NCBI GenBank assembly: GCA_008638375.1
Contig: CM018048.1
Location: 51,469,675-51,533,674, forward strand
DNA length: 64,000 bases
Reading direction: 5' to 3'
DNA from: Nyssa sinensis
Taxonomy: Eukaryota > Streptophyta > Magnoliopsida > Cornales > Nyssaceae
A program made the position numbers and the translations under genes. Shown here piece by piece: positions 1 through 64,000 of the stretch; within the stretch, counting starts at the first letter, position 1, and each line of letters starts with the position of its first letter. Below the pieces are notes generated by a model. That model made no database searches. It saw nothing but the letters and a program-made list of their open reading frames with translations, and was not told the origin of the DNA.

Positions 1-177
1 TTTGATGCAATGTAAAATGTTTGGGCTATGAAGCTTAAGAGTATGGGGTTGAGTTTGAGAGTAGGTACTTTGTGCAAAAATAATTCCGAGGGTTAGGTCG
101 GTGTATGTTCTATTCCCACCCTGCATAAGTGGACCTAATACCGGGTAATGGCCTTAACCTTCATACGAGACAGCACC

Positions 178-447
178 ATTATTTTCAGTTTTATTACAAT
201 CTCAATAGAGGCAGTGAATTTGACATGCAAGTTTGAATGCGACTTAGCCCTATCCAAGGGTCCATATTTTCTATGATACATTTGAGAACACCTTGGTGTC
301 CATTAAGAGGCAACAACATTATTTTCAGTTTTATTACTATCTCAGTGAACTTGACATGCCATCTTTGTCTTATTTTTTTCTTCTTGGATGTGACTTGGTC
401 ATATCCAAGGATCCAAACTTTCTTTGATACATTTGAAATCACCAGCA
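178..447. repeat. imperfect tandem duplication 3' of the subtilase gene
   Basis: Two related segments, about 178-293 and 318-447, both begin ATTATTTTCAGTTTTATTAC. Both continue with a GTGAA(T/C)TTGACATGC block, a TATCCAAGG(G/A)TCCA block and a TTTGATACATTTGA-like block. The second copy carries a T-rich insertion. It lies just downstream of the subtilase stop codon. No coding potential is apparent. Confidence 0.55.
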
Positions 448-500
448 CAAAGTAGATGTGCCACCTCAAACGCAGGCCCGTGTGTGATATTCTGGGATTT

Positions 501-5064
<4,564 letters not shown>

Positions 5065-5120
5065 TAGTTATCAAACTCTGTTTAGTGCACTTCTATGTTT
5101 TAGCAATTGAGAGTTCCAGT

Positions 5121-5130
5121 CTATATATAG
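5121..5130 (-). promoter_or_regulatory. TATA box of the subtilase gene
   Basis: CTATATATAG lies about 60 bp upstream of the subtilase ATG on the minus strand. This would give a 5' leader of roughly 30 nt. It is assigned from motif and spacing only. Confidence 0.5.
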
Positions 5131-5717
5131 ATATAAGCAAGCTCTGAGACCTGGTTATGTCCGCAGGCATCATGAGCCGTCCTTGGTTGCTTCTGGTTTT
5201 GTGATCTTCGCCTATTATTTTTCATGGAAAAAGATGAGGACAATTCTTTCATAGCTGTAGGTTACATGGAAAACCATGTATGCTTTCAAATTGTATAGAA
5301 AATGATATTGACTATTTGGCAAGTTAATTTTTAAGATGACTGAAAACCAAAAAGATGGAATGTTTTTGCTTTGGTTTGCCCAAATGTCTATGTTATTGTT
5401 GCTGTTGTCAATTCCATATTATCAAGGCAAAGGAAAAAAATTCCCAAAAGCATACCTATCTCTTTTGCCTATCCAACGTTGCACTTGCTGGCACCCTACT
5501 CTGTTTCACGAATACAATTGTACTTGTTCTGTTCACAATTCTGTAGTCTTGTACATTTTTACTCTGTGGGCTTCGCTACTATAAAGAGATAATACAACAT
5601 GATTTATAAGAGATTTTGCCTTCAGCAATTATATTTTCTAGAGAATAAACCACCGTCCACCAGATTTTATCCCTTACAATAGGATCGAATATTATTAGAA
5701 AGGCAATATCAACAAGG

Positions 5718-6150
5718 CTAAATTATTTTGAATTTTTTTAACAATTATATTAATTTTTTTAAGATTTTTAAAATTATACTAATCTTATCTGCTTTATTTG
5801 GTAATATACAGATTTTTTTTTAATTAATTTTTCTTTTAAAACGATAAAACTACCATTTTCATATTTTTTTTTTTTAAATTTCGACCAATTTTTTTTCAAA
5901 TAAATATTGATAAAAACTTTAAATTTATTTTTATATAAAATAAAAATAAGTTATTTATCCTTAAATTTATTTTTAAATAAATAATAATACAAAAAAGAGA
6001 GGTATTTTTGTCATTTAAAAAAAAATGATTGGGAGAAAATATTTCTATATTGTCAAATAAAGTAAAGAGATTAGTATAATTTTAAAAATATAAAAAAAAG
6101 TCAATATAATTATCAAAAATTTTAAAAAATATAAGTGTAATTTACCTCAT
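5718..6150. repeat. AT-rich long foldback (palindromic) element, copy A
   Basis: The left arm has AATTATATTAATTTTTTTA, AAAATTATACTAATCTT and TTTGGTAATATACAG blocks. The right arm carries the reverse complements in mirrored order (TTGTCAAATAAAGTAAAGAG, GATTAGTATAATTTTAAAA, TCAATATAATTATCAAAAA). The middle contains AAATAAATATTGATAAAAAC. The same architecture recurs at 13290, 16745 and 36505, so this is a dispersed family. No ORF is present. Confidence 0.65.
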
Positions 6151-6262
6151 CAAACAATTTCAATTGCCAATTCCATCAATCGAAATATATACCCTTCTTT
6201 TGTTACAAAACCTTCTGATCAAACTTCTATTTTACCCTTTTCTCTTCTAGTTTCTCATTTTA

Positions 6263-6628
6263 GAGCATCCACAATGGATGTGCTAAATGTGTGTTAGTGT
6301 CAATAGCTAGGAGGTGAGCAAAAAGAAATGCTCCAATGGAGAAGTTATCTCATGTGTTAACTTGGTGGCCCATGTCACTTGTTAACTTGTTTCCTAATTG
6401 TGATCAGTCATTTGGTCAGTCACAGTGGCAAAAAAGTATTATTAGTTTAATATTTTGTTTTGTGAGAAAGTAGCGAGAGAAAAGAAAGAGAAAACAAGAT
6501 AATAAAAGGAATATGTATTTAACATGTCCATTAGAAAGTTCTTCCCTAGCTTAAACAAAAAAAAAAAGAAAAAGTAATTAACATAAGTTAACGTATTCAC
6601 ATGAAAGTTAGCATCATTTGTGATGCTC
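6263..6628. mobile_element. Tourist-like MITE (PIF/Harbinger type) with TTA target duplication
   Basis: The left terminus is GAGCATCCACAATGGATG and the right terminus ends CATTTGTGATGCTC, an imperfect inverted repeat. The 366-bp element is flanked on both sides by TTA (6260-6262 and 6629-6631), the canonical PIF/Harbinger target-site duplication. The GAGCATC terminus is typical of Tourist-like MITEs. It is non-coding. Confidence 0.75.
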
Positions 6629-7007
6629 TTAGCCAGTAGTTGCAGCCTCTTACAGCTTTCTCCCCAAGAAAAACCATTTTTGTTTGACTTCTCTTTCTTC
6701 CACATCTGTTTCTGGCATCCCAAGATCCTCCTTACCTTGGCAATCTGACAAGCCCGGTCCTTTTCTAGCCGCTCCTACCTCTTTGTTGACTTCTCCAGGG
6801 TGCTTCTTCACATGTGCTCCTCATGGAATATCCTAATCCTATTTCATCCTTTCTTGAGAATATATATTACTCATACTCCATTTGTCTTACCTGTTTCTGC
6901 AACAGACAAGTCCATCGATGCCTCTTCTGATGACGAAATTTTCATGATGAATCCTCTTACTCCTTCTGAAGTTCCTATTGTAGAAGAAGATGTTGATAAT
7001 GATATAT

Positions 7008-7255
7008 TGTTAGAGAATATAATGATAAAGTTATACCTTCTCTAATAGCTTAAGCTTTTAGATGAGTTGGTAGTTTAACATGGTATTAGAGCAGGCCAAA
7101 GGTCCTGAGTTCAAATCTCACCGCCACCTAAAAAATATGAATTGACATATATAGGCTCAAAGTGGCCACACGTAAGGGGGCGTGTTAGAAAATATAATAA
7201 TAAAGTTACACCATCTCTAATAGCTTAAGCTTTTAGATGAGTTGGTAACTTCACA
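7008..7255 (+). mobile_element. complete TRIM (terminal-repeat retrotransposon in miniature), 248 bp
   Basis: Two 73-bp direct LTRs, 7008-7080 and 7183-7255, begin TGTTAG and end CA; I count about seven differences between them. Immediately after the left LTR is TGGTATTAGAGC (7081-7092), one mismatch from the initiator-Met tRNA primer-binding site. Just before the right LTR is a purine-rich tract, AAGGGGG. The element is flanked by a perfect 5-bp target duplication, TATAT (7003-7007 and 7256-7260). The internal part is only about 100 bp and non-coding, so it must be mobilised in trans. It interrupts the coding remnant around it. Confidence 0.85.
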
Positions 7256-7329
7256 TATATATCTTACAAGTTCATGCTACAAATATCCTCTCCCTTCAGA
7301 CGTAAAAAAACCAATTCACTCTTGATGAT

Positions 7330-7604
7330 GTTCCTCCTTCAAAATGGAGAGATCTCCATCTTAGAGGGGCTAGAGGTGGGCCATGTAGAATAAACCAACA
7401 CGCCTCTTAGACTACATTGCCCGCAGAGGAAAGATAGGTGAGCGCACCCCGACTCCTCTAACCCAAACCAAGCTCTGATACTATGTTAAAAATTAGAGGC
7501 TCAGCCCATACGGCTCTTTAAAACCCAAGTGTTAAAGAGAAGGACAGTCAGCCATATAAATAGATGTAGAGGACTTAGAAGCGGCCGATGTGGGACAAAC
7601 AACA
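7330..7604 (-). mobile_element. second TRIM, opposite orientation, 3' LTR eroded
   Basis: On the minus strand a 121-bp LTR (7604-7484) starts TGTTGTTTGTCCCACATCGG and ends AACA. It is followed directly by TAGTATCAGAGC (7483-7472), an initiator-Met-type primer-binding site with one mismatch. About 70 bp further, a second TGTTGG... segment (from 7400 leftwards to about 7330) aligns imperfectly with the LTR start, after a purine-rich AGAGGCG. The element differs in LTR sequence from the neighbouring TRIM, so it belongs to a separate family. Confidence 0.65.
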
Positions 7605-9228
7605 CTCCTGTTTCAATTCACTGCCAGAACTATTGGGCAATGAAGCTTTGAAAACCCTTGGCACTAAAAGGATTTCACTTTAGTCTACAACTCTTGGAGA
7701 ATTGTTTCAACATAAAGGTGGATTAGTTATCATTTTTACTAATAATGACAGCCTTACGGGTAGAGTGGAGCCCATAAGACCCATACAACTTAACTTTAGT
7801 TGTGTTGTCAAAGACGAAGCCTTCAACAGTATGATAAGAATATTTTAGAGGAATTAAGATTAGAATTTAAACGACAAAGTAGTATAAATACATTTAATCT
7901 TATTTTTTAAATAATGAAAAACATAATCATCTCCCGTTAACATAAGCATATTACTGAATCATTTAAATTATTCATCGTTTCTTTCTCTCTTTAAGCTCTT
8001 TTCACTGAGGTTGTATAGATCATTAGTTGGCAGCAAGAAGAAATTTGGAAGAAAGACGACTGACAGATGTTACATCTGTAGGAAAAAAAGGTCATTTTGC
8101 CAGGGCTTGTCCACAGACAAATAAAAAAAATAAACTCTTGCATCAGTTAGATCTTCCTGAAGATGCCTCAAATCTTGAATCCATCTTTTCATTAGATGAT
8201 GAGCCTGCTACGGTCCATTCTAACCACCCCTGACTCCATCATTGCGTGTGGTATAGTCAAAAGTAAATTTTGTCTCAGCACTCCGAAGGAAAAAACACTA
8301 CTAGTCGATTTTGCTTCACTTCTTGCCATGGAATTGACTTCAATTTCTTAAGCCAATTTTTTTTGAACATTACAAATTTTTATTTTAAATTTAGAGAAAT
8401 TATTCCATGTGTATTATATTGATCACAATGATAGGCTATGTTCGTTTTATGAATTGAATAATGATAAATTAGTTATCTTCTTTACTAATAGTAATAAAAT
8501 TAATAATCTTACCCCTCTTTCTCTATTTGTTTTATCTATACTATAAATCATTATTTACTTTCAGTACTATTGTGAGTCTTTTCTTTTTTTTGTTCAAACA
8601 CCGATTTCACAAAATCATGAAAATTAACTTATTCAATACCCTCATCAAACCGACAAATATACATAGCCTAATTACAAACTAAATTTACCTGAAGAAGTTG
8701 AAGATTTTTTTACTAGAGACCTCACTGAGTTTTGAACATATATATTACAGGAAAAAAACTAAGTGAGGGGTCAATTTTAAACTAGGATTAAAAAAAAAAA
8801 AAAAAAGTAATAGCAGCTTAGGTTCCATTTAAATTTTGGACAAGTGGAGCTAAATCTTTCACAAATTGCAACATCTCTCTTTACTGTTTGTTTGTTTCAC
8901 TGCAAATTTAGATTTGGGACAAATATTCTCTCCTACTTGTTCTACTTCTACATCAAACTTTTAGAATTGCATTTATTAATTTTTGTGATTAGATTGCTTA
9001 TTTTGGCGACATTAGGAATGAGGCCATCATGAAACGTTTTCAAAATATGAATAATCGTTAAGGGCAATTGTGAACAAATTATCCTTTAGTCATGGAGTCA
9101 TTTTTTTTGTTTAAGTAATGAGATTAATGTACTTAAATTTCTTTTCTTTTATATATATTTGAGGTTTTTGTATATTTTATTAAAGGATTCCACTGAAAAA
9201 AAAACTTCTTAACTACTCTATTGTCAGT

Positions 9229-9651
9229 CAAGAATGACAAATTGCCCTATCTTATTCCGTTCTTGATAGGACAGATATGAGGTGTTCATAAATGAAGCGA
9301 GGTCGGAGGTAACCTTTCAAAACCTGTTTGGATTCAGGGTGGGGTCGGGAGATGGTCACCCAACTCCACCGCGTTTATATATTAGATTTTCTTTTTTTCA
9401 TCCCTAAGATCTACTATATTTACTAATAGATCATATTATATAAAATAAGTTTCAAGGTTTCTCATACTATTTTTTTTTTGTATTAGTTGTTTAAGTAATA
9501 AAGTTTCAATTTATTTATCCAAAAAAGTTTTACATTATCTTAGAAAAAAAATATTCAGAATAGAGCGAAAAAGAAATATAAACAGAATCGAAATGGGAGA
9601 AAGTGGCAACTATCCCAACCCTAAACCCACCCGTGCCGGATTGATATTCCT
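9229..9651. repeat. decayed TIR element related to the one at 33616-34130
   Basis: The left end AAGAATGACAAATTG and right end TTGATATTCCTA resemble the better preserved TAGGAATGACAA...TTGCCATTCCTA copy. The interior shares a G-rich stretch, TTTATATATTA(G/A) and ACTATATTTACTAATA blocks. Probably a non-autonomous hAT-like element. Confidence 0.45.
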
Positions 9652-9701
9652 AATGTCAATAATAGTAGCCCTGATTACCTTTTCTTGGATAACTCAATCT
9701 A

Positions 9702-9748
9702 CACGTGTGCGTGTGTGCGTGCGCGTGCGTGTGCGTGTGCGTGTACAT
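9702..9748. repeat. GT/GC mixed microsatellite
   Basis: An interrupted (GTGC/GTGT) array in otherwise AT-rich DNA. The alternating purine-pyrimidine pattern could adopt Z-DNA. It is non-coding. Confidence 0.75.
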
Positions 9749-10132
9749 AGTCATTGAACTAAGTCCAAGACTTAAAACACTGAGAAGATAGAAAGTTTTC
9801 TGTATGTTCTCCAACATTTGGTGGTACTGGTAGCATGTGGAACAAAATTTCCTCTTAGATGCAAACACATTTGGAATACTTGTTTGAAATATGGGTCCTA
9901 CTTTGTGGCCTCCACACCCTCTTCTTTGGCCCTAGATTCCTCTATCTTGGTCCCACATGTTAGCCATAAAACATTATAAGCTTAGGCCCACATTTGATAA
10001 ATAATCCACCATGACCGATTCATCACCCAAAAGGGCCTAACAAATTAAGCACATTTTGGGATGAATGTCATTTCAAGATAGAATACATTGTATCCACCAA
10101 GGAACACTCTGAAGATGGCTGATCAACTCATT

Positions 10133-10965
10133 CACTGATTCAGATAATCTAACCATTATAGGTCCCCCCATTTGATGGAATGTAGGGCCCATATCAGATG
10201 AATTTCAAGCTATAGCTGTCACAGAATTTGCAAACTTGGGCCCCCATGGACTTCAGCCCAGCTAATCATCGCTTCAGTTTTCTACTAGTCTTCACTGTCT
10301 CTGTACCATTTTTTTTTTTTTTTTTATATAAGTGATGTGAGAGGGAGAAGATTTTAAATACTATGCATGTATACGGCGACTTGAATCAAAGTCGTATGTA
10401 TAAAAGAAATGAATATCTTTATCTCGAAACGGCCAATTGATGATTTGATTTCAAAGAAGTTAATACAATTCTCATAAAAGAAATAGTTAGTAAAAAATCA
10501 TATTTTATTAGATAATGGAACTAAACTTTAGGTATTATATACATAAATTGAGAAGAGACATTTATTTTTTCTAAAAAAAAAGATACTTTTTTTTTTTTTT
10601 TATAGATATTACAATAAAGAAAGAGAAGAATTATTCCTACTCTCACTTGTGCACTTATATTTCACATTGTGGTCCAAACCCACTAAAATATATTTCATTC
10701 AGACAGTCTAACCATTATGGGTCCCCGATTGTTGGAACGTGGGGCCCATAACAGATGAATTCCAAGCAATAGCTGTCACAGAAATTGCAAACTTGGGCCC
10801 CCATGGACTTGAGCCCAGCTAATCCTCACTTCAGTTTTGTTTTAATCTTCATTGTCTGTACCAGTTTCTTTTTATGCAAGTGTTGTGGGAGGAGAAAATC
10901 ATAAATATTATATGTATTCAACGTATTCGACGACTTGAACTAGAATTATGTGCAAAGCAGTCTCT
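10133..10965 (+). repeat. direct duplication of about 250 bp (10133-10405 and 10694-10965)
   Basis: The two copies share TCTAACCATTAT(A/G)GGTCCCC, AGCTGTCACAGAA, TTGCAAACTTGGGCCCCCAT, GGACTT(C/G)AGCCCAGCTAATC, and then a CGACTTGAA block. An unrelated AT-rich spacer separates them. They contain no ORF and have the look of a duplicated non-coding or regulatory segment. Confidence 0.7.
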
Positions 10966-13289
10966 ATAGAGGCGGCGCTAAGGAACAATGACTCCTTTCA
11001 AAATTTTGATCTTTTTTTAAAATATTTTTTGTAAAAAAAAAATGATTTTGATCCTGAATAGCGATACCCTAAAGAAATAAATGTTAAAAAAACCTTCTTG
11101 GTAAATGATAAAAGTGTATTTTACCATAACAAATATGAGCTAATTTGATAAATTAACCTATTTGATTGGTTACTTAAATTGATTGATTTATTTCACTTTT
11201 ATACAATATTTTTAAGGTAAAAATTTATCATTTTGAATGAATTCATTTGAAAAATAATTTACATATAAAAAAATTAAACTTTGAAATCAAGAAATTTATC
11301 ATTGTAAGAAAATTTTAAAATATCAAACAAGAAGACATATGGATAGGGTCCTTTTTTTTTTCGGTTTGTAAATGGTTCTATTTGAAAAGATTGATTTCTT
11401 CATTAAGATGGTATGCAAATTATAAATGAAATTATTCGAACATCTATATAGTTCTTTAATATATAATATCAATATTATAACGGTGTGCGGGTGTCACTCT
11501 TCCAACTCCTATCTCATTTCTATTTTATGTCCCGTCCTACCTAGTGATTCATTCTGACCCCACTCCGTCCCGTCTTATCCTGAATTCTGATTTTTTTAAG
11601 GTAAGTTAAAATTTTTTATATGATTTAAAATTTTATTATAAAAAATAACCAACGCAGAAAAAAATATTGTATAAGTTTAGTTTAAGAAACTTTAAAACTT
11701 ATTTTATATTGTATGATTTCTTAATAAAATAGTAGACCTTAGGAATTAAAAAAATAATATATAAATAAGACAAGGTTGGAGCAAGGTGGCCATCCCTTAT
11801 CCCTGTCCCCAAATCCGAGCGAATTTTTAAAAACTTACATATATTTCGTCCCAATTTCGTTTAAGAATATCTAATATCTATTTTATTAAAAAAAAGATAG
11901 GACGAGTCCTCGAATTATCACACTCAATCAAGTTATTGAGCATTTGTCAGACGAGCCATTTGCTAAATTCTCGAATCGTAATGAACCTAGAATAAAGGTT
12001 TCCTATACTATTGGCACCTGTGAGAGAGAGAGAGAGAGAATTGTCAAAAAGTGAAAATTATGTTTAATTTTTTTATAATATATAACAATTATAAAGATCT
12101 TTTTCATGTGATTTTTAATATTATATTAATTTTTTTATCACAATTTTTAAGAGACAAACATAAACGAAAAAGATAAATATATTATTTTATTTGTAGATAT
12201 AATTACAATGAATTCTTTTATAATATTTGATAATTATAATAATTTATTTTTTATTTTTGTAAAATTAGTATAATATATAAAATAAAAATTAATTAAAAAT
12301 CTAATACCTCTTATGATATGACAAATTTTATAAGGAAAAAAAATCTTTGTAATTATTTCAAACAATACATTGAAAATTTTTGTAATTATTTTTATGAATA
12401 AAAGAAGGTGGGGAATGTGGTCCCCGGTAGTGTGGGACCAGAACAAATAAGAAGCTTAGAATGAGCAAAACGAGGCGCCATCCACACGCGAGAGAGTTGC
12501 TAAACTGGTCCCATCCCCTTCTCTTGCCCCGGCCACCGTTGGTGGTGGTGGGGCTACAACTATCGGGCCCGTACCTTTTCTGCTTCCAAAAATAATGGGG
12601 TCCACCAATATCAAAAAGTCACATTGCCGATAGATGTAATTGGGCCCCACAGCCTGGGAGCACGCGCTACTCCTCCCGTGAGACAGCTGGACCTAAACCC
12701 CACGCTACTTTCTCCATTTAGTGCTGCCATTATTTCGACGCGCTCGGAGCACGTGTAGCCACGCTGCAATCACATTACTGATTAATGGAAAGCTGCAGCT
12801 GAGTTGACCCACCATGTTGGTGGGCCACCGTGCCATCCACCATCTAAACGAACTCCACCTAGACCCACACGTGTACGACTTCATAATCACGTGCGTATAA
12901 CTTATCACTCTAATCCATCAATCCACTTCTATCTTACCAGTTACCACCAACCCCTGCTGCCCCTCCCCTTTCTTTGGAAAATGAAAAAAAGATTATTATT
13001 ATTTTAAAATTATTTTATTATCCAAATTTTTATTTATTTTTAATTGTATTCCAATTTCCAACGTGTATTTCAAATGCACTGCTGTTCAACTCACATTATA
13101 TAATTTTTTAAAATATAAATCACTGTCACTTTAACATTTATGATAATTATAATAATTTTTTAAAAAATTTTTATAATTACACTTGGTTGTAATGTTGTAA
13201 CATCTTAACTTGTCTCTTTATAAAAATGTGATTTTTTTTTAAAGTTTTTTTGATGGTTGAACTCGCTTTCTTAATAATCTCATAACAAG

Positions 13290-13690
13290 TAATAAAAAAG
13301 TATTATTATAAATTATATTAAATTTTTTTATAATTACATTAATTTTTCTTGAGCTTTTAAAATTATACTAACTTTTTTTATTTTATCTGACAACATACAA
13401 ATAGTCTTTTTCAGTCAATTTTTTTCTTCAAAATGATAAAATTATCCCTATATTTATTTATTTTTATATTTTTTAATTCAAAATTTTTTTATTATTTTAT
13501 ATAAACATAAATTTAAAATTTTTATCAATATTTATTTAAAAAACAGAAATAAAATATAAAAAGAGTAATTTTATTATTTTGAAAAAAAAATTGATTGAAG
13601 TAAAATATTTATCTATTATCAAATAAAAAAATAATTTAATATAATTTTAAAATTTTCAAAAAAATGAAATGCAACTATAAAAAGCTAAAT
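13290..13690. repeat. AT-rich foldback element, copy B
   Basis: Shares with copies A, C and D the left block CTTTTAAAATTATACTAAC, then CAATTTTTTTCTTCAAAATG, a central AATATTTATTTAAAAAA segment and the mirrored right arm (TTTTGAAAAAAAAATTGATTG, TTAATATAATTTTAAAAT). No coding content. Confidence 0.6.
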
Positions 13691-14021
13691 CCATTTTGAA
13701 CTATATTATATCACAATTTGAACTGTTATAAAGTTGTTATAGAGCAATTAAAAGAGGTCCAAAATATAGATGTAATGACAATTTAGGGGTCCGACAAACT
13801 TGAAACTGAAAAGTCTAAGTCAAAGATCATCATTTCATTGTTCCATTAATGAGACTGATTAAAAAGAAAATAAAGTAAGATAATGCAACAAGTTAGGGAG
13901 ATAATTCAAAAAGGATTATTCACAATTACATTGCAATTTGCAGAGACAAAACTCTCTAAAACCCCACATGTAAAAATCCACAAACATTTATCTACTACCA
14001 TAAATTAGTGGATTTTTCACG

Positions 14022-15236
14022 CTAACCCCTTGTATCTCCTCCTCGTGGCTTGGAACAAGAAGTCTGTGTTTGTTGTTGATTTCCACCACCACTGCCGCCG
14101 CCACTTCGACCCATAAACTGGAACTCCTTTTTATCGTAAATCTCCAATGAAAAATCTCTCAACATCATCTGAGCTTTAGAACCCCCAGAACTAATGCTCG
14201 CCGGCGCCATACTAGACTTCTTTGTCCCCGAAGAAGCCGCCGTATCAGAAGTCATTATACTGTTACACAAGGCAGGTGACGGAGTACGAATTTCCACCCC
14301 GCCTACTGGGTTAACCACCGCCGCCGGCTGCGTCGCTGCGACGAACGATGAGATAGGCCTGGCCGACATGTTGAAAACCGGTGTTACCGAGGGTGATATG
14401 GTCCATAATTGGGGTTGGTTCAAGTTCGACGGACCACCAGCCACCGGTGTCGCCGCCGCAGTCGGCGGTATCATCCAGAAAGTGTTGGATGGTATCATCA
14501 TGCCGGCGTTGCTCACCGCCCAAACGGGCACCAGTCCTTGTGGTGCTGCAGCGACTGTTGTGGGTCCCACTGGGGCGAGTCCGGCGGCCTGCGAAACAGT
14601 GTCATTCGCACTCACGTCGTAGAACTCGCTGTTGGATGGTCTTCGTCTCCTCTTTGCGGTGGTGTGACTATCCCCATCTTGATTGCTCGACGATGTCGTT
14701 GGAATTTTCAGGGTCCCACCAACAGACACCGCAATGGCCGGGACGGTTCCCGTCCCAGTCGCCTCGATGATAGCTTGCTCGGCGTGTTCAAGAAGCCACC
14801 TGACTGTCTCACCGTCGGACTTGTGGCCGAGCTCTCGGGTCAACTGGAAGATACGGGCGGCGCAAGTTGCCGGTATTCGGATCCTACGGCCACGTCCCTC
14901 GACCTTCGTGTGCCTATCTTTAGTCGATGACCGTCGAGTGGTGGTGGCGACCGGCATCCGCATGGGCACCGGCATCTGCATCAATGGTACCATTCCAATC
15001 GAGGCTTGTGCTTGTGTGTTGTTGTAGCCGTAGGGCTTCTGATCCGGCGATTGAGGGTCCGAATAGACGGGTTCTTCTTTCAAAACGGGTTGTGTCGTGG
15101 ATGATGGGTGGTCAAAGGACGTGCCTTTTGCGAGTCCATTATTGTTGTCGTCGGGATCGCCTGCACTGGTGCTGAGATCGGAGGTACCATCTTCGTCGTC
15201 GTCTGGTTCGATCTCGTGGTCATGAAACGCCGACAT
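14022..15236 (-). CDS. TCP9: class I TCP transcription factor (TCP9/TCP19-like)
   Basis: A nuclear DNA-binding regulator of growth and leaf or organ development. A single exon encodes 404 aa. An acidic N-terminus (residues 8-20) and a low-complexity region are followed by the basic helix-loop-helix-like TCP domain at about 104-160. It begins [20 protein letters not shown] and continues through [20 protein letters not shown]. The lack of the four-residue insertion in the basic region places it in class I (PCF), whose family binds [27 protein letters not shown] follows, with a basic [13 protein letters not shown] segment that could be a nuclear signal, a WMIPPTA motif, and a C-terminal [19 protein letters not shown] motif characteristic of TCP9/TCP19. 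The 5' leader has a possible intron whose CAG acceptor abuts the ATG. The symbol is by family resemblance; TCP19 is the alternative. Confidence 0.92.
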
Positions 15237-16276
15237 ATCTGAGTCAATACGGAAACACAGAAAGCTAATTGTTCATAGAAATGGAAATTGGCGAGGACGA
15301 GTGTGTAAATTTTTGGGTTGTGGATACGAGCGAGTGAGAGAAGTCAGGAGAATCCTGGAATTACCACAGAAAGGACGGTGAAGAGAGGATTATAATTGAG
15401 AGGGAACAAACCCTAGAACCTAATTCCTATGACAGAAAGACTCAGAGAGAGAGAAAGAGAGACGCTTGTATATCTCTGTATTGTATGTATTGCAAGAAGA
15501 GATCAACGGTGGATTTTGTACCATTAAGGCTGTGGACATTTGAGATGATGACAAGTGTCGAGGAATGGCGTGGTGTCCAATTGTTCTTTCATCTGTCCTT
15601 GTCAGTGGACCACGTAAGTCAGACAGACGGGCTCAACCAATTAGCTCCTACCGTGGTGTCAGTGAACCCTTAAACACACATATATATATATATATATATT
15701 CAAGAGCCGTACAAAATAATCGAGAATGAAAGAACCACCCCCTCCGATTCATCCCGATTTCAATGGATTCGATTTGGTATGGGATAAAGTGAGTTCGAGT
15801 TAGATAATTGAAAATTTGAATTCGTTCGGGTTAAAAGTTTAAATTATTTTAATTTAACACAAGAATGAAGATTATAGTTTTTTTATCAACTTTTTTGTTA
15901 TAATTTTTTTAAAAAAAAATAATTTAAAAAAATTTATTGACCAATGATTAAAATCTCGTTAATTTATTTTTATATTTGTATCACAAAAAATATATTCTAA
16001 ATTTCTTTTTCCTCTTGCATTCTTTCACCTAATTTGATAGGTTAAAAAAAAATAGAAAATATGATTTTAAGTTTACAAATATTGAGTATTTTATTTTTTG
16101 ATATTATGATTTTAACTCATAAATCAACGAGACAGTAATAAATCAAATATATTTGTTAACAAAAAAAAATTATCAATTAAGTTATTAAGTTTCTTTTTCA
16201 AAACTATTGTCGTATCAAATTCTTTTTTATTGTCAAAATGTCATAAATACTTAAATGACTTCATTTTTATTGCATA

Positions 16277-16286
16277 TATATATATA

Positions 16287-16319
<33 letters not shown>
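16277..16319. repeat. (TA)n(TG)n(TA)n compound microsatellite
   Basis: Alternating TA, GT and TA blocks in AT-rich intergenic sequence. Confidence 0.8.
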
Positions 16320-16744
16320 CAAAAGTTAATTTTTAATTTTTTAATTTTTGGTTTCTAGAAGAAAAAAAAAAAAAAATCGATCCGACCCAACTCAAAAATG
16401 TTCGATTTGCAAGTTGAATTGAGTCTAATAGTTCATAGTTTCAGTTTTATTTTTTTAAAACTGTCTAAAGTCAAATTTCTTTTAGTTCTGCTACAACCTA
16501 ACCCAACTTGACCCACATGCACCCTTTTTATTTACCTAAATGTGTTTTCATCTGAATTTGCTAAGATTTTAAATATTTTTCGAGAAGAACAATATGTGTT
16601 TGTCATTATGTATTTCGTATGCAGTTGTGATTATTACACCTAAAAATATATAAATAGATAAGATTATACGAATTTTTATACCATTCCTTTTCTTTTAAGT
16701 ATCAATACAAATTATTAAAATTTAAAAACATTAAAATGGAAAAT

Positions 16745-17285
16745 TACATCGATTTTAAAATAAATAAATCACATTTGACTTTTTTTTAAAATTTTTGACA
16801 ATTATTTTAATTTTTTTTTTTTAGGTTTTTAAAATTATATTGATTCTTTCTATTTTACGTGATAATATACAGATATACCCTCCGGTCAATTTTTTTCTTC
16901 AAAATAACAAAACTATCATTTCATTTTTTTTTCAATTTTAAATTTTTGACCAAATTTTTTTTTTTCATTTTTCAAATAAATATTGATAAAAACCTTAAAT
17001 GTATATTTATATAAAATAAAAATAAGTTATTTACCTTAAATTTATTTTTAAATAAAATAATAATAAAAACTTTAAAAAGTTAGATAAAATTGATCAAAAT
17101 TTAAAAAATATAAAAATAAATAAATAAAAAAGATAATTTTGTTATTTTGAAGAAAAAAATTGAAATGAATTGAGAAATCTGTATATTATTAGGTAAAATA
17201 AAAGATGCCAGTATTAATTATCAAAAATTTCAAAGGAGATTAGTGTAATTATTAGAAATCTTAAGAGACATTAGTTTAATTTACC
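16745..17285. repeat. AT-rich foldback element, copy C (longest)
   Basis: The longest member. The left arm contains TTTTTAAAATTATATTGATTC, GTGATAATATACAGA and CAATTTTTTTCTTCAAAATA. The centre contains AAATAAATATTGATAAAAAC and TTATATAAAATAAAAATAAG. The right arm contains mirrored TTGTTATTTTGAAGAAAAAA, CTGTATATTATTAGGTAAAA and repeated GA(G/C)ATTAGT(G/T)TAATT blocks. It closely matches copy A through the core. Confidence 0.65.
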
Positions 17286-19208
17286 CCTTTAAAATTAATT
17301 CTATTTTATTTTATTAAATTAATTCTATAAATTTTCAAGCTAACTACACTTACCTCGTATAATATTTAACACTCTTTCGGTCTCAATAAAATAGCCCACC
17401 TTTTTATTTTTGTAATGTCCCAAATATAAATTCTCTTTGAAAAGTCAATATAAAAAAAATTTTGTAAAATTTTAATTTTTCTGTAAACTATTGTAAAGAT
17501 AATAACTAATATGAAAAAAAAAAGAGAGTTAATTTTGAAACTCTATATTTTTTACTTAAATATGAAAGTATTAAATGCTTTTTCTTAGAAAGATAATTTA
17601 TGTTTTCACTTAAATGTAAAAGCATTAATGTTTAAGTTGATTGTATTGTTTTCTAATATATGATTTTTTTTTTATTATTATCAAAACTTATAGAGAGGTT
17701 ATGATAATTGAACTAAAAATATCTAATTAATAATGTTAGGATAATTTGAGTTTTTTTTAATGTATAATGTCAACTTTAAAAGATACATATTTTAATCATA
17801 GAGGTAAAATAATACAATTGTATCTTTTTTTATTACAATCATGATATTACATTTCATGTATTACAAACCTTTAATATATAAGAGTATATTGTAAATACAT
17901 ATATAACATATAATCTAACTATTGAAACTATTAGAACCGAAGCGTTGAATAAGTTTTTCAGTTAGTAAATTTGAATGAGCTCGTTGCCTACAAGTGGCAA
18001 AGTATAGAGCCGAACAAGTGGCAAAGTATAGACTCGAACGTGGATTAAAAGTACGCACAAGCCAAAATCGAAAAAAATTTACTTCCTCCATCCTAATTTA
18101 AAAGTCTCTTATTCTCTTTTTTGATATCTGAAAATAAGAGTCAAAACATGAAGTCTCTCTTTCTCAAATTGCATTTTTTAACTAATTGATGTGAATGTAG
18201 TAATTCATGTGAAAAAATGTTAGTTTTGTAAAATTATACTTTTTATTAAAGTGTAAAAGAATTAAATGCATGTTTCCTTAAAAAGATTATTTTCACTAAA
18301 GGAACTCTTAAAATAGAACAAAATGAGTATTTATTTATAGACAATATACTTAGTTCCAAATTTGGTAAGAAGAACTTCCTCTTACAGGGATACATGTTTT
18401 AACCACAATCTAACATATATGCAATGTATATGTGCTTTTTGATTTATTTAATTTTTTTATTAAAATTAAATAATTACATGATATATATGTGAATGCATGC
18501 ATTACGCATTAAAATTGTGACATTATAAGTGAGTAGGAGAAAATTCCAACTACCGCTAATTTGGAGTCGAGCACTATCCTCATTTATTTCCTTTGTAAGT
18601 TTATCGAAAAAGGAAATGTTATGCTTCCTAAATTTGTTTCTCAAATTGAAATGACAGAATTACATTAATTACATAATTTGAAATATTATGAATAATCTAA
18701 TAATATGTTAATGCCATATTATTTGAGATATAAATTTAGAACAAAAAAAAAGTGGTTAAAACAGGTTTGTGATTTGAAAATTTATATTCAGTTAACGGAA
18801 TAAAATGTTTTCATTCTATAATTACTTTAAGAAATAAATCAATTAAACCATAATCAGGCCTTAGGCAGGTTAATTGTCTAAAAAAATTGCAAGCTTGGAG
18901 GTAAGAATCTGAAATTCAAAATGTCTACTTTTTGTTATGGATTAACGAATCATGATTTTCCATTAAATTATTAAATCTTAATAACCAAAGAGGGAGCACT
19001 AAATGCGCATTAATATCAGTTTTGATTTGGGTTGAGTAACTGGAGCCCTCAATGCACAGCCCAACCAATTTGAAGTTCTAAAACCTCAGTCCAGGCTTGC
19101 CTTGTTTTGCCTCGGTCCACGCAGGGCCAAACATACCCTAGCCAAGGGACAGTATTTTGGCACAACAGCTCCATTACTTCCTTGATTTACTCTTCCACAG
19201 CTTCAAAT

Positions 19209-19764
19209 TAGGGATGTCAATTACGGATGTCAATTTTTAAAATCACACGACAACATGATTCAAATATGACACGAAGTTAACGGATTTGGGTTTAGCATAA
19301 ATGGGTTTGGGTCATAAACGGGTTGACACGTATAACACGATTAATAAACAAGTCGTGTTTGAGTTTTACTAGTGTCAACCCTGTTTAACACGACTTAACA
19401 CGTTTAGTTATAAAATATATTATGAGTTAAGGTAATTTGTCTCACATCAAATATTTATCAAGGTTTTGAGATTTTTTATTTATAAAAGAGGTTTCTACTT
19501 TGATTTGGTTCATATCTAAAGTTGCTAAACTTAAAAATTATCTATACATATTAAATTTTTTTATTTAAAAAATAAAAAAAATTAAAATAAATGGGTTAAG
19601 TGTGTTGACACGTGTAACCTGTTTAATAAATGGGTTGGGTTTGAGTTTTGAAACTTGACACGATTAGTTAATAGCGTCGGGTTTGGGTTCTCACACATAT
19701 TTTTGGAATACGTTTGTCTTCACACGACTCGAATACGACACGATAAAACGAATTGACACCCCTA
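19209..19764 (+). mobile_element. hAT-like non-autonomous TIR element, copy 1
   Basis: The left end TAGGGATGTCAATTA (with a second GGATGTCAATTTTT) and right end GAATTGACACCCCTA form inverted repeats. The interior has CACGACAAC, GGGTTGACACG, a TTTATAAAAGAGGTTTCTAC core and CACACGACTCGAATACGACA. The same sequence occurs reverse-complemented at 25968-26514. No ORF. Confidence 0.6.
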
Positions 19765-20975
19765 ATGTCAATTTAACTAGTTGAAACTCGTTAATTTCGA
19801 CTCTAATGGAACTTATTTGATAGAAAGTTTTTTCATTTCATTAGAGTTCGGAGAGAATGTAACCAGTCCTGATTATATAAAATAAAATAATAAAAAAAAA
19901 TTGTCCTATATAATCAATGTTTATAATAATATTCTTTGTCACTCATTAAAAGTTTATATAAACTTGATAAAGTTATGTGTTTGAAATAAAAAATAATATC
20001 ATTTTAACTCTTTATAAACGTATATATTTTTTATTTTACGCATGTATCTTTTTATTTGAAATGTCTTAATTATAATTAATTTATTGAAATAAATAAATAA
20101 ATAAAAGTTCAAAAATAAATAAAAATCCTGATGAAGACCAGCCCTCACTTATCACAAAATTGAAACAAATTTGAAAAATACAATCTTTTTTCACAAGACA
20201 TAATTAAAAGAAGGGTCCCGCCCGTTGCCATCCCTACTTCTTCTCTAATTAGGTTTCTTGCTTGTTTGCAAACGTTATTCCGGTTCACATTTCAATTCCG
20301 GTCCATATGCTGTAGAAAATGAAACCTTGTCGTACAAATCAATTGGTATATATATTACTTTGGATGTTTAATGAAGCATCGCAAAAAAACTGTGACCAAA
20401 AAATCTTGGACCATGGACCATCTCATTCTGGTTAAATTTATGAGACAGATATACTCATCCCTGAGACCAAACACAATTTATCTTTAGCCTAAACAACAAT
20501 AATTTATGCACACCCTGGATCGAGTTATGCTTCATGGAATATCCTCTTCCTACCTCTGCCTCATCAACTCTACATAGACTGGTACCAGTGCTGCCAATGT
20601 CTTCGCATGCAAGACGATCGACGCATAAAATGCGGAAACTTTGACAGCATGAAAACATCACAACACTACTGATCTATGACATGTCTCACTAAACAAATGT
20701 CATTTACTCCCTTCGGACCTTGTGATAGGAACATAGCCCGGCGTCGTGGTAATATCACAAACATCATTGAATAGAGATCTGTCTCATTTAAGTGAAGGAC
20801 AAGAGGAATTTCATTAGAAAAAAAAATAAACTGGTAACACTTTTGTGATACAAGCTACTTGCTCTTATGGAACAAATTTATGGAAACACGGTTATTCTTC
20901 TATGTGCTGATAACATCATCTAAAAAGAACATTTGAGCCAACTTCGTGGCATTACATGAAATGTAAAGCCTAACA

Positions 20976-23900
20976 TCAATGACCATTGTTCTGTGAGCCA
21001 TTGCCATTCTCACAAGTGGTGCTGGTGGTGTTGTCACCAGCCTTCTTCCCATAGAATCTACGGTACTTGGAGTCAACTTCAGTGAGATAGTACGTGCCCG
21101 GAGATAGAAGGCTACGGTCCTTGCTTGTCACAAAGTCCTTGGCCCCATACCTATGCTCCATCAGCTTCATTGTTTCGACGAATTTTTCTGGGGGAAACTG
21201 CATGGAAGCCCATTTGTCAAAACATTATTCAAATGACAACGACAGAGCTGAATAGGAATAGGGGGTTTATCATTTATGTAACCAACCCAACTCAGGTAAG
21301 ACCGTCATGTTTGAAATTAAATTAAATTAAATCCCCAAAAATGAAGTATACCTCATGCCTTGACTTCAACTTCTCTCCAACATTCATCACAGTGGCAATG
21401 TTTTTCAAGCTAAAAGGATGTTTACCCTCACAAAGACGGAATGAAAACATTGTGGCAGTCAAGCCACTCCCATATGAGAACATTACAACCCGTTGGCCCG
21501 CCTGAAAGTGAAAAAGCAGTCAGAGAATTAGAAGAACAATTCTAGCACTTAAAGTGAATAAACCAAACTACCAAACCTGAGAATATGTTTAAGCACTTAC
21601 CAGTGTGCTATGCTTATTATGAATAAGGGATACAAATGCTGCGTAGAGAGAGGCAGTGTACATGTTGCCAACTTGCTTTGGTATCAAAGTGGCTGGTTGC
21701 ACCTTTGCATCATATAGGGGCTTTGCGAGTTGCTGGGTTGCCTGAAGATGCAAATAAATTTAAGTGCTTGTCAGGGAGAAGTTCCATAGCAATTATGTAT
21801 ATAACTCTTGAAATAGGAATTAACCAGGAAAATATCACAAATAAGCAAGCAAAATTAAAGAATAAAATTAAAGGGGGAGAAGAGAAATGATCTAAAATTA
21901 GACCTTTTCAAGGTCACGGCTTTGGTAGCTCTCATCAACAGTTAAAGTTGAAAACGGCCGCAGCTTTTCTTTAGTAGCCTCATCAACAGAGCTGGCAAAT
22001 AAAAGAAAAAATAATCAATAACTACGTGCAAGTGCATCAAATGCATAAAAATTTCTAGAAGTGAGAAGCATTATTTTGGAAGGTAAGAGAAAATATAAGC
22101 ACCTGACATTCCTCGAGAAATCACTGAACAACATCCGAGCAAAGCTCTTCTGTACAAGCTGCAGTAGTTCAAGTAAAAAATTCAACAAGCTATTTCTTCA
22201 AATACCCTAGAATTTCAATGATAAACCAAAAAAGAAATACTAATTGCAAGATCACAACTTCATTCTATAAATTACCTTGTTATATGGTGAGTGAAATACA
22301 AAATAATCGGCATCGACTAGTGAAAATTGTTTGCCTTCAAATTTCTCGTATCTAAATTAAGCAAGACAATGAGGAATTTATATCGACAAAAATAATCGCT
22401 AAAGCCCATATTAAAATGAAGGAAACTGCTTCTAGCATTTCAACGGTAGCTTACTTGTTACAGTAGCGTTTATAGCAAGAATCAAGTGCCATGAGATAAC
22501 AAGTTTGCGAAAGCTTCCCATCAACAACCTACAAACAATAGTTGTCAATAGATAAGAATCAAGAAGAAATGGACTATGCTAAAAAACCACTTCCAAAAAC
22601 CAACATATAGGCTGCCTAAACAAATGATCACATCTCTTTTGTTTGTTTTATAATTGCAAAGATATTCAGTAAGGAAGTCTACTATTTGTTCAGATTCTAC
22701 AAACATTTTTTGTGATTTTAATATTGATCAGAGCTAGTCAGCATGTAGATGCAAGTAAAACTCGAGGACAAATTGGAAATATGCAGCAAGTTCACTCTTG
22801 CTTTCTTCCTTGAAGCCATGACGCCATTAACTTCTACACATTTTGAACAGGATGAACACAAATTAACATTTTTTTTTTATGAAGACAGGCCTTTATAAAT
22901 ACCTCCTTTTATATTTAACAAACAAAAATTTATAGAATAAACAAGAATGTATACGTATAAATAGTTATGGGTTGCCTATGACAGATCTGACGTATTAAGA
23001 CAACTGCACAATTCAAGAACAATTAAAGGAGATATAAAGTTTTTGAGGCACCCTTTCGAAAGTTACACAATTATATTTAGAGAATATTTGTTTTTCAATT
23101 CGCAATGAAAGAAGTTCAATTTCTAAAATACATTTGTATCTATTCGGTAAGCACGGAAACCTTCCTAGAGCAGAAGGTTTCCCATTTATGCAACATAGTT
23201 GCCAATATTTAGAACATACAAATGAGTTTCAGCCAAATATAATATAGAATTAGAATCTCGACAAAATATATTCCTATTACTTTTTTCTATATGCCCCAAT
23301 GGTAGCTTGTGAACATAAAGTATACAATCAATTACATCAGAATTTGATTTCCATTGCTAGTTTTGTCTTTTGAAACGAAGATCAAAGTGAAAGACATGCT
23401 GAAATGCACAAAGTGCTAACAATGTTTCCTAAACAAGACAGATGTAAAAGGAAGTTCAGGGAGGAGTACCGGATATTCACTCGCAAGGTTGGGCTTATAA
23501 AAATCATAGGCATGAGACATATGACTCCCCCTGAATTTGCTTTCAAATGCAATAGGAGCATCAGGACCTATTAGCATAGCAATAGCAGCTGCTCCTCCAG
23601 TGGGCCTAGCTGGTCCATCTGCATACACCTGATAAAAGAAACCACCAGTAAGAATTTAGAACATAATTTCTCATAAACAGATTGCATAAGATCTAAAATT
23701 ACAGGTATAATAATTGATGATTGTGTAAAACAAAACTCAATCCATTAATGAGGAAATTGAATGCATCTCAAACTAATAAATGCTCAAACAACAAAAGAAG
23801 GGATGGACAAGATATATATGTGGGATTGACAATATCTCATACCCCCTTCTTTTATATGCCAATTGACAAGATCTATATGTGGGATTGACTTATGCTAAAT

Positions 23901-26900
23901 TTTTTTTTATGGGTTGAATGCTGAATATTTGGGATGGACTTATCCCCAATTTTTATAGGCATGGTGCAGCCTTCTAAGTTTCAAAGTTCAAGCAAATTTA
24001 TGAGCAAAACAAGTTCCCGCCTGTTCATCATTAGTTTAAAGAAAAATTGAGTATCTTTAAGGAAATGGTCATACCGCACTGTCTGTGCATACAACAAGTC
24101 CATAACGTCCATCCCATGAACTACTCTCCACCCAATTAACACAGTTGAATAAAGCTGCAGTTCCACCATAGCATGCATTGGTTGAGTCAACACCTTCAAT
24201 GTCAGTATTTCCACATTCCTGCTTGTTCATAAGGGAAAGAAGCAAAATAAGTTTATCACAACAGACTTAATAAAAACATGAAAAATTGCATGAAACCAAT
24301 TATACTGTAGACAGGGGACAAATAACAAATCCAGAAATGAAATAACTCACAATGAACTTCTTATAGCATTGTATGGGAACAAGGAAGAAAACTAATTTGG
24401 AACCTGAACCTGGTACCACATGAATGGACTCAGGCTCAGATGTGACTTTCACCCTTTGCTACTAATTGTTATATCAAGTTTCCCAATACTAAAGGTAAAA
24501 CCTAGCGATGCAACCTTTGACGACTGGATTTATTATGTTGTACCTCAATTAATTGAGGTTCCAGGATATCACATGGTGAACTCACGACTTCATTCGCACC
24601 GCAACGAAAAAAGAAGACGTGTGATAATTTCAAATAGGAAAAGCACTGGTATCAAGATGAAACACATTAGTACCTCAAAAATTTGCATTAAGAATGTCTT
24701 AATGGATTTGCTTTTGTCTATAACAGTCTCACTGCCCACTTCTAGCCGACCAATTTCTTTTGGATCAATTCCATATTTCTCCAGAAGGGAACTAACAGCT
24801 GTCAAACTGAAAAACCAAGAATGTTACTAAAACCAAATGTTTGAAGGACTTGGCGAAATAGATCCAGTAAAATATGAATTTATCCAAATAATGTACACTT
24901 GTATTGCATATATAAAAAGACATGCAAAAGGCAAGAAACTATTTTAGGACTAATATGTAGAAGAAAACACAGATAATGGTTGGAAAAACAGTCACTAGCT
25001 AAGAATTACATGATAATGTTTTCCTTTATAAACGTACATCAATGTAGGTATAGGCATCAAGGCACACAGCTTCTCAAAACATGGGCAAGTAAATGATTTT
25101 TATTTACCTCTGACTAATAGGTGAATTTTCTAATAACAGGGAAAACAAATCGGAAATGATATTGCATGCTACTGGCCATTATAAACAGTTATGAAATTAG
25201 CAAGGATTAAATGATACTACTGGCAGCAAATGTAGAGGGAACAACCTCATAGAGATGACATCCTCCACCTCTGTACAAAATGCCATGCAATCTTGTCCAA
25301 GTCCAATGGTGTATTTCCCTTTACTTACACCATCATGAGCCTCCATTGCTTCCTATAAAGCGCACATATTATAAGAAAAATGAGAATTTCATTGTGATAC
25401 ACATTTTAATACTTCTTTAGATCTTAAAAATAAAGAGCAATAAAAGTTCAGCACAAATCTTAAAACTTGGACAGTATTAATTATATAATCCTAGCAAGGA
25501 AACTATAGAAAAGTAAACGCCTACAACACCATTCTTGTGAGCACCAAAAGTACAATGATAATTTTACTACAAATTGGCATGCACGACTACATATTTTTAG
25601 GGTTGCAAACGAGCTAGGCCGAACCAAACGAGGATTGTTCAAGGGTGGCTCACTAAAGTAAATGAGCTTGACTTATTTATTTCTCAAGTTGATCTCAAAC
25701 GAGCATTTAATCGAGCTAATGACTGGCCGAGCTCAAATAATTTAATTTTTCATGTAATATTAGAGTAATTGTTGGCTTATTGAGCTGAGCTCAATAAATT
25801 AATGACCGTTAAAATATATTCAAGTTAGGCTTGTTATTGAGCTAATCTCGAACTAGCCTCTACCCGAGTCAATCAGCTCGAATAACTTTGTTCATTCTAC
25901 AACCCTCTATTTACTTGTGTGTGTGTGCAAAACGGTCGCATAGTAGCTTTAAGGGGTGGGTTGTAAGTAGGGGTGTCAATTCGTGTTATCGTGTCGTGTT
26001 CAGGTCGTATCAAGGTATACATATTCGAAAATATGTGTTAACCCTAACCTGACACTATTAACTAATCGTATCAAGTTTCAAAACCCAAACCCAACATATG
26101 TCGACACACTTAACCCGTTTATTTTAATTTTTTATTTTTTAAATAAAAATTTACCTATCTTTCTATCTTTCAATATGTATAGATAATTTTTATGTTTAAT
26201 AAACTTTGAACATTTACTAAATCAAAGTAGAAACCTCTTTTATAAATAAAAAATTTCAAAACCTTGATAAACTTTCAATATGAGAAGAATTATCTTAACT
26301 CATGATATTTTTTTATAATTAAACGTGTTAAATTGTGTAAAGCAGGTTAACACTACTAAAACCCAAACACGACATGTTTACTAAACTAATCGTGTTATAT
26401 GTGTCAACCCGTTTATGACCTAATCCCATTTATGCTAAACTCTAACTCTGTGTCATGTTCGAGTCGTGTTGTCGTGTTCGAATCGTAGTGTCGTGTCAAA
26501 AATTGACACCACTGGCTGTAAGTCTGACCAACCCAAAAAAAAAAAAAAAAAAAGGTAAAGAGCTGAAAATTATTTTAGGAGTATAAATAAATAAAGTTGA
26601 AATTAATTAAAATCATATCATTCAACAGATTTAAATGATAATGATACTATGCATCTAAACAAAACTGCCCAAAGCTTAACTAGAAAGAAAAAGGTTCCTA
26701 AAATTTATGCTTATACATCATTATACAATCAAAAGTTGCTTTATAAGCGGATCAAAATTTTCCGTATCAGAAATAACTAATCCACGGAAGAACAAAATCT
26801 AATTTCCGAAGATCATTTATATATCCCAACTCAAACTACTACCTTATAAGCACAAATATGTTAATCTCCGTTAATTTACATACATACATATACGTGCCCA

Positions 26901-27253
26901 ACTATAATATAAATCTGAAAATTTTCGGGAGTCTTATTATTAATCGAAACATGGAAATGAAAAGGCGGTTTCTTAGAGAAATTGTTGAAAAATGGCTTTC
27001 AGAATTTAACTTCCAAACGGAAATCCACGTCATTTCCACTTCATCATTTTCACCAAAAAACAAAAAATTCAAAACCCAATCCAAGACGCATTCAAAGCTC
27101 CAAACCAAATGGTTTTACAGAGACGAACCAACGATCTTGATCGAATTTAAGAACCAAAGAAAAAGGATGAGATTTGTTCACCTGTTGGACGCAAGTAGGA
27201 GGGAAGTAGATTTCCATGGCGAGAATTCCTACATTTTTTTGCTCTGAAGCCAT
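20976..27253 (-). CDS. HMGS: hydroxymethylglutaryl-CoA synthase (EC 2.3.3.10)
   Basis: Condenses acetyl-CoA with acetoacetyl-CoA to HMG-CoA, the second step of the cytosolic mevalonate pathway (sterols, sesquiterpenes and other isoprenoids). Twelve GT-AG exons keep frame: 27253-27182, 25352-25246, 24806-24674, 24218-24075, 23628-23470, 22528-22455, 22351-22276, 22158-22103, 21991-21904, 21741-21601, 21501-21352 and 21197-20976. They total 1422 nt and encode 473 aa, close to other plant HMGS proteins of about 460-475 aa. The start [19 protein letters not shown] is canonical. The catalytic residues are present: E82 (GRLEVGSE), nucleophile C120 (STNACYGGT) and H250 (VFHSPYNK). The glycine-rich MFSYGSG motif lies at 357-363. 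Intron 1 is large (1829 bp) and holds two short transposons. The gene appears intact. Confidence 0.96.
25599..25909. mobile_element. short TIR element in HMGS intron 1
   Basis: The left end is TAGGGTTGCAAACGAG and the right end reads TACAACCCT, an imperfect inverted repeat. The interior repeats GAGCT and CGAG-type blocks (TAATCGAGCTAATGACTGG, TTGAGCTGAGCTC). No ORF. No convincing target-site duplication was found, so the class is uncertain (hAT-like by terminus). Confidence 0.45.
25968..26514 (-). mobile_element. hAT-like non-autonomous TIR element, copy 2 (HMGS intron 1)
   Basis: The termini TAGGGGTGTCAATT and AATTGACACCACTG are inverted repeats. The flanks GTTGTAAG (25960-25967) and GCTGTAAG (26515-26522) form an 8-bp target duplication with one mismatch, as expected for hAT. 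The interior is homologous to the reverse complement of 19209-19764. It contains no transposase ORF. Confidence 0.65.
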
Positions 27254-27419
27254 TTCTTCTCTTGTCTCAAATTCTCGACAAACAAACAGATCGAACTAAG
27301 AACGGTTTTTCTCTCACTATCTCCTCTGAGAGAGTTTCTAGAGAGAATATAGAGAGGGAATCCTGATTAATCGCAGAGAGAGAGACTGAGAGAGTTGTGA
27401 GGAGGCTCACATGTTTCCC

Positions 27420-27436
27420 TCATATATATATATAGA
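27420..27436 (-). promoter_or_regulatory. HMGS: probable TATA region of HMGS
   Basis: A CATATATATATATAGAG run lies about 170 bp upstream of the HMGS ATG. Between them, the minus strand reads as a CT-rich leader (plus-strand GAGA repeats at about 27345-27400). The assignment is positional; GA/CT-rich leaders are common in plant housekeeping genes. Confidence 0.45.
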
Positions 27437-27946
27437 GTAGAGAGAGAGAGAGAGGAAGTGCGAGCGAAGTCCCTTGCCGAATTACAGACTTCATGAACTT
27501 AGAACCGGGGTAATACGTTGCCCACCCTCTTCTATATTTTTACGTAACCTGCCATTATGTGCTATGTGGAGACGGAGGAGAGGATCGATGGTTTAGTAAT
27601 TTACTACATTGTCCATCCCAAGAATTGCTTCCACGACAGGCCATTCCATTTTTGTTCCTGACAGACGCTTTGCCACTTCCACCTCTATATTTTTCCCTAT
27701 TTTTCAGTTTCATTTTTCCAGTTTTTTTTACCATAATACTTTTTTTTTTTATCTCAAATTCTGATATTAATTTTTTTATTTTAAATGATGTGATATTGAA
27801 TTATTGATAATACTTTAAATATATTATAAATATTTTACCAATAATTTATTATTATATCATTTGAATTCAAATTTTGATATGAAAATTTAGAACATTTAAT
27901 ATCATTTTTTTAAAAATATCAGGTATAAAACAAAGAATCTTAATAC

Positions 27947-27978
<32 letters not shown>

Positions 27979-30900
27979 ACATTACTCAAATCAAAATTGT
28001 ATATACAAGAGTTGAATCTTTATCTCTGGATTAGACAAAGTTGACTTTATTTTTTTTTTCTTTGAAAGTAGGTAAAAAGGACAATAATATCATATTTATT
28101 TATAACAAGGTCTATGTTAATCTAAAAATTGAGATAATTACACTGATTTTTATAACAAATGTAAGGATATCTTCCTTGTTTTTTAAAATTACATTGATCC
28201 TTCTTCCATTATACTAAGAAAATACAAAATTTCCCTTCATAATAAGGTCTTTGTTAATTTTAAATTTAGAATAATTACATTAATCTCTTTTTAGTTATAT
28301 GATAATTACTGAAATATTCTATGTGTTTTTTGAAATCACACTAACATTTTCTTTATATACTGATAATTTACATATTCTCACCTCTATATAAAATTTGTCA
28401 TTGACGGTATTAAGATTTCAACTAATTTTTTTTATACAATAAAATATCATTGTGTATTATCTTGACATTTTTATTTTTATTTTAAAAAAAGCAGTTTAAT
28501 ATCAAAAATTACAGACGAGAATCTTATAATTATCAAATATTACAAAAAAATAGTTAATATAATAATTCTTAAAAGTAAAATAGTAATAATTTGTATTTTT
28601 TTTATTATCTGTCTCCTAACAATTTTGACAAATAAAATCAATATAATTATTTAAAAATTTTATATAATCATGAAATAAACAAATAGAAGAGAAATAGAAA
28701 AACAAAATGATGGAAATAATTTTCTATATTAAAAAAAGGATAGAATATAGTCTGTCAGCTAGCATAAATAATGACAGACTTGTCACCATTAGAGGTGTCT
28801 AATAATATCCTATGCAAGCCTGGAAGATGACTCTGAGACGCACAGGACCTTTCTGTTGAAAAATATCAAACTCGTATCTTTATTACCGTCAAATCATGCT
28901 ACGTGTTGAATCATGAAATTTTTATATAAGCCACGTGTTTTTGTTATTTATGCTGACAACTGTTTTTTATTAATTTTGGAAATTTAATTTTAATATTAAT
29001 TTTTAAACAAAATCCTGATTTCAAATTACTTTTGTTTTGAAATTATATTTTTAATATATAATTTTAATTTATATTTTCAGGATTTTATTAAAAAATTATA
29101 ATTAAATTTGTATATTTACTATTTTAAAAATTGCAAAATATGATAAGTAGGTAAATAACTGTACATACGAACAAGGTTAAATCAAATCCAGGCAAGGTTA
29201 GTTTGGTAAAAAAAAATTCTATAATGCTTAGTTTTGTAATCGCATGTAATGTCCACCGTTCATTTGTTGATTCTGTCCATCATCATCACTGTTTGGTTTA
29301 CAGCCATCATTAAATGTCCTAATTTTTGTATTATTGTTTAATGAGTTATTTTATTTCGACGGACAACCGAATTTGACTGCTTCATTATGGTCTGACTGTT
29401 ATCTTTCGTCAAAGAGATCATCTGCTGACACCGTTTTAAGGAGTACTGTAGCGATCCACCGTCCGATGACTAAAATGATGCGCTTACAGTTGAGTGGGAC
29501 CGTTCTTAAACAAATAAGAGAGGGGAGGGGACAAAAATGAAAGAAACATGTTTTTAATAAGGCGGGAATGAGCAATAATGAATTCAGAAATTTTAGTTAG
29601 ATTGACAAAATTACATATATTAAATTTAAGAAAATTTATATAAATATATAAAAAAAATAAAGAAAAAGGAAAGAAAGAAAATTCTATTTTATTAAAATAT
29701 TTAATAATAAAATATACAATATCAAAATATTTGAGAGCTCATGGCCTCCCCTTCTCCTCCCTATACCCATCTCTGAAAATGAAGAAGGGCATCCGCCTCA
29801 AACATGCTTTGCCATTCCTAATTATATTCACAAACATATCTTTAATAAAATACATCTCAGAAGAGATTGAATAATACTACACTCACATTTTACAGAAGAC
29901 AAAAGGTCCTAGCGCCATGAATTCTCTGTTTGAAAAATAGTACTATACATTTAAATTTCTAATGGAAATGGTCCCATCAATCATAACTGGCTTTAACCCT
30001 AACTTTATTTGGTAATAATTAATACCCACTTTTGTTGGTGACCTCATTTCCAGATATTTTAAATTTTTATTTTAAATTTTAAATAATATAATTATACATC
30101 ACTGAAAATATATTAAATGCATTTCATCTTTTCTTCTCTGACTTTATTTAATTATTTTGATGAGAGGGCCAACCCTCAACCAATCATTCAATTCACTCTA
30201 AAGAGGCTTAATTTGCTATGTAGTGAAGTCAACTTTGTGTACCCATTGGATGGAATCCTTTCTATGTTTAATATATGTCAAATTTTAATACTATATTATC
30301 TAGATTTTTTTTTTATATATAATATTTTTCATTTTTATTTTTTTTAATGTTACAAAAAGTGGGTTTAGTTTTATTTTTTAAAAACATTTTAGACAATCAC
30401 AAAAAGGGGCGAAGGGCCAATAATTAAACGCATAATTGACAATTAAAAATGAGTTTTAGTTCTATTTTTACTTTTTTTTTTAAATAAAAAAAATTGTCAC
30501 AAAGTATTATATTCAATTGTTTATTTTGAACCATTTTATGTATTATAATCACCTATCACACATAAAATATGCAATCGCACTGGTGCGATTTGTGTCCTTA
30601 GCATTAAACATCAAATAATATGAGGTGGGTTTTTGACATTGTAACCACTTCACGGTCACGGGGCAGAGATATTGTTAAATCAACATTGTGATCGAAAGTT
30701 ATTGATGCAAAATCATTATTAATTGATGTAGGTCCTTCATGATCAGAAAGACTTTTCATTATTTTTTTTTTTTTTTGTTTGTTATTTGTCAAGAACTCGA
30801 GATCAGATAGTCACTTGAAAAAAGATTTCAGTGGTAACCATTCCGATAATAGAGTTAGTAAATAAAAAAAAGAATTGAATATAAATTAAAAACGTACTTT

Positions 30901-31005
30901 AAGATCTTATTTATAGGTTGTAGATCTCATAAGCTGAGTACGATTAGGAGTTATAAAAATAAAGATTTGAAGATATCTGAAGATAATAGTTACCATATTG
31001 AACTT

Positions 31006-31151
31006 TGTTTCCTTATTCTAAGGTCTGTAGAATATGGGAAACGGTTCTATGTTCTGAACCATATACTTCTGAACCTTTTGTTTCCTTATTCTAAGGTCTG
31101 TAGGATATGAGAGACGGTGCTATATTCTGAACCATATACTTCTGAACCTTC
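31006..31151. repeat. 73-bp tandem duplication
   Basis: Two head-to-tail copies (about 31006-31078 and 31079-31151) share GTTTCCTTATTCTAAGGTCT, ATATG(G/A)GA(A/G)ACGGT and TCTGAACCATATACTTCTGA. They differ at only a few positions, so the duplication is fairly recent. Confidence 0.8.
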
Positions 31152-32181
31152 CATACCAAGTTGATCTGAATAAAGTGATTTTTCTTGATCTGTATTTTAA
31201 AAAGTTTTGTATCATACTTTAGATATATTTATCACTTTATCGTATATCATTAATAATATTGATTAATTGACCATTTGAAATAATATCATTTCGCTTGGGA
31301 TATATAAGTGCTAGACCATCAGCTAGTTACTTAAATTACCCATATGAGATCCAATTAATTGGTTCAGGTATATGTCAATTGACGTGTTTTTGCTATAAAA
31401 TTGCATCCTTTTTATTTATTTATTTTTTACTTCAATTTTGGTACAACTAATTGAAATTGCGTATATGAAAATAGACAAAAACTATGGCTGTGAAATTATA
31501 TATTGAAGATTTTTACTGTATTGTTAATGTTTTGAATATTATAGGATTATAAACAAGTCAAAAGTTGGGTTAGTCAAGAAGCAAATTGTTTAAAATTGGT
31601 TCTTAAAAAAACTTAATTTATTTAGTATTCGAATCGATTTCAAATGATGAATAGTTTAATTTTCTTATATAGTATTTATAAGTTTATTGAGCTGAGTTCG
31701 AAATAAGTTTGATAAATTAATGAGTTTCAAAAACATGTTTAAATATGACTTATTTATCGTATAAATCAACCTTAAACGAACTTCTAATTAAATAAATCAC
31801 AAAACAATTTATAATTTTAGGATTACGAGTTTCTCAAAAGATCCCTTCGAAAAAAAAAAAAAAAAAACACTAAACATAGGATGATGATCTTGGGAAATAT
31901 CATATCATAAAATTTCAACTAGTGGTTTAATAGTCATGAAATCGAAGTTAAGGATAAACCGTAAAAATGAATCATATTTTTACCGAATCATACGAAGTTT
32001 AACTACGTACAAACATTTAAACATATTAGGGATAACCAAGCCACGGAATCTCTTGAGATACTCTTTTTCAACAATGACAGGGGGTCATCAAAACCGTAAT
32101 TTCCAATGCCACTAATAAAAAAACCCATTCAAAAGCATGCCAATGTTGATCGAGGGAAGCCGAAATCCATTTGTTTTGCCC

Positions 32182-32183
<2 letters not shown>

Positions 32184-32254
<71 letters not shown>

Positions 32255-32295
32255 GAGAGAGAGCTACGAAGCCATTTAATTAGGACTGTTGACTT

Positions 32296-32351
<56 letters not shown>

Positions 32352-32383
32352 ACGAAGCCATTTAATTAGGACTGTTGACTTTG
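32184..32383. repeat. (TA)(TG)(GA) compound microsatellite with an 86-bp tandem duplication
   Basis: A TA array is followed by two copies of a unit, (TG)n(GA)n then GCTACGAAGCCATTTAATTA and GGACTGTTGACTTT, at about 32222-32297 and 32298-32383. The unique parts are identical; the copies differ in GA array length. Confidence 0.85.
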
Positions 32384-33615
32384 AATTATATTTAAATGGA
32401 GACGTATGAGCTTGATGTAAACAAAGGCGGGCTGAGCTGAGTTGCTTGGTAAAACATGGAGTGCCTTTGAGTCAGAACCCACAACTAGCAAATTTGTAAA
32501 CAAAATTTCTAAGAAAACATTAAAACTTTCTTATTTAATTCCTTTTTTAGCCTTTGAAACACAATATTTGATGCCATTGGTGAGCACTTTGCATGGCTAT
32601 TTTGCTTAATTTCAACAATTTATTAGGTGCTTTGGACTTGGAGGAGGAGTTTGGTCAGCTCGAACCCAAACTATGCAAACCGACATTGGAGTATTCGACC
32701 AGTAATTCTTCCTTCTGTTTTTATTCATTTGGTAACATTAGAGACTCCTTTTCTTCTCTCTCTCACACACATAATATATTCTTATATATAAGGCATGTCT
32801 CACAGAAATAACAAATCATAGTGACAATAGTACAATACTACCTTTTTACTGAATTTTTTTATATTTATTTAGAGATAATCAGATGAAACAAACCAAAACA
32901 ATATTTCTGTAACTTCTTTTTGCCAACAAAAGAAGTATCTCTTTAAATATATAACTTACAAATAAGTTCAATCCACTACTGTGAAATTAATCATATAAAT
33001 TTAGTTCATGACTAAAAAATTAATAAAATAATACACACTCTTATAAGAAAGAAACGAAATCTCACTTAAACACAAAAGATTTTGGCTATTTCGATAACTT
33101 GAATACATGACTTATTATTGCATCAAGATAATGTGTGTATACGTACACATTTGTTGAATGAGTATAAGTTAGGATATTGATCTTTTTTTTCTTCTTATTC
33201 TTTTATATTGGGGGAAAAAAATAACAATTGTATGGTCTTAAGGCATCTAATGTTTGAATGGTGAGACTAAAAAAGATGGGTGTTTCTATGGCTTAACTTT
33301 TGAATTTGTGTGTGAATTTATGATTGCAGGGAAATAATGGGAGGCTTGTTTTGTGTATGACATGACTAATTTAAGTAAAGAAAAATAATGGTGCAGGGTG
33401 TCGCTTTCGTCCAAACAAAATTGTTACGTGTATTGGCAATGGAGTGCCAAAATGGTTGCTTTCCTTGTTTGTGATTCCCTCCGCAACAAACTTTCTTTCT
33501 TTCTTTTTTTTTTAAAAAAATGTTTTTATTTCAAATCAAAATATTCAACAATTTAAAATACTCTAATAAATATCAGTATTAAAAAAATATTAATATTGAG
33601 AGTCAAATTAGTGGG

Positions 33616-34130
33616 TAGGAATGACAATTTGTCTCATCTCGTATGGATCCCGCCTCAACTCTCCCCTAATGGGACGGGAATGAGGTGCTTATAAACGGAG
33701 TCGAGTCGGTACAGGATTGGGATATGACTTTTAAAACCCTGTCAGGTTCCGAAATGGTTACCCCGCCCTATTTATATATTAAGTTTTATTTTTTATTTTT
33801 ATATGTACTATATTTACTAATAAGTAACACTATATAAAATTAGTTTTAAGTTTTTTTATATCACACTTATATATTTTTTTTTGTATTAATTATTTTGACC
33901 AAAAAAATAATAATTTTTTTTATCAAAATAAAAATTTTAATTTACTTAAAAAATATATATAACGGGGTTTGGGGTGGGGTGGGGCAGGGTAAAGTTAAGG
34001 AATATAAATAGGGTCGGGGTTGGGATTAACCACTAAATGGGGCGGGGCAGGGTCGGAGGCGAAAAATATAAACGGAATAGGGATTGGGGAAATGTCACCT
34101 CACCCCAAATTCGTCCTGTTGCCATTCCTA
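33616..34130. mobile_element. hAT-like TIR element with G-rich ends
   Basis: The termini TAGGAATGACAATTTG and CTGTTGCCATTCCTA are inverted repeats. The subterminal regions are C-rich or G-rich (GGGGTGGGGCAGGG), a pattern of a common plant non-autonomous family. The interior is AT-rich and non-coding. No exact 8-bp target duplication is visible. Related decayed sequence lies at 9229-9651. Confidence 0.55.
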
Positions 34131-34459
34131 ATTAAGGGTAAGGGTGATCAAAATCAATTTTAATAGAAATAGTTAAAAAAGATATGTTAATATGTACTGT
34201 AATGAAGAAAATGACTCTAAATAAAATAAATGAAAAAATAAGATTCATATAATCGATTTTAAATAATTGAGATAAAATTTTATTAAGTTGACAAACCAAC
34301 ATTATGAGCTGTTTAGTTTCCCTTTAAATTAGTTGATTTTATTTATTTTGTATAACATTTTAAGATAAAAATTTATCATCTTAGATGATTGGTGTGGATA
34401 AAAAATGATAGTTTAAAATGATAAATTTGGATTTCTCAATTCTAAATACAACAGGTTAA

Positions 34460-34831
34460 AGCAACTCCAATAATAAAAGTCATTTTTGTTACAGTAAAAT
34501 TAAATTTTAACAATTTTATAATACCAAAAAGTTATTTTCTAACATTTCTGCTCTAATAATGAAATGTTATTTTTTGATAGAAGTATCATTCTTTTTCTTA
34601 ACTACCATTACGATTTGAGCATTAAAATAAGAAAAAAAACTTGGTTAAATATAAATTATATATTTAAAATAATTTGAACTGTTGTGATGAATGATAATTA
34701 TTAAAACAAAAATCATAATTAAATGAAAATTTTACTGAATCAAAATTTAAGAAAATAAATAACTAATTATTAAAATTGAATTATTGAAATACAAATATAA
34801 TAATTTCAATGACTTAATCATTGGAGATGCT
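34460..34831. mobile_element. small MITE with inverted termini
   Basis: The left AGCAACTCCAATAATAAAAG and right CTTAATCATTGGAGATGCT are imperfect inverted repeats. The flanks carry TTAA on both sides (34456-34459 and 34832-34835), so the target is TTAA or a TA/TTA within it. AT-rich interior without ORF; Tourist- or Stowaway-like. Confidence 0.55.
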
Positions 34832-35330
34832 TTAAGTGATTAAAGATGCATTATTACAGTAAATTATATTACTTTGTATTTAAAAATTAAAAAAATGCAT
34901 CAAACATTGAAATTAATTTTAGTCTTTCGTTGCTCTAAGAATTGACCATGTGATTTCCACCAAGACTTCATGAAACTCGTTTTAATTTGAAGCTGTACTC
35001 CAACGAACACTCATAAAAGCTCACAACAAACCCTGGTGGCAACAGTTGACTGGTCAGATCTAGTTACCACCACCCAAGAAACAATTAAATTATCATTATA
35101 TGTCTATTGCGTCTGATCCTTGGGCGTATGCATAGAAGATTAAAAATGGAGAATCGCGGACCTCAAAAGCTAGATATTTCCTTCATTTATTTGTTCTCAC
35201 CTACCCTCCACATTCACATTTGTCTTCTGTTCAACCCATGCATGCTTTTCACAGTTTAAATGAACTTGTCAATGTTTGCCTGCTATCCTCTCCACAAGTT
35301 TGTCATGACTCATGTTTCTGCTGCACAGCC

Positions 35331-35361
<31 letters not shown>
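35331..35361. repeat. (TA)n microsatellite
   Basis: Perfect TA array in intergenic DNA. Confidence 0.8.
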
Positions 35362-36504
35362 TCCATGTTTGGTTCAATTTATAAATCATACTTAATAATT
35401 TTTTTTAGTTTAAAATAGTATTTTTTTTTTTAATTTGTTAGATATTTGATTCGGCTTATTGACTGCACTTGATGGATTCACACTTAACTTAAAATGAATT
35501 TTTTTAAAAAGTAACTTCAGTAAATTTTTTCAAAAAATGATATTGTAATACTTATTAATATTTGATTTAAACATTTTTCAAATACATTTATCCAAACATT
35601 AAATAACTTAATTCAAAAAATATTTCTTTATAATTACATATTCAAATCACACTTTTTCTCAACTCATCCAAATAAACACACAGTAGGTCCAAACAAGCGG
35701 AAGATTATTGTCTACTGAATAGATGAATGATAACCATCTGATCACATGACTTTATATTTGGAATATGCTTGAGGAAGCAAATGATACTCCATGACTACTT
35801 GATGAAAATGAAGTTGAGCATCAAGAATCTTTTTGAGTGATAAAGACTCCTGTAAGTGGGTCCTGAGAAGGACTTATATATATATATAGGTCATAATCTG
35901 AACTAAAATGACTTATCGTGAATCTATAATTGATTGAACTTATTGCATGTGGACCAATTTAGTTCAAACTATCCATGTGATAAACCTACTTTGGTTGCCC
36001 AAATCTTTGGTAAAGTATACCAATAAATTAACCCACTTGTAAGTAGTTTAAGGGTTTTCTTTTCCTTGAGGGAAAGAGTAATCTTTGATTTTCTTTTGAT
36101 TTTTGTTTTCAAGGCTACATAAGTAAATAACTTGTCTTCTCTGGATTATTTAATGATTAAGAGAGTATTAATATGAGGGTTAAACATAATTGTATATTAG
36201 TACATGTTAGACCAAGACCAAGTGTATAGGCCATGAACATGGATCTTTTCTTGCGCTTGGTGGTAGGTATGTATGTGAGAGTGGCAGTAATAATAAGGAC
36301 AAAAAAATGCACAATTTGGAGGAGGCCAAACTTGACTTATGGGAATTGGGTAATTACTAATTTGGACAAAAGGAATCCAAAAGATTGTAAGGGAAAAAGA
36401 AGAAGAAAGAGGGGATTGATCCAAGAGAAGTTGCATCAACCACTTTTGGCAGCTCCTTAATGCTTCTTTTAATAGGAAAGAAGAAAAGTTGAATGAAAAA
36501 TGGT

Positions 36505-36990
36505 TAAGTTACACTTATTTTCTTTGAAATTTTTAATAAATATATTAATTTTTTCTGAAGTTTTTAAATTTCTCATATTTTTATTGATAAATTACAAATA
36601 GTCTCTTCTAGTTAAATATTTTTTTCAAAATGATAAACTGTCCTTTCATTTTTATTTATTTTTATATATTTTTCAATTTTAACTCATTTTTTCAAATAAA
36701 TATATTGATTAAAATCTTAAATATATTTTTATATAAAATAAAATAAACTTGTTTACCTTAAACTAATTTTTATTTAAAATAAAAACTTTCTTTAAAAAAA
36801 AATAGAAAAAATAGGTCAAAATTGAAGAAAAAAAAAATGAAAGGGACAATTTCGAAAGAAAAAAACTTGACTGGAGGAGAGTAGTTTGTAATTTGTTAAT
36901 AAAAATAAGAAAAGTGAGTATAATTTTAAAAGTCTCAAATTAAAAGAGATTAATGTAATTATTAAAAATTTCCAAAAAAAAATAGTATAA
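36505..36990. repeat. AT-rich foldback element, copy D (clearest palindrome)
   Basis: The arms of about 190 bp pair well. Left TTTGAAATTTTTAATAAATA mirrors right ATTATTAAAAATTTCCAAA. Left ATAGTCTCTTCTAGTTAAA mirrors right TTGACTGGAGGAGAGTAG. Left TTTCATTTTTATTTATTTTT mirrors right AAAAAAAATGAAAGGGAC. It is a member of the same family as the copies at 5718, 13290 and 16745. Confidence 0.7.
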
Positions 36991-37897
36991 TTTATCCATA
37001 AAAAATATTGAATTAAGCCAGAGAAGGGAAGGTATATTTTCTTCCTTTTGTTTAAATAAGAAAGAAGGAAAAGAAATGAGTGTTATCTTCTCTCCTTTAT
37101 TAATATATAAGATGTGAAGGCAATAAAAGAAGATCATCACATATTTATTTTACTATTATACTCTTTAACTTATAAAATTATATATACATATATATATATA
37201 TATACATGTGAAGTACTTTTTAAGATAAGGGGTAAACAAATAATTTCAATACATGGCAACTTTTTATTATTTTCTTCCCTCGGTCTTTCCGCCTTATTTT
37301 GGAAGACAAGATTTTGGTGGGGTTGCATTGGATTTTCATTCAGAGTAATGTCAAACGTTAGTTCTAAATGTTTAATACTCACAATCTGATTGATGTGTGT
37401 ATATGACCATGCATAAAATTAAACGAGCGATTCACTTGAGTAACATTTTTTTGGATTCAAACTGTAAAGAGTAGCATTACTTTTTTAAAAATAAAATTTG
37501 TTTAATGAAAGTAGGGTTAAAAAAAATTTATTTTTAATTTGTTAAGAAGTTAAAGTTATTGATCTTAACAAGAAAATAAGAAATGACCACTCTATACATT
37601 CCATTAATTGATTAGAGTTTCAAATCATAGTTGTTTACATGTTAGTGGATCTGGGAAAATTAGGTCATTTTAGTTGGGCCCCCCTTGGGCTAAAGTGAAT
37701 AAGTCGTTCAATCCATTCTCCAGGCCAGGCTGCAATGACCCAACTCAGGCCCAAGTTGTTAGTAGTGCAGGCTACCCGATTCTTCTTAACGCGCCTAGAG
37801 GGTTACCAGCATCTTATGCTTCAAAAGTTCATATCAATGGGGATGCAATTGAGAGTTATGTTTGGTAAAGTTCTACTTGCTTTTCCACTTCTCTGTT

Positions 37898-37904
<7 letters not shown>

Positions 37905-37938
<34 letters not shown>
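37905..37938. repeat. (TA)n microsatellite
   Basis: Perfect TA array in intergenic DNA. Confidence 0.8.
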
Positions 37939-37942
<4 letters not shown>

Positions 37943-38459
37943 TGTCATTTTGAATAATGTCCTGTTGAATTCTTGTTTCTCATTTTGTTTAGAATTTAGA
38001 GTTTTCTTTTCTCTGTTTCGTTCATGTGTTGATCTTCATTCTATAATCCTTTGTTTGGTAAATAGAGATTCTAAGCAAATTGGCTAAAAAAAAAGGGGGC
38101 GGGGGGGGGAAAGAGAGAGAGCTTACAATGATGTTGCCAAATTGAATCACGTGCAGCATCTTAAACTTTAAACCCTAGGTAGATAATTTATGACACCAAC
38201 TGTTTGATTAACTTTCTTTATAAATGGATGTGGCTGAATATACTGGCATTGATGATTGACAAGAAAAGAAAAATAAATCATTAGTTACACCAGTTGTGGG
38301 CCATAAGAGAGAGTTGTTTTTAGATGTTTTGATTGTGTGCAAGAAAGACTGATGATTGAACTTTTACAGTTCATGTTGAGTGCCACAACAAAGACAAGGG
38401 GAAACTGAAAATAACATGGGCCAGGGTTATGGGAAAGGGGAGATGGGAGATGGGATGTA

Positions 38460-38986
38460 CTAATTTAGAAATAACCAAAATGATATCAGAAAATTCATCA
38501 AATTTTGATTCCATTTGGGGAGCTGGGATGGGTCAGCTAGTGGTGTTTTGAAATCTTCAAAATCATCAACTTCGGCCAAGACACCTACACTCTCAGAGTC
38601 ATTGGAGCTCAAATATTGCTTTTCATCTTTAAAATCATGGATGGGGGCATCATCATAATTATTGGAACATGATGTCTGCTGCTCTTTTACTTGATGGCCA
38701 GCTGCTTGTTTAGCAAGTGATTCAGTCAGCGTATAGGTTTTTTTAAGTGCTGCCATGAGCTAAGTTGATTGAGACCTCTGCAAGTCCATGAAGAACTACA
38801 CTGGTGCTACAAGGATCAGTTTTTAAAACTTGCAAGCAGAAAGATGGATTGTGGGTCATGGAGCTGATATTGTTAAGCAAGTCATCTGTTGCTTTTGCAC
38901 TTGGCCTTGTCGAGGAGTGACTAAATGTATGAATAGACTGGTAAAACCGCGAAAGAGAAACTACAAAGGAAAAAGCTATAGACCAT
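38460..38986 (-). pseudogene. broken plant invertase/pectin methylesterase inhibitor (PMEI-domain) gene
   Basis: PMEI-domain proteins are small secreted inhibitors of invertase or pectin methylesterase. On the minus strand an ATG at 38986 opens a hydrophobic, signal-peptide-like stretch that soon reaches a TAG stop. The N-terminal half of the domain then appears in another frame (NPSFCLQVLKTDPCSTS, then GLAEVSINLA). A further one-base shift near 38757 moves to the frame with TYTLTESLAKQ, TSCSNNYDDA and PLADPSQLPK, ending at 38460. Two of the four disulfide cysteines expected in the family are gone: the first is Ser in NISSMTHNP, and the fourth is missing in AEVDDFEDFK. Loss of frame plus loss of structural cysteines indicates a true pseudogene. 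Confidence 0.75.
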
Positions 38987-41244
38987 AGTTATCACAATTT
39001 TTCTCCCCTAGCAAACTGCAAATTAGACTGCATGATTTAAAACGCGGATCATTTGGAATTTCAAATGCAAGACTTAGTGTTCTAATTTAAAATATTAAAA
39101 ACTCCAAAAAATCATATAAAAATAAATAAATACAAACATACATTGTTGGATATATATATATATATATATATGAATATTATTATAAATAGAATAAAAAAAT
39201 ATATCACGTTCCAAATAAATGTAGTTCTAACAAAATGATCCAAAGAAGTTTACCCCTAATATACTAAGTTTTATAACAAGTGATAATTTACATTTCCGTT
39301 TCCGTTCCATGTATTATAATGATCTATTTTACAGATAACATTGCTATGACCATTTCTATCTTTGGACTCTAATTGTTTGTTTCTTTAGAACCACTGGTAA
39401 GGGTATGAGATTGGTGGAGACTCTTATCTATATAGTTATTCAAGAAGGAAATAAAAGGCAAGACATTGACTGTGAAAACTTTTTTTGATGTGTACGGAAA
39501 TATATTTGAGCTTGAATCATGTGGGGGTGGCCTACATGGCTTAGATGTGTGACCTGGATGCTGCCATCTTCCTTCAAAACAATAGGATGCAGCTGGCAGT
39601 CAGATTGAAGAACAGTTCTTCATTTTTCTTTTCCTCTTCTCTGTTATTTATTATTATTACACTAAAATGCTAACATGCACTTAACAAAGTCCTGCAGTTA
39701 GGCCTTGTGAAGCCAAACATGTTCTCTTCCCAGTTAGCTATTTCTATTAGATCCTGTAAATTGTATGCAATTGAGAGATTTAGGTACACTTTAGTGGTCT
39801 AATATGAGTTGGATATATTTTGAAAAACGAAAGAAGACTAATGGAGACCATCTCTACTAGTATTCTTTGCAATTGTTCTGCAGGTAATTACACTGAGGAC
39901 CTGCTATTTGCTTAATAGTAATTATGGACCATACCCACCTGATTATTAGATAGCACACGCCTACGGACAGGAGATTTTCATTGGATACCTGCTGCATCCA
40001 TATTCCTTGCAATTTGCTTCCCCAATAAATTGGAGTCTATATAGTTTTAGCTTTATAAATAACAAAACAAAATTGTTTATAATTGTTAGATCACCGTTTA
40101 TTTTAAACGCTTAAACTGTTAGATAACGGACCAACAATGTAAATGCGGGTTGTGCGAGTGTAAGTGCGAGAGCGGGTGAGCACCAAGGGAATACGGACTT
40201 AAACCCAAGATCTCCATGTTAGATTACCGGTTGTTTTAAAAGTTTAAACTGTTAGATAATGGAGTTATAGCGATCAGTAAATTCTGCTTTGTTATCTGAA
40301 TGTGAGCTTCGTACAAGGCTTAATGCATTGTTAGATCAATCACTGCGTATGTGCAATGTGCAAAATGCCATATAATGCTACTCATTTCATCATCAAAATC
40401 TTTTATTTTCTTGTGTTCCAAACACATCAATAAATCCTCCTAATACAAAGTGCCTTCTACCCAGAAGGACAAAATGCAAGAACCAACTCAATGGAAGTAA
40501 CAGAGTTCCGTGGAACTTCATCAGAAAGCACAACAATTTGCAAATGCTGACCCATAGCTGAATGAAGACACATGAAAAGTTGGTGTCTGTGGCCCCCCAA
40601 CTTTAGAAAAAGAGAAAAAGAGAACTTGGCCTAATTGAATTTCAGAGGCAGGAGTGAATGAGGATGGGGATTTAGACGGGTCCCCATTTATAGATTTATA
40701 GGTCTCCTGGATCAATTTTTTTTAGTTAATGACCTAAAATTGATATTTGCAGACATGATATATCAAAGTCACATCTCAAAGAAAGAAAGAAAGGAGAACC
40801 CCATATAATTTTCAGTTTAGTGGCGTTTCACTGTTTTAAATATTGGAAAACCCAAAATAAGAAGTTAGTTTTTGCATGCTTAACTATTGTAATTGAGTAG
40901 TTTTTGCTACTTTATGCTTCCCTGAAATTACTCTTTTTTTTTTTGTTTTGATACAAGCAAATATGGGTGGGGGAAAATCCTAAATACTGGCGACTCAAGC
41001 CAGTATGGATCTTTCTATCTTGAGTAGGCTAACTTGTCCGAAAATTACTTGATTACTATCTGCAAATCTTTGGCTTCTAGATACTGATATACTCCTTTGT
41101 TTAAATGACCTGATTCAAGTTGACAGAATACTTGATGCCTAGGGTTTATTTGATATTAAGTTGAAATGTTGATAGCTGATGAGATTTTGTTATTTTAATC
41201 TCAATGAATCTAACTAAAATATTCAACTAACATAAGTTTGAATG

Positions 41245-41281
<37 letters not shown>

Positions 41282-41413
41282 GTATGACATGTGTATCTCT
41301 GCTGTTGGTGGTCTACTTTATGTGTGACTATATTAATCAGTGACAACACTAGAAAAAATAAACCATAAATTACTGCTCCTCATAATGTGGAAGAATGAAA
41401 GAATAAATTTAGT
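38987..41413. other. intergenic spacer
   Basis: No gene seen. It contains AT microsatellites (about 39150-39172, 41247-41285) and a pair of about 46-bp direct repeats (40084 and 40217). The 64-codon ORF near 40521-40715 has no recognisable domain. Confidence 0.5.
40084..40264. repeat. pair of about 46-bp direct repeats with a short interior (TRIM-like spacing)
   Basis: TGTTAGATCACCG...CTTAAACTGTTAGATAACGG at 40084 recurs at 40217 as TGTTAGATTACCGG...TTTAAACTGTTAGATAATGG. The interior of about 85 bp is relatively GC-rich. It begins with TG like an LTR, but I see no tRNA primer-binding site. Confidence 0.5.
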
Positions 41414-43367
41414 CTAAACTTCAACAGTTGTTTGATTAAGAGCCTTGTATCTCCACCGCTCTTTCTCCACAAAGTCTGCATCCAGGAAGCGAGAAACAAA
41501 TGCCCAGAGGCTATACATGTCCTCAAAGTTTGTCAAAAACCCCTGTGAGGCCGTCACCACCGATATCCCCGAATGCAAATTGTCTCTCTTCTTACTAATT
41601 CCCACTGTTCCTTCTTCTTCAGTGCTTCCTGTCTCTAATATTTTCTCCTTCTCTTCTTCATACTTGTCCGAAAACCAAATGTGATGCAAGAATCCATAGC
41701 TGAGAGAAATGTTGTTTCGATCAGCCAATTTCTGTACTAGTGTGGGATCAATTTTTTCTCCTTTCCAATCAAACACATTGAATGCCAGGGCAGGTCCCCG
41801 GTCAAACTTTATCTTTGGGCCATAGATTCTGACCAGGGGAAGCCCATTTTCTGAATGTGGATGTTGAAGACTCATTAATGCATTAACCAGCCAGTTGACC
41901 AGGTACCTTGCTCTGTTACTGATAAGTATCAGACCCAATGAATCCGCATGATCCAAGCCCCTGAATTTAATCTCTGAGCTCCCATCAGCACTAGTTTCAG
42001 TGGTTATGGATTGCTCAGAGTCCAGGGGTTTATCTAATTCCACAATTTCTGGGATTGATTTTTCCTTCTTTTTTGCAAGGATTTCTTTAGTTTCTTGTAA
42101 TTCAGAAGTCTCACCACTCTGTGGAACAGATATAGAGGTGGAGAATGAACTTGGGCTGGCTAAATCATCAATTTTTGATGTTTGTTTAAGTTGTTGATCA
42201 GTGATGGACGACTCTTCAGGGGACTCAGATTGTCTTCCAGGTGGGACAAGACTCACAACCCCTATGCTTGTAGTTATGGTGGAATTACTGAACACTGAAG
42301 CACTGGATTTCCTGACAAACAGGCAGCCAAACCCAGGATGGGTTTTCTCCGAAAACCTTATAAAAGGAGCAAATTAGAAAGTCTGGTCGAAAGAGAGACA
42401 AACCCAAAGTTTCCATGTCCTTGGCTCCCAATGCACATGCATCAAGCAAGACATGCCACCCATTTTCCTGTGCCAGGCTCATCCATAGATAAGAAAACCG
42501 GGCTCCAGTCATCCGGGACTGTAATGGGAAAACAAACAAACCCCTCTTGATCTTCTTCCTCTTATGTACTACTATCTTCCTTAATTTCGCGGATAGGATC
42601 CTCAAGTTGGGCCATAAGAACTCAGCTGATGTGACTCTTGCACCTCTCTTTTTGGAGCTTTCGATCATCGCTTCCAATGTTTCATTCTCGTAATCATAGA
42701 CTGTAAGAAGATTTCGATTCGTCTGGAATGGATAAGAGTCTGCTAGAAGTTTAAAAGCAGAAGACTGGTTGGCAGTGAAAACTAGGGAGTAATCATCTTC
42801 AGAGATATTCATAAATTTCATGATTCTTTTCCGGATTTTGGATTCAAATTCTGATTCTTGGCCACCATACAGTATTTGAGAGCTCAAATTTACTGACTTG
42901 TAAAGAATTTCAAAGAAGGGTGCTTGTGAATCGTTGGTATGCAGTGTTGGAGGAGGAGATGATGATGTAGAGGCAATTGAAGTAGTGGGAAAATGACTTT
43001 GTTGCTGCTGGGAGTAGGAGAAGAGGCAATGCCCAATATAATCAAGACAGACATGGTTGGAGAGGGAGAGATGGTAGTATTCTCGGGCTCGGATTTTGTC
43101 AGCTTGATCTGTCTGTGAGTATTGTGGGAATGATTTGTTGAAGTTAGAAAATGATTCAGACAAAGAAGGAAGGGACTCATGGTTAGTGAATAGAGTGTGT
43201 GGATAGAGGGAGGAAGCTGTGGCAGCAGCAAAGTTGTTCTGGGGATTGATGGCACTGCTGCTTGGCTTGGGAGTGGTTTTATGGGGGTCAGGCAAGGCAA
43301 GAAAAGGAGCTGGACAGCAACCATGAAAACAGGCTTGTGAGGCCTCTCTAATGCAAGGTGATTGCAT
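41414..43367 (-). CDS. PLP-dependent transferase superfamily protein, molybdenum cofactor sulfurase-like, with one frameshift
   Basis: An aminotransferase class V-like fold protein resembling the N-terminal NifS-like domain of MoCo sulfurases; its function in plants is not established. It appears to be a single exon. The first frame runs from ATG 43367 to about 42335. It includes YDYENETLEAM, the FPLQSRMTGARFSYLW segment, VLLDACALGAKDMETLGLS, and the FYKVFGENPS motif, whose Lys (about residue 337) should bind PLP. The remainder, including FRGLDHADSLGLILISNRAR and RIYGPKIKFDRGPALAFN, is in the next frame to the stop at 41414. The span is 1954 nt, one more than a multiple of three, so a single extra base near 42335 explains the break. 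The corrected length of about 650 aa fits the subfamily. It is either a recent pseudogene or a sequence error. Confidence 0.8.
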
Positions 43368-44721
43368 TTTCCCCTTCTATTGTTCTCTCCAAGTTTCTTT
43401 GTCTATGTGCCTTTCCTTGTTTTTCTTGTTGGTTTCACCCAATTTGCTCTGATTTTTCATTGGCTATTAGTTTGTGTAGGAATGTGGAAAGTGTCATTTG
43501 ATTTGTCAACTTTAGACAGCTTGTCAGATGGGGCAAACAGGTCAACACACTAATGGTCGAAGTCTTCCATCATTCCCAATGCTTGTCTTATTCGCTTTTA
43601 GAATAGTTTCCGAAATTTTGATCAAATTAATAGATGGACCAGATATAATGACAAATCATTTAATTTATTACAAGAACAGAGGTAAATGCCTAAATGGCTT
43701 ATTATTTCGGCTTGTGTATGATTGAAAATCATTTTCCGTTTTGTTATTACTGGTGAAAATATTGTTATCTCATGCATCTTATTCTCAAATTAGGTATATC
43801 TCTATTTTAAATTGAAATTGAAATATTTATTTATCACATGAATGTGGGACTTAAGTTGAATTCAACTATAATGAAATAAGATGAGTCGGTCCCACTTTTA
43901 TGTGAAATTTCAACTTGAAAATGGAGATAAGTCGACTCATCAATCCAAACCGTTTGATGTGCATAAGCCCGAACATCTAAACCGTAGTTTGAAGTGTTGA
44001 CTTTTATCATAAAAAATCGGGGACCAAAAGAACTCGTATGTTTGGTTATGTTTTTCAAAACAAATTTTCAATTTCAAAATGCAAGATACGTTTTTTGAAA
44101 TAAATTATTTTAAATTTTTTAAATTTAAATTATCATATCCAAATATATTTTCATAATTTTTTAAAAATTAAGTACAAAATTTTTTGAAATATTTTTAAAA
44201 AAATTATATTTGAAACACTAATCAAACACAGTTTCTATGTGAAATGAACAGTTCACATTGGAAAATAGGGTAGAAGGAGCAAAGACCTCAATGGTCCAGC
44301 ACATTGCTTTATCATAATTGTGTGCTTAAAATTAACACCCTTCCTTGTTGACAAATATGAAGTGGTTGTGGTGTTTTCAGAGAGATAAAGGGTAATAGAG
44401 TGTCATTGAAATTAAAGCTTAGCAGATACGAAAAGAGCAAGAAACAAGCAGACAAGGGCAAGGAAAGGGCATAGTAGTGGCCGGCACTATGACTATCAAA
44501 GCAAGAAAGACAGAAGAAGCTTCGTTGCAAATGGTTCTCTCAGTTGGCTAATGCTGTGCGTGACCATCTCCTACAACTAGATAGACAATAACGCCCCTCA
44601 ATTAGTTGGGTAGTTTCCAAAGTTTGCATAGACAAGTCTTTTTCATTGCATGTTAATGTTGGCCCCTCACAAAAAAGCAGCTCTCATTTGTCATTTGCGG
44701 CTCTGTTCTATCAATAGAACT

Positions 44722-44722
44722 A

Positions 44723-44766
<44 letters not shown>

Positions 44767-44782
44767 GCACGCACGCACACAC
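44722..44782. repeat. (CT)n(CA)n compound microsatellite
   Basis: A CT array runs directly into a CA array with a few CG interruptions. Confidence 0.85.
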
Positions 44783-45763
44783 AAAAATGGGGTTTGATGT
44801 ATATTGCCATTTGTTGTACAATGAGTTACTATTTATACAGTTTGACATTTGGTGAAGGAACATTTACAATTTTGTCACAGCAGAGGTTTGATTTTTATAA
44901 TGTGTTTATTACTATTGTGCTTCAAGCAGGGCAATAGTGGAGGAAATTTCTGGGAGATTTGAAGAGAGAAACAAATATTGGGATGAAGAGATAAACAAGT
45001 ATCTTGTTTAGATATTTAAGTGAGAGAGAAGAAAAAATTTAGGAAGAAAAGAAACTTTTTTAATGAATTTTATAAAGTATTAAATATAACCTTAAATGTT
45101 TGTATTAAAAATTAAGATTTTTATAATAAAATGAAGTTAATTATCAAATAATTTATACACTTGCTTTTCTCTTTTATTAACTATTCAAAGAAGAAATAAT
45201 TATTTTCTTCTTATTTCTCTTATAAATATTCAAACAGAAGATTGACACCTTTTTTTCTTTTCTTTTCCTTTCTCTTCCATTTTAAAGTTATCATTTCTTT
45301 TCTCTTTTCTCCAAAACTTTCAAACAAATCATTCAATACTTAGCTTTTGGATTTACTTTCTACAATGACTATTTTATAAACAACTTTAAATATTGTCCCT
45401 CCAAAAGCTGGGTGCTGGTGGAGCCATAGCTTTTTCATGCTTTGGGCTGATTTTAACTTGAAAACAGGAAACTGTAATTTTCATCAACTTGATCATGAAG
45501 GTTTTCTGATGCCATTTGCAGTTTGCTTTTCCAAATGCTTAATGAAGCATCCTTGGTCAATTACTAGGAGAGGACTTGTCAGTGCAAATTGCTGAGATAC
45601 AGAAGGCCTTCTACTTCCTCTGGAGGCCTTTGGGATTTGCTTCTTAATCATCTTTTTAATTCATTTAGATAGGGTGAAAAAACAAAAAAAAAATGTTGAG
45701 AGTGGGATTTGAAACTTTGAAGGATTATGTATAAAGGGTTTTTGGATTTGCTTAAAAGGTGAG

Positions 45764-45768
45764 AAAAA
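45764..45768 (-). terminator. Pol III terminator of tRNA-Leu
   Basis: Five T residues on the minus strand, about 11 nt past the tRNA 3' end. Confidence 0.7.
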
Positions 45769-45778
45769 GATTTTGAAA

Positions 45779-45786
45779 TGTTGAGA

Positions 45787-45819
<33 letters not shown>

Positions 45820-45859
45820 ACCTTAATCTGGCGCCTTAGACCAACTCGGCCATCTCAAC
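45779..45859 (-). tRNA. tRNA-Leu(UAA): tRNA-Leu(UAA)
   Basis: On the minus strand an 81-nt gene folds as a class II (long variable arm) tRNA. The acceptor stem GTTGAGA pairs with TCTCAAC followed by discriminator A. The D arm is TGGCCGAGTTGGTCTAAGGC. The anticodon stem CCAGA/TCTGG encloses TTAAGGT with anticodon TAA. The variable arm is GTCCGAAAGGGC and the T arm is GTGGGTTCAAATCCCAC. CCA is not encoded, as expected for a nuclear gene, and there is no intron. Box A (TGGCCGAGTTGG) and box B (GGTTCAAATCC) provide the internal promoter. A T5 run downstream should terminate Pol III. Confidence 0.96.
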
Positions 45860-48469
45860 ATTTGTACGTATCTTTTGTTACTTTTTTAAATAATAACGTA
45901 AGTGGAACTTGGGCCTAATGTCCGGTTGGGCTTAGGCTAACCCAGCCCACAATCTGCTCTCTTCAGCTAGCCTATTAAGCCCACAGTCTGTAACATCCAG
46001 CTTGAAATATCTCATTTAAATTAGTTAAAGCTATAATTTGTTGGGATATTTTCCGGGCCAAAAAAGAATAGCTTGGTAATGAGCAATTGGATGTGTATCT
46101 TTCATTTGGGTTGCTTCCAGCTTCAAGAAAACATGTGGTTTACGTCAATCTTAAAGACAGTTTCACATTTATATATTTAAGCAAAACTAATTCCTTTGAT
46201 GAATTATCCCATCTGACCATCAAGTTTGTCCCTCACTATTTCTTATCTGTCTGTCCATATAGGGTCCATGAAAGCTATAATCACAGTGAACACATTCAAG
46301 TTGCATCATGTTTTGTTTTCCACACATATCATCTCTGGAGCTGCTTCCACAAGTATCTTTATTAACTGACATGGAAGATAGGCAGATGAAGTTAGTATAC
46401 AGATCAAAGAAAACAAGCATATCATCAGAGATGACTGTGGCTGGTGTATTGGAGGATATCATACTTGGCTTTATAGGCATGTGTAGAAGCTTGATGTCTG
46501 AACTCTGGGGGGATTAGAAAGGGCCGCAAAGAAACATCATCGTGGAAGCAGATTGCGAAGTTACTATCAATTTGTTGAAGATTGAAGAAATGGAATCTAG
46601 AAACCATGAGACGCTCGTCTGCTAGCTTCAAATTTTATTTCTTGCTTCTTCATCATACTCTGCGGGTGGATAACTGTTGTGGTAAAATTTGGCGTGATCA
46701 GATCAATGGCTGAGATCTGGGGATTCCTGCAAAACAGTTGGCAATGAATTCACTGGAGAGGCCCGGTAATAGCCACTTCGAGGATTAAGTGAGAAGATAG
46801 ATTTTTTTATCTACCAGAAGGTGTAAGCAATCAATTGAACTTTAGGGCTAGGACATACCTTGCAATGTCTTTATAAGCAATGTAATTGCCCTTTCGATCA
46901 AATCTTACGAGAGAATCTCGGTATCTTGATTTGATCAAGATTGGCTTGAAATAGCAGTTTCCTTTTAGGACTCTTAGATGGGTCCAAACGTGAAAATCGG
47001 ACTCTTGCTTGTAAAACTAAAGATCAATTCCGACATCCTGAGTAAGTTGGCAGATGACGTTGTTAAGGTCTGCAACTCGGAATGTTTACCAAACTGACCT
47101 ATTGATAGGTCGACCGGAATGCCCATTTTTGCCATTCTTTTGTCGATCATGATCATACGCGATTTGGGTATCCAAGCGTCCCAATATATCTTAACAGTAG
47201 TAAAAAAAATATATCAATAACCAATGTGCTGACTATGTTGCAAATATGGGTGTAGCTTGGAGATTCAGAACCTCCCAGCTAGAATGTTCACTTTCTCCCG
47301 GCCAACTAAAAAACATTTTGATGCTGTCATGCGGATCATCATGTCCTGGAATGATCACATTTTGTTGTGTCTAGTTCAATGTTTCTCTCAGATGTTACAC
47401 AAACGTGCATGCATATTTTCTTTTCTCTTTTTTCTTTCTTCAGGTTCTTAATTTATTAATCACTTGGTTGTTTTTATAGTCCGTGATCAGGATAGTTTAA
47501 CAGGGTCTAAGATCTTTTGAAGTATGACAGTAACGGGGTTATGTGTCTCCCCTCTTGGACAATGATCTTTCTACATAAGACACTTTATTGCATTTCAATC
47601 AAATTTGCAGAACTTTTATGTTGAATTCATTGGACTTTATTGGAGTCATCATATTAAGGGGAGAGGTTGATTTGCTTTGACAATAATTAAAGAGGAGGAA
47701 AAGCAAAGCCATTAAGACCCCAAATAGTCATTTAATTTGTTTTGGCTTTCTTACTTCGCTCTTGATCTTCTTCTTTTTTTTAATTTAATTGTTTATGTTT
47801 ATTCTTTATTAACATATATAAACTATTACATGCGATGGACAAAAAACCAGTGGCAATACTATTATCTTATGCGCTCGATCACTAGCTGTGGAGCTCTCAT
47901 TCTAGGCTCTAAATTATATAGAATGTTGAGATTAACTCATGATTATCATTTCATCTAATATGTAAGTGATATCAGATGACTGCTATTTTGGTTCTGGCAT
48001 TAAGATCGTTGAAGAAAAACACAACCTCAAATATCAACATAACATGGGCCATGATATCTTATCCATGCATGCAATTAATTAATGTCCAACAGGGCTTCAT
48101 GTGCTCCTTGCAGTCTTTCTCTATAAGAAATTAGAAATGGAATTAGGTCCTTCATCCAAAGTTTCCCAGGAAGATTTAACTTCACATGCATTCTCTAATA
48201 TTAAGTATTTGAGGCAAATGCAATGCTGGTAAACCTTCCTATTTCTAACTATATGCTAATTATTCACCAAATCATATCATTGGTTAGTTCACATCATGAA
48301 GAATTTAATCTGGTTTTTGAAGTATAAAAAATTTCTAAAGCATTGAGCGAAGAGGCCATACTTAATACACAACTTACAAAAAGAAAATACAACAGACATG
48401 CATTTTAGTTTCCTGATCATACCTTGTGCATGAAGTGCAAGCAGAAGCAATGGCCTTCATATATATTAA
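45860..48469. other. intergenic spacer with a possible LINE fragment
   Basis: No intact gene. Around 46520-46620 on the plus strand a short stretch reads VEADCEVTINLL, resembling the RNase H tail of plant non-LTR elements, but too short to be certain. The rest is unremarkable AT-rich sequence. Confidence 0.4.
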
Positions 48470-48523
48470 GCTGAAGCAGTCGTAGGGCAACTCTCCTTTG
48501 GCAGCTCAATGGTTTTTTTATTA

Positions 48524-48558
<35 letters not shown>

Positions 48559-48615
48559 TAACTTGCCATCAGCTGCCGCAGGAGCCTTGCCCTACAACTG
48601 GTTCGCTTATTAGAA
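48470..48615 (-). ncRNA. MIR399: MIR399 precursor hairpin (phosphate-starvation microRNA)
   Basis: On the minus strand, positions 48503-48483 read TGCCAAAGGAGAG followed by TTGCCCTA, a perfect miR399-type 21-mer with the usual 5' U. It lies on the 3' arm, as in known MIR399 precursors. The opposite arm (48596-48573 on the minus strand) is TAGGGCAAGGCTCCTGCGGC followed by AGCT. It pairs with the mature strand with only a few internal mismatches, and pairing continues outward (CAGTCGTAGGGC against GCCCTACAACTGG) and inward (GGCAGCTCAATGG against CCATCAGCTGCC). The loop contains an (AT)n array. miR399 family members silence UBC24/PHO2 and so raise phosphate uptake. Folding was done by eye. The gene is too short for ORF detection and overlaps no protein gene. 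Confidence 0.88.
48523..48556. repeat. (AT)n microsatellite forming the MIR399 loop
   Basis: A perfect TA array between the two hairpin arms. Its length is likely to vary between individuals without touching the stem. Confidence 0.8.
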
Positions 48616-48689
48616 ACTTGTCATGCTGCTGCACCATGGCCGATCAAACCATCTGTGGGATAAATATCACATACCGGCCTGTCAAGAGC

Positions 48690-48695
48690 TTTATA
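48690..48695 (-). promoter_or_regulatory. MIR399: TATA box of MIR399
   Basis: TATAAA (in CCTATAAAGCT) on the minus strand lies about 80 bp before the hairpin base. A start about 30 bp downstream would leave a short leader before the stem. The P1BS sites lie just upstream of it, supporting the assignment. Confidence 0.6.
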
Positions 48696-48741
48696 GGCTC
48701 CTTGCCTTTCCAGGGCAATGGAATAAGCCGTTGAGAAAATA

Positions 48742-48749
48742 GCATATGC
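48742..48749. promoter_or_regulatory. P1BS (PHR1-binding) site, proximal to MIR399
   Basis: GCATATGC matches the palindromic GNATATNC consensus bound by PHR1-type MYB factors of the phosphate-starvation response. It lies about 47 bp upstream of the MIR399 TATA box. Confidence 0.65.
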
Positions 48750-48765
48750 TATTGGGTTATGCCAT

Positions 48766-48773
48766 GGATATCC
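48766..48773. promoter_or_regulatory. P1BS (PHR1-binding) site, distal to MIR399
   Basis: GGATATCC matches GNATATNC. Two such sites within 32 bp upstream of a miR399 hairpin is the arrangement expected of a phosphate-starvation-inducible promoter. Confidence 0.65.
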
Positions 48774-48888
48774 TTTGATGCCTGCTTTTTACACATTCCA
48801 CACAAGGCTCCTTTTTTTCTGTAAAGCTCTATATATATCTCTTAGATTCTAATTAGCTTGATTTCAACCTCTTAATGTGTTTTTTCAA

Positions 48889-48895
48889 CTCTCTC

Positions 48896-48932
<37 letters not shown>
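48889..48932. repeat. (CT)n microsatellite
   Basis: A long CT array, interrupted once or twice, between the MIR399 promoter and the copia element. Confidence 0.85.
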
Positions 48933-48992
48933 GGAGAAGGGAGGAAGATATAAAGCAGCCTGTGATTAGACTGCTTTATATATAAAGCAGCT

Positions 48993-49207
48993 TGTGAAAG
49001 AATATAGAATATCTTTGTATTCTATATTTAGTGTATATATATTAGGAATAGATTTTAGGAATATTAGTTGTAATTCCCTAATTTTGTGTGATTAGGCTTG
49101 ATTGATGTAGTTTCCTTATTTATAATTTTCGGTTTTCCTATATATACACATATGTATTAGTACGAATGATTCAATAAATATATACCCAATTTATCAGAAA
49201 TCTTTCA
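48993..49207 (+). repeat. 5' LTR of the copia element
   Basis: A 215-bp direct repeat starting TGTGAAAGAATATAG and ending AAATCTTTCA. It contains a TATATATACA promoter-like motif. It differs from the 3' LTR at roughly 15 positions, implying an insertion that is not recent. Confidence 0.92.
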
Positions 49208-49219
49208 TGGTATCAGAGT
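49208..49219 (+). other. primer-binding site of the copia element
   Basis: TGGTATCAGAG directly follows the 5' LTR and complements the 3' end of initiator-Met tRNA. Confidence 0.85.
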
Positions 49220-52200
49220 CGTTCTTCTTTTTCTTTTCTCTCTTTTGTTCCAACATTGCAGTGTCGCTTCCTGCTGCTTCCGTTTTTTTCTTTTCTTTCC
49301 CTACTGCTGCGCCGCTTCTCCTTTTTCTTTCTTTCTTTTGATTCTGCTCTTGCGCCGCACTCCCTCTTTTCTTCTTTTTTTGTTCTGCGCCGCACTGCTT
49401 CTTTGCTTTTCTTTCCCCTTTTCTTTTTGCTTTTGCTTCTACGCGCGTCGCTTCTTTTCCAACGTCTCTCTTTCTCTCTTTCTCTCTCTTCTTTTCTATT
49501 TTTTTTCCTTCCGTTGCTCTTGCGCCGCCACTCTACTGCTACTCTTCTTCTATCTTTTTCCTTTTTTCCAACCTACTGCATCACCCTGCCCAGCTGCAGC
49601 TTTCTTTTTCTCTTTATTATAGTTTGTCCCTAGAATTTACAGTTAATTCAAAATACCCCAATTGTTATTAAACTTACATTATAATGACTGAGGATAAAAT
49701 TCATGCTATTAGTTGCAAACTCAATAGTGCCAATTACACCTATTGGGCTAGTGTTATGACAAATTTTATACTTGGCTGCAAAAAGTGAGGTTATGTATCT
49801 GGTTCCATCTTTTGTCCATCAGATCCCAAGAAAAAGGGGTATGAGGCTGCATGTGAAACTTGGGATTGTGACAATGCTCAGATTCTGACTTGGTTCCACA
49901 ACTCTGTGGATGACCGGATTGGGATGATGTTTTCTAAGTACTCCACAGCAAATGAGGTGTGGACGTACTTACTTGGTGTTTATCAGCAGTCCAACTTTGC
50001 CAAACGGTATGAGTTGAAGACAGTCATTCAGGGTGTCCGTTAGGGAGACAAGTCTATTTAAGATTTTTATATTGAGATGACTGGTCTCTAGGATCAGCTT
50101 GCTATGATGGAGCCCTCTAGCATAAGTGTACTTGATGATTATTTGAAGTTTCGGGAAGATGGTCGTTTAGTACAATTCTTAACTGCCCTCTCTTCTCAAT
50201 TTGAGACGATTCGTGGTGGCATTTTTTACCGGTCTCCTCTTTCCTCTATGGATGCTATTGTTCGTGAACTTTTTTCTAAGGAAACCCGACTGAAGACAGG
50301 TAGTCAGGCTTTATCTCCTTCTGTCTTTTTAGCTCCTGCATAGCCAACTCTACTGTCTACTCCTCCTACTACTCTGCTTTAGTCCACTAGAAAGCCTAAG
50401 AGGGTCTCACTACCCTTAGATGAGTGTGTTTTTTGTCATTAGAAGGGCCATTGGAAGTATAATTAGTCCCAAGAAGGGACGTCCGCTCACTTCCTCTCAG
50501 CAGTCCTCCACACAGTTTCGAGCCCTTGCTCCTCATACTTCTCAGTCTCCAGCAGCCTACACAGCATCTTCTTTCGCTAGTGATTCTGATATTGTTTCCT
50601 TGAGTGTTCAGATTGCTCAGCTCCAGCACCTTGTGTCTTCTGCCACCCAGTCTTCTGCTTCTGCCCTATCTCTTCATTTAGGTTTGCCTGGGTTTTTCTC
50701 AGGTATCTCTCTCCTAGTCTGGATTTTTGATTCTAGTGCTTCCCATCATATGACTCCTTGTCTTTCTTTATTACACAATTGTATCCCACCTCCTTCTCCC
50801 ATTACTGTTAATGCTGCCAATGGATCTCGCATGCCTGTCTTATCCATTGGTTCTATCTTACCCTTCAGATAAATCTGCAATAACAATTCCTTCTGTTTTT
50901 TATGTTCCGCATTTATCTGTTAGTCTCCTTTCCATTAGTCAACTTGATGCATCTGGTTTTGATGTCATGTTTTCTTCTTTTGTTTGTACTGTGCAGGATC
51001 GGTTGTCCAAGAAACAGATTGGGACCGGGTGTAAAGTTGGGGATTTGTATGTGGTGGAAAGTTTACATCTTCCTTCTAGTATTTCTTCATCTGCTCTTTC
51101 TTCTTTTTAGTTAAACTCTCAGTCTAGTCAGTTTTACTTATAGCATTCGCGGTTAGGTCATTTGTCTGTTGATCGTTTACAATCTTTAGTTCAGTTTGGT
51201 CTTTTGGGTAAAGTTTCACTTAGTGAACTTACCGAGTGTCGCGGTTGTAAACTTGCTAAAATGATAGTTTTACCGTTTAATAAAAGTACTTCAATTTCTA
51301 ATACACCTTTCTCTTTAGTTCACTCTGATGTCATCTTCTTGACACTGCGCGATCCCTTCTTCTTCTGCTTCTGTTCTAGCACCTTTTTAAGGTGAAGCTG
51401 TTCTTACTGCTACCTTTCTTCTAAACCGAATGCTTACTCCTATTCTTTCTGGTCGTTCCCCTTACGAAGCTCTGTATTCTGAAGTACCTAATTACTCTCT
51501 TCTTCATGTTTTTGGGTGTGCTTACTTTGTTTTACTCCCTCGGAAAGATAGAACCAAATTGAGTGCCAGGTCTGTTTTCTGTGTCTTCTTAGGGTACAGT
51601 TTCAACCCATAAAGGTTATCGTTGCTATGATTCTATTTCTCGTCGTCTTTATATCTCTCACCATGTGGCTTTTCTAGGAACGATTGGCTTACTTTCAGCT
51701 ACCTACTACCACTGCTACTGTCTCCAAAGAGGATCTGAACCAAATTGATCATTTTCCTTCTGATGTGCCTTCTGATAAGTATATCTCTACAGTCACTACT
51801 AAGTCCCTTCCTGAACCCACTGGTTATAGAGTCACCTCTGAATCCACTAGTCTTAAGGTCACTACTGAGTCAACTAGTCCTCTTTCGTCTCCTCCCTTAC
51901 TTGTCTACTCTCGTCGCCAAACACTTCCCCCACTAGATATCTCTCTCCCTGTTCCTTCCACTTCTGAAGACACTGATCCTGCTCCCCGTCGCTATCTTTT
52001 TCTCCTTCGCCAGCCATCAGTAAAATTGCTTGGTTTTTCTAACACTTATTTCTCTCCTTCCTACTGTACTTTCTTGTTTGTTATTCACTCTTTTTCAGAA
52101 CCACAATCTTATAGGGAAGCTTGTCAAAATCCTCATTGGGTCCAGGCTATAGCTGGTAAGAATCTGATTGGCTGTAAATGGGTCTTTAAAGTCAAAACAA

Positions 52201-53586
52201 ACTCTGATGGCTCTCTTGAGCGTTACAAAGCTTGATTTGTTGCTAAGGGATTCTCTCAAGAATATGGTCTTGACTATGAGGAGACATTTACCCCTGTTGC
52301 CAAAATGACCATTGTCCGTACATTGATATCAGTTGCTGCCATTCACTCTTGGCCCCTCTATCAAATGGACGTTAAAAATGCCTTTCTTAACGGCCATCTT
52401 ACAGAAGAAGTCTATATGCGTCATCCACCAGGACTGCCTCATTCTTCCGACCAGGTGTGTCGTCTTCGTCGTGCCCTTTATGGTTTGAAACAGTCTCCAC
52501 AAGCTTGGTATGACCGCTTTCAGACAACTGTTACTCAGCTTGGTTTTCTTTCCAGTGCTTATGACTCTGCCTTGTTTCTTCTTCACACCTCCTCTGGATT
52601 TGTTGGTTTATTATTGTATATAAATGATATGATCATCACTTGGCTTTGATTCTTCTGCCATCACTCTCGTAAAGCAGCTATTTGTTTCGCACCTTTGAAA
52701 TGAAGGACTTAGGGTCTTTTGCGATATTTTCTTGGAATTGAAGTGGCCTACTCTCCAAGGGCTACTTTCTTTCATAGGCTAAGTATGCTAATGAGGTTAT
52801 TCATCGGGCTAGCTTGCCCGATTCTAAGGTTTTTGACACTCCAATTGAGCTGAATGTGAAACTGAAATCTACTGAAGGTGTCCCTTTGGATGATCCTTCT
52901 TTGTATAGGGAACTTTTTGGTTGCTTGGTCTACCTCACTGTCACTCATCTTGATCTTGCCTATGCTGTCCATATCATCAGTCAATTTGTTTCCGCTCCTC
53001 GTTCCCCACACTGGGCTGCCTTGGTTCGAATTATGCGTTATCTTCGTGGTACTATCTATTAGGGTTTGCTTTTATCTTTTACTTCCTCTTTGACACTCGT
53101 TGCTTATGCTGATTCTGATTGGGCTAGTGATGTCACTGATCGCAAGTTCACTTCTGGTTTATGCTTGTTTCTTGGTGATTCTCTTATTTCTTGGAAAAAC
53201 AAGAAGCAAAGTGTTGTTAACCGTTCTACTGCTGAGGCCGAGTACCGTGCTATGACACATGCTACAGTTGAAATTGTTTGGCTTCGTGGTATTTTGTCTG
53301 ATTTGGGAGTTTTTCAGTCTTCTCCAATTCCTCTCTATTGTAACAACAAAAGTGCTATCCAAATTAGCTCACAATACAGTGTTTCATGAACGCACTAAAC
53401 CTATTGAGATTGATTGTCATTTTGTTCGTCTCCATTTGCAGTCTGGCTCTATCTCCCTTCCGTTCGTTTCCACTTTGCTCCAACTTACTGATTTCTTTAC
53501 GAAGACTCACATTGTTACTCACTTTCAGTTCCTTCTTGGCAAACTCTCGGTGTTTTCATCCAAAACCCCTTGAGTTTGAGGGAGGG

Positions 53587-53800
53587 TGTCAAAGAATATA
53601 GAATATCTTTGTATTCTATATTTATTTATATATTTTAGGAATAGATTTTAGAAATATTAGTTGTAATTCCCTAATTTTGTGTGATTAGGCTTGATTAATG
53701 CAGTTTCCTTATTTGTAGTTTTCATTTTTTCTATATATACACATATGTATTAGTACGAATGATTCAATGAATATATACCCAATTTATCAGAAATCTTTCA
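53587..53800 (+). repeat. 3' LTR of the copia element
   Basis: A 214-bp repeat of the 5' LTR, starting TGTCAAAGAATATAG and ending AAATCTTTCA. A polypurine tract, TTTGAGGGAGGG, immediately precedes it. Confidence 0.92.
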
Positions 53801-54652
53801 CAGCCAGAGGAGATGCATGCTTTCTTTTTGCTCATAGGATCGAGGTGGCAGCAAAACCTGGGCTTTAAGGTATATCCTGTGTCATATTCTCTAATTTTGT
53901 TCACCTGCTTTATGTTTTGGCCTCTGATCGTGTTTAGAAATCCTAATAACCCTTGAATGACAATGCCATTGTTTATTGTTGTCAAATCACAATGACCCCC
54001 AGACACTGTAAATTTATCTTCAATTCCCTTTTTCTTTCATGTATATGCATGGTCTACCTTTTTGTCTCTCTAATACCGTATTATGTACACAAATTCAACA
54101 AGGTTTATGTAATCCACAATGTGTTACTAGGTACATGAGGATCAATGAACTTCATTATATTTTGAAAAAAGAAAAAGATTCTAATGATATTTCATATATT
54201 CCTGTCAGCTCTTATGATTTTGAGAATTCAAACCATTTGAATGGTACACATACCCCCTGAAATCAAAAGTACTGACCCTATATCACCGGTAACTCTATAT
54301 ATGTTTTTCTTCTCAAACTATGAACAGTTAGTTGTGTTAATATTGTTGTATATGATCATATGATATTATAGCAATTACATCTCTGAATTGGGCATTCATT
54401 TTCTCTTTTACAGCAAAATATTTTATATAATAAATTATGGAACCTATATCATTACACTTAATTGGTGGTTCCTTTTTAGGTTTCATGAAACCACATTTCA
54501 AACTAGTTTTCCAGTCAATCATTCAAAATGATAGCTTCATTTTATGTGATGCTGAGGTTCTTATGTTGCCTCTACATGTTCTTAATTTAAATCACATCAA
54601 CTTCTACCAATTTCTCAGAAAATAAATATATATGGCTAGCTAGGGTACGTAT

Positions 54653-54687
<35 letters not shown>

Positions 54688-54887
54688 TAAAGTATGGCCT
54701 GCCATTGTGCAAAAATCTGTTTGGATGCAATGTTTTGAACATCTTTTTCCAAAATATGCTTAGCACTTTGACAATCAATTTTGACTAAAAATTGTTGATT
54801 AAGTAAGTTAGACCGGAACTTACTAATGCATAAAACAAGAGCTAAAATCTATATATATATATATATATATATATATGTTATGAATAG

Positions 54888-54921
<34 letters not shown>

Positions 54922-55088
54922 CCATAAAGACTATAGGAATAACCACAAAATAAATAAATTTGTCAATGTAAAACTTTAGTAAATCCGATCATCGACAAGA
55001 CTTATTTTGGGACATTATAATTTTGTAAATATAGCTGAGCAAGTATTTCTGAATCATACAGCTTGGCCTCTTCAAGAAAACTTGATCA
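53801..55088. other. spacer between the copia element and the GMC gene
   Basis: No gene found. It contains a (TG)n array (54653-54687) and two AT arrays (54852-54877 and 54888-54920) just past the 3' end of the GMC oxidoreductase. Confidence 0.5.
54653..54687. repeat. (TA)n(TG)n microsatellite
   Basis: A TA array running into a TG array. Confidence 0.8.
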
Positions 55089-57539
55089 TCAGTTTGATGT
55101 ATCACTTGCAAGTCTCTCACTCAGTATCCTAACACCCATATATCTGCATAGCAAATTAGACCAAGCATTAGTGATAAAACCAATATTAATCATAAAATAA
55201 CAATGAAAATGAAAATATGAAAATTTGTTTATATTAATTACCTTCCAAGCATCATAACAGTGGCTTGGGGATTCGTCCCAGGAGAGTAATTAAAGGTAGA
55301 ACCATCGATAACTCGTAGTGCATCCACACCAAGAACTTTATAATCACGATCAACAACCATACCAACCTGGCAACCTCCATGGTAATGCCATATGGTCATG
55401 ACAGTGTCCCTACAGAATTGTTCCAATGAGGTGGAAACATTGCTATGCTTAGGCAGCAAATTCACTGGAGCACTTGCTGTCATGTTGAGAAGTGTCTGCA
55501 CTGACATGCCATCATATCTAAACTTAGAGAAGGACTTCGATTCGATTATTCTCTCAATGGTTCTGATGCCCTCCACACATCTTTGTAAGTCCTCAGGTTC
55601 CTTGAAGTAGTTGAAAGTAACAGAGGGATTTTCATTAGGGTTACGATTTCGGAGCTCGAGATGGCCAGTGGAGAGGGGTCCCATGATCTTCTCAAGAATG
55701 AAACCACCTCTGAAAACTGCTTCATCAAGATTACTCATGGACTCTACAGCTTTGGCTATGGCTTCTGGTGTTCTTTGTTTAGGTGGCACTGTTAGAGAGC
55801 TGACCAATCTGCAAATGTGTAACAAAATTTAGTTTCCTTGAAGTAAAAATGAATTATGCATTGTGGGCTCGGCCCGTTACGTCTAGTGGGCCGGTCTGTC
55901 AACCATAGTAATGAGTTGGATTTTGAGGAACATATTGGGTTGAGAAAAAAAAAAGGGATATTCATATCGAATGACCCAATAATATGAAGAAATTAAAATT
56001 TCTGACCCCACTTAGAAGGGTGATGTAGGTAAACGGCAACTCCTTATCGGATCTCACCTATGTGGGTTAAGGTTATCACAAACTTCTGATTCAGAATATG
56101 GTTTTTGACTTGTATATTGGCATAAACAACAATGTTTTACGTAGAATTGCCTCGGAAATGCAATTTTGGGCCTCCTCAGGTAAATGAGTTGGTAAAAATG
56201 GAGGAATAAGGTACCTTAGGGGAAAACATTCCGAAGTCTCTGTGAGGGCTTCCGCCGGCAAAGTTTTCACCACTGGCGGCTTCGATATAGCTTCCAAAGT
56301 GAGTGATTCCAACAATTTGGATGAGGGAGACCTCAACTGGGAGAGGAGAGGGAATGAAAATGGCATTCATGGGGTTATCAGACATGCCTTGGCCAACCAA
56401 GGGCTGGTCCAGCACCATTGTGATGTTATGGGCCTTGAGTTGATCTGCAGGGCCCACGCCACTCAACATCAAAAGCTGTGGGCTTCCCAGTGCACCAGCC
56501 GATACTATGATCTCGTTCTTTGCTCCACTCTTTAAATAAGCTTTGTGCTTAATTCCTGATGCGTCTCTGAAGATCACTCCGTGAGCTACTGGCCTTGATT
56601 TTCCTGAATCAATACTTAAATTGGTTTAATCTTGGGTTAATAAGTGGACCAAGCAGATCATATATTTAGGAAAATGTTATGTATCCCTGTTTTATATATC
56701 CAATTGTATCCCTAATATGATATATCGAGATTTGGAAAGATCAAAATTATCATATTCTGATACATTATATTGATAACACAATTGAAAATATAAATTAAAA
56801 ATACCTAACACTACTCATATATTTATGAGATTATGGGCCCAATCTTTCGTAATGTCAGCTTTGGTGGTAGCTAAGAAATGTTACCCTAGGAATCATAGTG
56901 GGCAAGCCCATTTGAGAGAGAAATGATGGATGGTTACAGCACGTCATTATTAAATGAAGTGTTACAAGATTTATCAGTTTTCTATATTTACTATAAAAAA
57001 AATTCTAATAATTTTAAAAAGTAATAGAAATTATGAAAAAGAGTTACAGACTACATAAGAAATTGACGTGGGGTAACCATTTCAATAAATAACTTTTGTA
57101 TCTTCAATAATATAGAAATACAAATTCATGAGAAGTTTTTGAATGATAAATACGAAAGACTTTTTTTAAATTCTAAAATAGAAAATTGCATACCATTAGT
57201 CGTATATATGGATCGAGTCAATCAATTTCTATCATGTATACATGCCTAATTTTAAGAAGAAGAAAAACAGTTATTTCTGCCTACGAGGCATAACATGATT
57301 GATAGTATCATTAACTAAGTCAATGACCCAAATCACCTAAAAAATATATATATATATATATATAGAAAAATTTTGCATATTCCTAATTTATTCTTATTGG
57401 CGTAACATGATTGATAGTGCCATTAAGTAAGTCAATCACCCAATTCACCTAAGAAAAATACTACATATTCCTAATTTATTCTTAATGTGATACGTAAAAA
57501 CATGATAGTTTTAAATCTTACAAAGGGTGATGTTTAAAA

Positions 57540-57584
<45 letters not shown>

Positions 57585-57673
57585 TGAAACACCGTATTAG
57601 GGATACAATGGACGACACCTAACACTAAAAAAATTCTCATTTTTGTGCACATATAAATCCGTGTATGTATATA

Positions 57674-57708
<35 letters not shown>

Positions 57709-60180
57709 TTGCGTACCTTTGATTCTAAACAATATCTTATGAACAGAAGCGCGCAGAAGAAGAGTGAGCCCTTTAGGGTTTGCATACTGAAGCAAATCAG
57801 CGGCCGTGTGTCTATGCCCATCCGGGTCAAATATGGTCCCACCAACCTTAGTCCCATAAAGATGATCATAGGTAAATCCATTGTCTGGAACAACACCAAC
57901 TTCAACTAGTCCATCTCTCACCGCCGATTGCCACTGCTTCATAGGTGGTTGGAACGCCACCAGCTTTTCCACCCACTGGTACGACTCGTTTGCCAGCCGG
58001 CCATCCCACCCAACCCGTTTCACGTAGTCAGTGGCGGCTCGTGAGTAAAACCCGGCGTTTAAGCAGCTTCCACCGCCCAAAACACGAGCGCGTGCGCTTA
58101 TGACTCCGTCCTCGGAGATGAAGCGCTGTGAAGGGGATGTCGGAGACAGGTCGGAGAGCGCTTGCCCAAAAGCATCTAGGTTGGTTATGTTATTGTTGCC
58201 GTAGGGCGAGCCGCCTCGCTCGAGTAGAAGGACACTGTAGTTTTGAGAAAGAGTGGCGGCTAAAGGGCAGCCGGCGGTTCCACCACCGATGATGATGTAG
58301 TCGTAGTACGTTGTATTTGGGGCTGAGGTTGCTTCATGCATGAAAGTGTAATTCGGAGCTGTGGAGAGACGGAGAGATTAGTTCAGTAGACAATAGCTTG
58401 ATATATACTATTGTCTTAGCTATCTATAATCTATTCTTATGTATCTTATCTTTTTCTTTTATATATATAAAACCATAATGAGATTATGATTTTTGTTTTC
58501 TTATTTAGATATGTCACACATAATAATTTTTTATTTTATTTTATTTTTATGAATTGATAAAAAATTAATTTGAATCAGCTTGTGCACATTAGATTAAATC
58601 TTTTTATGTAACAATCAAGTACATTATTTAAACTTTAATTATCAATAGTTGATGCAGATAATCTTTAGATTTTTACACTCAGGTAGAAGCTCCTGGGTTA
58701 GATGTCATTGTGATGCAATTAAGAGGCTGGGAACATTATTGCTTTGTTGGTTGGACTTTAACTAGATCAACTGAAACACTCAAAATGGTCCATTAGTAGG
58801 GGTATAATTTGGATGGGTCAATTTGAATTCAACCTGAATTTGATTTCAATTTGTTAGGATTTAGGTTTCATTTTTTACATTTTGGGTTAGACTTGGCAAA
58901 AAGAACTTAAATTCGATCAAAATTAGGACTGGACTTAGATTGAGACTTTAAAAACTTGAGTTTAACCCGAACTTGAATTCAATATTTTATAATAAATTTT
59001 TTTATAAGAATTACTATTTATATTTTTATAATTTTATAAACTTATTGACTTTTAACATTTTTTTAAAATTAAATTTTGTTAAATAAATTATTTTAACGGT
59101 TTTTAGTTTCTTTTAGAAGAAAAAATTTGAGAAAAATTATTGAAACTTTTAGTTTATAATCAAAATAGGATTAAAAAAATAGCAATTTACTAAAAAAATC
59201 GTGAATAAAATTTAAAAATTAAAATTAATAATTGAGTTCAGGTCGGGCTCGGGTTGAATCCCGACACTAAAAAATTCTAATTCGGGTCTGACTCGGGTTG
59301 ATTGCTCGAGTTCAAGGTTGAGTTCAGAGTGGATTCGGAGTGATTGTTTTAGAATTTGAGTTAGGTTTAAACATAATTCAATCCGAAGTCGATACGCCCG
59401 AGTTGCACCCGTACCCACAAGTACAGAAAAAAAAACACCCAACCGTGAAAAAAATACAAAAAATATTTATATCTTGACCTTAGAACATTACACCCAATGA
59501 AGTTGTGATATGTTGATCACATGGCAGTATTATTTTTAATCTATATTAGAACTACTACATACTAAAATCATCAAATTCATCACACTGACCTGACCCTTGA
59601 AATAACTTTTTCGGGTCAAATGTTTACCATGCAATGCAAATGCTTCCGAAGCCAATAATTATTTGCTCCTCCAGTCCTTTATCTCAAGTAAGAGAACAGT
59701 CATGCAATTTAATGTACAATTAATTTTGGGCGGTGTGTTGGTTGCAACTAACCGCAAAAAAGCAGGGAAAATTGAAGATATTGACCAATTTTTGTCGCCT
59801 CGAAGGAAATTTAGGCAATAACCATTGAATTGCTTTAAAATACCTAAAGCAACAATATTAGCTTCAATGATTGTATAATAAAACATGTTTAACAGTACTT
59901 GAGCAACTTAAGAGGAGGGATGGGGGACAACTATATATGGACAATATCAAATTAAAACTCATGAGAGTACTGTATGTAAGTACAACCAATGAAAGCATAG
60001 CATGCATTCTTAGATTTCTTGCTTTCAGTTGCAGGACATCATCATTTTCAAGATTGCACAGAAAATAGCAAGAAAAACGAAGAAAATTTCACTGATACCT
60101 TTTTCCGAGAAACAGAAGCCATGAAAGAAGAGAATTCCAGCAACAGCAGCACCAAACAATCTCCACCACCCAAAACCCAT
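55089..60180 (-). CDS. GMC oxidoreductase, HOTHEAD/(R)-mandelonitrile lyase-like, with one frameshift
   Basis: An FAD-dependent glucose-methanol-choline oxidoreductase, secreted. Relatives act in cuticle fatty-acid oxidation (HOTHEAD) or cyanohydrin cleavage; the substrate here is unknown. Five exons: 60180-60099, 58358-57717, 56603-56215, 55808-55242 and 55143-55089. Exon 1 encodes a signal peptide (FGAAVAGILFFHGFCFS). Exon 2 has the FAD-binding YIIIGGGTAGCPLA motif and ARVLGGGSCLNAGFY. Exon 3 has NEIIVSAGALGSPQLLMLSG, the GMC signature 2. Exon 4 has the catalytic region WHYHGGCQVG and GTNPQATVMMLGR (His and Asn). Exon 4 is one base too long: just after its acceptor, an extra base in CTCTCTAACAG throws the frame before VPPKQRTPEAI. 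Without that base the product is 577 aa, the normal size. It is either a recent pseudogene or a sequence error. Intron 1 holds a decayed TIR element. Confidence 0.85.
57289..57490. repeat. tandem duplication in GMC intron 2
   Basis: TAACATGATTGATAGT(A/G)(T/C)CATTAA, AAGTCAATGACCCAA-like and TATTCCTAATTTATTCTTA blocks occur twice, at about 57289-57397 and 57400-57490. An AT array has expanded inside the first copy. Confidence 0.75.
57545..57582. repeat. (TA)n microsatellite in GMC intron 2
   Basis: Perfect TA array. A further TG/TA array lies at 57672-57708 immediately next to the exon 2 donor. Confidence 0.8.
58797..59415. repeat. decayed TIR element in GMC intron 1
   Basis: The left TAGGGGTATAATTTGG and right TTGCACCCGTAC are weak inverted ends around an AT-rich, non-coding interior with GGGTC/GACCC-type motifs. 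It resembles the other hAT-like short elements in the window only in style. Confidence 0.4.
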
Positions 60181-60270
60181 CGCGTTAAGAACAACTCAAG
60201 ATGGCGATCTTTTCTGGGTGTCTCTTAATTAATTTGTACAAATTATCAAAGGCATGCAGCTTAATCTTCC

Positions 60271-60278
60271 TTATATAA
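60271..60278 (-). promoter_or_regulatory. TATA box of the GMC oxidoreductase gene
   Basis: TTATATAA (GCTTATATAAGG on the minus strand) about 91 bp upstream of the ATG. It is consistent with a leader of about 60 nt. Confidence 0.6.
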
Positions 60279-61473
60279 GCAGCTGGGAAGCCAAGGATCT
60301 GAACGGCAATAATTTTCGGTGGTACAAAGATACCTGCATTGCTTCGTGGGCGATGAGTAAGGCTATATAAACTCAATTATATATAAGTCAATATTGTAAA
60401 GGCTAAAACACAATAATAAAGATTCAAGAAATGAAGGAAATGTGAATAACCCCACAATCGCCTACTACTCTTGCCGATTTTAAAGCCAAACTAGCTGTGA
60501 TGCACCATGCATGTCATGTCATGTCACTTACTTTTCTGAACCCACAATAATTAAGGTGTTAGTTGGACATGGGTATTGATTGCTGCACTTAATACCTGCA
60601 CATGGCCTTAGTTTTCACCATAGAACTTGTATAAAGCTAATTAACATCATTGCTTCATTTCCTGGGATTGTGTTTTTAGGAAGAAAATGATCGGCAACCA
60701 CCTAGTACTGTTAATATGATCATCAACATTTGATTTAACACAAATCTGTACAAATTTAATGGGAACATGGAAAAATTTCAAGAAAGTTTTAGTGTACTCA
60801 AATCAGACAAAAATAAGTCACAGGATCCTCGTTCTTGATTGCACAATTTTGATGCTTTTTGATCTGGGCTATGGGACGCAATTATAAGACAAGGAGATTA
60901 AGTTTGGATTTGTATAGTAAAATTCAATTAGCTAGTTAATTAAAATGATGATTGTATATATGAGTTAAGGTAGGTTTTAATGAGATTCAACTACTCGTGT
61001 GAAGTAGTTCAGCTTCACTTAGTAGGGAGCTCATAAATTCATCTTTGGGAGGTGCGTGAAGCTTGACTGAAGGAATGGTGGAGGTGATGGCATGGGATGG
61101 TCTGGGACAGCATTAAGAATGTAGTTGCGTGATTTGCGCTGGTGCAGATAGCAAGTGTTGAGATGGGAAAGCACTTCAACAATGGCATTGATGGTGGTGG
61201 AGAAATGATAATTAATGGAGGCGGCTGTAGGGTGGCAACGGCCATAGCACCCACAATAGTGGTGTAGTGGCAGTGATATTGCTGGTGGTGGAGTTCATTG
61301 GGTTTGATAAAAAATAAATCATTAACAAGATTAATATGATGCTAAAATTTGAAGGATTGAGTAGGATAAGCTTAGTCGGTAACTCATGATTCCCGAACTT
61401 AGGATAAGTTTTATTTATGTTACTGTAATTTTGAACTTAATTTTATCTCTCCATTAAATTTTTTTAGAGTTCA

Positions 61474-62437
61474 GAATTAAGAGATTCGTGTCAATTTGTA
61501 AAATAATAATTATCAAATATCTTTTCAATTAACTAAAAAAAAATGTTTTAGAAGTATTAAACTTGGCAAAATTGCTTCTTCATTTTTTGATATAACAATA
61601 GAGAATGGAGAGCCTACTACTTAGTATATATTGCTATAAAGAATAAAATCTACAGTAATTCAAAAAAAAAAAACATAATACTTTTCAAGAACAAAAACAT
61701 ATGTTTTCAAAATTGATAAAAAAAATGTCAATAAATATATAAATAGGTCACATTTTCACTTAAAGAAATATTTTGCTTCTCATATTTTGATGTATGGGTC
61801 ATGAATTATTATTTCTCTACTTTTACAATTTAAAATCAATTTTATCGAGAGACAAAAAAAAAGAAGAGCAATTTCTTTAATAGGATCAAGTTCTTACTTA
61901 AATAGTAGCGGTGCCCCTTTTGGTTTTTTTTAGCGTGCCCCCTTTTGTTTTTTTTTTTTTGAATTAAGAGATTCGTGTCAATTTGTAAAATAATAATTGT
62001 CAAATATCTTTTCAATTAACTAAAAAAAAATGTTTTAGAAGTATTAAACTTGGCAAAATTGCTTCTTTATTTTTTGATATAACAATAGAGAATGGAGAGC
62101 CTACTACTTAGTATATATTGCTATAAAGAATAAAATCTACAGTAATTCAAAAAAAAAAAACAAAAGGGGGCACCGCTAAAAAAAAACCAAAAGGGGCACC
62201 GCTACTATTTAAGTAAGAACTTGATCCTATTAAAGAAATTGCTCTTCTTCTTTTTTTGTCTCTCGATAAAATTGATTTTAAATTATAAAAGTAGAGAAAT
62301 AATAATTCATGACTCATACATCAAAATATAAGAAGCAAAATATTTTTTTAAGTGAAAATGTGACCTATTTATATATTTATTGACATTTTTTTTTATCAAT
62401 TTTGAAAACATATGTTTTTGTTTTTGAAAAGTATTAT
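61474..62437. repeat. direct plus inverted duplication (R-A-R-A')
   Basis: R is a 201-bp unit present at 61474-61674 and 61961-62161. It starts GAATTAAGAGATTCGTGTC, ends TACAGTAATTCAAAAAAAA, and has only about two differences between copies. A (about 61675-61951) and A' (about 62162-62437) are inverted copies: ATAATACTTTTCAAGAAC in A mirrors TTTGAAAAGTATTATA in A', and TACTTAAATAGTAGCGGTGC in A mirrors GCACCGCTACTATTTAAGTA in A'. The arms of about 275 bp could form a long hairpin with R2 as its loop. No ORF. Confidence 0.8.
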
Positions 62438-63339
62438 ATTTTTAAAATTTTTATTTTAAATAATATTACAATTTAATAGCTATCCTCATTTTCGTTGCAA
62501 TGAACTTCGCCACCATAACAATGTAGCTACAAATGAGCAAAACCAAAGTGTACATAACAAAATGTAAAATCATAGTGCACAAACCGTGAATACATGGCGT
62601 TAAAACCAAAGTGCATTATTGTAAAATCCTCGGAAAAACCGTTTGCTTTCGCTTCTCACTTTTCATTAATTGCTTAATCACTTCAAATGTCTAATCACTT
62701 CATGAATTTCTTATAATCACTTTTTTCATTAATACATAGTCACTTCAAATGTCTAATCAATCATTAATTTCTTATTAAAGGCCGTTTAATTGGTTAGTCA
62801 CTTTGATTAAAAAGGCTTCGAAAACTTCAATTAAGAGAACTTCATTAAATTTTTATGCCAACAAAGGTCTTTTAAATTAGTTAGTCACTTAATTAAGGAG
62901 ACTTAGATTAAGAGAAGGGTAGAATTTGATCCAAGACTAATATTTATTTATCCACTTTTTCCTTTAATTGAACTTTGATCAGGAAAAAGTCATTGTTCAC
63001 TGGAATCCTCCTTTTCACATATTATATGCTATAATTTTGAATCATCCAAAACTATGAAATAAACAAAATCTGATACTTGACAATTAATTTTTTATATATA
63101 TATTTTTATTGTTAGATAATCTGTCAATTTACTTTAATAAATAATTTTAAAATTTAAATAATATTATTTTAGTCTAAATAATCACATATTTTAACGGAGT
63201 TAATATCAAAACAAACTATTGAATTTTTTTTATAGCAGAAGATTTTTATTTGGGCCTTTTAGATAAGGAGAAAAATTCTATGAATGTTTTGGACTTTTTA
63301 GTATTTTTTTCATAAAAACATTAAATTTTTGTTTTAAGA

Positions 63340-63680
63340 AATTGTTTTAGAAGTATTAAACTTGACAAAATTGCTTCTTTTTTTTTTTTTTATAGATAGA
63401 GGAGGGAGAGCCTACTACTTGTGTATATTGCTATAAAGAATAAAATCTACAGCAATTCAGTAAAAAAATCGGCACCCGCACTACTTAGGTAAGAACGTGA
63501 TCCTATTGAAGAAATTACCCCTTTTTTTTTTATAAAATTAGTTTTGAAGTGTAAAAGTAAAGACATAATGATTCATGGCCCGTATTTTGATGCCCATGTG
63601 ATTGTATATGAGCGGCACCAAAATATGAAAAACAAAACATTTTCTTAAATAAAAATGTAACATACTTTAAAGATACAAGA
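63340..63680. repeat. degenerate third copy of the R-A' unit
   Basis: GTTTTAGAAGTATTAAACTT, GAGAGCCTACTACTTG(T)GTATATTG, AAAGAATAAAATCTACAG and AGGTAAGAACGTGATCCTAT recur in the same order as in R2-A'. They are more diverged, and TCGGCACCCGCACTACTTAG sits at the junction. Confidence 0.65.
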
Positions 63681-63717
63681 ATGTTAATTTACCTTTTGAT
63701 AAAGTGGGGATGAAAGA

Positions 63718-63718
<1 letters not shown>

Positions 63719-63751
<33 letters not shown>
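63719..63751. repeat. (AT)n microsatellite
   Basis: Perfect AT array. Confidence 0.85.
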
Positions 63752-63756
<5 letters not shown>

Positions 63757-64000
63757 TATTAAAAATTTGAGTTCGGATGTAATCATCCCAATCCCAATAA
63801 TAATGCACCGAATTTTATCAGAATTCCATCATTAAGCATCCTTAAATGAGAATGATACTAGGATCGGTGATACCTGTAAAGTCTTCGTGGCATTGCCGGT
63901 ATTTATAAGTTGAAACACATTGAATGTATTATAGCACCCACCGTTTAGTTAGTTCAGCTGGTAGCTCCTCTTAAATTATAGTATACATTTTCTTATCAAA

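What the first reader, a model, noticed from the sequence alone, without database searches (positions are those of the whole stretch)
48470..48773. Unlisted MIR399 gene with two P1BS sites and a microsatellite loop
Seen: a perfect miR399-type 21-mer on the 3' arm of a minus-strand hairpin, a well-paired opposite arm, TATAAA about 80 bp upstream, and two GNATATNC palindromes (48742 and 48766) just beyond it. Known: PHR1 activates MIR399 through P1BS, and miR399 represses PHO2/UBC24. Inference: this is a functional, phosphate-responsive MIR399 locus. The AT-microsatellite loop makes precursor length potentially polymorphic, which is unusual for such a conserved regulator.
Basis: partly seen in the sequence, partly recalled or inferred. 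Interest (0 to 1): 0.8.

Follow-up and report, generated by a model that had tools for sequence, protein, structure and literature searches.

The report
Ancient MIR399 phosphate-starvation microRNA gene
This stretch of a tree genome holds an ordinary-looking gene for a well-known plant microRNA that helps plants cope with phosphate shortage; it sits in an old duplicated gene neighbourhood, and a jumping element has pushed part of its likely control region about 5,000 bases away.

Summary
The minus strand carries a MIR399 hairpin (48465-48612; fold z -9.25) with a perfect miR399 21-mer, a canonical duplex, a TATA box and two P1BS sites. Its genome holds at least nine MIR399 hairpins and a PHO2/UBC24-type gene with five miR399-complementary sites upstream, so the pathway partner is present. 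The gene lies in a TCP-MOCOS-MIR399-GMC neighbourhood found again complete on C15 and in part on C19 and elsewhere on C6. A MOCOS tree puts the window-versus-C15/C19 split before the rosid-asterid split, so this MIR399 position is probably as old as core eudicots (inference). Not in the finding: a 4.8-kb Ty1/copia element 219 bp beyond the P1BS pair moved another P1BS site, conserved in the nearest duplicate, from 561 to 5374 nt upstream of the microRNA; that duplicate lacks the element. The AT 'loop' folds as extra stem, leaves the predicted duplex unchanged at 0-40 units, recurs in one of six other precursors examined, and is not exceptional. Expression and phosphate response could not be tested. 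A real new member of a known family, of modest interest.

The parts
48465..48612 (-). MIR399 precursor hairpin (stem base 48467-48609)
   Evidence: folds; Rfam RF00445 at 48473-48604, 50.3 bits, E 1e-8 in the window scan
48483..48503 (-). mature miR399, 21 nt, 3' arm, 5' U
   Evidence: same 21-mer printed as N. benthamiana miR399-3 in PMC6296076
48572..48592 (-). predicted miR399 star, 5' arm, 2-nt 3' overhang; 17 of 21 mature bases paired, two symmetric 2x2 internal loops
48522..48556 (.). AT microsatellite in the distal part of the hairpin; folds as a continuation of the stem
   Evidence: TRF 17.5 copies, 93% matches; fold; length series
48690..48695 (-). TATAAA box
   Evidence: sequence; an identical TATAAA in matching context in the C6 44.75-Mb copy
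48742..48749 (.). P1BS site GCATATGC
   Evidence: the same site is present in the C15 and C19 copies and altered in the C6 44.75-Mb copy
48766..48773 (.). P1BS site GGATATCC
   Evidence: conserved in the C6 44.75-Mb copy; GAATATCC at the like position in C15
48993..53800 (+). Ty1/copia-type LTR retrotransposon inserted upstream of MIR399, in opposite orientation; LTRs 48993-49207 and 53587-53800
   Evidence: LTRs 202/214 aligned positions identical, K2P 0.059; flanking 5-mers alike at 4 of 5; primer-site-like sequence after the first LTR; RVT_2 domain at 52236-52649; absent from the duplicate
53870..53877 (.). distal P1BS site, conserved in the duplicate, displaced by the insertion
   Evidence: GGATATAC in the same alignment column in window (insertion left out) and L009
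54041..54048 (.). further P1BS match, not conserved in the duplicate
41414..43376 (-). MOCOS-like (PLP-dependent transferase) neighbour, in two overlapping reading frames
55238..58377 (-). GMC oxidoreductase (HOTHEAD-like) neighbour
14022..15236 (-). TCP9/TCP19-like transcription factor, farther neighbour

Best explanation
A genuine MIR399 gene on the minus strand. Shown by sequence: a conserved 21-mer in a canonical hairpin; a TATA box and a pair of PHR1-type P1BS sites upstream; a PHO2/UBC24-type gene with five complementary sites in the same genome; a duplicated gene neighbourhood. Inferred from known biology: under phosphate shortage PHR1-type factors bind the P1BS sites, RNA polymerase II starts about 30 nt after the TATA box, DCL1 cuts from the base (the duplex starts 16-17 nt above the stem base), and the miRNA represses PHO2. 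Also inferred: the MIR399 of this neighbourhood predates the rosid-asterid split and was kept in four duplicates, and a copia element later split the upstream P1BS sites of this copy.
For: 21-mer and hairpin; Rfam E 1e-10 on the 901-bp stretch, 1e-8 on the window; same 21-mer sequenced in phosphate-starved N. benthamiana, passages; 11 exact 19-mer places in the genome: 7 hairpins, 4 target sites; five complementary sites 0.7-1.1 kb before a UBE2O/UBC reading frame; 7 of 7 hairpins with at least 2 P1BS within 700 nt, random 1.3%; neighbourhood in copies; promoter conservation and empty site; tree.
Against: No expression data. Below Rfam's curated threshold (50.3 against 57), though 6 of the 9 MIR399 hairpins scored are below it, counting each by its better strand. 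The genome-wide P1BS level is at chance in the window. Neighbourhood copies are incomplete: no GMC match in the 70 kb taken on C19, no MOCOS, TCP or SBT match in the 70 kb taken around C6 44.75 Mb. The tree does not make C15 and C19 sisters, and some of its inner nodes are weak. The seven hairpins are relatives, not independent samples.
Confidence: 0.87

Rival explanations
1. The gene was a MIR399 but is now silent or weak in this tree, because the copia element moved a conserved P1BS site away and may bring in repressive chromatin.
For: Insertion 219 bp beyond the near P1BS pair; conserved distal P1BS moved from 561 to 5374 nt from the mature end.
Against: The near P1BS pair, TATA box, mature sequence and duplex are intact; 4 of 7 hairpins of the genome have no P1BS within 700 nt other than such a near pair, window aside.
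Confidence: 0.15
2. The plus strand is the real or an additional hairpin gene (antisense).
For: The Rfam model also scores the plus strand, 41.4 bits; P1BS sites are palindromic.
Against: Minus strand scores higher, 50.3 bits; the perfect miR399 is on the minus strand, while the plus-strand 3' arm differs from it at 3 of 19 core positions; TATA box and P1BS lie upstream only for the minus strand.
Confidence: 0.02
3. A chance inverted repeat or transposon hairpin that happens to resemble miR399.
For: AT-rich, repeat-rich surroundings.
Against: 0.01 matches expected; z -9.66 without the AT tract; the same hairpin lies at the same place in duplicated neighbourhoods.
Confidence: 0.01

Closest known systems
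MIR399 family (Rfam RF00445), e.g. N. benthamiana miR399-3 as printed in PMC6296076
   Same: identical 21-mer, 3'-arm position, stem-loop, P1BS and TATA upstream, PHO2-type target with several sites
   Different: long AT tract in the distal stem; star arm with two 2x2 internal loops; below the Rfam curated score; copia element splitting the upstream P1BS sites
MIR399 copy at C6:44754827 of the same genome (L009)
   Same: same neighbours (tRNA-Leu, GMC), alignable promoter with conserved P1BS and TATA, very similar star arm
   Different: mature ends in G not A; no long AT tract; no copia element; one of the near P1BS pair altered
Repeat-bearing pre-miRNAs surveyed in PMC5941480
   Same: dinucleotide repeats inside miRNA precursors, ath-miR399b with an 'at' repeat among them (passages)
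   Different: the tract here is longer than a minimal repeat and forms extra stem; that survey's definition of a repeat was not checked here

Membership tests
MIR399 | mature 21-nt miR399 sequence | tested here: met
   exact core, 0.01 expected at up to 3 mismatches; identical to a published miR399 21-mer
MIR399 | stem-loop with the mature on the 3' arm, few mismatches, no large asymmetric bulge | tested here: met
   17 of 21 bases paired, two symmetric 2x2 loops; z -9.25
MIR399 | Rfam RF00445 curated gathering score | tested here: inconclusive
   50.3 against 57 bits, E 1e-8; a curation threshold, not a biological criterion: 6 of 9 MIR399 hairpins scored in this genome are below it
MIR399 | P1BS sites in the promoter | tested here: met
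   48742 and 48766; at least two within 700 nt in 7 of 7 hairpins examined
MIR399 | complementary sites before a PHO2/UBC24 gene of the same genome | tested here: met
   five sites in L011, own scores 3, 3, 3, 3.5 and 5.5; UBE2O SH3 and UQ_con domains downstream. The name PHO2 rests on this make-up and on recall
MIR399 | 21-nt reads from both arms (annotation standard) | not testable with these tools
   no small-RNA reads available
MIR399 | induction by phosphate starvation | not testable with these tools
   no expression data
Ty1/copia LTR retrotransposon (48993-53800) | paired LTRs, TG...CA ends, target-site duplication, RVT_2 reverse transcriptase | tested here: met
   LTRs 94.4% alike, flanking 5-mers alike at 4 of 5 only; RVT_2 E 1.7e-36

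The most novel reading that the evidence does not exclude
The MIR399 between MOCOS and GMC is a core-eudicot-age locus kept in four duplicates in Nyssa, and in this copy a retrotransposon has split the set of PHR1-binding sites, so that the duplicates now differ in their phosphate response: a natural experiment on how far a P1BS site can lie from a MIR399 promoter and still act.
Probability: 0.3. Interest if true: 0.5.

Novelty: new member of a known kind. Interest (0 to 1): 0.3.

Why it matters
MIR399-PHO2 is a main switch of plant phosphate balance. The locus gives a dated, duplicated set of MIR399 genes in a Cornales tree, with one copy whose conserved upstream P1BS site was moved by a transposon beside a copy without the element. 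It also shows that Rfam's curated threshold misses all four hairpins of this neighbourhood and 6 of the 9 MIR399 hairpins scored here, so automatic annotation of MIR399 families is likely to be incomplete. The gene itself is ordinary.

Tried and rejected
Rejected: chance hairpin; plus-strand gene; AT tract as a threat to processing (no change of predicted duplex at 21 lengths); a second miR399 gene or a target site inside the window (one search found only the perfect complement of the gene itself at a score up to 7; one search found no other MIR399 match); MIR4208, mir-297 and mir-1277 matches as real (far below their curated scores, on AT- or repeat-rich stretches).

Weakened by its own control: the claim of four P1BS sites in about 540 nt before the insertion. 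Poisson 7.6e-6 for that stretch, but the stretch was chosen after seeing it; a scan of the whole arrangement gives p 0.0015 and 0 of 300 simulated windows. The fourth site (54041) is not conserved in the duplicate, only the third (53870) is.

Led nowhere: a genome-wide search allowing one mismatch, a DNA search with the promoter and a MOCOS protein search of the whole genome did not complete, so the number of MIR399 genes is a lower bound. Literature: miR399 + P1BS + synteny gave 2 papers, neither on MIR399 synteny by title; miR399 + retrotransposon + promoter + insertion + phosphate starvation gave 21, 15 listed; MIR399 + syntenic + whole genome duplication gave 13, 12 listed, none read; Nyssa sinensis + miRNA gave 6, none about miRNAs of that species by title, none read.

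Full report
What was checked. The hairpin is real. The miR399 core is exact at 48485-48503 on the minus strand, with 0.01 matches expected by chance at up to 3 mismatches. The fold of 48460-48640 (-) has z -9.25, no shuffle of 200 being as good, and the arms alone, AT tract removed, z -9.66, none of 500. The 21-mer is 48483-48503, the predicted star 48572-48592; 17 of 21 mature bases are paired, with two symmetric 2x2 internal loops. The duplex begins 17 nt (5' side) and 16 nt (3' side) above the stem base, the distance I recall for base-to-loop processing by DCL1. Rfam's MIR399 model matches at E 1e-8 in the window scan, but at 50.3 bits, below the curated 57, and the default scan does not list it.

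The AT tract. TRF gives 17.5 copies at 48522-48556. It folds on itself as extra stem. Folding with 0 to 40 AT units in steps of 2 (21 lengths) left the miRNA duplex identical each time. A (TA)16 tract lies in the distal part of the C19 hairpin; the other five of the six other hairpins examined have no tract of 7 or more units in the loop. AT tracts of 14 or more units number 21 in 264 kb of this genome looked at. A survey lists an 'at' repeat in the Arabidopsis miR399b precursor and repeats, by its definition, in about 45% of Arabidopsis precursors (PMC5941480, passages). So the tract may well vary in length, but no effect on the miRNA is predicted and it is not exceptional.

Which genome. The closest listed proteins are from Davidia: 77% for TCP, 83% for MOCOS, 94% for GMC. 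The window lies at C6:51469675-51533674 of a genome of 1,000,968,657 bases. C6 (56,605,609) and C19 (33,277,714) have exactly the contig lengths listed for Nyssa sinensis proteins, and the Nyssa sinensis paper gives 1,000.96 Mb in 22 chromosomes (PMC6877568, passages). The words microRNA, miRNA and non-coding RNA do not occur in the main text of that paper.

The MIR399 set of the genome. The exact 19-nt core occurs 11 times: 7 places form 3'-arm hairpins and 4, all on C7 near 33.82 Mb, do not. Those four, and a fifth with mismatches, are complementary sites on the other strand, 0.7-1.1 kb before a reading frame with UBE2O SH3 domains and, further on, a ubiquitin-conjugating domain: the make-up of PHO2/UBC24 as I recall it. 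By my own scoring the window's miRNA scores 3, 3, 3, 3.5 and 5.5 at the five sites. Rfam adds two more MIR399 hairpins on C10, at L012 5896-6010 and L013 4114-4242, so the family has at least nine members; a one-mismatch search did not complete.

Promoters. Each of the 7 hairpins examined has at least two P1BS within 700 nt upstream, against 1.3% of random 700-bp stretches of the same regions. In 5 of 7 the two lie 22-28 nt apart (window 24, L010 23, L012 28, L013 22, L014 23); no random draw of 190,132 had a pair spaced 20-32, but those draws overlap and rest on few sites. In the other two, L009 and L015, one half of the pair is altered (by eye) and the second P1BS is at 515 and 639 nt. The hairpins are relatives, so these are not seven independent events. 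Published Arabidopsis and N. benthamiana MIR399 promoters have 1-3 P1BS each (PMC6296076, passages), so two is usual.

The neighbourhood. Window order: SBT, TCP, MOCOS, tRNA-Leu, MIR399, GMC. C15 has SBT, TCP, MOCOS, MIR399 and three GMC matches in the same order; C19 has MIR399, MOCOS, TCP and SBT in the same relative order and orientation, without a GMC match in the 70 kb taken; C6 near 44.75 Mb has tRNA-Leu (97.8% over 91 bp), MIR399 and GMC (85-90% identical protein pieces), without MOCOS, TCP or SBT matches in the 70 kb taken. A FastTree of MOCOS with 46 sequences (44 chosen from the 120 listed, the window and C15) puts the window with Davidia and Cornus in one clade of rosids and asterids (support 0.94) and C15 and C19 in another (1.0), the two joined (0.99) to the exclusion of Telopea, Ranunculus, Stephania and Colocasia, rooted on the last. 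This dates the split of the two neighbourhoods to about the core-eudicot base, as the gamma triplication would (inference). Against a simple picture, C15 and C19 are 83% identical but not sisters in the tree, and several inner nodes are weak.

The insertion. A Ty1/copia-type element occupies 48993-53800, on the plus strand, 219 bp beyond the near P1BS pair: LTRs identical at 202 of 214 aligned positions, K2P 0.059, flanking 5-mers alike at 4 of 5, reverse transcriptase RVT_2 E 1.7e-36. The C6 44.75-Mb copy aligns straight across the place without it, and its LTR has no match in the 200 kb of the three duplicate regions taken. With the insertion left out, P1BS sites lie 246, 270, 561 and 732 nt before the mature end; the ones at 270 and 561 are in the same alignment columns as sites of L009, the one at 732 is not, and the one at 246 is altered in L009. 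The site at 561 is now at 5374 nt (53870-53877). Whether this changes expression is unknown.

Verdict. A real MIR399 gene, probably functional, an ordinary member of its family by anatomy, with two points not in the finding: the old duplicated neighbourhood and the displaced upstream P1BS. Searches for either in print listed nothing on it by title, but most listed papers were not read.

Noticed in passing
48993-53800: Ty1/copia-type element head-to-head with MIR399, LTRs 94.4% alike; absent from the duplicate on C6 at 44.75 Mb.
   Followed up: yes
L012 5896-6010 (+) and L013 4114-4242 (+): Each C10 locus carries a second MIR399 hairpin on the opposite strand, above Rfam's curated score, 4 and 2.2 kb from the first: divergent MIR399 pairs.
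   Followed up: no
41414-43376: The MOCOS-like gene of the window is split over two overlapping frames, while the C15 copy matches both halves in one continuous frame: a decayed copy or an assembly error.
   Followed up: no
48889-48932: A 22-copy CT/GA microsatellite lies between the P1BS pair and the copia element; a shorter interrupted GA stretch is in the same place in L009.
   Followed up: partly
L015, about 65 nt upstream of the miRNA at 6957: A (TA)16 tract in the distal hairpin of the C19 copy, apparently independent of the tract in the window.
   Followed up: partly
L030-L035 (C15), about 34.6-57.3 kb of the joined stretch: Three GMC oxidoreductase matches in tandem beside the C15 MIR399.
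   Followed up: no
31004-31150: Two tandem copies of a 73-bp unit, 93% alike.
   Followed up: no
45778-45860: tRNA-Leu (AAG), with intron-like extra bases absent; its copy beside the C6 44.75-Mb MIR399 is 97.8% identical over 91 bp.
   Followed up: partly
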